Source: Amycolatopsis solani (GTDB lineage Bacteria; Actinomycetota; Actinomycetes; Mycobacteriales; Pseudonocardiaceae). From it: DNA of 64,000 nucleotides. A program made the position numbers and the translations under genes. The DNA lies in assembly GCF_033441515.1 (NCBI RefSeq), contig NZ_JAWQJT010000002.1, positions 1,240,001 to 1,304,000 of the forward strand. The letters run 5' to 3'. Shown piece by piece: positions 1 to 64,000 of this stretch. Positions within the stretch are counted from its first letter, which is position 1. The number at the start of each line of letters is the position of its first letter. The notes under the pieces were generated by a model, which saw only the letters and a program-made list of their open reading frames with translations, was not told where the DNA came from and made no database searches.

Positions 1-1715
1 CGGGCGGCCCGCGCCGCCAGGTCCTGCCACTCCGCGGTGACCCGGTCCAGCTCGCCGTAGTTCTCCAGGCTGAACGGCGTCGCCTGGTCGTCGTAGGTGA
101 TCGTGCCGTCCGGGGCCAGGGTGATCCGCCGGTTCAGCAGCTCGGGCTTGCGCCGCGACTGCAGCCGCCCGTAGTCGTGCAGCACGCCAGCGATCTCGGC
201 CGCCAGTGCCGGGCCGAAGTTCTCCGCGGCGAACTCCCGCTCCCAGGCGGGCAACCGCGAAACGGGCCAAGCCGACGGGTTCCAGGCGTAATCGAGGAAG
301 AACTGCAGCGGCAGCTCGTTGCCCTTCATGTCGCCGACGTTGGCCACCCACAGCCGGTCGTTCCCGTAGGCGGTGGCCTGGTTCAGCTGCTCCCACGTGT
401 TGGCGAGCAGCGCCGTGTCGACCCACTTGTAGTTGCGCCCGCCCCCGACGTAGTCGAAGTGGTAGTAGAGCCCGTACCCGCCCGGGTGCGGCGGCAGCGA
501 GAGGTCCGGCTGCTTGCGGATGTTGCCCCAGTTGTCGTCGGTGAACACGACGATCACGTCGTCCGGCGGCCGCAGTCCCTTCGCCCAGTACCGCTGGACC
601 TCCTTGTAGAGCGTCCACACCTGCGGGACGTCGGTGCTCAGCTCACGCGCGAGGATGTCCCGCTCGGCCGCGAGGATTTCGCGCATCAGCTCGATGCCGT
701 CGCCGTCGGGCAGGCTGACGTCGCCGTTGCCGCGCATGCCGAGCGTGACGACGCCTTCGAAGCCCTCGCGCGCCATCCGGCGGATGCCGTCGGTCCAGTA
801 CGCCTTGATGGCGTCCCCGTTGCGCCGGAAGCTCCACTCCCCCGTGCCGCCGTACGGATCGTGGCCCGGCGTCGCGTGCCGGTTCCACTCCTCGATGCCG
901 CGCATCATCGGCGCCTCGTGCGAGGTGCCCATGACGACGCCGTACTCCTTCGCCGTGGCGTGGTTGAGCGGGTCGTCCTCGGCGAAGGCGCGCCCCCACA
1001 CCGCCGGCCACAGGTAGTTGGCCCGCAGCCGCAGCAGCGTCTCGAACACCTTGGCGTAGAACAGGCGGTTGAAGCCGCCCGGGTAGCCCGGCGCGAGGCC
1101 CGGCCCGAAGTACTCCGGCGCCCAGGTGCCGAGCGCCGGGTTCTCGTCGTTGATGAAGAACCCGCGGTACTTGACGTGCGGGGTGCCGAGGCTGAACCGC
1201 TCCCCCGGCAGGTGCAGTTCCGCCTGGCGCCGCGGGGGCACGTCGGCCCACCAGTACCACGGCGAAACGCCGATCCGCCGCGAAACCTCGTAGACGCCGT
1301 AGATCACGCCGCGCTGGTCGCTGCCGGTGAGCACGAGCCGCCCGTCGACGACCTGGCTCAGCGACGTCTCCCACTTCCCCGCGATCCCCGCCACGTCCAG
1401 GCGACCGGCCGCGACCAGCGCGTCGACCGCCGGGCTGTGCCCGAGCGTGCCGACCAGCACCACCGGCCCGTGGTCCGGGACGGAACCCGACACCACCGGG
1501 CGGACGCCGGTGACGCGTTCGACGTCGGCCGCGAGGTCGCCCACGACCCGGCGGACCCCCGGCAGATCACCAGAACTCACGACGATGGTCGCGGCCTTTC
1601 CCCGCGACACCAAGGGAAATCCGGTACCGGCCTCGGCGAGGCCCGGCAGGGCCGAACCGGCTCCGGCCACGGCGAGCAACTGCAAGAAGGTACGGCGATG
1701 GACCTCCGACAGCAC
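1..1715 (-). CDS. GH115 family glycoside hydrolase (xylan alpha-glucuronidase type), 3' end outside window
   Basis: The reading frame continues past the left edge, so only the N-terminal part (about 571 residues) is present. GH115 enzymes remove (4-O-methyl-)glucuronic acid from xylan side chains. The start is GTG at 1715, preceded by AGGAGGT five bases upstream. The N-terminus has a twin-arginine type signal (RRTFLQLLAVAGAGSALP), so the enzyme is probably exported folded. Family-like segments include QRGVIYGVYEVSRRIGVSPW, YRGFFINDENPALG and LRANYLWPAVWG. It begins 15 bases after the permease stop and is the last gene of the sugar-uptake operon. That it acts on glucuronoxylan is inferred from the family and from the GH3 and esterase genes nearby; the catalytic residues were not assigned. 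Confidence 0.85.
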   Translation of the reverse strand, partial: MLSEVHRRTFLQLLAVAGAGSALPGLAEAGTGFPLVSRGKAATIVVSSGDLPGVRRVVGDLAADVERVTGVRPVVSGSVPDHGPVVLVGTLGHSPAVDALVAAGRLDVAGIAGKWETSLSQVVDGRLVLTGSDQRGVIYGVYEVSRRIGVSPWYWWADVPPRRQAELHLPGERFSLGTPHVKYRGFFINDENPALGTWAPEYFGPGLAPGYPGGFNRLFYAKVFETLLRLRANYLWPAVWGRAFAEDDPLNHATAKEYGVVMGTSHEAPMMRGIEEWNRHATPGHDPYGGTGEWSFRRNGDAIKAYWTDGIRRMAREGFEGVVTLGMRGNGDVSLPDGDGIELMREILAAERDILARELSTDVPQVWTLYKEVQRYWAKGLRPPDDVIVVFTDDNWGNIRKQPDLSLPPHPGGYGLYYHFDYVGGGRNYKWVDTALLANTWEQLNQATAYGNDRLWVANVGDMKGNELPLQFFLDYAWNPSAWPVSRLPAWEREFAAENFGPALAAEIAGVLHDYGRLQSRRKPELLNRRITLAPDGTITYDDQATPFSLENYGELDRVTAEWQDLAARAA

Positions 1716-1730
1716 GTCAGACCTCCTGAA

Positions 1731-2555
1731 TCAGCCCTTCACGGATCCGGTCAGCCCGCCGACGATGCGCCGTTCGGCGAGCACGAAGAACGCGAGCGCC
1801 GGGATCATCGACAGCGCGGTGAACGCGAGCACGCGGGCGGTGTCCTGGGAGTACTGGGACTGGAAAGTCGCGACGCCGAGCGGGAGCGTGAAGTGCGCGG
1901 AGTCGTTGAACACGAGCAAGGGCAGCAGGTAAGCGTTCCAGCTGGTGACGAAGGCGAGCACGGCGACCGTGGTCAGGGCCGGCGTCGAGAGCGGCAGCAG
2001 GATCCGCCAGAAGAAGCCGAGCCGGGTGGCGCCGTCGAGCACGGCGGCGTCCTCGAGCTCGCCGGGGATGGCGTGCATGAACGGCCGCAGGATCACGATC
2101 GTGACCGGCAGCGAGAACGCCGCCTCGGGGATCGCGACCCCCCAGAAGCTTTCGAGCATGCCCAGCTGCCGCAGCCACAGGTACAGCGGCAGCGTCGCCA
2201 CGGTGAGCGGGAACAGCAGGCCGAGCGTGAACAGCGTGTACAGCGCCTCCCGGCCCTTGAACTGGTACCGCGAAAGCGCGAACCCGGCCATCGAGCCCAG
2301 CCCGACCGCGACGGCGGTGGCGATCACCGCGATCAGCGCGCTGTTGCCGAGGAACGTCCAGAACGCGCTCGAGCCGAGCACCGAAGCGTAGTTGTCCGTG
2401 ACCCAGGGGCCGGGCAGCCCGGCCGGGTCGGAGTTGATCTGGGCGTTGGTGCGGAACCCGCCGAACACCACGAACAGCAGCGGCACCACGGTCACCCCGA
2501 GCACGACGATCGCCGCGAGGTACCCCGTCGCCATGCCGAACCTGCGCGAGCGCAT
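1731..2555 (-). CDS. Carbohydrate ABC transporter permease, MalG type
   Basis: A 274-residue inner-membrane permease with about six hydrophobic segments, starting MRSRRFGMATGYLAAIVVLG. The EAA-like loop that docks the ATPase is ELEDAAVLDGATRLGFFW. The C-terminus RRIVGGLTGSVKG is characteristic of MalG-like subunits. The ATG shares its A with the TGA of the upstream permease, so the two subunits are translationally coupled. It forms the channel with the next upstream permease. No ATPase gene is present here; in actinobacteria such importers often share a distant MsiK-type ATPase, which is the likely partner (inference). Confidence 0.93.
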   Translation of the reverse strand: MRSRRFGMATGYLAAIVVLGVTVVPLLFVVFGGFRTNAQINSDPAGLPGPWVTDNYASVLGSSAFWTFLGNSALIAVIATAVAVGLGSMAGFALSRYQFKGREALYTLFTLGLLFPLTVATLPLYLWLRQLGMLESFWGVAIPEAAFSLPVTIVILRPFMHAIPGELEDAAVLDGATRLGFFWRILLPLSTPALTTVAVLAFVTSWNAYLLPLLVFNDSAHFTLPLGVATFQSQYSQDTARVLAFTALSMIPALAFFVLAERRIVGGLTGSVKG

Positions 2556-3526
2556 CAGCCCACCATCCTGGTCAGGGCGCCCTGGGTGTCGCGGCGCAGC
2601 GCGAACCGCTGGTACAGCAGGGCGAACACGAAGCAGATGACGAAGAGGATCACCGCGACGGCCGAGCCGAACCCGAACTCGTAGCGCTTGAAGCCGTGGT
2701 CCACCAGGTAGGTCGCCATCGTCGTCGACGCGTTCGCCGGCCCGCCCGTGGTCATGATCCACACGATGTCGAACAGCTGCAGGGACCCGATCACCGACAG
2801 GAAGATCCAGATCCGGATCGTCGGCCCGAGCAGCGGCAGCACGACGTGCCGGGTGATCTGCCAGGCCGACGCGCCGTCGAGCGCCGCCGCTTCGCGCAGC
2901 TCGGCGGGCACGCCCTGGAGACCGGCCAGCAGCAGGATGATGCCGAAGCCGACGTACTTCCAGGTGATCACCGCGAACAGCGTGTAGAGCACGATGCCCG
3001 GGTCGGCCAGCCACTGGTGGACCAGGCCGCCGAGCCCGGCGCCCTTGAGCACCTGGTCGGCGAACCCGTTCGGCTGGAGCATGAGCACCCAGATCACCGC
3101 GGTGATCGCCTCGGACAGCACGTACGGCGCGAACACCAGCGCCCGCAGCACCGCGCGTCCGCGCAGCTTCCGGTTGAGCAGCATCGCCAGCCCGATCGAC
3201 AGCGGCAGCTGCACGACGATCGACAGGCCGGCGATGATCAGGTTGTGCACGATCGCGCCCTGGAACACGCCGCCTTTGAAGGCGTCGGCGTAGTTGTCGA
3301 GACCGATGAAGTCGTCGAGCGGGCCGAAGCCGTTCCACTCGAACAGGCTGTAGAACGCCGCGATCCCGATCGGCACCAGGACGAAGCCGACGAACACCAG
3401 CAGGGCCGGCCCGAGCAGGAGCGCCAGCTCGAGCCGTTTGCCGAGGCCGGACCGTTTCGCCCGGCGGCCCGGCGCCGGTGCGGACGGCCGCGCCGCCGTC
3501 CGCACCGGCGTCGTCGCCGTGGTCAC
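2555..3526 (-). CDS. Sugar ABC transporter permease, MalF type
   Basis: A 323-residue permease. A charged, Arg/Pro-rich cytoplasmic N-terminus of about 30 residues is followed by the first membrane segment (LALLLGPALLVFVGFVLVPI) and further hydrophobic helices. The ATPase-docking loop is ELREAAALDGASAWQITRHV. The start is GTG at 3526, overlapping the stop of the binding-protein gene by four bases (GTGA). Gene order binding protein, MalF-like, MalG-like is the standard order for CUT1 importers. The substrate is probably a plant-polysaccharide oligosaccharide, inferred from the linked glycosidases. Confidence 0.93.
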   Translation of the reverse strand: MTTATTPVRTAARPSAPAPGRRAKRSGLGKRLELALLLGPALLVFVGFVLVPIGIAAFYSLFEWNGFGPLDDFIGLDNYADAFKGGVFQGAIVHNLIIAGLSIVVQLPLSIGLAMLLNRKLRGRAVLRALVFAPYVLSEAITAVIWVLMLQPNGFADQVLKGAGLGGLVHQWLADPGIVLYTLFAVITWKYVGFGIILLLAGLQGVPAELREAAALDGASAWQITRHVVLPLLGPTIRIWIFLSVIGSLQLFDIVWIMTTGGPANASTTMATYLVDHGFKRYEFGFGSAVAVILFVICFVFALLYQRFALRRDTQGALTRMVG

Positions 3527-4818
3527 TTGTTGCCCGCCGCGGCCTGGTTGACGGCGGTCACGATGCCTTCGGGGGTGCCCTGGCCGGCGAACATGTTCGC
3601 CACCGCGTCGTTCAACGCCGCACCGACCGCGGTCGGGAACGCCCGGTCGAAGTACATCTGCAGGTACGGCGCCTTCGTGCCGTAGTCGTAGACGGCCCGC
3701 AGCGTGTCGGTCTTCAGCGACTTCGCCGCGACGGTGTTGACGGGCAGGCCCGCCCCCTGGGCCGCGAGCTGCGTCTGCACCGGCTCGGTGCCCAGGTACT
3801 GCAGGAAGTCCGCGCACGCCTTCGACGCGCGGGTGGTGCAGGCGAACCCGTCACCGCCGCCGAGCACCGCCGCCGGGTCGCCCTGCCCGCCCGCCACGGA
3901 CGGGAACGGGAACCAGCCGACCTTCGAATCCAGCTGCTTGTCCTCGGTCAGCGACGACATCGTGCCGGGTTCCCAGTCGCCCTGTAGCTCCATCGCCGCC
4001 TTGCCGTTGGCGACCAGGCCGGCGGAGCTGCCCGCGCCCTGCTGCGCCGGCGTACCGGCGAACCCGGTCTGGAAGGGCTGCGTGGCCAGGAAGTTCTTCA
4101 GGTCCTGCCCGGCCTTCGTCCAGCACGGGTCTTCGAGCTTGACCGCCTTCACCGACTGCTTGAGCACGTCGATGGAGCATTCGCGGATCGCGAAGTAGTT
4201 GTAGTAGAAGGCGTCGGGCCAGCGGTCCTTGCCGCCGACCGCGATCGGCGCGATGTTTTTGGCCTTCAGCTGCGTGACGGCGGTGTTCAGCTCGTCCATC
4301 GTCTTCGGCGGGGTGGTGATCCCGGCCTGCTGGAAGAGGTCCTTGCGGTACCAGAAGCCGACGAAGTGCTGCTCGAACGGTACGCCGTACTGCTTCCCGT
4401 CGACCTGCCAGTTCTCCCCGAACTTTCCGGTGGTCTGGGTGATCCACGGCTTCGTGAACTCGGTGATGTCGGCGACCTTGCCCGAGGTGATCTGGGAGGC
4501 CAGGTCACCGGCGCCCCAGGACTGGTAGACGTCCGGCGGCTCGGCACCCTGCAGCGCGAGCGGGACCTTCGTCGGGAAGTCCTCGTTCTGCAGCGGCTGG
4601 GCCTTGATCGTGACGTCCGGGTGCGCCTGGTGGTAGTCGGCGACGACCTTCTCCCAGATCGACTTGATCGGGTCGGTGGTGCCGTTGTGCCACCACGTGA
4701 GGGTGACCGGCCCGCTCGGCTGCGCGGGCGCTTCGGTCCCGCCGCTGCACGCCGAAAGGGCGAGCGGGACGACGGCGGCCAAGGCCGCGAGGACGGGGAT
4801 TCTGTGCTTCGCGAACAT
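3523..4818 (-). CDS. Extracellular sugar-binding lipoprotein of the ABC importer
   Basis: A 431-residue solute-binding protein (SBP family 1). The signal peptide ends in the lipobox LSAC, giving a lipidated Cys at residue 24, so it is anchored outside the membrane. The mature N-terminus contains VTLTWWHNGTTDPIKSIWEK, typical of oligosaccharide binders, and Trp residues suited to sugar stacking are frequent. It is the first gene of the minus-strand operon (binding protein, two permeases, GH115), facing the LacI gene across about 130 bases that contain an operator-like palindrome. Repression by that LacI protein and release by an imported sugar is the expected control (inference). Confidence 0.93.
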   Translation of the reverse strand: MFAKHRIPVLAALAAVVPLALSACSGGTEAPAQPSGPVTLTWWHNGTTDPIKSIWEKVVADYHQAHPDVTIKAQPLQNEDFPTKVPLALQGAEPPDVYQSWGAGDLASQITSGKVADITEFTKPWITQTTGKFGENWQVDGKQYGVPFEQHFVGFWYRKDLFQQAGITTPPKTMDELNTAVTQLKAKNIAPIAVGGKDRWPDAFYYNYFAIRECSIDVLKQSVKAVKLEDPCWTKAGQDLKNFLATQPFQTGFAGTPAQQGAGSSAGLVANGKAAMELQGDWEPGTMSSLTEDKQLDSKVGWFPFPSVAGGQGDPAAVLGGGDGFACTTRASKACADFLQYLGTEPVQTQLAAQGAGLPVNTVAAKSLKTDTLRAVYDYGTKAPYLQMYFDRAFPTAVGAALNDAVANMFAGQGTPEGIVTAVNQAAAGNK

Positions 4819-4911
4819 CGTGGGTCCACTCCTGACGACTTCGGCCGAGTTGGACGGGGCGCGACTGCGCCCGGGTTGGCGAAGAGTTTGCTCCGGGGCA
4901 AATCGGATGTC

Positions 4912-4931
4912 AATCGTTGTCGATAACGTTT
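4912..4931. promoter_or_regulatory. Candidate LacI-family operator in the divergent promoter
   Basis: AATCGTTGTCGATAACGTTT is palindromic at 16 of 20 positions, with the core CGTT-GTCGAT-AACG and the central CG expected for LacI/GalR-type sites. It lies 21 bases before the lacI-type start and 94 bases before the binding-protein start, so one site could control both directions. It is the only palindrome of this quality seen in the gap. Confidence 0.6.
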
Positions 4932-4951
4932 TACATGGCTAGTCTGAGCCG

Positions 4952-5962
4952 ATGCAGCCCAGCTCGAGGGTGACCATCCGTGACGTCGCGGCGCGTGCCG
5001 GTGTCTCGGTGGCCACGGTTTCCAAAGTGATCAACGAGCGCTACGGCGTTTCCGCCGCGACGCTCGCCCGTGTCCGCGCGGTCATCGAAGAACTCGGCTA
5101 CGAGGCCAGCCTCGTGGCCCAGAGCCTGAGAAACCACCGGACCAACGTCATCGGGATCCTGGTCGCCGACCTCGAACCGTTCTCGACCGAGCTGCTCAAG
5201 GGAGCCGCGGACGCCATCCGCGGCAGCGGTTTCGAGCTCGTCGTCTACTCCGCCGGCGGACGCACCGGCGATCCGGCGGGCTGGGAAAAGCGCTACCTCT
5301 CACGCCTTTCCGGCACCCTCGTCGACGGCGCCGTGCTGGTCACGCCCGCCGTGTCGCTGGAAGCCGTGCCCGGCACGCCGGTGGTCGCGGTCGACCCGCA
5401 CACCGGCCCGTCCCACCTGCCGACCATCGACTCCGACAACCTCCGCGGCGCGCAGCTGGCCACCGAGCACCTGCTGGAGCTCGGGCACCGGCGGATCGCG
5501 TTCCTCTCCGGGCGGCCCGACCTCGAATCGGCGTCGCTGCGCAAGGCGGGCTACCTGCGGGCACTCGCGGCCGCGGGCGTGCCCGCCGACGAAAACCTGA
5601 TCCGGATCGGCGCCTACGACCCGGAGATCTCCGCGGCCTCCGCGCACGACCTGCTGACCGGCCCGGACCGCCCGACCGCGGTCTTCGCCGCGAACGACAT
5701 CTCGGCCATCGCGACCGTCGGCGCCGCCCGCGAGCTCGGGCTTTCGGTGCCGGACGACCTGTCCGTCGTGGGTTTCGACAACGTCCCCGAGTCCGCGCTC
5801 TGCAGCCCGCCACTGACCACAGTGGACCAGCCGATCCGCGAGATGGGCCGCCGGGCGATCAGCGTGCTCATCGCGCTGATCAACGGCGAAGAGGTCGAGC
5901 GCACCCACGTCACCCTCGACACCGGCCTCGTGGTGCGGCACTCGACCCGGGCCCTCTCCTGA
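4952..5962 (+). CDS. LacI-family transcriptional regulator of the sugar locus
   Basis: A 336-residue repressor. Residues about 7-55 form the LacI helix-turn-helix and hinge helix (TIRDVAARAGVSVATVSKVI, then SLVAQSLRNHRTNVIGILV). The rest is a periplasmic-binding-protein-like effector domain ending in VVGFDNVPESALCSPPLTTV, a conserved C-terminal signature. It is divergent from the ABC operon and co-directional with the GH3 and esterase genes, with the operator at 4912-4931 in its own promoter. It most likely represses all of these genes and responds to a breakdown product of the imported glycan. Confidence 0.94.
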   Translation: MQPSSRVTIRDVAARAGVSVATVSKVINERYGVSAATLARVRAVIEELGYEASLVAQSLRNHRTNVIGILVADLEPFSTELLKGAADAIRGSGFELVVYSAGGRTGDPAGWEKRYLSRLSGTLVDGAVLVTPAVSLEAVPGTPVVAVDPHTGPSHLPTIDSDNLRGAQLATEHLLELGHRRIAFLSGRPDLESASLRKAGYLRALAAAGVPADENLIRIGAYDPEISAASAHDLLTGPDRPTAVFAANDISAIATVGAARELGLSVPDDLSVVGFDNVPESALCSPPLTTVDQPIREMGRRAISVLIALINGEEVERTHVTLDTGLVVRHSTRALS

Positions 5963-5994
5963 CTCTCTTTCCTGACAAACGGAAGGCGGAAGCC

Positions 5995-8292
5995 TTGACA
6001 ACCCAGCCCACCACGGCGCCGGAGCCGTGGCGCGACGCCAACGCCGACCCGGGCGAACGAGTCCGCACGCTGCTTTCGCGCATGACGCTTCGCGAAAAGC
6101 TCGCCCAGCTCTACGGCGTCTGGGTCGGCATCGACTCCGGCGGTGAGATGGCCCCGCACCAGCACGAATTCGTCGACCCGGCCCTCGACTTCGACGACCT
6201 GGTCCGGCACGGCATCGGGCAGCTGACCCGCGTGTTCGGCACCCGCCCGGTCGACCCGGTGATCGGCGCGCGCAGCCTGGCGCGCACCCAGCGGCAGATC
6301 GTGGCCGGCAGCCGGTTCGGGATCCCCGCCGTGGTGCACGAGGAATGCCTGACCGGGCTGGCGGCCTGGCAGGCCACGATCTACCCGGCGCCGCTGTCGT
6401 GGGGTGCGACGTTCGACCCGGACCTCGTGCGCCGCATGGCAACGCGGATCGGCCTGACCATGCGCGGCCTCGGCGTGCACCAAGGGCTGGCGCCGGTCCT
6501 CGACGTCGCCCGCGACCTGCGCTGGGGCCGCGTCGAGGAGACCATCGGCGAGGACCCGTACCTGGTCGGCACGATCGGCAGCGCCTACGTCGCCGGGCTC
6601 GAATCGGCCGGCATCGTCGCGACCCTCAAGCACTTCGTCGGCTACTCGGCTTCACGCGCCGGGCGCAACCTGGCGCCGGTTTCGGCCGGGCCGCGGGAGA
6701 TCGCGGACGTCCTGCTCCCGCCGTTCGAGCTGGCGCTGCGCGCGGGGGCCCGGTCGGTGATGAACGCCTACACCGACACCGACGGCGTCCCGTCCGCCGC
6801 CGACGCCACGCTGCTGACCGGCCTGCTGCGGGACACCTACGGCTTCGACGGCACGGTCGTCGCCGACTACTTCTCGGTGGCGTTCCTGCACCGGCTGCAC
6901 GGCGTCGCGGCCGACCGCGGCGACGCCGCCGGGCAGGCGCTCACCGCGGGCATCGACGTGGAACTGCCCACCATGGACTGCTACGGCGAGCCGCTGCTCG
7001 CCGCGGTGGAGGGGGGTGCGGTCGACGCCGCCGCCGTCGACCGCGCCCTCGAACGGGTGCTGCGGCAGAAGTGCGAGCTGGGCCTGCTCGACGCGGACTG
7101 GACACCCGAGGTGCCGGAGGAGATCGACCTCGACGACGCCGCCTCACGGGCGCTGGCACGCGAGGTGGCCGAAAAGTCGATCGTGCTGCTGCACAACGAC
7201 GGCACGCTCCCGCTCGCGGCGGGCGCGAACCTCGCCGTGGTGGGGCCGCGCGCGGACGCGGCGGGCGCGATGCTCGGCTGCTACTCGTTCCCGCTGCACG
7301 TCGGCGTCCACCACCCCGACGTCCCGTTCGGCGTTTCGGTGCCGACCGTGGTGGAGGCCTTGCGGTCTTCGCACGACGTCACCTACGCCCTCGGCTGCCC
7401 GGTCACCGGCGGGGACGATGACGGGATCGCGGAAGCCGTGGCGGCGTGCGCCGACGCGGCGGTCTGCGTGGCCGTGCTGGGCGACCGGGCCGGGCTGTTC
7501 GGCGGCGGCACGTCCGGCGAAGGCTGCGACGCGCCCGACCTGCGGCTGCCCGGCCGGCAGGAGGAACTGCTGGACGCCCTGCTGGACACCGGCAAGCCGG
7601 TCGTCGTGGTGCTGCTTTCGGGGCGGCCGTACGAGCTTTCCCGCCAGCTCCCCCGGCTGGCCGCGGTGGTGTGCGGGTTCTACCCCGGTGAGGAGGGCGC
7701 GCCGGCGCTGGCGGACGTCCTCACCGGACGGATCGACGCGGCCGGCCGCCTGCCGGTGAGCTTCCCGGCGGCCGGCGCGAGCCAGCCGTCGACCTACCTC
7801 GCGGCGCCGCTCGCCCGGCGCAGCGAGGTCAGCACGGTCGACCCCACTCCCCTGTTCCCGTTCGGCCACGGCCTTTCCTACGCACCGGTGACCTGGCTGG
7901 ACGTCAGCGCGACGGGCTCGCTCTGGCCGACCGACGGGGTCTGCCGGGTCCGGGTGACGCTGCGCAACGACCACGAGCGCGAGACGTCCGAAGTCGTCCA
8001 GGTGTACCTGCACGACCCGGTGGCCGAGGTCGCGCGGCCGGAGCGCCAGCTGATCGCGGCCCGCCGCGTCACGGTGGCCCCGGGTGCGACGGCGGTGCTG
8101 GACATCGGGTTGCACGCGGACCTGACGTCCTACACCGGCCGGGCCGGCCGCCGCCAGGTCGACCCGGGCGACGTCGAGCTGCGCGTGGGGACTTCGAGCG
8201 AACAGATCGTCGCCACCCTGCACTGCACGCTGACCGGGCCGCGCCGGCACGTCGGCTTCGACCGGGTCCTGGCCCCGGAGTTCTCGTTGTGA
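5995..8292 (+). CDS. GH3 family beta-glycosidase (xylosidase/glucosidase type)
   Basis: A 765-residue enzyme with the usual GH3 order: N-terminal barrel, second alpha/beta domain (about 395-600), and a fibronectin III-like C-terminal domain (about 655-745). The nucleophile is Asp291 in VVADYFSV. LKHFVGYS around 211-218 and RWGRVEETIGEDPYLVG are conserved substrate-pocket motifs. The acid/base is probably the Glu of GTSGEGCD near 508. No signal peptide is visible, so it acts inside the cell on imported oligosaccharides. The start is TTG at 5995 after GGAAGGCGGA. It follows the lacI gene by 32 bases and overlaps the esterase gene by four. Beta-xylosidase is the preferred activity given the GH115 partner, but beta-glucosidase is possible. 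Confidence 0.9.
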   Translation: MTTQPTTAPEPWRDANADPGERVRTLLSRMTLREKLAQLYGVWVGIDSGGEMAPHQHEFVDPALDFDDLVRHGIGQLTRVFGTRPVDPVIGARSLARTQRQIVAGSRFGIPAVVHEECLTGLAAWQATIYPAPLSWGATFDPDLVRRMATRIGLTMRGLGVHQGLAPVLDVARDLRWGRVEETIGEDPYLVGTIGSAYVAGLESAGIVATLKHFVGYSASRAGRNLAPVSAGPREIADVLLPPFELALRAGARSVMNAYTDTDGVPSAADATLLTGLLRDTYGFDGTVVADYFSVAFLHRLHGVAADRGDAAGQALTAGIDVELPTMDCYGEPLLAAVEGGAVDAAAVDRALERVLRQKCELGLLDADWTPEVPEEIDLDDAASRALAREVAEKSIVLLHNDGTLPLAAGANLAVVGPRADAAGAMLGCYSFPLHVGVHHPDVPFGVSVPTVVEALRSSHDVTYALGCPVTGGDDDGIAEAVAACADAAVCVAVLGDRAGLFGGGTSGEGCDAPDLRLPGRQEELLDALLDTGKPVVVVLLSGRPYELSRQLPRLAAVVCGFYPGEEGAPALADVLTGRIDAAGRLPVSFPAAGASQPSTYLAAPLARRSEVSTVDPTPLFPFGHGLSYAPVTWLDVSATGSLWPTDGVCRVRVTLRNDHERETSEVVQVYLHDPVAEVARPERQLIAARRVTVAPGATAVLDIGLHADLTSYTGRAGRRQVDPGDVELRVGTSSEQIVATLHCTLTGPRRHVGFDRVLAPEFSL

Positions 8293-9512
8293 GACGCACT
8301 TCGCTGATCGCGGTGCTGGCGCTGCTGACCGCGTTGTTCGTGGGCGCCTCGGGCCGTCCGCCGTCGTCGCACTGGGTGGCGACGTGGACGGCCATGCCGC
8401 AGCTGACCGAGCCGTCGAACCTGCCGCCGGCGCCGTACACGGGCACGGACCGGGTGCTGGACAACGCTTCCCTGCGGCAGACGGCGCACGTCACGGCGGG
8501 CGGGCCCCGGATCCGCCTGCGGTTTTCGAACGCCTTCGGCGGCGCGCCGCTGCCGCTTTCGGCGGTCACGGTGGCACGGCCGGTGGCCGGTGCCGCCGGG
8601 GTGTCCTCGGTCGTCCCGGGCAGCGTGCTGCCGGTGACGTTCCACGGCAAGGCGGCCACGGTCGTGCCGGTGGGCGCGCAGGTGGTCTCGGACCCGCTCC
8701 CGTTCCCGGTGCGGCCCTTCGAGAACATCACCGTGACGACGTACCTGGCGCGGGGCCAGGCTTCCCTCGCGATCACCTCGCACCCGGGGTCGCGGACGAC
8801 GTCGTACCTGGTGCCCGGCGACCAGGTGGCGGCGGCGGATCTGACCGGCGCGACCCCGGTGGACCACTGGTACTTCCTGAGCGGAGTCGAAGTGCTGTCC
8901 CCGGTTTCGGCGGTGGCGATCATCGGCGACTCGCTGTCCGACGGCCGCGGCTCGACGACGAACGGCAACGACCGCTGGCCCGACGTCCTCGCCGCACGGG
9001 TGCCGACGGCGGTGCTCAACCAGGCCGCGGGCGGCAACCGCGTGCTGCAGGACGGCCTCGGCCCGAACGTGCTCGCGCGCCTGGACCGCGATCTGCTAGC
9101 CCAGAGCGGTGTTTCCCGGGCGATCGTGTTCGAGGGCGTCAACGACATCGGCACGGCCACCCCGGCCGACGCCGCGGACGTGGCCGGGCAGCTGATCGAC
9201 GCCTACGACCAGATCCTGGTCCGCGCCCACGCCGCCGGCATCGACGTCTACGGCGCGACGCTGACCCCCTTCGGCGGCAACACGGCTTACGACGCACCGG
9301 AGCGCGAAGCGGCACGGCAGCGGGTGAACGCGTGGATCCGCGAGCCCGGCCATTTCGACGCGGTTCTGGACTTCGATCGCGTGGCCCGCGACCCGGCGCT
9401 CCCAGCCCGGCTGCTGCCCGCCTACGACGTCGGTGACCACCTGCACCTCAACCCCGCCGGATATCGCGCGGTGGGTTCGAGCGTTCCCGCGCACCTATTC
9501 CGGACCGGCTGA
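8289..9512 (+). CDS. Secreted SGNH/GDSL-family esterase
   Basis: A 407-residue exported hydrolase. The N-terminus (MRRTSLIAVLALLTALFVGA) is a Sec signal. Residues about 30-205 form a beta-rich N-terminal region seen in other bacterial secreted SGNH enzymes. The catalytic SGNH domain follows: block I IIGDSLSDG with Ser215, the oxyanion Asn in GGNRV and in FEGVNDIG, and the Asp383/His386 pair in GDHLHLNPAGY. The GTG start overlaps the GH3 stop. In this context it probably removes acetyl or aromatic esters from xylan outside the cell; the exact ester is not readable from the sequence. Confidence 0.88.
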   Translation: MRRTSLIAVLALLTALFVGASGRPPSSHWVATWTAMPQLTEPSNLPPAPYTGTDRVLDNASLRQTAHVTAGGPRIRLRFSNAFGGAPLPLSAVTVARPVAGAAGVSSVVPGSVLPVTFHGKAATVVPVGAQVVSDPLPFPVRPFENITVTTYLARGQASLAITSHPGSRTTSYLVPGDQVAAADLTGATPVDHWYFLSGVEVLSPVSAVAIIGDSLSDGRGSTTNGNDRWPDVLAARVPTAVLNQAAGGNRVLQDGLGPNVLARLDRDLLAQSGVSRAIVFEGVNDIGTATPADAADVAGQLIDAYDQILVRAHAAGIDVYGATLTPFGGNTAYDAPEREAARQRVNAWIREPGHFDAVLDFDRVARDPALPARLLPAYDVGDHLHLNPAGYRAVGSSVPAHLFRTG

Positions 9513-9748
9513 AAGAAATGTCCACGAGCCGGAAAGTGGACAATTCTTGGACGCCATTTCCGGCCGGTCATCACGGATCGCCGAACCGGCCCTGACGGAC
9601 GGTGATCAGCCCGGCGAGCGCCGGATATCCGTTGGGACACAAGCGAGTCTCGAAGGTGGGGGCCTGTGCCGCGCGTCACAGGTTCACCCTATAGTGGCGC
9701 CGTCTAGTCGTCCTCACAGTGAGTCGTCGCTCCCCGGGAAGGGAAACC

Positions 9749-10534
9749 ATGTCCGACGTCATCAACAGCATCTTCGGCCGCCCCAAGAACGAAAACCCCA
9801 GCTCCGGCGAGTACGCCTACGGCAGCGCCGAGCCCGAACCCGTGGTCGCCGTCGCCCCGGCCGACAGCGCCGAAGACACGGATTCCGCACCCGAGCCCGA
9901 GACGGCCGAGGAAACCGCCGAAGACGTCGCCGTCGACAGCGACACCGACGAGGACAGCGACACCGACAGCGCCGAGGACGCGGCGGACTCCGAAGAGGAC
10001 AGCGCCGAAGCCGAAGAGGACTCCACGGAGGACGACCCGGCCGCCGACGTCGCCGAGGACGACACCGACCCCAACGCCGTCGTCACCGAAGAAGACGCCG
10101 AGCCGGTCGCGGAAGCCGAGCCGGCCGCCGAGACCGAAGCGGCCGCCGAAGCCGAACCGGCCGCCGAGGCCGTCGTCGCCGAGGCCGAAGCCGTGATCAC
10201 CGAAGCGGCCGCCGCCGAGACCGAGACCCGGCCCGCCGCCGGTACCCGCGGCAGCACCACGGTGGCCGACGGGGTGGTCGCGAAGATCGTCACCCGCGTC
10301 GCCGCCAAGGCCGAAGGCGTGCACAGCGTCGCCGAAGACGGCATCACGATCGAGCTCGCCGACGACGTCGCCTGGATCACCATCCCGCTGGTGATCGACT
10401 TCGGCCACGCGGTCAAGGCACTGGGCGAGCAGATCCGGGTCGCCGTGATCGACGCCGTCGAGCAGTACCTGGGCCTCGACGTCGAGGTCGTGGACGTCCA
10501 CGTCACCGACATCCACTTCCCGGAAGCGGACTGA
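9749..10534 (+). CDS. Asp23/Gls24 family protein with long acidic N-terminal region
   Basis: A 261-residue protein. Residues about 165-261 form an Asp23/Gls24 (DUF322) domain: RGSTTVADGVVAKIVTRVAA, GVHSVAEDGITIEL and a C-terminal VEVVDVHVTDIHFPEAD. Residues about 20-160 are low-complexity, almost entirely Glu, Asp, Ala, Pro, Val and Thr, so disordered and strongly negative. Start ATG 9749 follows AAGGGAAACC. A TATAGT hexamer at 9690-9695 is a possible -10 box without a convincing -35. Asp23 proteins act in envelope homeostasis, often with membrane partners; none is encoded beside this gene. It ends at a strong hairpin. Confidence 0.85.
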   Translation: MSDVINSIFGRPKNENPSSGEYAYGSAEPEPVVAVAPADSAEDTDSAPEPETAEETAEDVAVDSDTDEDSDTDSAEDAADSEEDSAEAEEDSTEDDPAADVAEDDTDPNAVVTEEDAEPVAEAEPAAETEAAAEAEPAAEAVVAEAEAVITEAAAAETETRPAAGTRGSTTVADGVVAKIVTRVAAKAEGVHSVAEDGITIELADDVAWITIPLVIDFGHAVKALGEQIRVAVIDAVEQYLGLDVEVVDVHVTDIHFPEAD

Positions 10535-10541
10535 CTCCCCC

Positions 10542-10572
10542 GCGCCCGGTCCCGTCATCCGGGACCGGGCGC
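10542..10572 (+). terminator. Hairpin terminator after the Asp23 gene
   Basis: A perfect 13-bp stem, GCGCCCGGTCCCG paired with CGGGACCGGGCGC, with the five-base loop TCATC, eight bases after the stop codon. There is no U-tract, as is usual in high-G+C actinobacteria. A smaller hairpin (CCGTCCG/CGGACGG) follows at about 10581-10597. Confidence 0.75.
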
Positions 10573-10931
10573 CGGCCCGGCCGTCCGCTTCGGACGGTCC
10601 GGGCGATGATCTCTCCCCCGCCGGGGTGAAGCCGGTGGGGGAACCCGCGATTGCCGTCCTTCGGCCCTGTCGCACTGGGCGAACACCCACCACTCGTTCG
10701 AGTGGCGCGACCCCGATGATCTTCACCGGTCACGGGCACGCGATGTCACGCGATGTCGATTTCCCGCGTGGGTAAAGGATTTCCGGAGCCCGTCGAGGCC
10801 CTCCGCCGTCGTCGGGCCGGGTACGGCGGTGCGCTGCTACTGTTCCGCCGCTCTGGTCCGGACCACGCCGGCCAGGTCCTCCTCGCGGGCGGCCGTCTCT
10901 TCGCCGCCCCGATCTCCGGAAAAGGCGACTC
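10573..10931. other. Long intergenic leader before the acyltransferase/E1 gene
   Basis: No gene is supported here. It holds several foldable segments: a GGGTGAAGCCGGTGGGGGAA stretch around 10624-10643, a perfect hairpin CCACTCG-TT-CGAGTGG at 10690-10705, and a tandem 10-base repeat ACGCGATGTC at 10738-10757. A small open frame (10753-10935) has no family signature and was not called. The region may be a structured 5' leader or the promoter region of the next operon. Confidence 0.4.
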
Positions 10932-12770
10932 TTGATCCACCTGAACCACCCCGGCCTGCGCGAGCCCGCGCCGGACCTGCCCGACTGGCACGTCACCGCG
11001 TTCCCCGGACCGCGGCCGGGCGACGGCGACCTGTCCCTGCTCGACGCCGTCCGCGCGCTGCGGGCCCGCATCCTGTTCGACCACGGCCGCCGCCCCGCGT
11101 TCCGCCGCGCGGACGGCTCCCACGCCGACGACCAGGACCTGGACTTCGGAGCCTGGCACTTCATCGCGCGGCGCAGTCCCGGCGGCCCGCCGCTGGGCTA
11201 CATCCGGCTGTCCACTCCGGACACGAGCGCACGCTTCCAGTCCCGGGACTTCCTCGGTGACGAGGACTACGAAGAACTCCTCGCGGCCGAAGGGTTCCCG
11301 GCCGCGGACGTGTTCGAGCACAGCAGGCTCGTGGTCGAGCACCGCGCCCGCAAGCTCGGGCTCGGCCTCCACCTCAACGCGCTGGCCATCGCCGCGGCCC
11401 ACCACCTCGGCGCGCGGGCGATGATCGGCACCTCCGGCACGAAGGACGGCCAGGACCGCTTCCACGAGCGCTTCGGTTTCCGGCCCGTCCGCGGCACCCG
11501 CCGCTACGTGCCGCAGTACACCGAAGACGTCGTGATCATGCTCCACCGCGTCGCCGACGGCGGTGGGCAGCACCACGACCTGATCACCCGGCTGCGCGAG
11601 GAGTTCCCGGTCATCGCCGCCGCGGGCGCGGGCCCGCTGCGGCCCGCGCCGCCGGTGCGCCGCCCCGCTCCGGTCACGCTGAGCGGCGCCGCCGCGCCCG
11701 ACCGCGACACCTTCCGCCCGGTCCTGCACACCGCGGCCGATCTCGACGCGCTGCTGGCGTCCGGTGCCGTCCGCGAAGTCCACGACACGATCGACGAGCA
11801 GCTCACCGAACTGGTGCGCAGCCGCGAACCGGCGTGCCGCGACGCGACCGAGGTCGCGCGCAAGAAGCGTGAGCAACTGGCCGGCGCCGAGCCGTGGGAG
11901 TACGGCACCTGGGCGTGGTACCCGTGGTCGGGGCGGCTGGTGCACGTCCTGCCCCGCGAAGAGTTCCGCCTGGTCCGCACCGACCGCAACCGCGGCCGCA
12001 TCGAGCGCCCGGACCAGCGGCGGCTGCTCGGCAAGCGGATCGGCGTCATCGGCCTGTCGGTCGGCAACAGCGCGGCGCTGACGTTCGCGCTGGAGGGCAT
12101 CGGCGGCGCGTTCAAGCTGGCCGACTTCGACGACTTCGGGCTGTCCAACATGAACCGGCTGCGCGGCGGGCTGCACGACCTCGGCGTCAACAAAGCCGTG
12201 CTGTCGGCGCGGCAGATGGCCGAGATCGACCCGTACCTCGACATCGAGATCGAGCGGGCCGGGCTGACCCCGGAGACGATCGAACGGTTCTTCGCCGGCG
12301 GGCTCGACCTGCTCGTCGAGGAGTGCGACACGCCGTGGGTGAAGATCGCGGCGCGCGAGTACGCCCGCGACCTCGGCATCCCGGTCGTGATGGACTGCAA
12401 CGACCGCGGCATGCTCGACGTCGAGCGGTTCGACCACGAACCCGACCGGCCGCTGCTGCACGGCCTGCTCGGCGACGTGAAGTCCGTCGACGTGCTGGAG
12501 CTGACCGCGCAGTCCCGGACCGAGCTGATCCTGGCCATGGTGGACGCCGGCCGGATCAGCCCCGAGCTGGCGGCGTCGTTCGGCGAGCTGGGCCGCACCT
12601 TGAGCAGCTGGCCGCAGCTGGCTTCGGGGGTCGCGCTCGGCGGCGCCCTGTGCGGCGAAGCGGCCCGCCGCATCCTGCTCGGCCACCCGTGCGCGTCGGG
12701 CCGGTTCTACACCGACCTCGACCAGCAGCTCCACCCGTCGCGCGACGTCTACGCGGGCGGTGCGCGGTGA
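10932..12770 (+). CDS. Acyltransferase-like / E1 (ThiF-like) fusion protein, Rv1355c type
   Basis: A 612-residue two-part protein. Residues about 20-210 resemble GNAT/autoinducer-synthase-type acyltransferases (EHSRLVVEHRARKLGLGLHL, then FHERFGFRPVRGTRRYVPQY). Residues about 365-590 are an E1/ThiF/MoeB-like nucleotide-binding domain: GKRIGVIGLSVGNSAALTF (Rossmann loop GLSVG), acidic Asp400 in ADFDDFGLSNMNRLRG, and EECDTPWVKIAAREYARDLG. Such domains adenylate a carboxylate. It resembles the mycobacterial Rv1355c/MoeY family but lacks the C-terminal nitroreductase part I would expect there. The start is TTG at 10932. It overlaps the KAS III gene by four bases, so the two products probably work together. 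The product made is unknown. Confidence 0.75.
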   Translation: MIHLNHPGLREPAPDLPDWHVTAFPGPRPGDGDLSLLDAVRALRARILFDHGRRPAFRRADGSHADDQDLDFGAWHFIARRSPGGPPLGYIRLSTPDTSARFQSRDFLGDEDYEELLAAEGFPAADVFEHSRLVVEHRARKLGLGLHLNALAIAAAHHLGARAMIGTSGTKDGQDRFHERFGFRPVRGTRRYVPQYTEDVVIMLHRVADGGGQHHDLITRLREEFPVIAAAGAGPLRPAPPVRRPAPVTLSGAAAPDRDTFRPVLHTAADLDALLASGAVREVHDTIDEQLTELVRSREPACRDATEVARKKREQLAGAEPWEYGTWAWYPWSGRLVHVLPREEFRLVRTDRNRGRIERPDQRRLLGKRIGVIGLSVGNSAALTFALEGIGGAFKLADFDDFGLSNMNRLRGGLHDLGVNKAVLSARQMAEIDPYLDIEIERAGLTPETIERFFAGGLDLLVEECDTPWVKIAAREYARDLGIPVVMDCNDRGMLDVERFDHEPDRPLLHGLLGDVKSVDVLELTAQSRTELILAMVDAGRISPELAASFGELGRTLSSWPQLASGVALGGALCGEAARRILLGHPCASGRFYTDLDQQLHPSRDVYAGGAR

Positions 12771-13717
12771 CCGCGCTCCCCGTGCCGGTGGCGATCACCG
12801 GCACCGGCGTCCACCTGCCGCCGCAGGTCGTGACCAACGCCGAACTGGCGTCGACGCTGGACACGTCGGACGAGTGGATCGTCAGCCGCACCGGCATCCG
12901 CTTCCGCCGCCGCCTCGCCCCGGACCGCGCCACCTCGGACATGTGCGCGGCCGCCGCCCGGCCGGCCCTCGACGCGGCCGGCGTCACGCCCCGCGACCTC
13001 GACGCGATCATCGTCGGGACCTACACCTCCGACCAGCCCCTGCCTTCGACGGCGTTGATCGTGAAGGAACTGCTCGGCGCCGGCCGCGCGCTGACCCTCG
13101 ACGTCACGCAGGCGGCGTGCGCCAACGGGGTCCAGGCGCTGTTCCTGGCCGCGCACCTGCTGCAGACCTCGGCGGCGCGCACGGTCCTGGTGCTGGCGGC
13201 GGACTGCGCGTCCCGGGTGACGGATCCGGCCGACCGCACGACCAGGGTGTTCTTCGGCGACGCGGCGGGCGCGGCGGTCCTCACCCGGGCCGCGCCGGGA
13301 GCGGGCCTGCTGGGCTGGGACTTCGGCGCGGAGCTGTCGTACGACGTCGAGATCCCGGCACCGGGCGAGTACCTGAAGATGAACGGCCGCGCGGTCTGGA
13401 CCACGGCGACCCGCTGCCTGCCGGACAGCATCCTCCGGGCGGCGGACGACGCGGGCGTGCCGGTGGAGGAGGTCACGCACTTCTTCCTGCACCAGGCCAA
13501 CCTGAACATCCTCACGGCGGCACTGGACAAGCTGTCCATCCCGCGTTCCCGCGCCCCGATCACCGTCGACACGCTGGGCAACACGGGTTCGGCGGGCGTG
13601 TTCACGGCCCTGCACGAACGGTTCGGCTCGGGCGCGGTCCGTCCGGGTGACACGTACGTGGTGTCGTCGATCGGCGCGGGCTTCCAGTGGGGCACGTTGT
13701 GCTTCCGCCACGGCTAG
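12767..13717 (+). CDS. 3-oxoacyl-ACP synthase III (FabH-like) enzyme
   Basis: A 316-residue thiolase-fold enzyme. The catalytic triad is complete: Cys118 in TQAACANG, His242 in FFLHQANLNI and Asn272 in DTLGNTGSAG. The N-terminal DTSDEWIVSRTGIRFRR is the usual KAS III signature. GTG start at 12767 overlaps the preceding stop (GTGA). Primary FabH genes normally sit with fabD/acpP/fabF; this one is coupled instead to the acyltransferase/E1 gene, so a specialised role in making or transferring an unusual acyl or beta-keto group is more likely than bulk fatty acid initiation (inference). Confidence 0.88.
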   Translation: MTALPVPVAITGTGVHLPPQVVTNAELASTLDTSDEWIVSRTGIRFRRRLAPDRATSDMCAAAARPALDAAGVTPRDLDAIIVGTYTSDQPLPSTALIVKELLGAGRALTLDVTQAACANGVQALFLAAHLLQTSAARTVLVLAADCASRVTDPADRTTRVFFGDAAGAAVLTRAAPGAGLLGWDFGAELSYDVEIPAPGEYLKMNGRAVWTTATRCLPDSILRAADDAGVPVEEVTHFFLHQANLNILTAALDKLSIPRSRAPITVDTLGNTGSAGVFTALHERFGSGAVRPGDTYVVSSIGAGFQWGTLCFRHG

Positions 13718-13756
13718 ACTGCCGTGGCGTTCGGTGACGGATCGGGAAGGCGGGAC

Positions 13757-14305
13757 ATGCCCATCGACAAGGTGCGGGTGGATCTGGGCTGGGGCCCGGC
13801 GAAGCTGTCCGGCGAATGGCGCCCGGACCAGGCAGAACGCGATGCGGCGTGGGAACTGTACGTCGAACTGGTGACCCGGATCACGGTGGCCCCGCTCGCC
13901 CCGGACCACGGCATCCTGCGCGAGGCGCTGGCTTCGCTGTACCAGCTGTTCGGGGTGACGCGGGACGTCCTGCGCCGGTACGGCCCGTCGGTGGCCAAGC
14001 CGCCTCGGAAGGGTGAGTACCGCTTCGGCCACCTGGCGATCTGGATGCTGAACGCGGTGCTGCGCCCGGTGCTGGCCCAGTGGCACCCGGCGCTGCAGGA
14101 GTGGGAGGCGAGCCGCCCCGACCGCACGTCGATCGTCGCCCACGAAGCGGCGTGGCCGCGGTCGGTCGAGCTGCGCGCCGAGCTGGAGCGGCTGCGGCTG
14201 GTGCTGCTGCAGTACGCGGAGATCTTCGCGGAGGTGTGCGAGGCGCCGGCGCTGATCGACGCGACGCACGCCATCCTGGCGCAGTACGAAGCGAAGCAGT
14301 CCTAG
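13757..14305 (+). CDS. Small helical protein of unknown function
   Basis: A 182-residue protein, predicted mostly alpha-helical, without signal peptide or membrane segment. Striking conserved-looking segments are LGWGPAKLSGEWRPD, HGILREALASLYQLFGVTRD and LNAVLRPVLAQWHPALQEWE. ATG 13757 follows GGGAAGGCGGG. I have the impression that this type of protein occurs near conflict-system genes in actinobacteria, but I cannot verify that. It is convergent with the reductase gene and the two stop codons share the bases CTAG. It could be a component of the neighbouring TIR/HerA system or unrelated. Confidence 0.6.
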   Translation: MPIDKVRVDLGWGPAKLSGEWRPDQAERDAAWELYVELVTRITVAPLAPDHGILREALASLYQLFGVTRDVLRRYGPSVAKPPRKGEYRFGHLAIWMLNAVLRPVLAQWHPALQEWEASRPDRTSIVAHEAAWPRSVELRAELERLRLVLLQYAEIFAEVCEAPALIDATHAILAQYEAKQS

Positions 14306-14856
14306 CGCGAGACCGCGTAGCGCAGGTGCGTGACGCCGCGGTCTTCGAGGCGGCGGGCCAGCCGCAGCTCGACCGGGTCCGACTCGCCGAACAGCCGCCG
14401 TCCGCCGCCGAGCAGCACCGGGACCAGGTGGATCTCCAGCTCGTCCAGCTGCCCGGCCGCCAGCAGGGCCTGCGCCGCACCCGCGCCGTGCACCATGACC
14501 GCGCGTTCACCGGCGGCCGCGCGTGCTTCTTCGGCGCAGGCCACCACGTCGGTGAAGTACCGCGTGCTGCCGGGCGCCGGGTCGGCCGGGTCGACGCGGT
14601 GGGTCAGCACGTGGATCGGCACGCCGTCGTGGTGGTCACCGCCCCACCGGCCGGCGAGCTCGTACGTCCGCCGTCCGGAGATGATCGCGCCGGTCGCCAG
14701 CGCCTCGCGGTAGATCTGCGCGCTCGGCCCGTCGCCGTGGCGGTCGTCCAGCCAGTCGAACAGCCGCCCGCCCCCGCGGCCCAGCTCCTGGCCGGGCCGG
14801 TCGTCCGGGCCGGCGATGAAGCCGTCGAGGGACATGGTCATGTAGAGGCGGATCAT
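14302..14856 (-). CDS. Dihydrofolate reductase-like (RibD C-terminal domain) protein
   Basis: A 184-residue cytoplasmic protein of the RibD-C/DHFR-like family: MIRLYMTMSLDGFIAGPDD at the N-terminus, GAIISGRRTYELAGRW in the middle and MVHGAGAAQALLAAGQLDEL plus LVPVLLGGGRRLFG at the end. These proteins bind NADPH; the physiological substrate is usually unknown and the family is often found as stand-alone genes. It lies 66 bases downstream of the large double ATPase on the same strand, so it could be co-transcribed, but the family gives no reason to place it in that system. Confidence 0.88.
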   Translation of the reverse strand: MIRLYMTMSLDGFIAGPDDRPGQELGRGGGRLFDWLDDRHGDGPSAQIYREALATGAIISGRRTYELAGRWGGDHHDGVPIHVLTHRVDPADPAPGSTRYFTDVVACAEEARAAAGERAVMVHGAGAAQALLAAGQLDELEIHLVPVLLGGGRRLFGESDPVELRLARRLEDRGVTHLRYAVSR

Positions 14857-14922
14857 GGGGGTTCTCCTCGGAGTCGTGGTGCATCACCCCTGCGTCGAAC
14901 GAACCCCGCCCGGATCGACAGC

Positions 14923-17900
14923 TCAGTCTTCCCGCGCCCGGGCGATCACCTCTTCCAGCCGCAGCGGGCTCGCCGGGTGGTGGGACAGGCACAGCGGCGT
15001 CGCCACCTGGCGGAACCCGAACGCCTCCCCGGCCACGTAGAACTGCGCGCGCTCCAGCCGTGAGATGTCCGCGACCGGGCTGCCCTTCGCACGGGCCAGC
15101 TCGTTGGCCGCGGCGATCTGGGCCGGGCTGTTGAGGCGGCCGAAGAACTGCGTCATCGCGTTGCCGACCACCTGGTTGTGCAGCCCCTTCGGCGCTTGCG
15201 TGGCGAAGAGCAGGCCGAGCCCGTACTTGCGGGCCTGGGAAGCGAGCACGATCGTGCTGCGCGTACTCGCCGTGAGACTCCCCGAAGACGCCATGGTCTG
15301 CGCCTCGTCCATCACGAACAACGCCCCCAGCGGCCGGTCCCCCGCCGGGTTGCGCTTGATCCAGGCGAACAGCTCCATCTGCAGCTGGTTGACGAAGTTC
15401 TGCCGCTGCTCCTCGGCCTGCAACCCGACGAAGCTGATCACCGAAACGCGCGCCCGCTTCCCGTCGGCGGGGGTCAGCAACACGCCCGGATCGACGGGTT
15501 CACCGCCGCCGGCGAAGAGCGGGTCGTTGACCATCGCCGCCTTGAGCACCTCGGCCAGCCCCGCGGCGATGCGCTTGGCGTCGTTGAGGTTGCTGACGTC
15601 CTCGGGCAGGTCGGTCAGCAGCTCGATGAGCGCCGGCAGGCTCCGCGACCCGGTCCGCGCGTGCTGCACGACCGCCTGCCGCAGGACGGCCAGCCCGATG
15701 TTGGTCTTCGCGGTGGTCCCGGTCAGCCGCGCCTGCGGCGCCAGCGTCGCCACGGCCACCTCGACGGCCGCGGCGAACTCGTCGGAGTCGTCGAGCACGC
15801 CGGCGAAGTCCGGCAGCGGCTGGAAGGCGAGCGGCCGCCCGGTCGCCCGCCCCGGCGTCCAGACGACGACGTCCGTCTCGGCCAGGTACCGCTTCGCGAG
15901 CTGGGCGTCATCGGGCCCCCAGCTGTCCGGCGGAACGGGCCAGGCGTCACCGAGCCGGGCGAGGTCGTTGTTCGGGTCGAGGACGATCGCGGAGACCCCG
16001 AGGAGCGCGCACTCCTCGACGATCCGCCGCAGCAGCACGGTCTTCCCGGACCCGGACCCCGCGAAGACGGCGGCGTGCTTGCGCAGCGCGGAGAGCTCGA
16101 CCCGAACCGGCTCCCCGGAGCCGACTACGGTCCCGAGCGTGATCTCCCCCTCAGCCGGCGGCGGATGAGTCCCTTCGGCAGGCTGCCCCGACGGCTTCTC
16201 CGGCAGGACGGCGGACAAGAGTTCGGAACGGCTGGCGGGCCGTCGATCGATGAGCCACTCGTGCAGCTCGCGGCCGCCGTTGGCGAGCATCTTGTCGAGG
16301 GCCCAGAAGATCCGGACGTCGGCCGGGTTCGGCGGGATCGTCTTGCCGCCCGCGGTCGTGAACTTGTCCACCTCTTCCCGTGTCTTGGCGCCCTTCCCCC
16401 AGGCGTCCCGGAGGATGACGAGGTGCCGGTTGTCCGCCCCTTGCCGCTGCCCGGCCGCGGACCGCGCCTTCCGGAACCGGCTCAGCGCGGCACGCGGATC
16501 GCGCGCGGGGATCGCCCGGAACGCCCAGTGCTCCTGGAGGTCCGCGGCTTCGTCGAGGGTCCGGGTGAGCCAGGCGTGCACCTCACTCCGCGCGTTCTGC
16601 CGCTCGCAGGACCACTCGAGATCATCGTCCCCGACTTCGGTGACCCAGCACCGCAAGGCGGCGGAGAGCAGATCCGGCATGGCCTTGTCGACGCTCTTTT
16701 CCCCCAGCAGCTTCCCCGGATCGGCTTCGGCTTGCAGCTTCTCGAACTCGGCGTCTAGCTCGGCGAACCGATCGCTTTCGACGGCAGTCCGAACGGGCGG
16801 GGTCGGCACCGGGGCCTTCTCGTCGAAGGAGGTCAGCTCCCGGACCTGCCCGCTGCGCAGGCAGGCGTCGATGTGCGCGCCGATCCGCTTCAGCAGCTCG
16901 CGCGGGGTCCATTGCTCCCAAGGTCCTTCGAAAGCCGCGGGTGCCACCGGCCAGGTCGGGTGCGGTGGGGCGAAACCCATGGCCTGATAGGCCACCCCGA
17001 GCCGTTTCCCCACCAGGGCCCGGCCCGTCTCGGCGCGGGTGATCCGGCCGAGCGTCACCGATTCGCGGAAGCGATCGGGCACGGTTCCCGCTGCTTTCGT
17101 CCGGATCTGCTCCCATGTGCTCGGCAGGCACGCGAGCACCGTCAGGGTCTTGTGGGTGACTTCCCGCAAGCCCATGAGCCCGTCTGCGATCTGCGCGACG
17201 AGGAGGTCGTCCTGGACGTTCTGGCCGATTTCCTGGGTGCGCTGCGTCGACCGGGCGATCAGGGTGTCGAGCTGGTCGACGGCGATCACGACCGGACCGG
17301 TCAAAGCCAGCAGCCGCGTGATTTCCTCCACGAGCACACGAGCGGGCTTGGGGCGCGCGTAGATGTTCCACTGGCGGGCATCGGAGGTCAGCTCGGCGTC
17401 GCCGTCGAGGTAGTCCTCGCCGATGTACTTGACGCCGCGGTCCCGGCTCGCGACGAGCACGAGCGCCCGCGCGGTGTCCTCACAGTGCTCGGCGACCATC
17501 TCGTCCAGGCGGCGCACGCCGTCGACGAACGCCTCGATGTCGTCGACAGTGAGTCCGCTGCCGCGGCGGATCCTGGCCGTGACCTCGGCGCTGACCTGGG
17601 CCCGGAGGCACACGCGCAGGAGGAAGCTCTTCAGCTGCGACTCCCCCGATTCGTCCAGCCGCGCCAAACCGCGACGCAGTGCCTCGGCCGTGTTGTCCCA
17701 GAACGCCTCGGCGGCGGTCACGTCGTCGAGGAAGAAGTAGCCCCGCGCGCGGTGCACGTGCCGGCGGACGAGACCCAGGAGGTGCGTCTTGCCGACCCCC
17801 TTCAACCCGCGAAGGACGAGCCCGATCGGACTCGGTCCGTCGCTGGCCACGGCATCGCGGATCCCCGTGTCGAGAGCGGCGAGCGCGTCGTCGTGCAGTC

Positions 17901-17997
17901 CGTCGACGTGGTACGGCGAATCCCGCCAGACGTGGTCGGGCGTGTCGGCCCAGTCGAATCTCAGCGTCGCGAGTGCGGTCAGCTCGTCCATCGTCAC
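14923..17997 (-). CDS. Double P-loop ATPase: N-terminal AAA module plus C-terminal HerA-like translocase
   Basis: A 1024-residue cytoplasmic protein with two complete NTPase modules. Residues about 20-380: AAA/Orc-like, Walker A GLKGVGKT (64-71), Walker B VVIAVDQLD (236-244). Residues about 400-600: helical linker. Residues about 618-1024: HerA/VirB4-like, Walker A AGSGSGKT (646-653), LDPNNDLARLG after strand 2, Walker B LFVMDEAQ (893-900) and sensor-like LLFATQAPKGL (929-939). HerA-like proteins are ring motors that move DNA and serve as the ATPase of several anti-phage systems. GTG start overlaps the winged-helix stop (GTGA) with GAGG just upstream. It is the last of four coupled genes (TIR, KGGVGR ATPase, winged helix, this). 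An effector domain is absent, so killing is presumably done by the TIR proteins (inference). Confidence 0.85.
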   Translation of the reverse strand: MTMDELTALATLRFDWADTPDHVWRDSPYHVDGLHDDALAALDTGIRDAVASDGPSPIGLVLRGLKGVGKTHLLGLVRRHVHRARGYFFLDDVTAAEAFWDNTAEALRRGLARLDESGESQLKSFLLRVCLRAQVSAEVTARIRRGSGLTVDDIEAFVDGVRRLDEMVAEHCEDTARALVLVASRDRGVKYIGEDYLDGDAELTSDARQWNIYARPKPARVLVEEITRLLALTGPVVIAVDQLDTLIARSTQRTQEIGQNVQDDLLVAQIADGLMGLREVTHKTLTVLACLPSTWEQIRTKAAGTVPDRFRESVTLGRITRAETGRALVGKRLGVAYQAMGFAPPHPTWPVAPAAFEGPWEQWTPRELLKRIGAHIDACLRSGQVRELTSFDEKAPVPTPPVRTAVESDRFAELDAEFEKLQAEADPGKLLGEKSVDKAMPDLLSAALRCWVTEVGDDDLEWSCERQNARSEVHAWLTRTLDEAADLQEHWAFRAIPARDPRAALSRFRKARSAAGQRQGADNRHLVILRDAWGKGAKTREEVDKFTTAGGKTIPPNPADVRIFWALDKMLANGGRELHEWLIDRRPASRSELLSAVLPEKPSGQPAEGTHPPPAEGEITLGTVVGSGEPVRVELSALRKHAAVFAGSGSGKTVLLRRIVEECALLGVSAIVLDPNNDLARLGDAWPVPPDSWGPDDAQLAKRYLAETDVVVWTPGRATGRPLAFQPLPDFAGVLDDSDEFAAAVEVAVATLAPQARLTGTTAKTNIGLAVLRQAVVQHARTGSRSLPALIELLTDLPEDVSNLNDAKRIAAGLAEVLKAAMVNDPLFAGGGEPVDPGVLLTPADGKRARVSVISFVGLQAEEQRQNFVNQLQMELFAWIKRNPAGDRPLGALFVMDEAQTMASSGSLTASTRSTIVLASQARKYGLGLLFATQAPKGLHNQVVGNAMTQFFGRLNSPAQIAAANELARAKGSPVADISRLERAQFYVAGEAFGFRQVATPLCLSHHPASPLRLEEVIARARED

Positions 17998-18620
17998 GAC
18001 ACCTCGATCGAAATCAGGTGGTTGTCCTCACCGCCGATGCGGATCGCCGCTTCGCGATCCGCGGTGGTGAGCGACTTGCGGTTCTCCTCGGGGACGAGGT
18101 GCACCTTCCCCGCGCTGCTCAGTTCCTTCAGCACCGCGTCGACTTCCGCCGCGGACGCGCCCACCTTCGGCCGGAGGTCCACCAGGCCGACCCAGCCGCG
18201 AGGCTCCTTGACGAGCTCGTGGTAAGCCGCGCGGATGCGGTCTTCCAGGGATTCGGACCCGGTCGGGGGGAAAACGTCGAACAACCGCAGGTTCGCCCGG
18301 CGGAGGTAGTCGTCCAGCCGGCCGAGGATGACGTACAGCGCCGCCGCCAGTGGGCTCTGGCCCCGCTGAGGCGGCGGCCCACCCACCGCGAGCTCCTCCT
18401 CGCACCAAGCCCACCCGCTGTCGCTCAGCACGTGGACGAAACTCCGCTTGGGCCCCGTCCGGTCGCTGTCCACATACCCGAGCTTGTTCAACCCCGTGCG
18501 CTCAGTGCCCGTCAGGGTGAACCCGACGACTTCCTCCAGCTCTTGGTTGGACACCTCCCGGCCCAGCACCATCAGCGTGAACATCGCCGCGGTCTGCTTC
18601 TGTCCCAAGCGGTCCGTCAT
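17994..18620 (-). CDS. Winged-helix protein of the TIR/ATPase operon
   Basis: A 208-residue protein. Residues about 10-75 (AAMFTLMVLGREVSNQELEE, TGTERTGLNKLGYVDSDR, VHVLSDSGWAWCEEELA) fit a winged helix-turn-helix; residues about 95-160 form a helical region and the C-terminus (DREAAIRIGGEDNHLISIEVS) is beta-rich. No enzyme motif is visible. Its ATG overlaps the upstream stop (ATGA) and its stop overlaps the next start (GTGA), so it is made in step with both ATPases. It may bind DNA as the sensor or act as an adaptor between the ATPases. Confidence 0.7.
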   Translation of the reverse strand: MTDRLGQKQTAAMFTLMVLGREVSNQELEEVVGFTLTGTERTGLNKLGYVDSDRTGPKRSFVHVLSDSGWAWCEEELAVGGPPPQRGQSPLAAALYVILGRLDDYLRRANLRLFDVFPPTGSESLEDRIRAAYHELVKEPRGWVGLVDLRPKVGASAAEVDAVLKELSSAGKVHLVPEENRKSLTTADREAAIRIGGEDNHLISIEVS

Positions 18621-20233
18621 TCGAGATCCTTCCGGTGCTGCGTCGTGGTTTTCGCGCGGGTTTCGAGGAGGCGCAAGAGCCACTCGATCGCGTGGCGGGT
18701 CGGCTGCGGGGCGGCGTCGCGGACGTCGCCGTTCGGGGGGCGGGCTCGGGTGGCCACCGCCAGGTCGGCCGCGAGGTCGTTGGCGCGGGCGTCGTCGCCG
18801 GCGCCGATGGCCGCGCGGAGGCCGTCGAGGAGCTCGTCGACCAGGTCCCAGCGGGAGGGGCGCAGGCGCGCGTCGCGGGCCTGGTGCAGGACTTCGGCGA
18901 CGTCGAGTGCTTCGAGCAGCGGGGTGAAGCCGCGGAGCTGGCCGACCAGGTCGCGGGCCACCTCCGCCGGGCCACGGGCGCCGAGGCGGAGGTAGCGCAG
19001 GTTGCCGACGTAGCCCGGGAGGCCCGCGGCCTCCGTGCCGGACGTCAGGACCGGGATGACGCGGCGGTCCTGGCCGAGCGTGCGGTGCAGGAACAGCTCG
19101 ACCTCCGCCGCCTGCCAGCGGCTCACCTTGCCGTCGACGACCAGGCACAGGTGGCGGGCGTCGTCCTCGGCCCTGGACAGCAGCGTGCGGTCGCCCGACA
19201 GGGACTTGACCACCCGGACGTCCAGCTTCTGCAGCTCAGCGATCAGCTCGGCGGCCGGTCCGACCGACGATCTCGGGATGCTGACCCGCAGTTCGTGCTT
19301 GAACTCCTGGCGGCTCGCGCGCACCGCCGCCACGTAGGCGTCGCGGTTCTCCGCCAGCAGGTCGGTGCGGTCGAGGCGGCAGGCGATCACCGCGGCGACC
19401 GTCTCCAGCGCGAACCCGATCTGGTCCGCGCTCGGGGTCTTCTCCGACAGCACCGGCAGCTGCTCGCCGAAACTCCAGTACGACACGTACGGCAGCGTGA
19501 GGTGCCGGGACATCGTCTCCGGGGCGACGCCTTGGTCCAGCCACGTCCGGTACAGCTCGGCCGTCTCCCCGACGACGATCCGGCGCCACTCCTCCGACCG
19601 GCCGTACTCCTCCCGGTTGTCGAAGCGCGACAGGATCGGCAGGACGGTCAGCCGGGACCGGTCGAACGGCAGCAGGTTCCGCGCCTTGTCGGCGCGTCCG
19701 GCCAGGTCCAGCGCGCCGCGGATGCTCTGCCGGTTCGCCGTGAACAGCAGCACCAGGTGGTCCGGCAGGTGCGCGGTGCAGATGCTCCCGATGTCGGAGA
19801 TCCCGGTGCGGCTGTCGATGAGCACGAAGTCGTACTCCGCGGTCCACTGCTCCCGGCACTTCTCGAGGTATTCGCCGAACCCCTCGTCGTACAGGTCGTC
19901 CCAGTCGATCGCCTGGACCTGGCCGACGTACCCGGGCCCCTCGCTCCCGGCCGCGATGAAGTCGAGCGCGCGGGCGCCCCGCAGCCGCATGACGTGCGCG
20001 CCCGGCGCGAACCGGCCGGCCCGGAAGTCCGCGACGAGGTCGACCACGCCGCCGCGGGGCCGGCCCGGCAGCTGCGGCCGGAAGTAGTCGCCGAGGCCGG
20101 GTGCTTCGAGGTCCCAGTCCAGGCACAGCACCCGGTGGCCCCAGCGCGCCAGGAGCACGGCGATGTTGGCCAGCGTGAAGCTGCGACCGACGCCGCCCTT
20201 GTAGGAGTAGAAGGTGAAGACCGAACCCGGCAT
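18617..20233 (-). CDS. MinD/ParA-like KGGVGR ATPase with C-terminal TIR-like domain
   Basis: A 538-residue protein. Residues 1-290 are a SIMIBI-class ATPase with the deviant Walker A YKGGVGRSFT (11-20; Arg where MinD has the final Lys-Thr context), switch I DWDLEAPGLG (39-48) and Walker B FVLIDSRTG (136-144). Residues about 313-425 look like a divergent TIR fold: repeated buried strands (HLCLVVD, RVIPVLTSG, YLRLG) and VSRWQAAEVELFL, in which Glu377 sits where TIR NADases have the catalytic Glu of the W-C-x-x-E motif. A helical tail of about 110 residues follows. It is coupled to the TIR gene (3-base gap) and to the winged-helix gene (ATGA). KGGVGR ATPases are known from predicted conflict systems; that this one gates TIR activity is inference. 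Confidence 0.8.
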   Translation of the reverse strand: MPGSVFTFYSYKGGVGRSFTLANIAVLLARWGHRVLCLDWDLEAPGLGDYFRPQLPGRPRGGVVDLVADFRAGRFAPGAHVMRLRGARALDFIAAGSEGPGYVGQVQAIDWDDLYDEGFGEYLEKCREQWTAEYDFVLIDSRTGISDIGSICTAHLPDHLVLLFTANRQSIRGALDLAGRADKARNLLPFDRSRLTVLPILSRFDNREEYGRSEEWRRIVVGETAELYRTWLDQGVAPETMSRHLTLPYVSYWSFGEQLPVLSEKTPSADQIGFALETVAAVIACRLDRTDLLAENRDAYVAAVRASRQEFKHELRVSIPRSSVGPAAELIAELQKLDVRVVKSLSGDRTLLSRAEDDARHLCLVVDGKVSRWQAAEVELFLHRTLGQDRRVIPVLTSGTEAAGLPGYVGNLRYLRLGARGPAEVARDLVGQLRGFTPLLEALDVAEVLHQARDARLRPSRWDLVDELLDGLRAAIGAGDDARANDLAADLAVATRARPPNGDVRDAAPQPTRHAIEWLLRLLETRAKTTTQHRKDLE

Positions 20234-20236
20234 CCG

Positions 20237-20830
20237 TCAGAACCTCGGTATCCGCGCCGGCTTCGGCGGCTCGGCCGCCGGGGTCAGCACCGGCCAGTCC
20301 GCCCGCCAATCCGGCGCTCGTTCGATGAGTTCTTCGAGTTCCTTGGCGATTTCCGCGATCTTGTGGTTGAACTCGAGGTACGCCGGCGCCAGCTGGAAGT
20401 GCTCGAACGGGTGGTTCCACTGCTGCAGGTCACGCATGCGCCGCTCGTGCGCCCAGTCCGGGAAGTTCCGCGAGTCGCAGAAGATCACCGGGTAGATGAG
20501 CGGGCCCGTGGTCAGCTCCTCGCGCTTCGCCATCGAGTACCACTCGGCCAGACACCATTCGTCCCGGAAGTACTTCGGCGAGCACACTGGAACCAGCACG
20601 CGGGTGTGCTGCAACGCCGTGCGCCATTCGTCCGGCCAGCTCGTGCCGGTGGGCACCCGGTCGTCGCAGAATATCCGCGCGTCGCGGTAGAGGTTGTTGT
20701 CGAGAACCTCCGCCAGCCGGGGGTGGAAATGGTTTTTCACCCACGCGGAAATGTCCCGGCCGGTGCGTTGGTAGCTGATGAACACGTCGTACTCGTACAC
20801 GCGTGCCTTCGCTCCTTCGCCGCTCCCCAC
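20237..20830 (-). CDS. TIR domain protein, probable NAD-consuming effector
   Basis: A 197-residue protein made of a TIR domain (about 12-150) plus a short Pro-rich tail. It shows YEYDVFISYQRTGRD at strand A, ARIFCDDRVPTGTSW in the BB-loop region, VLVPVCSPKYFRDEWCLAEW with Glu96 at the catalytic position of NAD-cleaving TIRs, and PLIYPVIFCDSRNFPDW. It is the first gene of the four-gene operon. GTG 20830 gives the longest frame without a clear ribosome site; GTG 20803 has GGAG upstream and would still include all of the TIR domain. Bacterial TIR proteins degrade or cyclise NAD in phage-triggered cell death; that role here is inferred from motif and context. Confidence 0.85.
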   Translation of the reverse strand: MGSGEGAKARVYEYDVFISYQRTGRDISAWVKNHFHPRLAEVLDNNLYRDARIFCDDRVPTGTSWPDEWRTALQHTRVLVPVCSPKYFRDEWCLAEWYSMAKREELTTGPLIYPVIFCDSRNFPDWAHERRMRDLQQWNHPFEHFQLAPAYLEFNHKIAEIAKELEELIERAPDWRADWPVLTPAAEPPKPARIPRF

Positions 20831-20944
20831 CAGGCATCGGTCATCCTAAGCCGGTCCCGAGCGGCCGGGAAAGGCGCGAAACTGGACAGAACCATGCCAA
20901 TACCTGGCCACCACTGGACAATATCGGCCGCCCACTCGAAAGCC

Positions 20945-20974
20945 TTGACAAATGCGGAATCGGCGCATCATCGT
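20945..20974 (+). promoter_or_regulatory. Candidate promoter giving a leaderless SEFIR mRNA
   Basis: A consensus -35 TTGACA at 20945-20950 is followed after 18 bases by CATCGT (20969-20974), a weak -10. Transcription would begin about 20981-20982, exactly at the ATG of the SEFIR gene, which has no ribosome-binding site. Leaderless mRNAs are common in actinobacteria. The same 150-base gap must hold the oppositely directed promoter of the TIR operon; two copies of ACTGGACA (about 20881 and 20911) lie within it. Confidence 0.45.
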
Positions 20975-20981
20975 TTTGCCG

Positions 20982-21956
20982 ATGACCGACCGTGAAGCGC
21001 CCCGGGTGTTCGTCACCTACTCCCACGACTCCCCGGAACACCAGGATCTCGTGCACGAGTTCGCGTCGTTTCTGCGCACGGCCATCGGCTTGGACGTCCA
21101 CCTGGACCTCTGGTACGACAACGTGCGCCGGGACTGGTCGTTGTGGGCCACCGAGAACCTCGCCGAGGCAGATTTCATCCTCGTGATCGCGTCGCCCGCC
21201 TACAAGCGGCGCGCCGACGGCACCGCGATGCCCCACGAGGGCCGGGGAGCGCAGTTCGAAGCGGCGATCATCCGCGACAACCTGACCCGTGACTTGCGCC
21301 GGGAGACCGAGCGCGTGCTGCCCGTCGTACTGCCGGGCCGCTCGATCGACGAGATCCCGGCCTTCCTCAACGCCCACTCGACGACGAGGTACACCGTCCC
21401 CGAATTCACCGGGCCCGGGGTCGCCGGCCTCGTCGCCGCGATCACCGGACAGGGCCAGTACCCGATGCCCCGTCGCGGAACCTGGCTCGGCGGAGCCCTT
21501 GCGCCACGCGAAGTACCCGCGGGTGAGCTGCCGTGGCTGTGCGCCAGCAACGGCGTGCGCCGCGGCCCGGCGTCGATCGGCGGGACGCGGTACGAAGAAA
21601 GCATCGTGCTGCGCCCGACGTCGCCGACCGCGACCGGAACCGGGTTCGTGGAGCTGGAACTCGGCGGCAACTACCAGCGGTTCAGCACCGTCGCCGGGGT
21701 CCCCGACGACGCCGCCGACGAGTTCCAGGTCGGCCGGGTGCGCGTGGTACTCGACGGGACCCCGCGTGCCCAGCACGACGTCACCGCCGGGAAGCCCGCC
21801 ACCATCGACCTGGACGTGACCGGCGCCCGGCTGCTGCGAGTCGAAATGTCGCGCCCGGGAGCGCCGGCGTCGCCGTTCGGGTCCTCGGCCGTCGTCGTCA
21901 CCCGGCGGGGTGGGCGCCCGCCCGAGCTGGCGCTGGGCGACCCCACCATGACCTAG
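20982..21956 (+). CDS. SEFIR domain protein with NPCBM-like C-terminal domain
   Basis: A 324-residue protein. Residues about 5-150 are a SEFIR (TIR-related) domain: RVFVTYSHDSPEHQDLVHEF, GLDVHLDLWYDNVRRDWSLW, ADFILVIASPAYKRRADG and GRGAQFEAAIIRDNL. After a linker, residues about 190-320 resemble an NPCBM-type beta-sandwich: FVELELGGNYQRFSTVAGVP, VRVVLDGTPRAQHDV and TIDLDVTGARLLRVEMSRPG. No signal peptide is visible. It is transcribed away from the TIR operon from a shared 150-base gap. ATG 20982 is chosen because the predicted promoter starts there; ATG 20952 would add ten residues. A sensor or second effector of the same system is plausible but unproven. Confidence 0.8.
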   Translation: MTDREAPRVFVTYSHDSPEHQDLVHEFASFLRTAIGLDVHLDLWYDNVRRDWSLWATENLAEADFILVIASPAYKRRADGTAMPHEGRGAQFEAAIIRDNLTRDLRRETERVLPVVLPGRSIDEIPAFLNAHSTTRYTVPEFTGPGVAGLVAAITGQGQYPMPRRGTWLGGALAPREVPAGELPWLCASNGVRRGPASIGGTRYEESIVLRPTSPTATGTGFVELELGGNYQRFSTVAGVPDDAADEFQVGRVRVVLDGTPRAQHDVTAGKPATIDLDVTGARLLRVEMSRPGAPASPFGSSAVVVTRRGGRPPELALGDPTMT

Positions 21957-21960
21957 CCGC

Positions 21961-23004
21961 TCACGGGGTGATGACCACCTTCAGCGCCGAGTTCGCCGCC
22001 GCGTTGGCGAACACCTCGTACGCCTCCGTCATCTCCGCGAACGTGAAGCGGTGCGTGCCCATGCGCTCGGCCGGGATGCGGCCCGAAGCCACCATCTTCA
22101 GCAGCGTCGGGATCGAGACCGTGTCCACCAGGCCCATCGTCAGCGTCAGGTTCTGGATCCACATGTCCTGCATCGGCAGCTCCACCGGCACCCCGTGGAC
22201 GCCGATGTTCGCGATGCGGCCGCCCGGGCGGACCAGGGATGCCGCCGTGCGCAGGGTTTCCGGGTAGCCGACCGCTTCGATCGCCACGTCGACGCCGAGG
22301 CCGTCGGTCAGGGACCGGACGTCCTCGAGCACGCCGGGGGCGGCTTCGAACGCGTCCGTCGCGCCGAACTCCAGGGCCTTCTCCAGCCGGAACTTGTTGG
22401 AGTCCACGGCGATCACCTTCGACGCGCCCCACAGGCCGGTGGTCAGGATCGCGGCCAGCCCGACCGCGCCGGCGCCCACCACCGCCACCGTGTCGCCCGG
22501 GCGGACGCGGCCGGCCAGGACGCCGACCTCGTAGCCCGTCGGGAGCGAGTCGGCCAGGAAGATCGCCTGCTCGTCGGTGACTTCCGGCGGCACCGCGTAC
22601 AGCGACGTGTCCGCGTACGGCACCCGCACCAGCTCGGCCTGCGTGCCGTCGATGAGGTGGCCGAAGATCCAGCCGATCCCGCCCACCGTCTGGCAGTGCG
22701 AAGGCATTCCGCGGCCGCAGTATTCGCAGCGCCCGCACTGGGTGATGGCGGGCACCAGCACCCGGTCGCCGACCGCGAACGCGCGTACGGCGTCCCCGAC
22801 CGCCGTCACCGTGCCGACGGCTTCGTGCCCGAGGATCCGCCCGTCGGTGACCGCGGCGACGTCGCCCTGCAGGATGTGCAGGTCGGTGCCGCAGATCGTG
22901 GTCGTGCCGACGCGCACGACCACGTCGGTCGGCTCCTGGACGGCGGCGTCCGGGACGTCTTCCCAAGCCTTCGCACCCGGACCGTGGTAGACCAGCGCCT
23001 TCAT
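21961..23004 (-). CDS. Zinc-dependent alcohol dehydrogenase
   Basis: A 347-residue MDR-family enzyme oxidising an alcohol with NAD(P). Catalytic zinc ligands are Cys38 (TTICGTDLH) and His of LGHEAVGTV; the structural zinc lobe is CGRCEYCGRGMPSHC. The cofactor loop is VAVVGAGAVGLAAIL. Although on the opposite strand, it belongs with the P450/hydrolase/SDR/monooxygenase operon: the set resembles the mycobacterial mymA cluster, which also pairs an FMO-type monooxygenase with an esterase, an SDR and a zinc ADH. It follows tetR by 54 bases and is probably co-transcribed with it. Confidence 0.92.
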   Translation of the reverse strand: MKALVYHGPGAKAWEDVPDAAVQEPTDVVVRVGTTTICGTDLHILQGDVAAVTDGRILGHEAVGTVTAVGDAVRAFAVGDRVLVPAITQCGRCEYCGRGMPSHCQTVGGIGWIFGHLIDGTQAELVRVPYADTSLYAVPPEVTDEQAIFLADSLPTGYEVGVLAGRVRPGDTVAVVGAGAVGLAAILTTGLWGASKVIAVDSNKFRLEKALEFGATDAFEAAPGVLEDVRSLTDGLGVDVAIEAVGYPETLRTAASLVRPGGRIANIGVHGVPVELPMQDMWIQNLTLTMGLVDTVSIPTLLKMVASGRIPAERMGTHRFTFAEMTEAYEVFANAAANSALKVVITP

Positions 23005-23058
23005 CGTCGCCTCCGTCGGCCGCCCGGCGCCGGTGGCCGGGCACGGCCGGTTCCGACG

Positions 23059-23685
23059 CTAGGACCGGGGAAGCGGCCCGGCTGTCGCAATTTGAGACCG
23101 CGCCGGGCCCAGCAGAGCGAGTGACGCCCGCACCGCCACCTCGGTGACGTCCCCCGCTCGCCCGCCGTCCTCCACCGTGGTCGCGATCAGCTCCCGCAGC
23201 CCGCCCAGCAGCATGATCGCCAGCTGGCGGGACGGCGGGCTGATCCCCGCCGCGCGCAGGGACGGCGTGTCCGTGAGGCGCTGGGTCATCGCGATGAAGC
23301 CCTCCATCGCCTCGCGCTGCAGGTCGCGGGCCGCCGCGCCCAGCGCCGGGACGTCGCGGATCCAGCTCAGCGTGATCGCCGGCTCCGACTCCGCGCACGC
23401 GATCCACGCCTCGATCGCCTGGCGCACCTGCAGCGCCCACGGCGCGCCGGGGTCCACAGCGTCGGAGATCTGCTGGATCATCGCGCGGTTCGCGTCGGAC
23501 AGCAGTGCGATCAGGCACTCTTCACGGCTCGAAAAGTGCTCGTAGAACGTGCGGCGGGAGGTGCGGGCGCGTCGGACGACGGCGGCCACCGTCGTGTCGC
23601 GGAAGCCGGTTTCGGTGATCGACGCGGCCAGCCCGTCCAGCAGGCGCTGGCGGTGCCGGCGGGTGTCGACGTCCACGGCAGTCAC
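23059..23685 (-). CDS. TetR-family transcriptional regulator
   Basis: A 208-residue regulator. Residues about 8-60 form the TetR helix-turn-helix (GFRDTTVAAVVRRARTSRRT followed by FYEHFSSREECLIALL); the rest is the helical ligand-binding domain. GTG 23685 is used; a second GTG nine bases further in has GAAGGGG at better spacing and may be the true start. Divergent from the P450 operon, with a cluster of GTAC palindromes between. It most likely represses the operon, its own gene and the downstream dehydrogenase until a lipid or ketone-like substrate is present. Confidence 0.92.
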   Translation of the reverse strand: MTAVDVDTRRHRQRLLDGLAASITETGFRDTTVAAVVRRARTSRRTFYEHFSSREECLIALLSDANRAMIQQISDAVDPGAPWALQVRQAIEAWIACAESEPAITLSWIRDVPALGAAARDLQREAMEGFIAMTQRLTDTPSLRAAGISPPSRQLAIMLLGGLRELIATTVEDGGRAGDVTEVAVRASLALLGPARSQIATAGPLPRS

Positions 23686-23707
23686 CCCTTCGCTCTTGAA
23701 ACCAGAT

Positions 23708-23747
23708 GGTACACCGGCGTACCGTACCGACGGTACGCTCGCGTACC
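23708..23747. promoter_or_regulatory. Nested GTAC palindromes, probable TetR operators
   Basis: The gap contains five GGTAC/GTACC half-sites in inverted arrangement: GGTAC-6-GTACC (23708-23723), CGTACCGACGGTACG (about 23723-23737; a 15-base palindrome apart from its centre) and GGTAC-6-GTACC (23732-23747). The identical six-base spacing of the outer pairs suggests two overlapping dimer sites plus a central one. They lie 19 bases before the P450 start and 23 bases before tetR. Confidence 0.7.
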
Positions 23748-23765
23748 ACCTTCCCGGGAGGGTCG

Positions 23766-25055
23766 ATGACGACCATGACACGCCCCGCGACGCTGCCGCC
23801 GGGGCCCGCCGTGCCCCGCGTCGTCCAGGGCGCCTACGCGCTCACGCAACCGTTGCGGGGCCTGCGGCGGCTCAAAGACCGCTACGGCGACGCCTTCACC
23901 GTCGACGTGCCGATCTTCGGCAACGCCGTCGTGCTCAGCAATCCCGCCGAAATCAAGCAGCTGTTCACCTCCGGCCCCGACCTCGTCGACAACCTCGAAG
24001 TCAACCTCGGCCGGGTGCTCGGCCCGCGCTCGCTGTTCGCCCTCTCCGGCGAAGAGCACAAGCGGCAGCGCAAGCTCCTGGTGCCGCCCTTCCACGGCCG
24101 CCGGCTCGCGGCCTACGAGAAGATCGTCGAAGAAGAAACCGTCCGTGAGCTGGCGAGCTGGCCGGAGGGGAAAGCCTTCGCCACGCTGCCGTCGATGATG
24201 CGGATCACCCTGAACGCCATTCTCCGCGCGGTGTTCGGCGCGGAAGGGGCCGAATTCGCGGAGCTGCGCGAACTGCTCCCCCCGTTCGTCACCCTGGGCT
24301 CGCGGCTGGCCGTCCTGCCGATCACGAAGAAGGGCCGCTTCAACCCGTGGCGCCGCTTCGAACGGATGCGCCGAGAGTACGACGCGATCGTCGACCGCCT
24401 GATCGCCAAGGCCCGCCCGGACGGCGACGACGTCCTCGCGATGATGCTGCAGACCCGCTACGACGACGGCTCCGGGCTCAACCGCGACGAGATCGCCGAC
24501 CAGCTCCTCACCCTGCTCACGGCCGGCCACGAGACCACCGCGACCACGCTGGCCTGGGCCGTCGAACGCCTGCGCCGCCACCCGGCGGTCCTGCGCGAGC
24601 TCGCCGAAAGCGATGACCTCCTCGACGCGACGATCCTCGAGGTCCAGCGCACGCGCCCGGTCATCGACCTCACCGCCCGGCAGGTCAAGCAGGACGGCTT
24701 CCGGCTGGGCCGCTGGACGCTGCCCCGGGGGTACAACGTGCTGGTGAGCATCGCGCTGATCCACGACGACGACGCCGTGTTCCCGCACGCGGCCACCTTC
24801 GACCCGCACCGCTTCGCGGGCGCGCGCCCGGACCTCTACCAGTGGATCCCGTTCGGCGGCGGCACCCGCCGCTGCCTCGGCGCCGCCTTCGCGACCATGG
24901 AGATGACCGTCGTGCTGCGGACGGTGCTGCGGGAGTTCACCCTCGTCCCGACGTCCGAGCCCGGCGAACGCTGGCGCTCGCGGGGCGTGGCCTACGCACC
25001 CGCCAAGGGCGGCCGCGCGGTCGTGCGCCGCCGCAGCACCGGAGGAGAGCAGTGA
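23766..25055 (+). CDS. Cytochrome P450
   Basis: A 429-residue soluble P450. The I-helix oxygen-binding motif is AGHETTATTLAW (about 253-264), the heme loop is FGGGTRRCLGAAF with the Cys370 thiolate ligand, and the ExxR region precedes it. ATG 23766 follows GGGAGGG. First gene of a four-gene operon with overlapping junctions. No ferredoxin or ferredoxin reductase is encoded here, so electrons come from a general redox chain. It probably hydroxylates a hydrophobic substrate that the hydrolase, SDR, dehydrogenase and Baeyer-Villiger-type enzyme process further. Confidence 0.93.
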   Translation: MTTMTRPATLPPGPAVPRVVQGAYALTQPLRGLRRLKDRYGDAFTVDVPIFGNAVVLSNPAEIKQLFTSGPDLVDNLEVNLGRVLGPRSLFALSGEEHKRQRKLLVPPFHGRRLAAYEKIVEEETVRELASWPEGKAFATLPSMMRITLNAILRAVFGAEGAEFAELRELLPPFVTLGSRLAVLPITKKGRFNPWRRFERMRREYDAIVDRLIAKARPDGDDVLAMMLQTRYDDGSGLNRDEIADQLLTLLTAGHETTATTLAWAVERLRRHPAVLRELAESDDLLDATILEVQRTRPVIDLTARQVKQDGFRLGRWTLPRGYNVLVSIALIHDDDAVFPHAATFDPHRFAGARPDLYQWIPFGGGTRRCLGAAFATMEMTVVLRTVLREFTLVPTSEPGERWRSRGVAYAPAKGGRAVVRRRSTGGEQ

Positions 25056-25942
25056 CCGAACAGATCGCCGACGCCGGCCGGGGGATTTCCCTGGCCTACG
25101 AACGGATCGGGGACGCCGGCGCCGAGCCGCTGGTCCTCGTCGCGGGCCTCGGCCAGCAGCTGCACAGCTGGCCTGACGCCTTCTGCGCGCAGCTCGCCGA
25201 GCGCGGCTTCGAGGTCGTCCGGTTCGACAACCGCGACGCCGGGCGCTCGACGCACCCGCGCTTCCGCCCGCCGAGCCTCCCCGGCATGCTCGCGGGCCGG
25301 TTCCCCGCGCAGCAGTACGACCTGACGGACCTGGCCGCCGACACCATCGGCCTCTTCGACGCGCTGGACCTCGAAACCGCGCACATCGCGGGCGTGTCGA
25401 TGGGCGGCATGATCTCCCAGACGGTCGCGGCGCTGCATCCGGAGCGGATCCGCACCCTGACGTCGATCATGTCCACGACCGGGTCGCGCCTGCTCGGCCG
25501 CCCCGCGCTCTCGACGTTGCGGATGATGGGCGAGAAGCCGCCGAAGTCCCGCGAAGAGGCGGTCGAAAGCGCGGTCCGGATGTTCCGGCACATCGGCTCG
25601 CACGGCTTCCCGTTCGACGAGGCCTGGGTGCGCGAGACGGCCGGCACGGGCTGGGACCGCGACCCGACGGCAGGCGGCGTCGGGCGCCAGCTCGCCGCGA
25701 TCATGAAGTCCGGCAACCGGACCCGGCTGCTGCGGAAGATCACCGCGCCCACGCTGGTGATCCACGGCGACCGCGACCGGATGGTCCACCCCACCGGCGG
25801 CGGCGCGACCGCCCGCGCGATCCCCGGCGCCCACCTGGAGACCGTCCCCGGCATGGGCCACGACCTGCCCGAAGGCGCGTGGCCGACCATCCTCGACCTC
25901 ATCGACAAGCACGCGAGGAGCAGCGATGTCACGGCCCCGTAG
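25052..25942 (+). CDS. Alpha/beta-fold hydrolase
   Basis: A 296-residue hydrolase with nucleophile Ser116 in AGVSMGGMIS, the acid in VIHGDRDRMVHP and the His in VPGMGHDLPEG. An early FDNRDAGRSTHPRF resembles epoxide hydrolase/lipase-like families. GTG 25052 overlaps the P450 stop and has GGAGGAG upstream. It overlaps the SDR gene by 17 bases. In this operon it would cleave the ester or lactone made by the Baeyer-Villiger-type monooxygenase (inference from context). Confidence 0.9.
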   Translation: MTEQIADAGRGISLAYERIGDAGAEPLVLVAGLGQQLHSWPDAFCAQLAERGFEVVRFDNRDAGRSTHPRFRPPSLPGMLAGRFPAQQYDLTDLAADTIGLFDALDLETAHIAGVSMGGMISQTVAALHPERIRTLTSIMSTTGSRLLGRPALSTLRMMGEKPPKSREEAVESAVRMFRHIGSHGFPFDEAWVRETAGTGWDRDPTAGGVGRQLAAIMKSGNRTRLLRKITAPTLVIHGDRDRMVHPTGGGATARAIPGAHLETVPGMGHDLPEGAWPTILDLIDKHARSSDVTAP

Positions 25943-26767
25943 CATTGTCGGCCGCCCGGTGGTGATCACCGGCGCCGCGTCCGGCATCGGCCGCGCGCTG
26001 GCCACCCGCCTGTCGCGGCTCGGCTCGCCCGTCGCGCTCGCCGACGTCGACGAAGACGGCCTCAAAGCCACCGCCGCCGCACTGCACGGCCGGGTGCTGA
26101 CCCGCGTGCTCGACGTCCGCGACGCCGAAGACCAGCTCCGCTTCGCCGCCGAGGTGCGGGACTGGGCCCCGGCCCCGCTCGCCGCGGTGTTCAACAACGC
26201 CGGCGTCGCGGTCACCTCCACCGTGCTCGACGCGGTCGTCGAGGACGACGACTGGCTGCACGACATCAACTTCCACGGCGTCGTGCACGGAACCCGCGCG
26301 TTCCTGCCCATCCTCGTCGAGCAGGGCGAAGGCGCGATCGTCAACACCTCCAGCGTGTTCGGCCTGCTCGGGATGCCGAACCAGAGTGCATACTGCGCGG
26401 CCAAGTTCGCCGTGCGCGGGTTCACCGAGTCGCTGCGGCAGGAGCTGCACGGCTCCGCGGTCCGCGCGATCACCGTGCACCCGGGCGGCATCACGACGAA
26501 CATCGCGCGCAACGCCCGCGTCCGGCGCGACCCCACCGGGCTGGGCCGCAGCCGCGAGGAGATGGCGGCGCAGTTCGAAGCCATGACCATGACGTCGCCG
26601 GACAAGGCGGCGGCGATCATCCACGCCGGTGTCGACCGCGGGAAGGCCCGCATCCTGGTCGGCCCGGACGCCTACCTGTTCGACGCGCTCGCCCGCATCA
26701 CCCCCACCCACTACAACGCCGTGCTCTCGCGTGTGATGAGGCGCCCGCGGCGGAAAGAGGCCGTCCG

Positions 26768-26771
<4 letters not shown>
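25926..26771 (+). CDS. Short-chain dehydrogenase/reductase
   Basis: A 281-residue classical SDR. The cofactor motif is TGAASGIG (15-22), then NNAG (90-93), catalytic Ser143 (NTSSVFG), Tyr156 and Lys160 (SAYCAAK). The basic N-terminus does not form a signal peptide. It starts inside the end of the hydrolase gene and overlaps the monooxygenase gene by ATGA. It resembles the SDR of mymA-type clusters and would interconvert an alcohol and ketone of the operon substrate. Confidence 0.93.
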
Positions 26772-28239
<1,468 letters not shown>

Positions 28240-28243
<4 letters not shown>

Positions 28244-28275
28244 CGCTCGGAACCGCCCCCGCCCGGGGCCGCTGA
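28240..28275 (+). CDS. Possible 11-residue coupling ORF between monooxygenase and NAD kinase
   Basis: ATG at 28240 overlaps the monooxygenase stop as ATGA, and the short frame (MTLGTAPARGR) stops one base before the NAD kinase ATG at 28277. The NAD kinase has no good ribosome site of its own, so ribosomes ending this mini-ORF could re-initiate there. No homology is expected for such a short peptide; it may be chance. Confidence 0.3.
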
Positions 28276-28276
28276 C

Positions 28277-29143
28277 ATGCACTCCGCGGGACTGGTGCTG
28301 CACCCCCGCCGCGACTCGGCGGCCGCCGTCGAAGCCGTGCTGGGCTGGGCGGGCAACCGGGGCATCGAGATCCTCGGCATCGAGGACGAGATCGTCCGGC
28401 TGGACTGCGCCGCGATCGGCGTCACGGCCGAAGAGCTCGGCCGCCGCGCCGACCTGGTGGTCAGCCTGGGCGGCGACGGCACGATGCTGCGCGCCATGCG
28501 GCTGGCCGACGGGCAGCGCGCGCCGGTGCTCGGGGTGAACCTCGGCAAGCTGGGCTTCCTGGCCGAGGTCGACGTCCCGGACCTGCCCGGCGCGCTCTCG
28601 GCGATCGACGACCAGCGGTTCACGGTCGAGCCGCGGCTCGCCGTGGACGCGGTGCTGGCCAGGCGGAAGATCACGGCGTTCAACGACATCGCGGTGGTGC
28701 GCGTACCCGGCGACGGCAGCGCGGTGGTCGCGGTCCGCGTCGGCGGCCAGCCGTTCGTGAGCTACTCGGCGGACGCGGTGGTCGTGGCGACACCGACCGG
28801 CTCGACGGCGTACAGCTTCTCCGCGGGCGGGCCGATCACCAGCCCGTCGGTGGAGGCGCTGCTGGTCACGCCGGCGGCGCCGCACTCGGCGTACAGCCGC
28901 GGCGTGGTGCTCTCGGTGCGCGACGAGGTGACCCTGGAGCTGCTGCCGACCAGCGGGCGTCTGGCGGTGGAGGTCGACGGCCAGGTCGAGGGCTACGTCT
29001 CCCCCGGCGACCGGCTCGACCTGAGCGCCCGCCCGAGCGCCGCCCGGGTGGTGCGGCTCGGGATGACGACGTTCTACCAGCGGGCCCGCCGCAAGCTCCG
29101 CCTCACCGACTCGGCGGAAATCCCGGACGGCGGCGAGCACTGA
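28277..29143 (+). CDS. NAD kinase
   Basis: A 288-residue enzyme phosphorylating NAD to NADP. All family motifs are present: SLGGDGTMLRA (GGDGT 65-69), FNDIAV (ND 136-137) and ATPTGSTAYSFSAGGP (about 171-186). Length is normal. Actinobacteria usually have one NAD kinase near recN/tlyA; this copy is next to an NADPH-using operon and may be a second paralogue that supports it, though its essential homologue is not visible in this window. An inverted repeat follows the stop. Confidence 0.93.
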   Translation: MHSAGLVLHPRRDSAAAVEAVLGWAGNRGIEILGIEDEIVRLDCAAIGVTAEELGRRADLVVSLGGDGTMLRAMRLADGQRAPVLGVNLGKLGFLAEVDVPDLPGALSAIDDQRFTVEPRLAVDAVLARRKITAFNDIAVVRVPGDGSAVVAVRVGGQPFVSYSADAVVVATPTGSTAYSFSAGGPITSPSVEALLVTPAAPHSAYSRGVVLSVRDEVTLELLPTSGRLAVEVDGQVEGYVSPGDRLDLSARPSAARVVRLGMTTFYQRARRKLRLTDSAEIPDGGEH

Positions 29144-29146
29144 AGC

Positions 29147-29213
29147 CGTCACTTTCCCTACGAAAGCTCCGCTCTCGCCCTCTCGAAGTGGAACTTTCAT
29201 AGGGAAAGTGACG
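29147..29213. repeat. Inverted repeat after the NAD kinase gene
   Basis: Two 20-base arms, CGTCACTTTCCCTACGAAAG (29147-29166) and CTTTCATAGGGAAAGTGACG (29194-29213), pair with one mismatch around a 27-base loop. It begins four bases after the stop codon and would serve as a terminator. Its A+T-rich sequence, unlike the surroundings, suggests a dispersed intergenic element. Confidence 0.75.
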
Positions 29214-29325
29214 CTTGTGGGCTGGGCCACATTTCGGGCATGTCGCGCGGGGGTCACGGAATGGTCACGGGTAGCGTCCGCGGCTTCGCCTGAACCAGCC
29301 GAGCCGTTCCGGAGTGTTTCCACGC

Positions 29326-30060
29326 ATGCTGTGCCCTTCGCCCACCAGTCCTTCCCTGCGCGCCCGGCTGCTCGTCCCCGGGGCGCTGGCCGCCTTCGCC
29401 GGGGCCGTGGTGCTCCTGGCCGTGCTGCACCTCGACCGGCGGGTGGCCCCGCTGGATCCGGTCAGCACGATGCTCAGCGACTACGCGCTGAGCCCGGGCC
29501 GCTGGCTGTGGGACGGCGCGCTGCTGCTGACCAGCACGGGCTCGGCGCTGCTGCTGGTCGCGCTCTACCGCCGCGGCCTGCTGGCGAACCCGGCGCTCGT
29601 GGCGGCGAAGGCGCTGTGGTGCGTGAGCCTGCTGGCGGTGGCGGTGTTCGCGAAGGATCCACAGGGGGGCGCGATCACCGCGACGGGCAAGATCCACCTC
29701 TACGCGTCGGCGGTGACGTGCCTGAGCCTGCCGATCGTCGGCTGGGCGCTGGGCCGCCGCCACCGCGACGACCCCCGCTGGCGCCGCTTCGCCACCTGGT
29801 CCCGGCGGCTGGCCCTGGCCGCGATCCCGTTCTACCTGCCGTTCATCATCCCGTTCGCGGTGAACGTCATCCTGGGCGGCCACCTGCCGACGGTGGCGAC
29901 CGGCCTGGTGGAGCGGCTGATGATGGTGCTGGAGATCGCGCTGCTCGCGGTGCTCGGGCAGTGGGCACACCGGGCGATGCACCCGGGTCAGGCGGGCTCG
30001 CCGGCCTGGGCGAGGCTGCCGAGGAAGCGGGAGGGCATGACCTCGGCGACCACCGCCTGA
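29326..30060 (+). CDS. DUF998 family membrane protein
   Basis: A 244-residue integral membrane protein with about six hydrophobic segments. DPVSTMLSDYALSPGRWLW near residue 45 and AITATGKIHLYASAVTCLSL near 120 match the DUF998 pattern. Function is unknown for the family. ATG 29326 has GGAG 11 bases upstream; GTG 29314 would add four residues. Its last 73 bases overlap the convergent membrane protein gene. Confidence 0.8.
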   Translation: MLCPSPTSPSLRARLLVPGALAAFAGAVVLLAVLHLDRRVAPLDPVSTMLSDYALSPGRWLWDGALLLTSTGSALLLVALYRRGLLANPALVAAKALWCVSLLAVAVFAKDPQGGAITATGKIHLYASAVTCLSLPIVGWALGRRHRDDPRWRRFATWSRRLALAAIPFYLPFIIPFAVNVILGGHLPTVATGLVERLMMVLEIALLAVLGQWAHRAMHPGQAGSPAWARLPRKREGMTSATTA

Positions 30061-30749
30061 ACGATGATGTCCCGCGACCGGATCGCACAGCGGACCCCTT
30101 GCCGGAAGAACAACCCACCCGCGACGACGGCGGCCGCGGTGATCGCGGTGGCGAGCCACGCGCCGGCCCCGGAACCCCAGCCGACGACCACGGCCAGCAC
30201 GACCAGCGGCGGGGTGACGTTGATCCGGAAGGTCGCCTCGGCGAGCACGCGGTCGTAGCGGTTGTAGAGCTCGACGTTGGCGGCCTGCAGCTTGGTGGCC
30301 AGCTGGCGCTCCTCGCGCATGATCCCCGACGGCAGGTACAGGCGGGGGTGGTCGGCCGAGTCGAACCGGTACCCCTCGGCGGTGAAGTCGTGCAGGTCGC
30401 GCTGGGTCTGATCGGACAGCGGGAAGACGCCGCCGTGGTGGAAGCGGCCCCGCCGGGCCAGGTCGCGCAGGTGGTTGATCCACCGCGGGCGGCCGCCGTG
30501 CTCCCACAGGTGCAGCGGATCGACTTCGAGGAACGCCCCGACCAGGTAGGCCGCGAACGACACCACGACCAGCAGGCCGCCCTTGCCGACGTACGAACCC
30601 AGGTCCCACAGGGTCGCGAAGACGTGCTGCGGAGGGCGGCTCTTCGGCAGGTGGTCGGCGACCGCGAGCCACGCCACCAGCAGCCACGCGAAACCGCTCG
30701 CGATCGGGGTGCGCACCTCGCGCAGGCCGGGCAGCAGTGAAGTCAGCAC
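29988..30749 (-). CDS. Membrane protein of unknown function
   Basis: A 253-residue protein with hydrophobic segments near residues 18-34 and 52-75 and a pair near 180-212, separated by a hydrophilic stretch (about 80-175) containing SGIMREERQLATKLQAANVE. It looks like a sensor-less membrane protein with a cytoplasmic middle region. I recognise no family. It overlaps the end of the convergent DUF998 gene. Confidence 0.6.
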   Translation of the reverse strand: MLTSLLPGLREVRTPIASGFAWLLVAWLAVADHLPKSRPPQHVFATLWDLGSYVGKGGLLVVVSFAAYLVGAFLEVDPLHLWEHGGRPRWINHLRDLARRGRFHHGGVFPLSDQTQRDLHDFTAEGYRFDSADHPRLYLPSGIMREERQLATKLQAANVELYNRYDRVLAEATFRINVTPPLVVLAVVVGWGSGAGAWLATAITAAAVVAGGLFFRQGVRCAIRSRDIIVQAVVAEVMPSRFLGSLAQAGEPA

Positions 30750-30779
30750 GCGGGGAAGTCGCGCGAAGGCCGTGGTTCG

Positions 30780-31163
30780 CTACGCCGCCGGCTGGTCCCG
30801 GGTCCGGTGCAGCAGCCAATCCCGCTCGGTCCGGATCAGCGCGTACCGCACCGCCTCCGCCCGGCCGTGCAACGTGAACAAGATCCGCTTCGCCGTCCGG
30901 TCGTGCTCCTCCCACCACCCCGTGTCGGCGATCTTCTTAGTCTCGTCCTCGTAGCCGAGGTGGTCCATCGCGTGGTCGGGCACCGCGACCGCGAGCCGGT
31001 TGCCGCGGGTGTCCGGGGGCAGGCCGCGCGGGACGGCCCAGGACCTCAGCACGCCGTTCTCCTCCAGGCGGAGGTCGAAGTGGTGCCGGGGCCGCCAGTG
31101 CTCGTGCAGCACGAAAGCCGGTTGCTCGCTCACCCCTCCACGATGCCAGAAATCCCGTCCCAT
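30780..31163 (-). CDS. Stand-alone LigD-type 3'-phosphoesterase domain protein
   Basis: A 127-residue protein matching the N-terminal phosphoesterase domain of bacterial LigD: PAFVLHEHWRPRHHFDLRLE and GVLRSWAVPRGLPPDTRGNR contain the usual His/Asp/Arg metal and phosphate ligands, and MDHLGYEDE follows. In LigD this domain trims 3'-phosphate or ribonucleotide ends during end joining. Here it stands alone without polymerase or ligase domains. ATG 31163 is used; GTG 31133 would remove ten residues and leave the domain intact. It is divergent from the Fur gene. Confidence 0.82.
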   Translation of the reverse strand: MGRDFWHRGGVSEQPAFVLHEHWRPRHHFDLRLEENGVLRSWAVPRGLPPDTRGNRLAVAVPDHAMDHLGYEDETKKIADTGWWEEHDRTAKRILFTLHGRAEAVRYALIRTERDWLLHRTRDQPAA

Positions 31164-31238
31164 ACCCGTTTTCCGGGCTCTCAAACAGTCCATCCGTGGA
31201 CTTGACCCGTTCCGAAGAAGCGCGCACGGTGGGGTGTC

Positions 31239-31676
31239 ATGAGCGATGTGACGACCGCGCTGCGGGCCGCCGGGTTGCGGGTCACCGCGCCCCGGCGGGC
31301 GGTGCTGACGTGGCTGGCCGGGCATCCTCACTCCACAGTGGACGAAATCGGCACCGGGGTCCGCTCGGTGCTGGGTTCCGTGTCCGTCCAAGGCGTCTAC
31401 GACGTCCTCGGCGCGTGCGCGGACGCCGGCCTGATCCGGCGGATCGAACTGCCGGGTCACCCCGCCCGCTTCGAACGGCGGGCCGGGGACAACCACCACC
31501 ACGTCGTGTGCCGCTCCTGTGGCCGGACCGAAGACGTCGACTGCGTGGTCGGCGCGGCACCGTGCCTGACCCCGGGTGACACACACGACTTCTCGATCGA
31601 CGAAGCGGAAGTGGTGTTCTGGGGCCGGTGCCCCGCCTGCCGCGCCACCACTTCCCGGAAAGAGGCATCACCGTGA
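31239..31676 (+). CDS. Fur-family regulator linked to catalase
   Basis: A 145-residue Fur/FurA/PerR-like protein: winged helix ([20 protein letters not shown]), metal-site cluster [19 protein letters not shown] and a C-terminal CPAC. It overlaps the catalase gene by four bases, the furA-katG-like arrangement, and should repress it until peroxide oxidises its metal centre. A short palindrome GTCCA-TCCG-TGGAC (31188-31201) and a TTGACC at 31202-31207 lie in its promoter and may be operator and -35. Confidence 0.93.
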
Positions 31677-33184
31677 CCGAACCGACCACCACCGACGCCG
31701 GGATCCCGGTCGAGAGCGACGAGCACTCGCTCACCGTCGGCCCGGACGGCCCGATCCTGCTGCACGACAACTACCTCATCGAGCAGATGGCGCAGTTCAA
31801 CCGCGAACGCGTCCCGGAACGCCAGCCGCACGCGAAGGGCAGCGGCGCGTTCGGGCGGTTCGAGGTGACCGGCGACGTCAGCGCGTACACCAAGGCGGCG
31901 GTGTTCCAGCCGGGGACGAAGACCGATCTGCTGATCCGCTTCTCCACCGTCGCCGGCGAGCGGGGCAGCCCCGACACCTGGCGCGATCCGCGCGGCTTCG
32001 CGGTGAAGTTCTACACCAGCGAAGGCAACTACGACATGGTCGGCAACAACACGCCGGTCTTCTTCATCCGCGACCCGTTGAAGTTCCAGCACTTCATCCG
32101 CTCGCAGAAGCGCCGCGCGGACAACAACCTGCGCGACCACGACATGCAGTGGGACTTCTGGACGCTGTCGCCGGAGTCGGCGCACCAGGTGACGTGGCTG
32201 ATGGGCGACCGCGGCATCCCCCGGACGTGGCGCCACATGAACGGCTACAGCTCCCACACGTACATGTGGGTCAACGCTTCGGGTGAACGCTTCTGGGTGA
32301 AGTACCACTTCAAGACCGACCAGGGCGTCGAGCACTTCACGCAGGACGAAGCCGACCAGATGGCCTCGGCCGACACCGACTACCACACGCGTGACCTGTA
32401 CGAGGCGATCGAGCGCGGCGACTTCCCGAGCTGGACGCTGAAGGTGCAGGTCATGCCGTTCGATGACGCCAAGACCTACCGGTTCAACCCGTTCGACCTC
32501 ACGAAGGTGTGGCCGCACGCCGACTACCCGCTGATCGACGTCGGGCGGATGACGCTCGACCGGAACCCGACCGACCACCACACCGAGATCGAGCAGGCCG
32601 CGTTCGAGCCGAGCAACCTGGTGCCCGGCATCGGCGCCAGCCCGGACAAGATGCTGCTCGGCCGCCTGTTCTCCTACCCGGACGCGCACCGCTACCGGAT
32701 CGGCGCGAACTACAAGCAGCTGCCGGTCAACGCGCCCGTCGCCCCCGTCCACAGCTACAGCAAGGACGGCGCGATGCGGTACACGAAGGTGTCGGATCCG
32801 GTGTACGCGCCGAACTCCAAGGGCGGCCCGCACGCCGACGTGGCGAAGTACGGGCAGCCGGCGGGCTGGCACACCGACGGCGACATGGTCCGCACGGCGT
32901 ACACGCTGCGCGAGGACGACGACGACTTCGGCCAGGCCGGCACGATGGTCCGCGAGGTGCTCGACGACGACCAGCGCGGGCGGCTGGTCGACAACATCGT
33001 CGGGCACCTGCTCAACGGCGTCGGCGAGCCGGTGCTCGCGCGCGCGTTCGACTACTGGCGCAACGTCGACAAGGACCTCGGCGACCGGGTCGAGGCGGGC
33101 GTGCGGGCCAAGCAGGACGAGAAGGACCCGAAGGCGGCCGACCAGGGGAACCCGGCGCGGTCGAGCATGCAGCACAAGGCTTAG
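31673..33184 (+). CDS. katA: Monofunctional heme catalase
   Basis: A 503-residue catalase of small-subunit size. Distal His53 is in [11 protein letters not shown], the distal Asn in [12 protein letters not shown], the active-site signature in [20 protein letters not shown], and the proximal heme ligand Tyr335 in [14 protein letters not shown]. It decomposes hydrogen peroxide in the cytoplasm. GTG 31673 overlaps the fur stop, so it is made together with its regulator. The symbol is by family; the exact katA/katE assignment is not proved. Confidence 0.95.
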
Positions 33185-33257
33185 CGGCGCCCCCGGAGCC
33201 GGCGGCGGCGCACGGGCTAGGTTGGACCTCCGCGCGGGGAACGACCAGGAGGCCGTA

Positions 33258-34226
33258 GTGAACGTCGCCGGTGGGGTGCTGCCGGTCGCGGCCGCGGTGG
33301 CGCTGCTCGTGTTCGCCGGGCGGGTGGCCCACGAGCCGCGCCGGCTCGGCAACGCCGTCTGGCTGGGCGTCGCGCTGCTGCTGACCACGTTGTGGCTGCT
33401 GCGGGAAACGCCGGTGCTGGTGGCGGTGGCCGGGGCCGCGGTGGCGGCCGTCGCGCTGGTGCTGCCCCTCGCGTTGCTCGTCAACGGCGTGCAGATGTGG
33501 CGGCGGGAAGGGCGCAGCACCGGCAACCTCCTGTCGCTCGGGCTCGGTGCCGGCCTGCTCGTGCTGGAGGCGCTGTTCTTCGTCCCGCTCGGGCGGTGGG
33601 GCTCGGCGCTGGTGGCCGTCGCGGCGGTGCTCGCCTGCTACTTCGGGTTCCTGTTCGTGTCGCTGCTGGTGTATTCGGTGGTGTACAGCCGGATCGGACG
33701 GCGCGGCGGCATCGACGCGATCATCGTGCTCGGCTGCGGCCTGGCCGGCGACCGGGTGCCGCCGCTGCTGGCCGGCCGCCTCGATCGCGCGCTGCGGCTC
33801 GCCGCGCGGGAGCCCGAACCCCCGCTGCTGGTGGTGTCGGGCGGGTGCGGTCCGGGCGAGACGGTCACCGAAGCCGAAGCGATGCACGCGTACCTGCGGG
33901 AGCGCGGGATCCCGGCCGAGCGGATCCGCCGTGAGGACCGGGCCACCACGACCGAGGAGAACCTGCGCTTCTCGGCGGCGCTGCTGCCCGCCGGCGCCCA
34001 GCGGGTGGTGGCGGTGACGAGCAGCTACCACGTGTTCCGTGCGGCGGTCGAGTGCCGCCGGATGCACCTGCCCTATCACGCGACGGGCTCCCCGACCGCG
34101 GGCTACTTCCTGCCGAGCGCGCTGCTGCGCGAGTTCGCGGCGCTGATCCTGCACTACCGCCGCACGACGATCGCGGCTTGCGTGGCCATCGCCGGGACCG
34201 GCCTGGTGCTGGCGATCGCCGCCTAG
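33258..34226 (+). CDS. YdcF/ElyC (DUF218) family membrane protein
   Basis: A 322-residue protein. Five or so N-terminal membrane segments (1-145) are followed by a DUF218 domain: IDAIIVLGCGLAGDRVPPLL, LLVVSGGCGPGETVTEAEAM and RREDRATTTEENLRFSAALL. A last hydrophobic helix ends the protein. Members of the family act in envelope biogenesis, but no reaction is established. GTG 33258 follows AGGAGGCC. Confidence 0.9.
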   Translation: MNVAGGVLPVAAAVALLVFAGRVAHEPRRLGNAVWLGVALLLTTLWLLRETPVLVAVAGAAVAAVALVLPLALLVNGVQMWRREGRSTGNLLSLGLGAGLLVLEALFFVPLGRWGSALVAVAAVLACYFGFLFVSLLVYSVVYSRIGRRGGIDAIIVLGCGLAGDRVPPLLAGRLDRALRLAAREPEPPLLVVSGGCGPGETVTEAEAMHAYLRERGIPAERIRREDRATTTEENLRFSAALLPAGAQRVVAVTSSYHVFRAAVECRRMHLPYHATGSPTAGYFLPSALLREFAALILHYRRTTIAACVAIAGTGLVLAIAA

Positions 34227-34269
34227 GCTTCCGCACCACCCCAGCCGTGCGCTAGGTTCACCCGCAGAT

Positions 34270-34290
34270 CTGGTTTGCCCAACAAACCTG
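34270..34290. promoter_or_regulatory. Inverted repeat before the membrane protein / winged-helix pair
   Basis: CTGGTTTG and CAAACCTG form an inverted repeat (7 of 8 matched) around a five-base centre, 22 bases before the ATG at 34312. It is a possible autoregulatory site for the winged-helix protein encoded by the second gene. Confidence 0.4.
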
Positions 34291-34311
34291 TTACGGATCC
34301 GGGGAGCCCGC

Positions 34312-35145
34312 ATGACCGACCTGCCACCCGCCGCCCTGCTCGACGAGATGACGCGGCTGCGGGCGCGGACCCGGGCGGACCGGCACGCCTACGTCCCGCC
34401 GCTGGTGCTGTTCGGCGTGCTCGTGCTCGCGGCGCCGCTGTGGGCCGAAGGCGGGCCGCCGCGGTTCGGGGTTGCCGGGGTGTGGTTCGGGACGCCGTTG
34501 CAGCTGTACTGGCTGGCCGCCGTCGTCGGCGGGTTCCTGGCCACCGCGGCCTGGTACCTCCACCGCGGCCGCCGCAGCGGGGTGCGGACGCCGATCCGCG
34601 GCTACCTCGCGATCGGGCTGGTCGGCGTGCTCGCGATCTCGTTCGGGCTGCCGGTGGTGGAGTCCTTCGCCTACCGCGTCGGGCGGTCGCCGTACGCGCA
34701 GCCGTCGTTCACCGTCCCGGTCGCGGCCGTCGCGCTCCTGACGGGTGGCGGGTTCCTGTGGCTGCGCTCGCGGCTCGCCGGCCGGGGCGCGCGCGGCGCC
34801 GCCACGGCCGTCGCGATGGTCGCCGGCTTCGTCGTGCTGGCGATGCTCGACCTCGCGCTCGCCCCCGCCCGGCCCTACGCGCCGCTCCTCACGATCGCGC
34901 TCGGCCTGCTCGGGCTCGCGTGGCTGGAACGCAGCCGGGTGCTCGGCGTGATCAGCGGACTCTTCGCGGCTTCGGCCCTGCTCGTCAACCTCTACAACGT
35001 CCAGCACGTGTTCTTCCACCTCGGGCTTTTCCCGCGCTACGACGGGGAAACGACGATGGCGTTCACGAACACGCTGCCCCCGGGGCTGGTGCTGCTCGCG
35101 GGCGCCGCCTTCGCGGCCTGGTACGAGCGGCGGGTGCGCGCATGA
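34312..35145 (+). CDS. Polytopic membrane protein of unknown function
   Basis: A 277-residue protein with a hydrophilic N-terminus (DEMTRLRARTRADRHAYVPP) and about eight membrane segments. It overlaps the following winged-helix regulator gene by ATGA. Such membrane protein / small regulator pairs are frequent in actinobacteria; the role of this one is unknown. Confidence 0.7.
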   Translation: MTDLPPAALLDEMTRLRARTRADRHAYVPPLVLFGVLVLAAPLWAEGGPPRFGVAGVWFGTPLQLYWLAAVVGGFLATAAWYLHRGRRSGVRTPIRGYLAIGLVGVLAISFGLPVVESFAYRVGRSPYAQPSFTVPVAAVALLTGGGFLWLRSRLAGRGARGAATAVAMVAGFVVLAMLDLALAPARPYAPLLTIALGLLGLAWLERSRVLGVISGLFAASALLVNLYNVQHVFFHLGLFPRYDGETTMAFTNTLPPGLVLLAGAAFAAWYERRVRA

Positions 35146-35483
35146 GCGAGCACCCCGCGGCCGGCCTGGACGAAACCGTCCACCAGCGGCACCGGCTCGG
35201 CGTCCTCACCATCGCCGCCGAGGCCGGGAAGGTGGATTTCGGGTACCTGCGCCGGACGCTGGACATGACGGCGGGCAACCTGTCCCGGCACGTCACGATC
35301 CTCGACGAGGCCGGGCTGATCGACGTCGAGAAGGGCTACGAGGGCAAGCGGCCCCGCACGTGGATCACCATCAGCCCGGCGGGCCGCAAGGCGCTCGCCG
35401 CGGAGGTGGCCGCGTTGCGGGCGCTCGTGTCGGCGGTCGAGCGCGCGGTCCCGGACCACGTAACCCCCCGCCCCGCCGTATAG
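35142..35483 (+). CDS. Small winged-helix transcriptional regulator
   Basis: A 113-residue single-domain regulator of the ArsR/MarR-like winged-helix (HTH_34) type: KVDFGYLRRTLDMTAGNLSR is the recognition part, and YEGKRPRTWITISPAGRKAL the wing. It is coupled to the membrane protein gene and probably controls it through the repeat at 34270-34290. Confidence 0.88.
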   Translation: MSEHPAAGLDETVHQRHRLGVLTIAAEAGKVDFGYLRRTLDMTAGNLSRHVTILDEAGLIDVEKGYEGKRPRTWITISPAGRKALAAEVAALRALVSAVERAVPDHVTPRPAV

Positions 35484-35495
35484 GTCGTTATACGC

Positions 35496-36638
35496 TCACT
35501 GGAACCACTCGCCCGCGCCCGAGCGCAGCGCCACCGGGCGGGCCTGCGGGAGCGGGAGCGACCCCTGGCTCGGCGGCCACAGCGTCACCGCCGGGACTTC
35601 GCGCAGCTGGGCTCGCAGGCTGTGCAGCGGCAGCGGGCGGCGGCGGGTCAGCAACGTCGTCGTGCGGGGGTGCAAGTCCACGAACGGGTAGGTCGCGTGC
35701 AGCGCCGCGAGCCGCTGCTCCAGGCGGCGGCTGCGGTCGGTCAGCTCGGCCGGGTGCACCGCGGGCTGGATGACCAGGAACTCCCCCGGCCCGAGCCGGA
35801 CCGCGCGGTCGAGGGGGCGCAGGCCGTCGCGCAGGAGGTCGGCGATGTTCTGCTCGGTGTGCATGCGGATGCGGGTGCCGTGGCGCCGTTCCACCACCCC
35901 GGGGTCGTCGACCGCGACGAAGACCAGGCCCAGCGGGACCGTGTCGGTCGCGTCGCCGAGCCAGGACCGGATGCCCACCATGGTGTCGAGGCCGGTGTCC
36001 GGGTCGACGGCCGGGCCGGTCGCCGGACGCGGCTCGGCACGCGAGCGAGCCTTGTCCAGTCTCGACGCCACGTGCCGCAGCGCCGCTTCGGCACGGCTTT
36101 CGACGTCGAGCGCCGCCGGGGCCTCGACCGAGGCCAGCACCTCGCCGACCTTGCGGCGGACCGCCGGGGGCAGCCGGTCGCCCATCGCGTCGCGGAGGCG
36201 GACCACTTCGGCGTACGCCTCGTCGCGGCGCAGGCCCCAGCGGCCGCGGAACAGGCGGGCCGCCTCGACCGCGGACGCCTGCGGGTCGATCTCGTCGAGG
36301 TCCTGCGCGACGACCGAAGCGCCGAACGTCGGCGACAGCACGGCCACCGACCACTCCCGCGCCATCGGCTCGTCCGGGCGCAGCAGCACCGGGGTGACGC
36401 CGTGCGGCAGGTCGGGGCGGCCGGAGTCGACCATGCCGACCACCGTCACCGCCGCCCGCCGGGCGATCTTCGCGTACACCTCCCGCTCGCGTTCGAAGTA
36501 CGGGAGCCGCTGGAACAGCGCGAACACGACCGTGTCGGCGCCCGCGCCTTCGGCCAACGCCGCGCGCTCGACCGCGTGGGACGCGGTCACGAGGGCACGC
36601 TTGGACAGCACGCCAGCGCGCGGATCTGCGTCGGGCAT
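35496..36638 (-). CDS. DICT sensory domain protein with degenerate GGDEF-like domain
   Basis: A 380-residue cytoplasmic protein. Residues about 8-130 resemble the DICT sensory domain (LSKRALVTASHAVERAAL, TVVFALFQRLPYFEREREVY, VAVLSPTFGASVVAQDLDE). Residues about 205-340 resemble a diguanylate-cyclase fold (DPDTGLDTMVGIRSWLG, LGLVFVAVDDPGVVERRHGT, DRAVRLGPGEFLVIQP), but the signature reads GPGEF instead of GGDEF, so it is probably a non-catalytic nucleotide or signal binder. ATG 36638 follows GAAGG. DICT domains are associated with light and nucleotide signalling; the FeS photolyase gene lies just upstream on the same strand. Confidence 0.7.
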   Translation of the reverse strand: MPDADPRAGVLSKRALVTASHAVERAALAEGAGADTVVFALFQRLPYFEREREVYAKIARRAAVTVVGMVDSGRPDLPHGVTPVLLRPDEPMAREWSVAVLSPTFGASVVAQDLDEIDPQASAVEAARLFRGRWGLRRDEAYAEVVRLRDAMGDRLPPAVRRKVGEVLASVEAPAALDVESRAEAALRHVASRLDKARSRAEPRPATGPAVDPDTGLDTMVGIRSWLGDATDTVPLGLVFVAVDDPGVVERRHGTRIRMHTEQNIADLLRDGLRPLDRAVRLGPGEFLVIQPAVHPAELTDRSRRLEQRLAALHATYPFVDLHPRTTTLLTRRRPLPLHSLRAQLREVPAVTLWPPSQGSLPLPQARPVALRSGAGEWFQ

Positions 36639-36721
36639 GGGGATCGCCTTCGCCGGGGAAAGGGAGACAAACAACCGTACGAGCACCCGCGAAACCCGGC
36701 TAGTCACACGATGGTGCGAAC

Positions 36722-38218
36722 TCAGAAGTGGTCGCGGTCCGCCTCCCGGGCGACGACCTCGGCCCGGTCGGCGAGCCGTTCCAGGCCGCTCAACGGCTGC
36801 CGCATGCGGTGATTTCCCTTCAGCCGCGCGGCATTGCGATCCAGGAACGCCCAGTAGCCCGCGGTGAACGGGCACGCGTCCGGCCCGGTCCGTTTCTTCG
36901 GGTCGAACACGCACCCCGGACAGTGGTCACTCATCCGGTTGATGTAGGCGCCCCCGGCGGCGTACGGCTTGGTCCCGACGACGCCGCCGTCGGCGTACTG
37001 GCTCATGCCGATCACGTTCGCCGGCATCACCCACGGGAAGCCGTCGACGAACGCCGTGGCGAACCAGCGGTTCAGCTCGCCCGGGTCGTAGCCGCGCTGC
37101 AGCGCGTGGTTGCCCAGCACCATCAGGCGCTCGATGTGGTGGGCGTAGCCGCGGTCGCGGACGCCGGCCAGCGCGGTCCGCAGGCAGGCCGCTTCGACGG
37201 CGTCGGCGTCCAGCGAGAGCCACCACTCCGGCACCTTCCGCTTCGCCTGCAAAGCGTTGCGGCGCAGGTACTCCGGCCCGTGGTGCCAGTACAGGTGCCA
37301 CACCCATTCGCGCCAGCCGAGCACCTGCCGGACGAACCCCTCGACGCTGCTCAGCGGCGCGTCACCGGCCCGGTACCGCGCTTCCGCCTGCCGGACGACG
37401 TCGCGGGGGTCGAGCAGCCCGAGGTTCAGCGGGACGGACAGCAGCGCGTGCGCCATCGCCCAGTCGTGGGTCAGCATCGCGTCCTGGTGCGGCCCGAACA
37501 CGGGCAGCCGGTGCTCGAGGAACCGCTTCAGCGCGCGCTGCGCTTCCTCGTGCCCGACGGCGAACCGCCGCGGCCCGTCCACGCCGACCGGGTGGATCTC
37601 CCCCGCGCGCTCGGCCGCGTCCAGGTCGGCGCGGACGCGGTCGTCGATCTCGTTCTCCCGCGGGTGCCACGGCGCCGGGACGTCGAGGCGGGTGGTCTTC
37701 GGCGGCGGCTGCCGGTTGTCGTGGTCGTAGTTCCAGTGCCCGCCTTCGGGTTCGCCGTCGGCTTCGAGCAGCACGCCGAACTTCCGGCGCTGGTCGCGGT
37801 AGAAGTCCTCCATGACGAACCGGGTGCGCCCCTCGGCCCACTTCGCGAAGTCCGCTTTGGACAGCACGAACCCGGGCGTGGGCAGGATTTCCGTGACCAG
37901 GCCTTCGCCGTGCAGCCGCCGGACGAAGGCGTCGGCCGCGTGCGACGTCGGTTCGTGCACCACCACCGGCCGCCCGTAGCGGCGCAGGCCGGTGCGGTAG
38001 TCGGGCGCGTCGATCAGCGTGACGCGGTCGCCGAGGTCGGCGGCGAGCCGGTGCAGCGCCGCCTGGACCAGGTGCAGTTTCTGGCGGTGGAAGGGTTTCG
38101 CGGCGAAGGCCGCGGCCGAACGGATCACCAGGACGTCCCGGTGCCGGTGCTCGGGTGTGCCGTGGAAGTGCGGCCCGAGCTGGTCGGCGAACAGCCACAG
38201 CGCGGGCTCGTCTCGCAT
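36722..38218 (-). CDS. Cryptochrome/photolyase family protein, FeS-BCP (PhrB) type
   Basis: A 498-residue flavoprotein of the prokaryotic (6-4) photolyase class. The N-terminal alpha/beta domain begins LWLFADQLGPHF; the FAD-binding part includes GFVRQVLGWREWVWHLYW, YAHHIERLMVLGNHAL and FVDGFPWVMPANVIGMSQYA. Cysteines for a [4Fe-4S] cluster are in EAACLRTAL, DHCPGCVF and DACPF. It repairs UV photoproducts or acts as a blue-light receptor. The start is ATG 38218. It lies 10 bases after marR on the same strand, so co-expression is possible. Confidence 0.92.
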   Translation of the reverse strand: MRDEPALWLFADQLGPHFHGTPEHRHRDVLVIRSAAAFAAKPFHRQKLHLVQAALHRLAADLGDRVTLIDAPDYRTGLRRYGRPVVVHEPTSHAADAFVRRLHGEGLVTEILPTPGFVLSKADFAKWAEGRTRFVMEDFYRDQRRKFGVLLEADGEPEGGHWNYDHDNRQPPPKTTRLDVPAPWHPRENEIDDRVRADLDAAERAGEIHPVGVDGPRRFAVGHEEAQRALKRFLEHRLPVFGPHQDAMLTHDWAMAHALLSVPLNLGLLDPRDVVRQAEARYRAGDAPLSSVEGFVRQVLGWREWVWHLYWHHGPEYLRRNALQAKRKVPEWWLSLDADAVEAACLRTALAGVRDRGYAHHIERLMVLGNHALQRGYDPGELNRWFATAFVDGFPWVMPANVIGMSQYADGGVVGTKPYAAGGAYINRMSDHCPGCVFDPKKRTGPDACPFTAGYWAFLDRNAARLKGNHRMRQPLSGLERLADRAEVVAREADRDHF

Positions 38219-38228
38219 GCGGGGAACG

Positions 38229-38687
38229 CTAGCCCGCTTCCGGCGGCTCCGCAGCGTATGCCCGCAGCACCTCCGTGGTGTCGCCGAGGAATCGCGCCAC
38301 GACCTCGGCGTGCTCCGGCGCGAGCCCGTCCGTCAGCCGGGTGAGCGCGTCGACCAGCGGGGCGAGCGCGGCCCGGACCTCGTCGCGGGCCGTCTCGCTG
38401 AGGACGAGCGTGACCCGGCGCCCGTCACGGGGGTGCGGGCCGCGCCGGACGTGCCCGGCCGCTTCGAGGCGGTCGACCAGCACGGTGGCCGACGCCGAGC
38501 GGATCTTCAGCGCGTGCGCGAGGTCGACCGGGCCCATCGGCGGCCCGAACGCCAAGTGCTGCAGCGCCTGCACGTCGGTGGCGCCCAGCCCGAGCCGGCG
38601 GGCGAGCGCCGCCTGGACGTCGTGCGCGAGCGAGAGCACTTCGCGCAGGGCGAAGTTGACCCGCAGGGCGACCGGAGCGTCTTCCAC
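38229..38687 (-). CDS. MarR-family transcriptional regulator
   Basis: A 152-residue dimeric regulator: LGATDVQALQHLAFGPPMG, LAHALKIRSASATVLVDRLE (recognition helix) and wing GHVRRGPHPRDGRRVTLVLS. It is divergent from the nitroreductase-like/FAD-oxidoreductase pair across a 45-base gap that contains a clear palindrome. It presumably represses both directions until a phenolic or similar ligand binds. Confidence 0.93.
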   Translation of the reverse strand: MEDAPVALRVNFALREVLSLAHDVQAALARRLGLGATDVQALQHLAFGPPMGPVDLAHALKIRSASATVLVDRLEAAGHVRRGPHPRDGRRVTLVLSETARDEVRAALAPLVDALTRLTDGLAPEHAEVVARFLGDTTEVLRAYAAEPPEAG

Positions 38688-38704
38688 CAGGCCATTCTAA
38701 GTTA

Positions 38705-38719
38705 GCTAGAAAATCTAGC
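38705..38719. promoter_or_regulatory. Probable MarR operator
   Basis: GCTAGA-AAA-TCTAGC is a perfect palindrome with a three-base centre, in an A+T-rich stretch that stands out locally. It is 18 bases before marR and 14 bases before the oxidoreductase start, so binding would block both promoters. Confidence 0.75.
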
Positions 38720-38732
38720 GAGTTTTGCTACC

Positions 38733-39185
38733 GTGGACCGCGTGGACGTCCGAGCGATGAACGCCGAAATGACCGCGAAGCTGATCGGGATCCCGGCCGA
38801 GCCGCCGCCCGAAGGCGGGTACGCGCTGCGCGTCGTCGAGACCCGCGGCCGCAGCTCCGGCACGCCGCGGCGGGTGCCGCTGGCCGTGGTGGCGAAGGAC
38901 GGCGGCCGCTACCTCGTCTCGCCGGTCCGCGACCGCGACTGGGTGGTGAACCTCCTGGCCACGCCGGAGTGCGCGCTGCTGGCGGCGGGCGAACGGGCCG
39001 AGGCCCGTGCCGAACCGGCCGGCGGCGACGAAGCCGCGCGAGTCGTCGCCACCTACCTGGCCGCGATGTCCGTGCCGTGGGCGATCAAGGCCTTCCCGGT
39101 CCCCCAGGACGCGAGCCACGAGCAGATCCTCGAGCACCTGCCGGGCATGGCCGTGTTCCGGCTGTCCACAGTGGACCCGGCGTGA
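38733..39185 (+). CDS. Deazaflavin (F420)-dependent nitroreductase family protein
   Basis: A 150-residue split-barrel protein of the Ddn family: VVETRGRSSGTPRRVPLAVV and RYLVSPVRDRDWVVNLLATP are the F420-binding signatures, and SVPWAIKAFPV the C-terminal part. These enzymes reduce quinones or nitro compounds with F420H2, usually at the membrane. GTG 38733 gives the longest frame; ATG 38757 is the alternative, and neither has a strong ribosome site. Overlaps the FAD-enzyme gene by four bases and is under the MarR palindrome. Confidence 0.88.
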   Translation: MDRVDVRAMNAEMTAKLIGIPAEPPPEGGYALRVVETRGRSSGTPRRVPLAVVAKDGGRYLVSPVRDRDWVVNLLATPECALLAAGERAEARAEPAGGDEAARVVATYLAAMSVPWAIKAFPVPQDASHEQILEHLPGMAVFRLSTVDPA

Positions 39186-40378
39186 GCGTCGCCGTGGCGG
39201 GCGGCGGTCCCGGCGGGCTGCTGCTCGGCTACCTGCTCGCCCGCGCCGGCATCGACGTCACCGTGCTGGAAGCCCGGTCCGACTTCGACCGCGACTTCCG
39301 CGGCGACTCGCTGCACCCCTACACGCTCGAACTGCTCGACCGGCTCGGCCTCGCCGAAGACCTCCTGGAACTCGACCACTTCAAGGCGCGCTCGTTCCGC
39401 TTCCACACCCCGGCCGGTGTCTACAGCTGCGCCGACTACGACCGCCTCCGCACGCCGTTCGGCTACGTCGCGCTGATGCCCCAGGTGCGGTTCCTCGACT
39501 TCCTCGCCGAGCGCGCCGCCGCGCTGCCGACGTTCACCCTCCGCACGAACGCCAAGGTCACCGGGCTGCTCGAAGCGGACGGCGGCGTCACCGGGGTCCG
39601 CTTCCGCGGTGGCGAGCTGGAGACGTCGCTCGTGGTCGGCGCCGACGGCCGGTTCTCGACCGTCCGGCGCCTGGCCGGGCTCGAAGCGCGGCCGCTCGGC
39701 GCCACCACCGACCTGCTCTGGTTCCGGCTCCCGCGCTCCCCCGGCGACCCGCCCGACGCGGACCTCGACCTCTACTTCGGCCGCGACGCCTACGTCGGCG
39801 TCCTCGGCGGGGTCCGCGACTGGCAGGTGGGCTACAGCATCGAGAAGGGCGCGTACCCGGCGTTGCGCGAGCGCGGGGTCGAGCCGATCCGCGCGTTCGT
39901 GCGCGAGCGCGTGCCGTGGCTGGCCGACCGGGCGCACCTGCTCACCGGCTTCTCGCAGACGACGCTGCTGTCGGTGGACATCTCCCGCGTCGACCGCTGG
40001 CACCGCCCGGGCCTGCTGCTGCTCGGCGACGCGGCGCACGTCATCTCCCCGGTCGGCGGCAACGGCATCCTGATGGCCGTGCAGGACGCCGTCGCCGCGG
40101 CGAACCGGCTGATCCCGGCGCTGCGCCGCGGCGCGGTCACCGGCGAGGACCTCGCGGCCGTGCAGGCCGACCGGATCCGCGCGATCGAACGGGTGCAGGC
40201 CGACCAGGTGCGGGTGGAGCGGCGGGCCGCCGCGGCGCGGGCCCGCGGGCGCGGCACCGCGCCGCCGGCGCTGCTCAAGCTGCTGTTCGCGATCCCCGCA
40301 CTGCGCACCCGCGGGGCCCGCGGCAACGCCTACGGGCCGTTCCCGCCTCAGCTCGACGAATCCCTCTTGGCGTCGTAG
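39182..40378 (+). CDS. FAD-dependent monooxygenase (PHBH fold)
   Basis: A 398-residue class A flavoprotein monooxygenase: FAD-binding AGGGPGGLLLGYLLARAG at the N-terminus, the GADGR loop in LVVGADGRFSTVRRLAG, and GLLLLGDAAHVISPVGGNG near residue 280. The enzymes hydroxylate aromatic compounds or modify antibiotics. Coupled to the Ddn-type gene and controlled by the MarR site, it probably detoxifies the MarR ligand. Its last 31 bases overlap the convergent SRPBCC gene. Confidence 0.92.
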   Translation: MSVAVAGGGPGGLLLGYLLARAGIDVTVLEARSDFDRDFRGDSLHPYTLELLDRLGLAEDLLELDHFKARSFRFHTPAGVYSCADYDRLRTPFGYVALMPQVRFLDFLAERAAALPTFTLRTNAKVTGLLEADGGVTGVRFRGGELETSLVVGADGRFSTVRRLAGLEARPLGATTDLLWFRLPRSPGDPPDADLDLYFGRDAYVGVLGGVRDWQVGYSIEKGAYPALRERGVEPIRAFVRERVPWLADRAHLLTGFSQTTLLSVDISRVDRWHRPGLLLLGDAAHVISPVGGNGILMAVQDAVAAANRLIPALRRGAVTGEDLAAVQADRIRAIERVQADQVRVERRAAAARARGRGTAPPALLKLLFAIPALRTRGARGNAYGPFPPQLDESLLAS

Positions 40379-40809
40379 TTCGTCCAGCCGCCCTGGCCTT
40401 CGGCGGCTTCGACGTCGGCGTCGGCGGTCGCCGCGTGGGTCATCGCGGCGATCGTCTCTTCGAGGCCCCGCTGGACTTCGCCGCCGCCGGCTTCGCGGAC
40501 GCTGTGCAGCGTCACGGTGATTTCCGAGGCCGCCGGGCCGGACTCGGCGATCCGCAGTTCGCCGTGGTAGTCGTCGGGGCCCTCGGCACCCCACTTCAGC
40601 GAGCGAGTGCCCGGGTCGGTGTGCAGCCAGGCCTCGCTCGCGACGCGTTCGCCGTGCACCTCGGCCTCGACGTGCACGGTGTCGCCGCCCCGCGGTTCGG
40701 CCACCTTCATCTCCGGGAAGTACCGGGGCAGGTTCTCCGGGTGGCTCAAGAACGCGAACAGCTCGTCGGCGGGGATGTCGGCGGTCGCGGTGTGGCGGTA
40801 CTCGGTCAT
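40348..40809 (-). CDS. SRPBCC family protein
   Basis: A 153-residue START/SRPBCC-fold protein: ATADIPADELFAFLSHPENL, RYFPEMKVAEP and YHGELRIAESGPAASEITVT fit a polyketide-cyclase/lipid-binding pocket of unknown ligand. Residues after 115 are Ala/Asp/Glu-rich. It is convergent with the FAD enzyme. Confidence 0.85.
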   Translation of the reverse strand: MTEYRHTATADIPADELFAFLSHPENLPRYFPEMKVAEPRGGDTVHVEAEVHGERVASEAWLHTDPGTRSLKWGAEGPDDYHGELRIAESGPAASEITVTLHSVREAGGGEVQRGLEETIAAMTHAATADADVEAAEGQGGWTNYDAKRDSSS

Positions 40810-40886
40810 CGGTCACCCTTTCGTCGGTACCCCGGTTACCCCGGAAGGCGTGCATTAAAAGGGCTCGCACGGGGAACCTGACCACC

Positions 40887-41312
40887 ATGACGGCCACCGA
40901 ACCCGAGGCCCGGCGCGGCCCCGCCCCCGTGCAGGGGATGGGCATGCTGATCGGCCTGCTGTTCCTCGTGCTCGCCGCGCTGGAGCTGATGTCGGGCGTC
41001 GCCGACGGCGGCGGCCCGCGCGAACTCTTCGGGGTCTTCGCGGTGTCCGGGCCGTGGGCACTCACGCACCTGCTGACCGGCGCCGCCGCGGTGTTCTGCA
41101 CCCGCTCTTCGCGACTGGCCGCGCGGTTCCTCGTCGCCGCCGGCGGCGTCTACACCGTGGCCGGGCTGGCCGGGCTGCTCCCGCTGCCCGACGCGGTTTC
41201 CGAGGTGCTGCCGATGAACAACGCCGGCGTCTGCCTGGCCCTCGGCCTCGGGACGGCCATGCTCATCCTGGGAGCGGGCTGGCTGCCGCACGGGCCGGGA
41301 CAGCGCCGCTGA
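40887..41312 (+). CDS. DUF4383-like membrane protein
   Basis: A 141-residue protein with four membrane segments (MGMLIGLLFLVLAALELMSG, a second in ALTHLLTGAAAVFC, then FLVAAGGVYTVAGLAGLLPL and ALGLGTAMLILGAGWL). It is of the DUF4383 type, common in actinobacteria and of unknown function. Its 3' end overlaps the convergent GT87 gene by 50 bases. Confidence 0.75.
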   Translation: MTATEPEARRGPAPVQGMGMLIGLLFLVLAALELMSGVADGGGPRELFGVFAVSGPWALTHLLTGAAAVFCTRSSRLAARFLVAAGGVYTVAGLAGLLPLPDAVSEVLPMNNAGVCLALGLGTAMLILGAGWLPHGPGQRR

Positions 41313-42516
41313 AGTCGTCCTCCGGGCCGGGCAACCGCACCAGCACCGCCGTGACCAGCACCGCGAGTCCGAAAAGGACATAGCCGTTGCCGGTGAGCTG
41401 CTGCGCGAAGGTCCAGTGGCGCTCCACCTCGCCGCCGCGCGGCCACCACCACTGCGGACCCGCTACGAAGAGCACCGCGCCGGCGCCGGCCAGGACCGCG
41501 AGCCCGCGCCGCCGCGTGCGGCGGGCCAGCTCCGCCCACCCGAGCAGCACGACGACGGCCCAGACCCAGTGGTGCGTCCAGGAGATCGGCGACACCAGCA
41601 GCCCGCCGACCGCGTTGAGGCCGAGCGCAAGGACCCGCTCCCCCGCCGCCAGCGCGCGCCGCACGCCCAGCGCGGTCAGCACGAGCACGACGGCCACCAG
41701 GGGCAGCCACCACGCCGTCCGCGCGCCGGGCGGCACCCCGGCCCTGGCGAGCAGCCCGAGCAGCGACTGGTCGCCGGCGTAGGTCGGCTCGCCGACGCGG
41801 CCGGTGTCCCACAGCGCGCCGGTCCAGTAGCGCACCGAGTCCGCGCCGGCCAGCAGGAACCCCAGCGCCGTCGCGGCCACGAACGTGACGCCGGCGGTCA
41901 CCGCGGCCCGGGTGTCGCGGCGGAGCAGGAGGTAGAGCAGGAACACCGCCGGCGTCAGCTTGATCGCGGCGGCGAGGCCGATCAGCAGCCCGCGCGGCCA
42001 CTTCGGCGTGGCCACCAGGACGTCGAGGGCGACGAGCGCGAGCAGCAGCAGGTCGATCTGGCCCGCGTAGAGCGTCCGCAGCACCGGCTCGAGCGCCTCG
42101 GCCGCCGGCAGGACCGCGGCCACCCGCCGCCAGTCGCACCGCGCCCCGAGCGCGCGGAGCACCGTTCTGAGGACCAGCGCCAGCACCCCGAGCGTCAGCA
42201 GGGTGAGGGCCAGGCAGGCGGCCCAGTACGGCAGTACCGCGAACGGGGCCAGCAGGATCGCCGCGAACGGCGGGTAGGTGAACAGCAGCAGCTGCCCGTC
42301 GCCGGTGGGCGGCAGCGTGCCGTAGAGCTCCTGGCCGTGCAGCAGCGCGGCCGAGCCGAGCCGGTAGACGTCCAGGTCGACCCGGTAGGCCGGGAACCGG
42401 AACCGCCCGTCGTTGTAGGACACCAGCAGTGCCGCCAGCACCAGCACCTGCGCGCCCGCCAGTAGGTGTTTCCCCCGCATCCCCCGCATTCTGTCGGGTC
42501 GCCGGGCGAGCGACAT
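41263..42516 (-). CDS. GT87-family polyprenyl-linked mannosyltransferase-like membrane protein
   Basis: A 417-residue integral membrane glycosyltransferase (GT-C fold) with about ten helices. The conserved first loop FPAYRVDLDVYRLGSAALLH contains the catalytic Asp pattern of GT87, and TYPPFAAILLAPFAVLPYWA, LAAAIKLTPAVFLLYLLLRR and SPISWTHHWVWAVVVLLGW are family landmarks. It adds mannose from a polyprenyl donor to lipoglycans in corynebacteria and relatives. Starts at 42516 (GGGGGA upstream), 42489 or 42480 are all possible; the shorter ones keep the first helix. Confidence 0.88.
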   Translation of the reverse strand: MSLARRPDRMRGMRGKHLLAGAQVLVLAALLVSYNDGRFRFPAYRVDLDVYRLGSAALLHGQELYGTLPPTGDGQLLLFTYPPFAAILLAPFAVLPYWAACLALTLLTLGVLALVLRTVLRALGARCDWRRVAAVLPAAEALEPVLRTLYAGQIDLLLLALVALDVLVATPKWPRGLLIGLAAAIKLTPAVFLLYLLLRRDTRAAVTAGVTFVAATALGFLLAGADSVRYWTGALWDTGRVGEPTYAGDQSLLGLLARAGVPPGARTAWWLPLVAVVLVLTALGVRRALAAGERVLALGLNAVGGLLVSPISWTHHWVWAVVVLLGWAELARRTRRRGLAVLAGAGAVLFVAGPQWWWPRGGEVERHWTFAQQLTGNGYVLFGLAVLVTAVLVRLPGPEDDFSGAVPARAAASPLPG

Positions 42517-42576
42517 CCGGGTATCCCCCGGACCTGGGCCGGAAAAAGCGGTTGCCCGCCGTGCCACCCTGGGCGG

Positions 42577-42804
42577 ATGGGGACCCCGGACGGCTTCGCG
42601 CACCGCGCCGACGAGCACGGCACCGTGACGATCACGCACCACGGGCGTCCTGCGGGCACCCTCCGCGGGGCCGCCGCGGTCCGGTTCCTGGCCGCCATCG
42701 CGCGCGGCGACGACCCGCAGCTGCTGATGGCCCGCGTGACCGGCAACTACAAGCACGGCAACGAACGGCGGGCCCGCGAGCACCCCCGCAACCGGGGCCG
42801 GTGA
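42577..42804 (+). CDS. Small conserved-type hypothetical protein
   Basis: A 75-residue basic protein, MGTPDGFAHRADEHGTVTIT at the start and LLMARVTGNYKHGNERRARE near the end. The N-terminal half looks like a short beta-hairpin (TVTITHHGRPAGTLRG) and the C-terminus is rich in Arg/His. No motif of known function. It is divergent from the GT87 gene with 60 bases between. Confidence 0.55.
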   Translation: MGTPDGFAHRADEHGTVTITHHGRPAGTLRGAAAVRFLAAIARGDDPQLLMARVTGNYKHGNERRAREHPRNRGR

Positions 42805-42859
42805 GTTTCTCCCCCGTTCGGGGCAAGGGCCAGGACTGGATGGGTTAGCATCTGCCCCC

Positions 42860-43993
42860 GTGCCGAGCTCGCCAAAAATTCACGCCAATCCCAACGTCGG
42901 TTTCGCGTGGCTGAGGATGATCGGCGCGATCACCGTCATCGTCGACCACAGCATGCCGCTGCTGCACCCGCAGCGGCTGACGATCTTCCCGGCGTCCTGG
43001 CACATGTCGCCGGGGTACATCGCGCTGATGGGGTTCTTCGCGATGAGCGGCTACCAGATCCAGGACAGCTGGGCGCGCGACCCGTCGTGGTGGCGGTTCT
43101 CCGCGCGCCGGCTGCTGCGGATCATGCCGCCGCTGGTCGTGGTGCTGCTGGTGACCGTGTTCGTGATCGGCCCGCTGGTCACGACGTGGCCCGCGCACGA
43201 CTACTGGACGCACATCCAGACGTGGCGCTACCTCGTCGGCACCACCGTGCTCTTCTACATGCAGCACGACCTGCCCGGGGTGTTCGCGGACAACCCTTAC
43301 CCGTTCTCGGTGAACGGCGCGATCTGGACGCTGCCGATGGAGCTGCTCGGCTACGCGCTCGTCCTCGTCGTCGGGCTGGTCGTGCTGATCGGCCTGCCGC
43401 GGCTGGTCCTGTTCCTCGTACTGGGCGGCATGGTCTACACGGACACGATGCTGCACGCGACGTTCGAGCAGCACGGCCTCGGCGGTTCGCTGCTGGTCGT
43501 CCCGATCGGCTCGACGGTGTCGTTCCTGGTGCCCTTCGTGATCGGCATGGTGCTGCACGCCTACCGCGACCGGATCCCGCTCAAGCCGTGGGTCGCGCTG
43601 GTGCTGTTCGGCGCCTACCTGGCGCTGAGCCAGACGCCCGCGAGCCGGTACCTGCTGGCGCTCAGCGCGGCCTACGGCGCCATCACGCTGGCGATGCACT
43701 GGCCGCGGAAGCTGGAGGCCGCCGGCCCGTGGGTCTACGGCAGCTACGGCACCTACATCTGGGGCTTCCCGATCCAGCAGCTCTACATCCTCGCCGGCGT
43801 CGGGCAGGTGTGGCTGCTGATCCTGCTCGCCGTGCCGTCCGCGTACCTGGTCGGGCAGCTGTCGTGGAACTACGTGGAGAAGCCGACGCAGAAGCTGCGC
43901 CGGCACCTCAAGACCCCGGCGCCGGTCCGGCGGCCGGTGCCCGCGCCGCCGCAGATCCCCGCCACCGCGGCCGCGCCGCTGCGGAGATCTTGA
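42860..43993 (+). CDS. Acyltransferase 3 family membrane protein
   Basis: A 377-residue protein with about ten membrane helices. FAWLRMIGAITVIVDHSMPL carries the conserved R and His of the family, WWRFSARRLLRIMPPLVVVL is the RxxRI-type motif, and YGTYIWGFPIQQLYILAG the late YGxYLWxxP-like motif. Such enzymes O-acylate surface polysaccharides or lipids using a cytoplasmic acyl donor. GTG 42860 is used. No sugar-modification operon is adjacent. Confidence 0.9.
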   Translation: MPSSPKIHANPNVGFAWLRMIGAITVIVDHSMPLLHPQRLTIFPASWHMSPGYIALMGFFAMSGYQIQDSWARDPSWWRFSARRLLRIMPPLVVVLLVTVFVIGPLVTTWPAHDYWTHIQTWRYLVGTTVLFYMQHDLPGVFADNPYPFSVNGAIWTLPMELLGYALVLVVGLVVLIGLPRLVLFLVLGGMVYTDTMLHATFEQHGLGGSLLVVPIGSTVSFLVPFVIGMVLHAYRDRIPLKPWVALVLFGAYLALSQTPASRYLLALSAAYGAITLAMHWPRKLEAAGPWVYGSYGTYIWGFPIQQLYILAGVGQVWLLILLAVPSAYLVGQLSWNYVEKPTQKLRRHLKTPAPVRRPVPAPPQIPATAAAPLRRS

Positions 43994-44025
43994 GGTCGCC
44001 GTCCGGGAGAAGGCATGCTGACGCC

Positions 44026-45228
44026 GTGACCTACGACGTGCAGAGCATCCGCAAGCACTTCCCCGGGCTGGCCGACGGGGCCGCCCACTTCGACGGGCCC
44101 GGTGGTTCGCAGGTCCCCGACGTCATCGGGGAGGCGGTCGCCGGGACGCTGTGCGCCGCGATCGCCAACCGCGGGGTCGTCACGGCCGCCGAGCGCCGGG
44201 CGAGCGCGGTCGTGACCGAAGCCCGCCGAGCCGCGGCCGACCTGCTCGCCGCCGACCCGGCCGGCATCGTCTTCGGCCGGAGCATGACGCAGCTGACCTA
44301 CGACTTCTCCCGCACGCTGGCCAAGGGCTGGGGCCCCGGCGACGAAGTCGTCGTCACCCGGCTCGACCACGACGCCAACATCCGGCCGTGGGTCCAGGCC
44401 GCGGCGGCGGCCGGGGCGACCGTGCGCTGGGCGGACTTCGACCCCGCCACCGGCGAGCTCGACGTCGAGGCGATCACGTCCCTGCTGTCGGACCGGACGC
44501 GGCTGGTCGCGGTCACGGCGGCGTCGAACCTGCTCGGCACCCGCCCGGACCTCCCGGCGATCGCGGCGGCGGTGCACGACGCGGGCGCGCTGCTGTACGT
44601 CGACGGCGTCCACCTGACCCCGCACGCGGCGGTCGACGTCACGGCGCTCGGCGCGGACTTCTACGCGTGCTCGCCGTACAAGTTCCTCGGCCCGCACCTC
44701 GGCCTGGTCGCGGCGGCGCCGGCGCTGCTCGAGACGCTGCACCCGGACAAGCTGCTGCCCTCGACCGACGCCGTCCCGGAACGCTTCGAGCTGGGCACGC
44801 TGCCGTACGAGCTCCTCGCGGGCACGACGGCGGCGATCGACTTCCTCGCCGGGCTGGTGCCGGGGACGGGCACCCGCCGTACGCGGCTGCTCGCGTCGCT
44901 GACCGCGCTGGAGGAGCACGAGAACGCGCTGCTGGCCCGGCTCGACGCGGGCCTGGCCGCGATCCCCGGGGTGACGCGGTACGGCGCTCCCGGACGCCAC
45001 CGCACCCCGACGACCCTGTTCTCGGTCGGCGGGGTGCGGTCCCACGCGGTGTACGAGCACCTCGGCGCGCAGGGGGTCAACGCCCCGGCCAGCAGCTTCT
45101 ACGCGATCGAGTGCTCGCGGCACCTCGGGCTGGGCGACACCGGCGCGGTGCGTGCCGGGATCGCGCCCTACACCACGGAGGGCGACGTCGACCGGCTGCT
45201 CGCCGGGCTGGCGTCGCTCCCCCGCTGA
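44026..45228 (+). CDS. Cysteine desulfurase-like PLP enzyme
   Basis: A 400-residue class V aminotransferase-fold protein. The PLP lysine is Lys219 in ACSPYKFLGPHLG, with YVDGVHLTPH (Asp of the pyridine contact) before it and AHFDGPGGSQVPDVIGEAV at the N-terminus, as in the cysteine desulfurase-like (TIGR01976-type) subgroup. This subgroup lacks clear evidence for iron-sulfur work and no iscU/sufU partner is adjacent. GTG 44026 has GGGAGAAGG upstream. Confidence 0.88.
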   Translation: MTYDVQSIRKHFPGLADGAAHFDGPGGSQVPDVIGEAVAGTLCAAIANRGVVTAAERRASAVVTEARRAAADLLAADPAGIVFGRSMTQLTYDFSRTLAKGWGPGDEVVVTRLDHDANIRPWVQAAAAAGATVRWADFDPATGELDVEAITSLLSDRTRLVAVTAASNLLGTRPDLPAIAAAVHDAGALLYVDGVHLTPHAAVDVTALGADFYACSPYKFLGPHLGLVAAAPALLETLHPDKLLPSTDAVPERFELGTLPYELLAGTTAAIDFLAGLVPGTGTRRTRLLASLTALEEHENALLARLDAGLAAIPGVTRYGAPGRHRTPTTLFSVGGVRSHAVYEHLGAQGVNAPASSFYAIECSRHLGLGDTGAVRAGIAPYTTEGDVDRLLAGLASLPR

Positions 45229-45231
45229 GGG

Positions 45232-46670
45232 CTACTTCGGGTCCTGGTCCAGCTGGGTGGCCTTGACCGCGTTGCCGACCTGGGTGCAGTCGTCGGTGGT
45301 GATGCCCGCGGTGCCCGCCTTGGCGAGCGCCGCGCACGACGAGTTGAGGGCGTCGCCGACGTCCTTGAAGGTCGCGCTCTGGGTGAGCGTGTTCTCGACG
45401 CCCCACCAGATCTGGACGGACTTGTCGAGGCCGAGGCCGCGCACCGTCTGCCCGTTGAAGGTGTCGCCGTCGGTGATCAGGTAGTCCGCCTTGTTGACGA
45501 CGCCGTCGTTGATGTGCTCGTCCGGGTTGTTCGTTTCCCAGCCCGGGCCGTTGACCCGGTCGGGCTGCGGGCTGAGCGACGAACGCGGGTCCTTCATGTT
45601 CCGGATCGCGCCGAGCGACGAGCCCGCGCCGAGCAGCCAGCGGTTGTCGCCGGTGTCGTTGGGGTCGTTCGACGTGATGCCGATGAACTTGCCGAAGACG
45701 TCCGAGAGGCCCTCGTTGATCGAGTCGGCCTGGCCGCCGCTCAGCCCGGAGGTGTGCTGCGTGACGCCGTGCGTGAGTTCGTGGCCGGTGATGTCGTCGG
45801 TGGTGACGCCCTCGCCGAAGGCCATCTGCTCGCCGTCCCAGAAGGCGTTGGCGAAGGGGCATTCGCCGTCGACGCAGATCCGGACGGTGCCGCGCAGCGC
45901 CTTGCCGGTGCCGTCGGAGTAGTCCGCGCCGATCAGCTCGGTGAGGTCGACGTTGACGTACTTCTGGTAGAAGTCCGAGGCCTGCCCGAAGAAGGTGTAG
46001 ACGTTGTTGACGTCGGCGACGCTCGACTCGGCGCCGCCCTCCTTGCGGGTGACGTCGAAGGCGGTGCCGCAGCGGACCGACTCGCTGCTGCCGCTGACCA
46101 CCTTGTGGTTCGCGTCGCAGACGTCGCGGTTGGCCTCGCGACCTCCGACCACGACGTGACGACGTCCTGGGTGCCGGCCTTGACGACCTCGGTCCACTTG
46201 TCGTTCAGCTTCTTGCCGTGCACGGTGACCTGGTAGGTCGGCACCGCGACGCCGTCGCCCTTCGCGCCCCCGAGAGTGGCGTCGTACCAGTAGGCGCGCG
46301 GCGCGTCGGCCTTCAGCGTGCCCACCGCGAGGCCGGTGCGCTTGGCGACGTCCGCGATGGCGGCCTGGGCGGCGCCCGCGTCACTCGCCGGGAAGGCCCC
46401 AGCGGTCTTCTTCGCGGTGCGCCCGTGCGTGGCGAGCACCGCGCCCGCCTTGTCGCGGACCTGGATCAGCTGGCCGCCGAACACCGGCACCCCGCCGATC
46501 TCCTGCTGCGACCGCAAAACGCTGCCGAACGGCATCGCGAGGGGGTTCAGCGCGTGCATCGACGGCTGGGCGATGGTCGCGTAGGCGGGCGAACCCGTCG
46601 TGAGCAGCGACACCGCGACGACGGCCGCGCTCACCGCCGCCGTCCCTGCGATGACCCGTTTGCGTGACAC
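45232..46670 (-). pseudogene. M4 (thermolysin-family) metalloprotease, disrupted by a frameshift
   Basis: Two frames together give one secreted M4 protease. The first (from 46670/46679) has a signal peptide (RVIAGTAAVSAAVVAVSLLT) and an FTP/PepSY-type propeptide down to QDVVTSWSEV. The second resumes at EANRDVCDANHKVV and has the zinc site GHELTHGVTQH, the third ligand in NEGLSDVFG and the C-terminal domain to DQDPK. The frame changes at about 46132-46145; a missing single base, or a -1 slip, would restore one reading frame of about 479 residues. No slippery heptamer is seen, so mutation or a sequencing error is likeliest. GTG 46670 is preferred over 46679 because GGAGG lies eight bases upstream of it. 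Confidence 0.75.
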
Positions 46671-46679
46671 CCGGTACAC

Positions 46680-46994
46680 CTCCGTGGAAGCTTGATCACC
46701 TGACGTGAAGTCCGAGCAGGTTCACATGCCCCGAAGGGGTCGCACACCGGTCGAAAGTAGGTAACCCACCAAGTTGGGTACGGATGTCGGTGGTTAATCA
46801 CCGACAATTCGGACGGCGATCATGAAGCGGGCGGGGCCACCCGCAGCCGCCGCGAGCCGCCTCGCTTGTGGCGGGCCGGTTCGAGCAGCCCCCTGGACGA
46901 CATGAATGAGTCATTCAGGACCTCCGGCGACATGAATGAGTCATTCAAGACATCAGGCGGGCCCGCCGATGCAACGATCCGCCAGCCACCACAG
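46680..46994. other. Intergenic region with palindrome and partial 3'-end duplication
   Basis: No gene is supported. It holds the palindrome TGTCGGTG-GTTAAT-CACCGACA (46785-46806), a second imperfect one around 46761-46780 (GTAACCCA...TGGGTAC), and the paired repeat described separately. The 17 bases GAAGCGGGCGGGGCCAC at 46824-46840 are repeated exactly at 46999-47015, where they are the 3' end of the PucR gene; the upstream copy would encode LRVAPPAS and a stop in the same orientation. Confidence 0.55.
46903..46962. repeat. Dispersed paired-palindrome element, copy 1
   Basis: Two perfect 15-base palindromes TGAATGAGTCATTCA (46903-46917 and 46933-46947) are set exactly 30 bases apart, each followed by a related spacer (GGACCTCCGGC and AGACATCAGGC). 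The same arrangement, with the same spacer sequences, recurs at 58346-58405. It is A+T-rich compared with its surroundings. Confidence 0.85.
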
Positions 46995-48635
46995 TCACGA
47001 AGCGGGCGGGGCCACCACCCGCAGCTGCAGCATCGCGGCGAACCGCGCCTCCGGGTCCGCCATGTCGAACCCGCCCACCTCCGCCAGCCGCCGCAAGCGG
47101 TAGCGGAACGTGTTGGGGTGCACGTGGACCGCCGCCGATGCCGCGATCACGTCGCCGAACGCGTCGAGCCACGCGCGCAGTGTCTCGACCAGGTGCGCTT
47201 GGTGCTGCTCGTCGTACTCGATCAACCGCGCGACCGGCCCGGTCGGGCGGTCGCCGCGGACGGCGACCAGGTCCTGCAGCTCCAGGAGCAACGCCTCCAC
47301 GTGGACGTCCGCCAGCAACGCCACCCGGCGGCCCGCGCCGCTCCCCGACCGCAGGACCCGCAACGCGCGGTCCGCGCTCGCGCGGGCTTCCGGGAGCTCG
47401 GCCGCGCTGCGGGCGACCGGGCCGATGCCGACCACCGCGCGGACGCGGTCGCCCACCCGGTCCAGGAAGTCCTTCGAGATCCGGAGCGCGCGGCGCTCGC
47501 CGTCGGCGTCGCGGGTCACCGGGACCAGGCCGTACGCCGTGTCGCCGATCAGGGCCGCCGCGCAGCGGGGGTGCACCGCGCTCAGGTGCATGGCCAGCCC
47601 GTCGGCCAGGCGCTGCCGTTCCGTCGCGACTTCCGCGTCCTCGGCGCCGTTCTCCAGCACCGCCAGCGCCAGCACGACGACCGGCTGGTCGGCCAGTCCC
47701 AGCCGGCTCAAGGCTTCCCGCGCCGCTCCGCCGCCTTCGAGGGCGGTGCTCAGCAGGTCCGCGCGCAGGCGCCGTTCGACGTCGGCGCCCGCCCGGACGC
47801 GCAGCAGGTGCAGCGCCACCAGGCGGGCTGCGTCGCAGAGGGCCTGGGTGCGGTCGGGCGTCAGCGGTTCGCGCACCGCGGCCCAGATCGAGCCGAGGAT
47901 CTCGTCGCCCGCCCGCACCGCGACCGCCACCCGCGGGATGGTGAACCCGTCCATGCTGTCCGGCGGCCGGTCGACGAACACCGGCTGGTCGCTGCGGTAG
48001 AGCTCGCTGAACACCCCGCGGTCGGCCAGCATCCGCGAGAACCGCTCCGGCACCTGCCGCCCCAGGATCGTCTCGACCCGCGACGGGTCGGCTTCGTCCT
48101 GGTGCCCGGAGAACGCCAGCACGCGCGACCGGCGGTCCTCGATGGTGACCGGCGCGTCGATCAGCGCCCCGATCGCGTTGGCCACCGCGAAGAGGTCGCC
48201 CGAGGGCAGCCCGGCCAGCGTCTCCGGTTCGGCGTCGCCGACGTCGCCTTCGGCCAGCAGCGACCGCAGCATCGCGGCGAGCTGGGCCCAGGACGCGCCG
48301 CGGGCCAGGCCCAGCAGCGCGACGCCGGTCTCCTCGACGGCGGCGGTGATCGCCGCGGTCACCGTGACCGGCGCGCGCAGCACGAGCCCGGCCGCGTCGT
48401 GGCGCGCCAGCGCGCGCAGCTGCCGCACGACTTCGCCGGGCTCGGCCAGCCCGACCCCGAGCACCAGGGCGTGCTGCGGCAGCGCGGGTTCGTCGAGCGG
48501 GTCGTGGATGGCGACGCCGCCGATGCCGCCCGGGCGGTCGCCGTCGCCGAGCACGAGGTCCAAGAGGGTGCCGCCGAGGTCGTCGAGGACGCGGCCGAGG
48601 CTGGCGTGCGGGCGCAGGTTCACCGAAACGAGCAC
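46995..48635 (-). CDS. PucR-family transcriptional regulator
   Basis: A 546-residue regulator. The N-terminal about 110 residues are a PucR-like ligand domain (AIHDPLDEPALPQHALVLGV). A GAF/GGDEF-like middle part includes RVETILGRQVPERFSRMLAD, RVAVAVRAGDEILGSIWAAV and GIGPVARSAAELPEARASA. The C-terminal helix-turn-helix is ASAAVHVHPNTFRYRLRRLA. Such proteins control catabolic genes such as purine or fatty-acid use; the target here is not evident. GTG 48635 sits too close to GGGAGG, so GTG 48623 may be the real start. Confidence 0.9.
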   Translation of the reverse strand: MLVSVNLRPHASLGRVLDDLGGTLLDLVLGDGDRPGGIGGVAIHDPLDEPALPQHALVLGVGLAEPGEVVRQLRALARHDAAGLVLRAPVTVTAAITAAVEETGVALLGLARGASWAQLAAMLRSLLAEGDVGDAEPETLAGLPSGDLFAVANAIGALIDAPVTIEDRRSRVLAFSGHQDEADPSRVETILGRQVPERFSRMLADRGVFSELYRSDQPVFVDRPPDSMDGFTIPRVAVAVRAGDEILGSIWAAVREPLTPDRTQALCDAARLVALHLLRVRAGADVERRLRADLLSTALEGGGAAREALSRLGLADQPVVVLALAVLENGAEDAEVATERQRLADGLAMHLSAVHPRCAAALIGDTAYGLVPVTRDADGERRALRISKDFLDRVGDRVRAVVGIGPVARSAAELPEARASADRALRVLRSGSGAGRRVALLADVHVEALLLELQDLVAVRGDRPTGPVARLIEYDEQHQAHLVETLRAWLDAFGDVIAASAAVHVHPNTFRYRLRRLAEVGGFDMADPEARFAAMLQLRVVAPPAS

Positions 48636-48713
48636 CTCCCGAAGCTAGGCGGGGCGACCCCAGCCTAGTTCGTCGGAAGGGACGAAATCACCACCCGATT
48701 TCGTCGACCGGCA

Positions 48714-50519
48714 CTAACTCGCGGTTTCCCGTCGCCGGGCCGCGTCCCCGGCCGCCGCGGCCGCGTACAGCCACGCGAACGCGGCCCACATCCCGGCGAA
48801 GATCAGCCCGACCAGCACGTAGGCGACCGTCCACAGCACCAGCGGCGTGTCGGTCTTGCGTTCCCGCTGCAGGAACGAGATCTCCGAGACGAAGTCGCGC
48901 TTCCCGGACTCGGCGGTGATGACCTTCGCGTTCGCCGCCGGGTCGGCGGGGGCGTAGATCGGCGCGAGCGCCATCAGGCGGTTGGCGACGTGCAGCCGGA
49001 TCCCCGCCTTCCACTGCCCGAACACCGGCAGCGGCTCGGCCGTGCGGTAGACGCCGGGGCCGAGCTTCTCCAGCGGCGCGGAGTAGAAGTCCCCGCCCTG
49101 CCAGGCGAACCCGGTGAGCCAGACGGCGTCGTCGGCGAGGTCGGGCCGGCTGATCGTCACGGTGGCGTCCACCCAGCGGGGCGTCCCGCCGCCGTGCGGG
49201 TTCGAGATCTCCTGCCCCACCGCGGCTTCGGTGAGCCGGACGTCGGCGGCGAGCCCCGGCGGCGGGGCGAGCGGCGCCGCCACCGCCGCCATCAGCGCGA
49301 CGACCCCGAGGGCGCCGGCCAGCCCGGCGGCGTGCCGGGCCCCGAACGCACGCGGGAGGCGGGTGCCCGCGGCGACGTCTTCGATGCGCTGGTACTGCCA
49401 CGCGCCGATCAGCGCGCCGCCGATGCTCGCGGCCGCGCCGAAGGCGAGGAAGAGGCCGAGGTCCGCGGCGGGCCACGGGTCCGGCATCAGCCACTGCGAG
49501 AACGCCCACTCGCCGAGCAGGCCGAGGGTGCCGCTCGCCAGCCCGGCCACGACCGGGAACAGCGGCCCGCGCACCAGCAGCGCGACGACCTCGATCACGA
49601 CCGCCTCGGCGGCGTACGGCAGCAGCGAAGCGACGTGCAGGTCCGCCACCAGCGGGATGATCGAGAAGACCGCGCGCGAGACCAGCAGCACGGCGACAAC
49701 GATGAGCGCGCCACCCGGCCCCCACGAGAGGCGGCCGCAGACGAGCGTCCAGCTGCCGATCAGCCCGACGAGCACCACCTGGGCGAGCATCGGGAACTGC
49801 GGCACGCCGAGGTCGAACTCCATCAGGAACGCCGACGCGCCCATCATCCAGGCGCCGGCCAGCACCGGCCCGAGCAGCCGGACGAACGGGCCGGTGGCGC
49901 CGGCCTGACGGGCTTCGGCCAGCAGCAGCTGCAGGCCGATCACCACGCCGACGCCGCCGCCGATCATCAGCACGTGGGTGGGTCCCCACTCGGTGACGTC
50001 CTGACCGAAGAGCCGGTGCCAGACGTCGTCGAGCGGGAAGCCGGCGATGCCGACCAGGCCGGTCAGCATCATCTGGACGCTGCCCATCGGCACCCGCCAG
50101 TGCGGACCGAGCTTGAAGGTGCGCTTCGGCAGCTTGCCCTTGGCCAGCGCGGCGCTGAGCACGCCGCTGGCGAAGATGCCCATCAGCCCGAAGTAGATCG
50201 GGTAGTGCGACGGGTTGGCCAGCGGCCCTTCGTCGCGGCCGAGCTCCATGTGGATCGGGACGTCCCAGTAGACGCCGATCAGCGCGGACATCCCGGAGAG
50301 GAAGGCGACGAACATCGGCAGCGCCGCCCAGCGCGGCAGGCCGGACAGCTCGCCCGACCAGTCGGCGAGGCGGCCCACCAGCGTCCGTTTGCCGGCCCGC
50401 GTCCGCAGGACGAAGATCGCCAGCGGGAGGAAGACCAGCAGGAACATCAGCAGCGCGACGACGATCTGGCCGAACTGCGCGCCCCCGGCCGGGGGGCTGT
50501 TCTCCTGCGCCAGCAGCAT
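48714..50519 (-). CDS. Large polytopic membrane protein with extracellular C-terminal region
   Basis: A 601-residue protein with about twelve membrane helices in residues 15-410, a hydrophilic domain of about 140 residues (QEISNPHGGGTPRWVDATVT, FAWQGGDFYSAPLEKLGPGV) and a last helix near 560-585. Conserved-looking His residues occur in VYWDVPIHMELGRDEGPLAN, SHYPIYFG and DDVWHRLFGQDVTEWGPTHV, which could bind metal. It is divergent from the cupredoxin-like lipoprotein gene, suggesting a shared copper- or redox-related job (inference). I recognise no named family. Confidence 0.65.
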   Translation of the reverse strand: MLLAQENSPPAGGAQFGQIVVALLMFLLVFLPLAIFVLRTRAGKRTLVGRLADWSGELSGLPRWAALPMFVAFLSGMSALIGVYWDVPIHMELGRDEGPLANPSHYPIYFGLMGIFASGVLSAALAKGKLPKRTFKLGPHWRVPMGSVQMMLTGLVGIAGFPLDDVWHRLFGQDVTEWGPTHVLMIGGGVGVVIGLQLLLAEARQAGATGPFVRLLGPVLAGAWMMGASAFLMEFDLGVPQFPMLAQVVLVGLIGSWTLVCGRLSWGPGGALIVVAVLLVSRAVFSIIPLVADLHVASLLPYAAEAVVIEVVALLVRGPLFPVVAGLASGTLGLLGEWAFSQWLMPDPWPAADLGLFLAFGAAASIGGALIGAWQYQRIEDVAAGTRLPRAFGARHAAGLAGALGVVALMAAVAAPLAPPPGLAADVRLTEAAVGQEISNPHGGGTPRWVDATVTISRPDLADDAVWLTGFAWQGGDFYSAPLEKLGPGVYRTAEPLPVFGQWKAGIRLHVANRLMALAPIYAPADPAANAKVITAESGKRDFVSEISFLQRERKTDTPLVLWTVAYVLVGLIFAGMWAAFAWLYAAAAAGDAARRRETAS

Positions 50520-50649
50520 CGCGTGCGCCTTCCTGATTCCGTGAACACAAGTAACTGTTACTGTTCGTCACACGATAAGCCGGGCGAACCGCCCGGGCAA
50601 CCCCGGGGTGTCCCCTACCGGACAACCCGCACGATCGATAAGGACGGCG

Positions 50650-51003
50650 ATGGCGCGGACCCTCCTGCTGGTGACAATGCTGGGCTTGCTGCTGGGCGGG
50701 TGCTCCTCCCCCACGCCGCCGGCACCGGCGGGCCCGGGCGAGCAGGTCGTCCGGTTCACCGTCCAGGACGGCAAGCGCGTCGCGGGACCCGACCGGGTCG
50801 AAGTCGCCCCCGGCCGCGCCGTCCGGCTCGAGGTCACCTCGGACACCGCCGACGAGCTGCACGTCCACGGCTACGACAAGGAGGCCGAGCTGACCGCGGG
50901 ACAGCCCGGCTCGGTGGCGTTCACCGCCGACATCCCGGGCTTGTTCGAGGTCGAACTGCACCACAGCGGGGCGAAGCTGACCCAGCTGCGGGTCGGCGCG
51001 TGA
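50650..51003 (+). CDS. Cupredoxin-like lipoprotein
   Basis: A 117-residue exported lipoprotein: signal peptide ending in the lipobox LLGGC, then a single small beta-domain (VVRFTVQDGKRVAGPDRVEV, VRLEVTSDTADELHVHGYDK, AFTADIPGLFEVELHHSGAK) that follows the cupredoxin pattern. It has His in HVHGYD and ELHHS but no Cys or Met in the usual blue-copper positions, so copper binding, if any, would be atypical. It overlaps the next membrane protein gene by four bases and starts a three-gene operon. Confidence 0.78.
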   Translation: MARTLLLVTMLGLLLGGCSSPTPPAPAGPGEQVVRFTVQDGKRVAGPDRVEVAPGRAVRLEVTSDTADELHVHGYDKEAELTAGQPGSVAFTADIPGLFEVELHHSGAKLTQLRVGA

Positions 51004-52223
51004 CGATCGTCCTGGCGCACGGGCTCGGCGGGCGCTCCGACCTGCCGGTCCCGCTCTGGCTCGCGCTCTACGCCGGCGCGGCGGCCGTGCTCGCGTCGTT
51101 CGTAGCGCTGACGCTGCTGTGGAAAACCCCGCGGCTGCGGGGCGCGGAAGCCGGCCGACCGCTGCCGTTCGAGCGCTTCCTCGACTCCCGGGCGCTGTCG
51201 CACGTCCTCAACGGACTCGGACTCGTGTTCCTCGCCGGGTTCCTCGCGGTCGCGTGGTTCGGCCCGGACACTTCGGCGGCCAACCCGGCACCAGCGTGGT
51301 TCTACGTGTGGTTCTGGGTCGGACTGGTGCCGCTGTCGCTGCTCTTCGGCCCGGTCTGGCGCCGGCTGAACCCGGTGCGCACCTTGGCTTCGCCGTTCCG
51401 CGGGCGGCGTCCACTGCCCGAACGGCTCGCCCACTGGCCCGCCGTCGCGAGCCTCCTCGCGTTCCTTTGGCTGGAGCTGGCGTCCGGCCACTCGGACTCG
51501 CCGCGGCTGATCGCCGCGTTCGTCACCGTGTATGTCGTTATACACGTGGCTTGCGGTGCGGTGTACGGGCCGCGCTGGTTCGACCGCGGCGACGGGTTCG
51601 AGGTCTACGCGGTGCTGATCGCCGGGCTGTCCCCGGTCGGCCGCCGCGCCGACGGCCGCCTGGTCGTGCGCTCCCCGCTCGACGGCCTCCTGGCGCTGAG
51701 CGGCTCCCCCGGCCTGACGCCGCTGATCCTCGTCGTCCTGGGTTCGACGGCGTTCGACGGCCTGACCCGCCTCCCGTTCTGGAGCGATCTCGCGCCGTCG
51801 GTCCCGCTCGCGACGGCCGGCCTGCTCGCCGCGATCGGCCTCACGGCGGCGGCGTACGCGGGCGGCATCCGGCTGACGCGGCCGTACCTGCGCAGGGGCA
51901 CCGAGCCGTACACCGGGTTCGCGCACACGCTGGTGCCGATCATGGTGGGCTACACCGTGGCCCACTACTTCTCGTTCGCGCTCTTCGAAGGCCAGCGCGG
52001 CTTCGACCCCGCCGTCGCCGACTACACCCTGGTGCCCGCGGCGGCCATCGCGCTGGTGCAGGTGGGCGCGATCGTGCTCGGGCACGTCCTCGCGGTCTGC
52101 TCGGCGCACGACCGCGCCCTCGGCGTGCTGCGCAGCGGGTACCGGACGGTGGGCCAGTACCCGCTGCTGGCCTTGATGGTCGGCTACACGGCGGTCGGCA
52201 TCTTCCTGGTGTCGGGCGCATGA
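51000..52223 (+). CDS. Polytopic membrane protein of the cupredoxin-like operon
   Basis: A 407-residue protein with about ten membrane segments. Recognisable stretches are LVPLSLLFGPVWRRLNPVRT, SPVGRRADGRLVVRSPLDGL and FAHTLVPIMVGYTVAHYFSF. No enzyme motif or known family was identified. GTG 51000 overlaps the lipoprotein stop, and its own stop overlaps the next small gene. It may work with the lipoprotein and with the divergent 601-residue membrane protein. Confidence 0.7.
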   Translation: MTIVLAHGLGGRSDLPVPLWLALYAGAAAVLASFVALTLLWKTPRLRGAEAGRPLPFERFLDSRALSHVLNGLGLVFLAGFLAVAWFGPDTSAANPAPAWFYVWFWVGLVPLSLLFGPVWRRLNPVRTLASPFRGRRPLPERLAHWPAVASLLAFLWLELASGHSDSPRLIAAFVTVYVVIHVACGAVYGPRWFDRGDGFEVYAVLIAGLSPVGRRADGRLVVRSPLDGLLALSGSPGLTPLILVVLGSTAFDGLTRLPFWSDLAPSVPLATAGLLAAIGLTAAAYAGGIRLTRPYLRRGTEPYTGFAHTLVPIMVGYTVAHYFSFALFEGQRGFDPAVADYTLVPAAAIALVQVGAIVLGHVLAVCSAHDRALGVLRSGYRTVGQYPLLALMVGYTAVGIFLVSGA

Positions 52224-52384
52224 CCACGGTGGACACCGCGGCGCGGGTGGTGATGATGCACCAGGGCGGCTGGGACGAGATCGCCCTGTTCACCGGCCCG
52301 GTGGCGATCATCGGCCTGCTGATCTTCCTCGCCCGGCGGCAGGTGCCCCCGCCGGACGAGGAAGACGACGACGACGTCAGCTAG
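52220..52384 (+). CDS. 54-residue single-pass membrane peptide
   Basis: ATG at 52220 overlaps the upstream stop as ATGA. The peptide has one membrane helix (IALFTGPVAIIGLLIFLARR) and an acidic tail (PPPDEEDDDDVS), the look of a small subunit stabilising a membrane complex. Its end overlaps the convergent GH2 gene by eight bases. Confidence 0.65.
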   Translation: MTTVDTAARVVMMHQGGWDEIALFTGPVAIIGLLIFLARRQVPPPDEEDDDDVS

Positions 52385-55300
52385 TCAGCTTCGCCGCCAC
52401 GTTGTAGGCCTCCACCAGCAGCTTCGCGTTCGGCACCCGGCGCCGCGGCTCGACGCGGACCGTGCGGCTCTCCCCCGGCAGCAGCCAGAAGTAGTTGTCG
52501 CCGTACTTCGTCGGCAGGACGCGGTCCGTCCCGTTCTTCTCCCGCAGCGACAGCCGGATCATCGCCGCCACCGTGCGGCCGTCGTTGCGGATCGTCGCGG
52601 TGTACGCGTCGCCGTCCGGGCGCCAGGACGTCGTCAGGCGCGCGCCCGGGAGCTGGTTCAGCGCGCGCATCGCCGTGTCCGTCCGGTAGCGCCAGTACGT
52701 GTTCTCCGACAGCACCGCGCCGCGGTCGTCGGTCAGGGTCAGGCGCAGCAGGTGCAGGTCCGGCAGAGCGTCGGCGAACGGGACGGTGAACGCCGCCGCG
52801 GCCGAAATCGGGGCCACGTCGAGCTTCTGCTGCTGGGCCGGGCCCAGCGCCGTGCCGTCGAGGCCGTACAGCCGCGCGGTCGCGGTCACGCCGGTCAGCG
52901 CGCCCGGCGTGTGGTTGACCACCCGGACCTGCCACGTCGTCAGGTCGGCCTGCACGTGGTGGTGCTCGCAGCCCTTGCGCGCGCCGTAGTAGCTGCCGTT
53001 GACGTCGAGGTCGTAGTCGTAGGTCTGCCAGACCGTGCTGTGCCACGCCGGGTGCGACATCCACAGCAGCACGCCGGTGGCGTCGTTCCACAGCTTCGCG
53101 TTCCACGCCTCGAAGATCGCGCGCATGCTCTCGTAGTTGACGAACTGCGCCTTGCGGCAGAACTCCGCCAGGCTCGTCGAAGGGGCCAGGCGTGCGTCGA
53201 TCGCCGCGAGGTAGCTCTGCGGGGACTGGTTGCCGTTCGTGGACCAGTCGTGCAGGAACCAGGGCGCGCCGATCGGCCAGCCCGGGTCGTCCTTCCCGAC
53301 CAGGTTCCGCATGCTTTCGACCACCGACACCGTCGGCAGCCCGATCTCGCTCCAGAACCCGGCCTTGCCGCCGGTCGCTTCGCCGGTGAAGTACCGCTTC
53401 GGGTCCTGCCAGTAGTACGGCCCGTCGCCGGTGATCACGCCGCCCGCGGAGTTGCCCTGGTAGAGCAGGTCGGTGCTCGAGTGGACGATGTCGCGCAGCG
53501 CGTTGTCGATGACCGGCGGCGGGGTGCCTTCGTTGCAGCCGAACCAGACCGTCGCGCACGCGTGGTGGCGGTAGCGCAGCACGGTGTCCTTCGCCTGCGC
53601 CAGGAAGACGTCGTGGTTGGCCGGGTCGGTCGACCAGCCGTCCCAGAACTCGTTCCACAGCAGGATGCCGTACTTGTCGCAGGCGTCGAACAGCTCCTGG
53701 CGGTACGACGATCCCACCCAATTGCGGATCAGCGTGAAGTTCATGTCGCGGTGCATCGCGACGACGGCGTCGGTGCGCTCGGCCGGCATCCGGCGCAGCA
53801 GCTCGTCCCAGCCCCAGCTGCCACCGCGGGCGAAGATCTTGACGCCGTTGACGAGGAACGTCAGCGGCTTCGGGCTGTTGTCCACCGAAGCGGCGTCGGT
53901 CCAGCTGTCGCCGTCTTGGGAGACCTGGATCTTGAACGTCGCGGCGTACGCGGTTTCCCAGGTGAGGACGACCTTCTCGAACGCCGTCGCGGCGCCGAGG
54001 TCGACCTGCAGCCACTGGTTGTCGTCGTAGGCCGACGTCCAGCGCGTGTTCGGGTCGCCGTCGAAGGCCCGCTCGGGCGGGTTGCCGTCGGCCACGGACA
54101 GCGAGCTCGACGGCTTGCCCTGCGCGACATCGGTGCCCGAGCCGTCCAGGACGGCCATCGTCCAGAGCGAGAAGCCCCAGCCGGTGGCGCGCTTGAGGCC
54201 CTGCATCCGGACGTACCGGGCGGTTTGCGCGCCGAGCTCGACGGTCTGCGTGGCGCGGCCGTCGGCGATGACGACCGGCAGGTCGTACTGGTAGCCGATC
54301 TCGCGCAGGCCGATCTTGACCGTGCGCCGGTCGCTGGTGCTCGCGCCGATCGCCGCGGTGAGCGTCAGGTCGTAGAGGTCGGGGTCGCCGTAGCCGTTGG
54401 GCCACCACAGCTTCGGGTTCTTCACCACCTGTTTCGGGAACACGACGTCGGTGCTCTGCCCGGCCGGGACGGTGACCGTGCTCGACACGCTGACCGGGCC
54501 GAACGCGGCGCTGACCTTGACCCGCTGGGCGGTCGCGGCGGCGTTGCGGACCGGGACGGTCAGCGTCACCTCGGCGGTACCGTCGCCCGGCACCTTCGTG
54601 TCGGCGCGGACGTCGCCGAGCACGGCGGCGCCGGTCGAGCGCAAGCGGACGTGGTCCCAGATGCCCGAGGCGCGGTCGCGCACCGCCGGCATCCAGTCCC
54701 AGCCGGAGACCGCGAGGTACGTCGGCGAGTTGTCGAACATCGTGCCGCCCGCGTCGACCCAGGAACTGCCGTCGGCACCCTTGTCCCCCGGGCTGCCGGG
54801 GCGCGGCATCGGCGAGATCTTCACGGCGAGGGCCTGGTCGCCGGTCCGGCGCAGCGCCGCCGTGACGTCGAAGGCGCCGCGGCCGAACGGGTGGCTCTGC
54901 GTGCCGATTTCCGCGCCGTTGAGCCAGATCTGAGCCTCGTGGTTGACGCCGTCGAATTCGAGCCAGACGTGCCGGCCGGGCGAGGTGTCGAGGCCGCGCG
55001 GGAGGGCGAAGCGGCGGCGGTACCACCAGGCGTGCCGGGAAAGCGCTTCCGGGACGTGCAGCTGGTTCATCCCGGACACCGGGTCGGGCAGCTGCCCCTG
55101 CTCGACGAGCGAGGCCAGCACGGTGCCGGGCACCGTGGCCGGCAGCCAGCCGCGGGTGTCCACTTCTGCCCCCGAGAGCGCCTTGCCGTCGCCGGTCGGC
55201 GCCCAGTCGTCCATCGTCAGCACCCAGCCGGATTCGAGCGGCACGGTGCCGTCGGGCGCCACGGCGAGCGCGGGCGGGTCGTCGTGCGGGCGGACCGGGA

Positions 55301-55967
55301 AGCTGGTCCAGCCGTGCACCGCGGGGCGGTTCCGCGGGCCGGCGCCGAAGACCTGGAAGCCGTTGAGGCCCAAGGGGTTGGTCGTCGAGCGGCGGCTCGC
55401 GGTGAAGCGGACCCAGCGTGCGGTGACGGCGAGGGGGATGGTCACGACGCCGCCGGTGCCGGCGTCGGTGTGGTGGACCGTGCGCCAGGCCCGGCCGTCG
55501 TCGGAGACGTCGAGGTCGAACGCGGTCGCGTAGCTCGACTGGATCTCGGCACCACTGGTGCGGCTGCGGGACGCGCTCGCGTCGAAGGCCGGGTCGCCGG
55601 GCTGGGCCTCGAAGGTCAGCACGACGGAGTCGACGCGGCAGGCGGCCTGCAGGTCGACGACGATCCACTGCCCGTCGCCCGGGGCGGCGCGCCAGCCGGA
55701 GCCGCGGACGCCGACCTGCGCGAGGCCGTCGACGGCGAACTCGGCCGGGGTGGCGGCGTACGCGGTCGAGGACACCTGGACCGGGCGGAAGAGCGCCAGA
55801 TCGGTCTTCTGGGCCACCGCGGGCGCGGCCGAGGCGACCCCGGGCAGGACGGCCGCGAGCCCGAACCCGGCGAGCAGCCCGGTCCCGGCGGCGAGAACGT
55901 GCCGCCGCGACACGGCGGCGACTTCCGCGGGCTCGACATCTGCGGTGATGCCGTACTCCTCGGCCAT
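52377..55967 (-). CDS. Exported GH2 family glycoside hydrolase with two discoidin (CBM32-like) domains
   Basis: A 1196-residue enzyme. Tat-type signal around SRRHVLAAGTGLLAGFG (19-35); first F5/8 C domain about 55-208; GH2 sugar-binding domain about 245-445 (WLEFDGVNHEAQIWLNGAEI); immunoglobulin-like domain about 450-555; second F5/8 C domain about 565-700 (QGKPSSSLSVADGNPPERAF); catalytic barrel from about 703. The acid/base is Glu813 (WFGCNEG) and the nucleophile Glu874 (FWSEIG). It is of the beta-mannosidase / exo-beta-glucosaminidase-like branch. The second discoidin domain is inserted between the strand GLREIG and the strand FLVNGVKIFARGGSWGWDE that are normally adjacent. It acts outside the cell on a polymeric glycan; chitosan or mannan are possible substrates. 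Confidence 0.88.
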   Translation of the reverse strand: MAEEYGITADVEPAEVAAVSRRHVLAAGTGLLAGFGLAAVLPGVASAAPAVAQKTDLALFRPVQVSSTAYAATPAEFAVDGLAQVGVRGSGWRAAPGDGQWIVVDLQAACRVDSVVLTFEAQPGDPAFDASASRSRTSGAEIQSSYATAFDLDVSDDGRAWRTVHHTDAGTGGVVTIPLAVTARWVRFTASRRSTTNPLGLNGFQVFGAGPRNRPAVHGWTSFPVRPHDDPPALAVAPDGTVPLESGWVLTMDDWAPTGDGKALSGAEVDTRGWLPATVPGTVLASLVEQGQLPDPVSGMNQLHVPEALSRHAWWYRRRFALPRGLDTSPGRHVWLEFDGVNHEAQIWLNGAEIGTQSHPFGRGAFDVTAALRRTGDQALAVKISPMPRPGSPGDKGADGSSWVDAGGTMFDNSPTYLAVSGWDWMPAVRDRASGIWDHVRLRSTGAAVLGDVRADTKVPGDGTAEVTLTVPVRNAAATAQRVKVSAAFGPVSVSSTVTVPAGQSTDVVFPKQVVKNPKLWWPNGYGDPDLYDLTLTAAIGASTSDRRTVKIGLREIGYQYDLPVVIADGRATQTVELGAQTARYVRMQGLKRATGWGFSLWTMAVLDGSGTDVAQGKPSSSLSVADGNPPERAFDGDPNTRWTSAYDDNQWLQVDLGAATAFEKVVLTWETAYAATFKIQVSQDGDSWTDAASVDNSPKPLTFLVNGVKIFARGGSWGWDELLRRMPAERTDAVVAMHRDMNFTLIRNWVGSSYRQELFDACDKYGILLWNEFWDGWSTDPANHDVFLAQAKDTVLRYRHHACATVWFGCNEGTPPPVIDNALRDIVHSSTDLLYQGNSAGGVITGDGPYYWQDPKRYFTGEATGGKAGFWSEIGLPTVSVVESMRNLVGKDDPGWPIGAPWFLHDWSTNGNQSPQSYLAAIDARLAPSTSLAEFCRKAQFVNYESMRAIFEAWNAKLWNDATGVLLWMSHPAWHSTVWQTYDYDLDVNGSYYGARKGCEHHHVQADLTTWQVRVVNHTPGALTGVTATARLYGLDGTALGPAQQQKLDVAPISAAAAFTVPFADALPDLHLLRLTLTDDRGAVLSENTYWRYRTDTAMRALNQLPGARLTTSWRPDGDAYTATIRNDGRTVAAMIRLSLREKNGTDRVLPTKYGDNYFWLLPGESRTVRVEPRRRVPNAKLLVEAYNVAAKLTS

Positions 55968-56159
55968 GCGAACTCCGTTTCCCGGCTGGCTGACAACGTT
56001 GCCAGGAAGCTTCCGCTGAGCGCGTCGGAGCGGTCAAGACGACAAGGTGGACAAGAATTAGGAAAAATGACATCGATGTCGGCGAACCGGTCGCCGTGCC
56101 CCGCTGAGCGGTGCTCGGTACGGTTGCATCGAACACGCACCGAATCACGGGGAGGCATC

Positions 56160-56594
56160 GTGGTCGAGGTCGAACGCACGGTCACGGTGACGGCGCCGGT
56201 CGAAGCCGTCGCGGGGTACCTGCAGGACTTCGCGCACACCGAGGAGTGGGACCCGGGCACGAAGTCGTGCACCCGGACCGACGAGGGCCCGATCGAGGTA
56301 GGGGCGCGGTGGCACAACGTGTCGGAGTTCCGCGGCCGGGAGACCGAGCTGGACTACCAGTTGACCCGCCGCGAACCCGGACGGGTGACATTCGTGGGTT
56401 CGAACAAGACGGCCACGTCGACCGACGACTTCACGCTGACACCGGACGGCGGCGGGACGAAGGTGCGCTACCAAGCGGCAATCGAATTCCACGGGCTGGC
56501 GAAGCTCGCCGGGCCGCTGCTCAAGCGCGAATTCGAGCGGCTCGGCGACGAGGTGGTCCCGGAGCTCACGCGCGCGCTCGAGAAATTGGCCTGA
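56160..56594 (+). CDS. SRPBCC family protein
   Basis: A 144-residue START-like protein: ERTVTVTAPVEAVAGYLQDF, HTEEWDPGTKSCTRTDEGPI and FTLTPDGGGTKVRYQAAIEF show the fold of polyketide-cyclase/lipid-transfer proteins. GTG 56160 follows GGGGAGG. Ligand unknown. It is followed by a repeat that serves as a bidirectional terminator. Confidence 0.88.
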   Translation: MVEVERTVTVTAPVEAVAGYLQDFAHTEEWDPGTKSCTRTDEGPIEVGARWHNVSEFRGRETELDYQLTRREPGRVTFVGSNKTATSTDDFTLTPDGGGTKVRYQAAIEFHGLAKLAGPLLKREFERLGDEVVPELTRALEKLA

Positions 56595-56620
56595 ACTGGT
56601 CTCCGGTCCGCCGCCGCCGA

Positions 56621-56705
56621 GCGCCCCAATGTGGCGTTCGGTGCGTCCAACGCACCCAATGTGGCGTTCGGTGCGTCCAGCGCACCCAAAGCCACATTGG
56701 GGCGC
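56621..56705. repeat. Tandem 30-base repeat forming a bidirectional terminator
   Basis: Two 30-base units beginning CCCAATGTGGCGTTCGGTGC (56625-56654 and 56655-56684) differ at one base. The outer ends form a perfect 15-base inverted repeat: GCGCCCCAATGTGGC (56621-56635) and GCCACATTGGGGCGC (56691-56705). It lies between two convergent genes. Confidence 0.8.
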
Positions 56706-56736
56706 TTCGAGTCGGCGCCAAGGGGGTGCGGGCCGG

Positions 56737-57600
56737 CTACAGCTCGGCGTAGTCCGCTGCCAGCTCCACCGCCGCCTCGAGGTCGTTGACCCTCGGGTAG
56801 CCGCGGTCGCCCAGGTTGTCCCAGCCCGGGCCCGCCGTGCCGACCGGGCGGCCGAGGGCGCGCACCCGCGCCGCCAGGAGGTCGTCGGCGGTCGGCGGGG
56901 TCATCGACCACAGGACCACCAGCACCGGGTTCAGGCGGGCCGCCAGGTCCGCCAGCGCCTCCGCCGGGACCAGCTGCCCGAGGTACGCCACCGGGATCCC
57001 GGCTTCCGCCAGGGTTGCCCGCAGGGCCTCCATCGGCAGCGAGTGCCGCTCGGCCGGGCAGCACGCGAGCAGCACCGGACGCCCGGAGACCGCGGTCGGG
57101 AGGCGGGCGCAGAAGCGCTCGTACGCCAGCGAGATCTCCGTCGTCAGCGACCACTCCGAGCCGAAGCAGACGTCGCCGCGCTGCCAGCGGTCGCCGAGGC
57201 CGCGCAGGACCGGGGCGAGGACGTCGGTCCAGGCCGCGGCCGGGCCGAGGGTGCGCAGCGTTTCGTCCAGGAGGCCGGCCACCGTCGCGGACCGCAGCTC
57301 GTCGGCCGCGTCCGCGAGTTCGCGGGCCCGGTCGGCCGCCGGGATCTCGGGCGTGTCGGCGTCGCCGCCGAAGGCCGCGGCCGCCGCTTCGCGCACCGGC
57401 ATCCCCCGCGCGGCCAGCCGCTGCATCTGCTGGAGGCGGCGGACGTCGGCGTCGGAATAGCGGCGGTGGCGCCCGGCGCCGGCGGGCGGGCCGATCCCGT
57501 ACCGCGCGCTCCAGCTGCGCAGCGTCACGGGCGAGACGCCCAGCAGCTCGGCGACTTTGCCGGGTGCCCAGGCTCCTGCGTCGACGTTCTTGGCTTCCAC
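56737..57600 (-). CDS. MerR-family regulator with cobalamin-binding domain
   Basis: A 287-residue CarH/LitR-like regulator. Residues about 12-80 are the MerR helix-turn-helix (PGKVAELLGVSPVTLRSWSA, GAGRHRRYSDADVRRLQQMQ). Residues about 95-170 resemble the B12-binding cap domain (RGLGDRWQRGDVCFGSEWSL) and about 175-280 the Rossmann-like cobalamin domain (CPAERHSLPMEALRATLAEA). The His that would ligate cobalt is in ERHSLP, where the usual Gly is Pro, so binding should be tested. Light-dependent derepression is known for the family. GTG 57600 follows GAAGGGAAG. Confidence 0.87.
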   Translation of the reverse strand: MEAKNVDAGAWAPGKVAELLGVSPVTLRSWSARYGIGPPAGAGRHRRYSDADVRRLQQMQRLAARGMPVREAAAAAFGGDADTPEIPAADRARELADAADELRSATVAGLLDETLRTLGPAAAWTDVLAPVLRGLGDRWQRGDVCFGSEWSLTTEISLAYERFCARLPTAVSGRPVLLACCPAERHSLPMEALRATLAEAGIPVAYLGQLVPAEALADLAARLNPVLVVLWSMTPPTADDLLAARVRALGRPVGTAGPGWDNLGDRGYPRVNDLEAAVELAADYAEL

Positions 57601-57935
57601 CGCTTCCCTTCGCCTCACGGACGGCGAACCGACGCAGCTTAGCGACGCCCGGCTCGGGGAGGGACGCGGCGGCGGGGCGATGGCCTGCCGCGTCCCCCGG
57701 CCGGCGCTCCGAGGCGCCGGCGACCCGGCCCGCGTCAGCCGGGTCCGACCGGCCGCGGGGCGTGGCTTCCGACGCGGCCGGCGAGGTGCCGTGAAAGGTG
57801 GTGCTCGAACGACGCTATACCCGATGCAACGCTTGCGCATCGTTGTCCCCCCGGATGTCGTAGCGACACGCCGCCGACGAGTGATCTCACGCCGCCCGGG
57901 GTACTAATCCGCCCAAGGACGACCGGAGGGAACAG
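57601..57935. other. Divergent promoter region between the MerR-B12 and STAS genes
   Basis: No gene is supported. It contains CGATGC...GCATCG (57822-57842), an inverted repeat with a nine-base centre that could be a regulator site, and a possible -10 TATACC at 57816-57821 reading toward the STAS gene. The part next to the MerR gene is very G+C-rich with no clear signal. Confidence 0.4.
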
Positions 57936-58322
57936 ATGACCGAGCACCGCCGCACGCCCGAGCTCACCACGGGGACGGACGCCGGAATCGTCACGGTCCG
58001 CTGCACCGGCGAACTCGACCTGAGCGCGGCGCGCCGGCTCCGCGACCGGCTGCTGGCCCCGATCCGCGCGGGTGCCCGGGGCGTCGTCGTGGACCTCACC
58101 GAAACCACCTTCTGCGATTCGACGGTCTTCAGCGTCCTGGTCGAAGCCCACCACGACGCCGTCGCGCGCGACGTGGCCTTCGCGATCGTGCCGGACGAGA
58201 CGTCCGTCGCGCGGCCCCTGCACCTGCTCGGCCTGGACCGGCAGCTGCCCCTGTACCCGGGACGGGCCGCCGCTCATGCGGCCGTGACGCGCGCGCCGGT
58301 CGAGGACCGCCGGGTCTCCTGA
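57936..58322 (+). CDS. STAS domain anti-sigma factor antagonist
   Basis: A 128-residue single-domain protein: IVTVRCTGELDLSAARRLRD and GVVVDLTETTFCDSTVFSVL. The Ser of CDST is at the position phosphorylated by anti-sigma kinases in SpoIIAA-like proteins. It would bind an RsbW-type kinase to release a stress sigma factor; no kinase or sigma gene is adjacent, so it acts in trans. ATG 57936 follows CGGAGGG. Confidence 0.92.
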   Translation: MTEHRRTPELTTGTDAGIVTVRCTGELDLSAARRLRDRLLAPIRAGARGVVVDLTETTFCDSTVFSVLVEAHHDAVARDVAFAIVPDETSVARPLHLLGLDRQLPLYPGRAAAHAAVTRAPVEDRRVS

Positions 58323-58345
58323 CCCCCGCCCGTCCCGGGACGTCT

Positions 58346-58405
58346 TGAATGAGTCATTCAGGACCTCCCGCGACTTGAATGACTCATTCAAGACATCGGG
58401 CGAGC
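58346..58405. repeat. Dispersed paired-palindrome element, copy 2
   Basis: TGAATGAGTCATTCA (58346-58360) and TGAATGACTCATTCA (58376-58390) are 30 bases apart, with spacers GGACCTCCCGC and AGACATCGGGC almost identical to those at 46903-46962. It lies 23 bases after the STAS stop and may terminate that gene. Confidence 0.85.
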
Positions 58406-58522
58406 CCCGTCGACGCCGCGACCTCCCCGCGGCACGCCCTGATCGGGTGGATCGGCGGGCACCCGGCCTGAGCTGCCGCTATCGTCCGGCACGGTAAGTC
58501 CACTGTGGACAGGGGAGGTCCC

Positions 58523-59977
58523 GTGCGCGTGACCCATGCCGCCCTCGCGGCGCTGGCGGCCTGCGGGCTCGTGGTCCTTTCGATCCCGGCCGGCCGGTCC
58601 GCGGCCGCCGACCCGCTGCCGGGTGGGCTCGGGCCGTGCGTGCCCGGGACGTGTCCCGGCACCTACCCGCCGGTCGGCAACGGCGCGTTCGCCGGCCGCG
58701 ACAACGCCATCACCGTCTTCGCCGGCGGCGACATGCGCGTCACCGGCAGCGCCGCCGAAGCCGAAGGGCGGGTGGTCGTCGGCGGGGACTTCACGCTGCG
58801 GAAGACGGCGGGCTCGTCGATCTACAACGTCGGGGTCGCCGGGGTCGGCTCTCGCGTGCCGCCGCCGGACGGGGCCGACTTCCTCACCGTCGGCGGGGAC
58901 CTCTCGGTCGCCGACGGCCAGCGCCTCGACGCCGTGGGCGACTCCGGTGGCGGCGTCGTCCGGCACGCCGGGAGCGTCAGCGGCACCGTGATCGGCACGG
59001 TCGTCCACGACACCGCCGCGATGAAGCCGTACGCGGGACTGCGGGCCGAGCTCACCGCGGCCAGCGAGTGCTACGCGCGCGCCGCGGCCACCGGGACCGT
59101 CGTGAACCAGAACTACCAGACGCTCTTCACCGGCGACGGGAAGTCGGCGCTGCAGGTCTTCACCGTCACCCAGGACATCGCCGGCCCCGGCGGCACCGCA
59201 CAGGGCATCGCGTTCACCGGCATCCCGGACGGCGCCACGGTGCTGGTCAACCTGACCGGCTCGGCCCGGGTGGTCAACACCTACAGCGGCACCCTCGACG
59301 ACACCGACCCGCTCAACCGCCTGCGGCCCCGCCTGCTGTGGAACTTCCCCGACGCCCGGACCGTGAGCCTCACCGGCGGCGGCATGTTCCAGGGCAGCGT
59401 GCTCGCGGGCCGCCCGGACGGCACCACGACGGTCACCCTCCCCGGCACCAACGGCCGCTTCTTCACGGCGGGCAACCTGGTCCACGGCTCCCCGGCCGGC
59501 CAGGGCAGCGGGCAGGAGTTCCACGCGTACCCGTTCACCGGCGACCTGCCCTCGTGCGGGCAACCGCCCGAGCCGACCACCACGACGACGGTCACCACGA
59601 CCTCGCCGACCAGCACCACGCCGACCACCAGCACCGAACCCACCACGTCGACGACCCCCACGTCGACGACCGAGACCACCACCCCGACCACCAGCACCAC
59701 CCCCACCGGCACCACCACGGTGCCCACCTCCCCCACGAGCACGGGCACCACCACGACGGCCACCTCGACCACCGACACCACCCCGACCGGCACCTCGCCG
59801 GAGGAGACCAGCACCACTCCCGCCGTCCCGAACCCGACCGTCCCGGAAACCCCGGGCGGCCACGGCCCGCTCCCGAGCACCGGCACCGACCTGGGCCCCG
59901 TCCTCGGTCTCGGCGCCCTCCTCCTCGCCGCCGGCATCGCGCTCGTCCTGCTCGCGACCCGCCGCCGGACGCGCTGA
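58523..59977 (+). CDS. Choice-of-anchor A family surface protein with LPXTG sorting signal
   Basis: A 484-residue wall-anchored protein. Sec signal peptide ([20 protein letters not shown]), a globular region about 30-350 of the choice-of-anchor A type ([37 protein letters not shown]), a Thr-rich linker of about 85 residues (59570-59820 in DNA), then LPSTGTDLG, a membrane helix and the basic tail TRRRTR. The sortase would cut within LPSTG and link the protein to peptidoglycan. GTG 58523 has GGGGAGG upstream. Adhesion or matrix roles are typical for the family but unproven. Confidence 0.88.
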
Positions 59978-60122
59978 CGCTCCACAATGGAACGGCGTCA
60001 CACTGCGGTCCGACACGAGCCGTGTCACGATCGGGTGACCCCCGGACGGCTACCCCGGCCCCGGGGGCATTCGATCGTGACGAGGCGGATCCGCGCTGAC
60101 GGCGCTTCCGCGAGGTGGACAG

Positions 60123-61658
60123 GTGCTGGCGGAGACTGACGCGGACAGAACGACCGAGGTCCGGACGGACACGCGCGGCCGGTGGCTGCCGATCTACGGG
60201 GCCGTCCTGGGGGCGGCCGTCTTCCTGCTGGTGCGCGGGAGCCTCACCGACGACGCCTACATCACCCTGGCCTACGCCAAGAACCTCGCCGTGCACGGCG
60301 AATGGGGCATCATCCCCGGCGCGCCCGCGAACTCCGCGACGTCGCCGCTCAACGTCCTGCTCCTCGGCGCGCTGACCCTGGTGACGCGGGTGGCGGGCGG
60401 ACCGCACCCGGTCGTCGCGCTCGGGATCCTGACCGTCGGGTGCGGCGCCGCACTCGGGTGGGCGTGGCAGCGGCTCGGCCGCCGGCTGGCGCTGCCGCCC
60501 GCGGCCGGGGTGCTCGGGGTCGCGCTGGTGCTGCTGAACCCGTTCGTGCTGTCCGCGGTGGGCCTGGAGGTGCTGCTGATCCCGGCGGTGCTGCTGGTGC
60601 TCACGGTCCTCGCGCTCGAAGGCAGGCCGCTGTGGTTCGGCGTCGTGGGCGGCCTCGCCGTGCTCACCCGCATCGACCTCGCCGTGTTCGTGGTGGTGAT
60701 CGCCCTCAGCGCGGCCGCGATCCGCAAGCGGCTGGCGCTCGCGGCCGGCGTAACGGTGCTCACGGCCGCGCCGTGGTTCCTGGTCAGCTGGATCGCCTTC
60801 GGCTCGTTCGTGCCCGACACGCTCGCCATCAAGCAGACGCAGGCCGGCCTGTTCGCGCCGTGGAGCTACAGCACCGGGCCGATGATGTACTACCTCGGCT
60901 GGCCGGTGACCGTCCTCGTGTCGTTCCTCCCGGCGCTGGTCGGCGTGGTCGCGCTCGCCGCGTGGGCGGCCGCCCGGTTCGCGGTGCGGTGGCCGCTCTT
61001 CCCCGCGCTCGGCCCGGTCGCGGCGCTGGCCGGCGGCGGGGTCCTCTACTACCTCGCCTACTCGTTCATCGGGGTCGGCCCGTTCCACTGGTACTACGTG
61101 GCGCCGGTGACGGCGACGAGCGCGTTCGCCGTGGCCGCGTTCGGCACCTGGTACGCCCAGGCGCGCGAGCGGGCGGAGCTGCGGACCGGCCCGCCGCTGC
61201 TCGCACTCGGGCTGACCGGCCTGTTGGTGCTCAGCGGCGCCGCGGTCGACGCGGCGCAGGGCGTGCCGTGGCCGTCGCCGGTGGTGTTCGGGAACTGGGC
61301 CAGCGCTGAGGACTACGCGCGGGTCGGCACCGAGCTCGGCGCGCGGCTGAACGGGGCGAGCGTGGCCAGCCCCGGCGAGATCGGCACCCTCGCCTACTTC
61401 TGCGAATGCACCATCCTCGACGAGTTCTCCGACCGCGGCGAGGCGGTGAAGCTGGTCGAGAAGCGGATCGCGACGGCGAGCCCGCTGATGAGCCTCGCGC
61501 TGCGGGTGAACTATCACTGGCTGGACACCTCGGTGGCGCCGCGCAAGCCGGACTTCCGCATGCAGTACGCGTCGGGCCCGGCGACCGGACCGGACGACTG
61601 GCAGGTCCGGTCCGCGGCGAAGGGTGTCGGCCACTTCGTCTTCACCCGCGAGCCGTGA
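60123..61658 (+). CDS. GT-C type membrane glycosyltransferase-like protein
   Basis: A 511-residue protein with about ten membrane helices in 25-400 and an extracytoplasmic C-terminal domain (about 410-511). The first external loop has GSLTDDAYITLAYAKNLAVH, the acidic pair characteristic of GT-C enzymes that use polyprenyl-phosphate sugars. The soluble end (GNWASAEDYARVGTELGARL, CECTILDEFSDRGEAVKLVE) is typical of actinobacterial arabinofuranosyl/mannosyl transferase-like proteins. The donor and acceptor are unknown. GTG 60123 follows CGAGGTGG. Confidence 0.78.
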   Translation: MLAETDADRTTEVRTDTRGRWLPIYGAVLGAAVFLLVRGSLTDDAYITLAYAKNLAVHGEWGIIPGAPANSATSPLNVLLLGALTLVTRVAGGPHPVVALGILTVGCGAALGWAWQRLGRRLALPPAAGVLGVALVLLNPFVLSAVGLEVLLIPAVLLVLTVLALEGRPLWFGVVGGLAVLTRIDLAVFVVVIALSAAAIRKRLALAAGVTVLTAAPWFLVSWIAFGSFVPDTLAIKQTQAGLFAPWSYSTGPMMYYLGWPVTVLVSFLPALVGVVALAAWAAARFAVRWPLFPALGPVAALAGGGVLYYLAYSFIGVGPFHWYYVAPVTATSAFAVAAFGTWYAQARERAELRTGPPLLALGLTGLLVLSGAAVDAAQGVPWPSPVVFGNWASAEDYARVGTELGARLNGASVASPGEIGTLAYFCECTILDEFSDRGEAVKLVEKRIATASPLMSLALRVNYHWLDTSVAPRKPDFRMQYASGPATGPDDWQVRSAAKGVGHFVFTREP

Positions 61659-61723
61659 TCGCACCCGCTCGGCTGAGCAGGTGACGGAAAACTCCAGTAT
61701 TTCCCCTGTACGCCAGACTGCGC

Positions 61724-61754
61724 GGAACCCCCGTGAGGCCATAGGGTTCCGTTC
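61724..61754 (+). promoter_or_regulatory. Candidate leaderless promoter and inverted repeat before glgA
   Basis: GGAACCC (61724-61730) and GGGTTCC (61744-61750) form a perfect inverted repeat. Inside the right arm, TAGGGT (61742-61747) fits the actinobacterial -10 pattern and ends seven bases before the ATG, and no ribosome-binding site precedes glgA. A leaderless mRNA and an operator overlapping the -10 are possible. Confidence 0.4.
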
Positions 61755-62909
61755 ATGAAGGTCGGCCTGCTCACCCGGGAGTACCCGCCGGAGGTCTACG
61801 GCGGCGCCGGGGTCCACGTGGAGTTCCTCGCCCGGGAGTTGCGGCCGCTGGTCGATCTCGACGTGCACTGCTGGGGCGCGGACCGCGCGGACGCCACCGG
61901 GCACACGGATCCCCACGGCTACCGCCAGCCCGCGTTCACGACCATGGACATCGCGGTGTCCATGGCGAACGCCCTCGACGGCCACGACCTCGCGCACAGC
62001 CACACCTGGTACGCGAACCTGGCCGGGCACCTGGCGAAGATGACGCACGGCATCCCCCACGTCGTGACCGCCCACTCGCTGGAGCCGCTGCGGCCGTGGA
62101 AGGCCGAGCAGCTCGGCGGCGGCTACCGCGTGTCGTCGTGGATCGAGCGCGAGGCCTACGAGGCCGCGGACGCGATCGTCGCGGTCAGCGGCGGCATGCG
62201 CCGGGACGTCCTCGCCGCCTACCCCGCGGTGCCGCCCGAGCGCGTGCACGTGATCCACAACGGCATCGACACCACGCTCTACCGCCCGGACCCCGGCACC
62301 GAAGCACTGGCGAAGCACGGCATCGACCCGGACCGGCCGTACGTGCTGTTCGTCGGCCGGATCACCCGGCAGAAGGGCGTCCCGCACCTGGTCCGCGCGG
62401 CCGCGTCGCTCGACCCCGGCACCCAGCTGGTGCTGTGCGCGGGCGGCGCCGACACCCCCGAGCTCGACGCGGAGTTCCGCGGGCTGGTCGCCGAGCTGGA
62501 GAAGACGCGCACCGGGGTCCGCTGGATCCCCGAGATGCTGCCGCGCCCCGAGGTCGTGCAGCTGCTCACCCACGCCACGGTGTTCGCCTGCCCCTCGGTC
62601 TACGAGCCGCTCGGCATCGTGAACCTCGAGGCGATGGCGTGCGGCACCCCGGTGGTGGCCAGCGACGTCGGCGGCATCCCGGAGGTCGTCGACGACGGCC
62701 GGACCGGGCTGCTCGTGCACTACGACGAGCAGGACGCGCGCGGGTTCGAGGCGGGCCTGGCCGCCGCGCTGAACGAGGTGGTGGGCTCCCCGGACCGGGC
62801 CGCCGCGATGGGTACCGCCGGCCGCGAACGCGCGGTCGGCGAGTTCGGGTGGAAGGCGATCGCCGAGCGGACGGTCGCCCTCTACGAAGCGTGCGGGAGG
62901 TCGTCGTGA
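61755..62909 (+). CDS. glgA: Glycogen synthase / maltose-1-phosphate synthase, actinobacterial type
   Basis: A 384-residue GT4-fold glycosyltransferase. The N-terminus [20 protein letters not shown] is the GlgA/GlgM signature, [18 protein letters not shown] is the donor loop, and the E-x7-E motif is in [19 protein letters not shown]. The actinobacterial enzyme uses ADP-glucose to make maltose-1-phosphate or extend alpha-glucan. It overlaps glgC by four bases; the product of GlgC is its substrate. In mycobacteria the two genes are, as I recall, divergent; here they are one operon. Confidence 0.92.
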
Positions 62910-64000
62910 ATCTTGGAGCCGACGTGCTGGGCATCGTGCTCGCGGGTGGCGAGGGCAAGCGGCTGATGCCGCTCACCGCCGACCGCGCCAAACCCGCCGT
63001 GCCCTTCGGGGGCGTGCACCGGCTGGTCGACTTCGTGCTGTCGAACCTGGTGCACGGCGGCTTCCGGCGGCTGTGCGTGCTGACGCAGTACAAGTCGCAC
63101 TCGCTCGACCGGCACATCTCGACGACGTGGCGCCTCTCGTCGCTCACCGGCGAGTACGTCACGCCGGTGCCGGCCCAGCAGCGGCTCGGGCCGCGCTGGT
63201 ACCAGGGCAGCGCCGACGCCATCCACCAGAGCCTCAACCTGGTCTACGACGAGGACCCCGACTACATCGCGGTGTTCGGCGCGGACAACATCTACCGGAT
63301 GGACCCCCGGCAGATGCTGGACGCCCACATCGCGTCGGGCGCCGGCGTCACGGTGGCCGGGATCCGCGTCCCGCGGAAGGAGGCGAGCTCGTTCGGCGTC
63401 ATCCGCACCACCGACGGGCTGATGATCGACGCGTTCATGGAGAAGCCCGACGACCCGCCGGGCCTGCCGGACTCCCCCGAGGAGTCGTACGTGTCGATGG
63501 GCAACTACATCTTCACGACCAAGGTGATGCTGGAAGCACTGCACGCGGACGCCGAGAACGCGGCCTCGCACCACGACATGGGCCGCGACATCATCCCGGC
63601 GCTGGTCAAGTCGGGCGAAGCGGCGGTCTACAACTTCAACGGCAACGTCGTGCCCGGCGAGACCGAACGCGACCACGGCTACTGGCGCGACGTCGGGACG
63701 ATCGACAGCTACTACGACGCGCACACCGACCTGATCTCCACGCACCCGATCTTCAACCTCTACAACCGGAAGTGGCCGATCCTCGCCCACCCGGGCCAGC
63801 GCGCGGCGGCGAAGTTCGTCGAAGGCGGCTCGGCGAACCAGTCGATCGTCAGCAACGGCTGCATCATCTCCGGGGCCCAGGTCGTGGATTCGGTGCTCTC
63901 CCCCGACGTGCTCGTCGAGCAGGGCGCGGTGGTGCAGGGTTCGGTGCTGCTCGACGGCGCCCGCGTCGGCCGCGGCGCGGTGGTGCGGCGGGCGATCCTG
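62906..64000 (+). CDS. glgC: Glucose-1-phosphate adenylyltransferase, 3' end outside window
   Basis: 365 residues are visible of about 405 usual. It makes ADP-glucose from glucose-1-phosphate and ATP. The nucleotide loop is [20 protein letters not shown], then [39 protein letters not shown], and [20 protein letters not shown]. The C-terminal left-handed beta-helix begins ([20 protein letters not shown]) and runs off the edge. GTG 62906 overlaps the glgA stop (GTGA), with GGGAGG upstream. Confidence 0.94.

Follow-up and report, generated by a model that had tools for sequence, protein, structure and literature searches.

Among described systems, the HerA/FtsK capture systems of the Orc/CDC6 type offer the closest comparison. 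In the parts of Rakesh, Aravind & Krishnan (2024; PMC10853773) drawn on here, these are proposed to intercept invader DNA, and they combine an AAA+ core, an inactive REase inserted before a C-terminal wHTH, and an active REase effector. The operon studied here lies in a 64,000-nucleotide stretch of Amycolatopsis solani DNA (the window). It resembles the capture systems, as those parts of the source present them, in having a HerA/FtsK motor with an AAA+ module and a winged-helix partner, perhaps in a middle domain whose modeled topology is REase-like and which lacks the ExK motif, and in having relatives that carry REase-like DUF559 partners (PMC10853773). It departs from the same description in that the partner slot holds TIR and KGGVGR genes and no active REase, that a SEFIR gene stands divergently beside it, and that AAA and HerA are fused in one protein (PMC10853773). 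The AAA module has AAA_22 and AAA_16 matches and Walker motifs, and may belong to the Orc/CDC6 family. Our best reading is that the locus is a variant of the HerA/FtsK capture systems with a predicted NADase module in the nuclease's place.

An earlier note on this DNA had described a four-part set that it could not match to a named system. No named system with this gene set was found among the titles and abstracts listed from open-licence PMC papers, and neither PADLOC, which the earlier note had proposed to consult, nor NCBIfam holds a model of the whole set. The set is, however, not an isolated four-part novelty and stands near the published capture systems. Like Nezha (SIR2-HerA), the operon pairs a predicted NAD-consuming effector with a HerA ATPase, and SIR2-HerA is among the motor's best Foldseek matches. 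Unlike Nezha, it has TIR instead of SIR2 (no SIR2 match was found in the operon proteins or SEFIR), adds KGGVGR, winged-helix and AAA parts, and fuses HerA to AAA. The TIR shares with Thoeris the context of its glutamate, E96, which we take to be the WCxxE motif of the Thoeris TIR. Thoeris itself was rejected (ThcB4 16.5 bits vs a cut-off of 220; none of the seven proteins scanned matched a ThsA type), as was MADS, where the HerA part hits mad8 (E 8e-16) and the other four proteins scanned hit no mad model. FxsC_Nterm, from the FxSxx-COOH system, is the best NCBIfam model for the TIR, but at 61 bits the match falls below the cut-off of 130; the operon TIR is the sole FxsC_Nterm match in its own genome. 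The divergent neighbor resembles bSEFIR as a SEFIR-domain protein (PADLOC E 2.1e-27) and differs from it in carrying an NPCBM domain and in adjoining a HerA operon.

Operon Architecture and Protein Domains

Four minus-strand genes, all open, occupy positions 14923-20830 in the order TIR, KGGVGR ATPase, winged helix, AAA-HerA (Table 1). The one-direction layout reported in the earlier note was found again in its coordinates and junctions: a 3-base gap between TIR and KGGVGR and 4-base overlaps at the KGGVGR/winged-helix and winged-helix/AAA-HerA junctions, the last with a GTG start at 17997. All four of its domain calls also held, but its account of the content had left out the SEFIR-NPCBM protein, the CATASP domain, the TIR-like stretch, and the middle domain of AAA-HerA.

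Table 1. Features of the locus, in window positions
Feature	Position	Strand	Evidence
Probable NADase with a TIR domain; GTG start, 197 aa	20237-20830	-	Pfam TIR_2 E 1.2e-13
KGGVGR-motif MinD/ParA-like ATPase, 538 aa	18617-20233	-	NF047398 151.6 bits
Tandem winged-helix protein, 208 aa	17994-18620	-	AlphaFold2 model
AAA-HerA protein, 1024 aa	14923-17997	-	DUF87, AAA_22, predicted model
Divergent SEFIR-NPCBM protein, 334 aa as listed	20952-21956	+	SEFIR, NPCBM, bSEFIR matches
TIR-SEFIR intergenic region	20831-20981 (if SEFIR start = 20982)	.	Divergent layout

The TIR profile matches the plant TIR proteins L6, RPP1, and RUN1, and E96 (codon at about 20543-20545) aligns with the WCLxE glutamate of L6 and RPP1. 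E96, C93, and Y87 are invariant in 40/40 aligned rows, near-copies removed. The protein is probably an NADase, judging from its sequence, in line with the NADase-type TIR with Glu96 that had been claimed. At one locus (L089) the TIR is split across two frames.

The score of the second protein against AAA_KGGVGR (NF047398) exceeds the cut-off of 90 bits and bears out the MinD-like KGGVGR ATPase of the earlier note; the KGGVGRS motif is invariant in 40/40 rows. An NTPase domain (about 5-177) is followed by a weak TIR-like stretch (about 309-440) and CATASP (444-517). At E<=0.01, CATASP is present in 35/40 members and TIR_2 in 21/40. A second TIR in the C-terminus was not confirmed: in the window's protein TIR_2 scores 17.1, below the gathering score of 28, and hhalign against the TIR profile was not significant (E 0.12), so we term the stretch TIR-like only. 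KGGVGR ATPases are not described by that name in the open-licence PMC papers searched.

At E<=1, the winged-helix protein matches none of the families in Pfam, NCBIfam, or PADLOC. Its AlphaFold2 model (pLDDT 91.0) contains, by secondary structure, two predicted helix-turn-helix-plus-hairpin (wHTH) units. Foldseek matches are weak (best E 3e-3, none <0.001) and mostly wHTH proteins, so the label, which agrees with the earlier assignment, is based on predicted secondary structure and the type of weak matches. A profile search against the PDB gave nothing convincing (best E 0.0039, mostly calmodulin; the MarR-type ZitR at 0.023).

The fourth protein comprises an AAA+ module (about 20-320), a middle domain (about 436-555), and a HerA translocase (about 615-1024). 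Pfam matches are DUF87/HerA (E 2.4e-10), AAA_22 (E 1.7e-6), and AAA_16, and the predicted model (pLDDT 85.4) retrieves HerA-NurA, SIR2-HerA, and TrwB in Foldseek, the best HerA structure at E 5.5e-11. K70, K652, and the HerA residues D897-E898 are invariant in 50/50 rows, and the two P-loop modules of the earlier note, the second HerA-like, stand with intact motifs. The AAA Walker B glutamate is replaced by glutamine in 50/50 rows, a change by which the AAA part may bind ATP rather than hydrolyze it. Residues 436-555 are modeled as helix, three strands, helix, strand, helix, strand, an REase-like topology, and read HWxFR at the expected ExK position. As the earlier note did, we infer that the winged helix and HerA/AAA form the DNA-facing part.

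Conservation and Exchange of Partners

The neighborhood search, which the earlier note had named as a way to refute a conserved unit, bore the unit out: gene order was the same at 43/43 loci with all four genes placed, and successive genes lie -16 to +76 bases apart. In this count L077 repeats L013, starts were picked by profile fit, and contig ends truncate L003 and L022. Every one of the 44 near-full-length KGGVGR relatives, found in 43/200 family genomes, is followed on its own strand by AAA-HerA, 583-917 bases farther downstream, which leaves space for the winged-helix gene. Two of these 44 matches hold one stop each (G530, G789). Against three relatives, dN/dS is 0.10-0.33; with the kept order, this speaks for more than a chance arrangement.

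The 42 distinct TIR-type loci occupy 14 right-hand and 21 left-hand contexts; pooling loci that match on either flank leaves 11 contexts for the four-gene set (9-12 by threshold). The operon of the window belongs to a group of 11 loci with both flanks in common, a pattern expected from vertical descent alone, and right-hand neighbors are common to another 12 loci. AAA-HerA is present in 94/397 genomes of the order and also on plasmids as distant as Methylobacterium. One copy (L004) is decayed.

Two modules make up the wider family: a core of winged helix and AAA-HerA, the former preceding the latter in 132/133 loci examined (by profile match), and a partner slot of changing content, namely REase-like DUF559, PDC-M02B with or without DUF4365, AIPR (downstream), others, and, in one Pseudonocardiaceae clade, TIR + KGGVGR. 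Removal of rows above 98.5% identity reduced the AAA-HerA tree from 128 rows to 101, with TIR + KGGVGR in 49 rows, DUF559 in 18, DUF559 with f24 in 2, M02B with or without M02A in 4, AIPR in 4, f24 in 2, MutS_V in 1, M55B in 1, trypsin-STAND in 7, SEFIR only in 1, and none found in 12 (one of these, L124, cut by a contig end). Partners were found by crude gene calls and profiles, and the counts lean to Pseudonocardiaceae, as 33 loci were retrieved with the winged-helix protein of the window as query. The seven trypsin-STAND-WD40/Trypco1 rows were rejected as an exchanged effector; all fall within a single clade of a single family, where the association may be synteny and no more. TIR + KGGVGR was gained about once on the tree (2 changes), and the nuclease-to-TIR exchange is thus supported by a single event. 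Some genomes (G584, G651, and G723 among them) have copies with different partners. The four genes are kept together across genomes, but the composition is better described as a two-gene core with a changing partner, with SEFIR as a fifth gene in most TIR-type loci.

At L158-L161 a TIR gene likewise lies directly beside a KGGVGR ATPase gene, with no winged-helix or HerA profile match within 16 kb; in the two scanned (L159, L160), the KGGVGR proteins carry C-terminal TPR repeats instead of the TIR-like stretch and CATASP. Because pairs also exist without HerA, TIR-KGGVGR looks like a movable cassette. By inference, KGGVGR is tied to TIR, as in the working model of the earlier note.

Proposed Mechanism and Alternatives

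We lean, by a modest measure of confidence, toward a modular anti-invader operon. The winged-helix and AAA-HerA core would assemble on foreign DNA at its entry, replication, or packaging. Where an REase-like nuclease adjoins the core in relatives, the TIR + KGGVGR cassette would hold that position here, and the activated core would turn on TIR through the KGGVGR ATPase, perhaps a slow or nonhydrolyzing nucleotide switch because the P-loop lysine is replaced by arginine. TIR would then consume NAD and the infected cell would stop, which might protect against phage; the divergent SEFIR would act as an additional effector acquired later, or would sense the TIR product as its receptor. If so, the locus unites HerA/FtsK DNA capture and TIR NAD depletion, branches of bacterial immunity usually described apart, and provides a natural series, of constant core and varied partner, for learning how a DNA motor triggers an effector, as well as a defined setting for learning what KGGVGR ATPases do. 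A bolder version, which we hold only tentatively, makes the core an effector-indifferent two-gene DNA sensor into which a DNA-cutting enzyme, AIPR, or TIR-KGGVGR can be plugged, with KGGVGR as adaptor and SEFIR as a later NAD-dependent arm; one immune sensor would then have moved from invader cutting to cell killing.

The SEFIR gene bears on an unlikely alternative, two-step signaling, whereby the signal read by SEFIR-NPCBM would be a cyclic or modified ADP-ribose produced by TIR, with SEFIR as the killer and the NAD pool not emptied by TIR itself. The divergent SEFIR is kept in 32/45 TIR-type loci with visible TIR and stands alone beside the core, without TIR/KGGVGR, at one locus (L058/L157); Thoeris provides an earlier example of signals produced by a TIR (PMC9503650). 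However, SEFIR is missing from 13 TIR-type loci, all in one subclade (98*), which retain TIR and KGGVGR (with the TIR of L089 split); the basic unit can therefore do without it. The invader itself could be a plasmid rather than a phage. HerA is a relative of conjugative coupling proteins, and the HerA model matches TrwB too; if HerA captured incoming plasmid DNA and TIR killed the recipients, AAA-HerA relatives on plasmids and their absence from 50,697 phage records would fit. We consider this quite improbable, as the plasmid matches (3 records, all DUF559, with DUF559-winged helix-HerA on Tsukamurella and Methylobacterium plasmids) do not include the TIR type.

MinD/ParA-like and HerA/FtsK-like parts also occur in segregation, and this, with the low dN/dS, the synteny common to close Amycolatopsis, and the right-hand neighbors common to the 12-locus group, would suit a housekeeping or developmental unit (chromosome segregation or a sporulation checkpoint) rather than immunity. 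Such a role is very improbable given the patchy spread in the order, partners that vary and are nuclease-like or defense-like (DUF559, DUF4365, AIPR), their difference within one genome, and the decay of L004.

The Divergent SEFIR Gene and the Intergenic Region

The SEFIR-NPCBM protein matches SEFIR at E 7.4e-17 and NPCBM at 1.3e-8, and homology makes 20982 a likelier start than the listed 20952. The intergenic region probably holds both promoters. No sigma-70 consensus match was found in it, and no clear operator palindrome was seen by eye; a TGTC-containing block is common to most aligned loci. On the plus strand, two terminator-like sites lie at 20709-20727 and 20952-20968 (0.3 expected).

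Operon Organization and Conserved Residues

All four genes lie where the earlier note had placed them, together on the minus strand and separated by a 3-base gap and two 4-base overlaps. The list in that note lacked the divergent SEFIR-NPCBM gene, whose start and that of the TIR gene are 121 bases apart (151 if the SEFIR start is set by homology). The TGTC-containing block 5′ of the TIR gene is common to most aligned loci and is possibly a promoter or operator element.

Features of the window operon and partner genes of the winged-helix/AAA-HerA core in related loci (L-numbers)
Feature	Coordinates or loci	Strand or position	Assignment
TIR gene	20237-20830	minus	Pfam TIR_2
KGGVGR ATPase gene	18617-20233	minus	AAA_KGGVGR, 151.6 bits (cut-off 90), and CATASP
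Winged-helix gene	17994-18620	minus	predicted fold
AAA-HerA gene	14923-17997	minus	DUF87/HerA and AAA_22; best PADLOC model mad8
AAA Walker B	17266-17277	residues 241-244	DQxD
SEFIR-NPCBM gene	20952-21956	plus, opposite strand to operon	
TGTC-containing block	within 20831-20981	5′ of TIR gene	
DUF559/MTES_1575, REase-like		front of core	Pfam E 9.7e-12 and 7e-9, two representatives
PDC-M02B, mostly with DUF4365 (PDC-M02A)		front of core	
PDC-M55B		front of core	
MutS_V		front of core	
f24, family of 600-730 aa, alone or with DUF559	L118:6842-8656, L090:6880-9075, L110, L115	front of core	
AIPR family	L105, L106, L108, L095	directly downstream of AAA-HerA	Pfam for L105, profile for the others
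Trypsin-STAND-WD40 and Trypco1 genes	7 tree rows, one family, including L102:4301-8749	divergent from core	Pfam for L102, profile for the other six

Glu96 of the TIR protein, put forward in the earlier note as the NADase residue, proved invariant, as did C93 and Y87, in an alignment of 40 TIR proteins from which near-copies had been dropped. By profile alignment, its WCLAE motif lines up with WCLxE in L6 and RPP1, two plant TIRs; the Glu of this motif is catalytic in plant TIRs. The KGGVGRS loop was invariant in 40 KGGVGR proteins, all of which thus have arginine where a P-loop usually has lysine; the first loop lysine, D39/D41, and DSRT were retained. Neither of the two Walker A lysines varied among 50 AAA-HerA proteins, nor did the HerA DE, and the AAA Walker B read DQxD, not DE, in every one.

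The winged-helix protein had no match in the Pfam and NCBIfam scans (seven proteins) or the PADLOC scan (five). Its model (pLDDT 91.0) contains two wHTH units, and Foldseek gave weak matches, mostly to wHTH proteins (best E 3e-3). In the AAA-HerA model (pLDDT 85.4), the AAA and HerA parts flank a middle part that has a restriction-endonuclease-like strand order but lacks ExK. The HerA part matches HerA-NurA, SIR2-HerA, and TrwB, a coupling protein.

Proposed Mechanism and Relation to Known Systems

We propose that the winged-helix and AAA-HerA proteins most likely load onto invading DNA. The AAA module, with its DQ Walker B perhaps binding ATP rather than hydrolyzing it, would hold the switch, and KGGVGR would relay the signal to TIR, leading to consumption of NAD. 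A direct parallel is SIR2-HerA, in which the NADase rides on HerA and active-site mutants of the NADase lose phage immunity (PMC11559045).

HerA/FtsK capture systems, as portrayed in PMC10853773 and extended in PMC12839542, combine Orc/CDC6 AAA+, an inactive REase, an active REase, and wHTH; TIR fused to Orc/CDC6 is mentioned in related neighborhoods (PMC10853773). Other papers place MinD/ParA-like domains, predicted to be inactive, in other conflict systems (PMC7159879) and name CATRA systems (PMC8195603). The passages of these papers that the analysis covered describe neither TIR and KGGVGR with winged helix and HerA nor SEFIR joined to HerA. Because no active REase was found in the operon, and because its AAA module and middle part are candidates for, rather than established cases of, the Orc/CDC6 AAA+ and the inactive REase, we regard it as a new variation on HerA capture systems that stands outside their strict membership.

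Conservation of the Four-Gene Set

One scan of genome contigs with the winged-helix protein as query yielded 33 loci. With loci from a further genome search, all four genes were placed in 43 loci, every junction measuring -16 to +76 bases. By their flanks, the 42 distinct loci (L077 repeats L013) sort into 21 contexts on the left and 14 on the right, or into 11 when a match on either side is enough to group them. Eleven loci, the window's among them, have both flanks in common, as if simply inherited vertically. KGGVGR relatives (E ≤ 1e-30) occurred in 43 of 200 family genomes, with 44 matches spanning most of the query (one covers only residues 1-443, and two hold one stop) and four more spanning only residues about 5-347. 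All 44 are followed on their own strand by AAA-HerA at a distance of 583-917 bases, and AAA-HerA was found in 20/20 KGGVGR-bearing genomes searched afresh. The nearest named relatives are Amycolatopsis. At E ≤ 1e-60, the genome of the window was the sole one to match KGGVGR among 296 sampled from the phylum.

Comparing the window with L001, L005, and L006 gave dN/dS of 0.21-0.31 for TIR, 0.30-0.33 for KGGVGR, 0.15-0.20 for the winged helix, 0.10-0.14 for HerA, and 0.21-0.26 for SEFIR. A decayed copy in Amycolatopsis bullii (L004:9576-11135) retains TIR, KGGVGR, and HerA as pieces only and a winged-helix gene matching over its length. Twelve TIR-type loci, all without SEFIR (L028, L029, L082-L084, L088, L089, L092-L094, L096, and L098), have downstream neighbors in common, which could be either a fixed site or further partners; in L096, these are a gene without a Pfam match, an HTH_31 gene, and a BTAD/NB-ARC/TPR gene.

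The TIR-KGGVGR pair looks movable. In the 16-kb loci that hold the four partial KGGVGR matches (L158-L161), there was no HerA or winged-helix profile match, and a same-family TIR lies directly 5′ of each KGGVGR gene. TPR repeats occur in the two longer KGGVGR proteins scanned from these loci (L159 and L160), and that of L161 shows only the NTPase; in the HerA operon, the C-terminal part is TIR-like plus CATASP. The simplest reading would be that KGGVGR partners TIR and the sensing part is exchanged, being TPR where the pair stands alone and winged helix plus HerA here.

A Wider Core with Varying Partners

The winged-helix/AAA-HerA core is distributed more widely than the four-gene operon. AAA-HerA (E ≤ 1e-30) was present in 94 of 397 genomes of the order, 6 of 396 in the phylum sample, and 3 of 72,556 plasmid records (one, from Nonomuraea, an 11.85-Mb record labeled plasmid), with none in 50,697 phage records. 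We retrieved 65 neighborhoods of 9-19 kb around its relatives. A winged-helix profile match stood beside HerA in 132 of the 133 loci where HerA was matched by profile (partial in L106 and cut by the contig end in L124), the exception being a short piece, L040. Two Kibdelosporangium loci (L031 and L032) hold several tandem stretches related to the winged-helix C-terminal part, without HerA.

The genes in front of the core vary between loci, and TIR with KGGVGR is one of several sets. The two f24 members scanned had no Pfam match; this family is a candidate unnamed effector. The DUF559-winged helix-HerA triad was also found on a Tsukamurella plasmid (from annotation) and, by profile, on pMaq22A_1p of Methylobacterium aquaticum (L155), a megaplasmid typed mobilizable in an alphaproteobacterium, outside Actinomycetota.

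After near-copies were dropped from 128 AAA-HerA proteins longer than 950 aa, we built a tree of the 101 distinct ones by a quick method (LG+G4, midpoint root; some long branches flagged). Its rows carried TIR-KGGVGR (49), DUF559 (18), no partner found (12), trypsin-STAND (7), M02AB (4), AIPR (4), f24 with DUF559 (2), f24 (2), and MutS_V, M55B, and SEFIR only (1 each). Partner state changed 18 times vs. a shuffled mean of 48.8. The TIR-KGGVGR rows form one supported clade (99*) that includes a single non-TIR row, L058, with SEFIR but no TIR or KGGVGR; a 19-kb refetch (L157) agreed. A divergent SEFIR gene accompanies the operon in 32 of 45 loci with a visible TIR. The SEFIR-bearing loci present in the tree all fall in a 36-row subclade (100*), and the 13 TIR loci without SEFIR all fall in its 14-row sister (98*). 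This confinement of SEFIR to one of two subclades suggests, on the midpoint root, that the core came first, followed by TIR and KGGVGR and then SEFIR.
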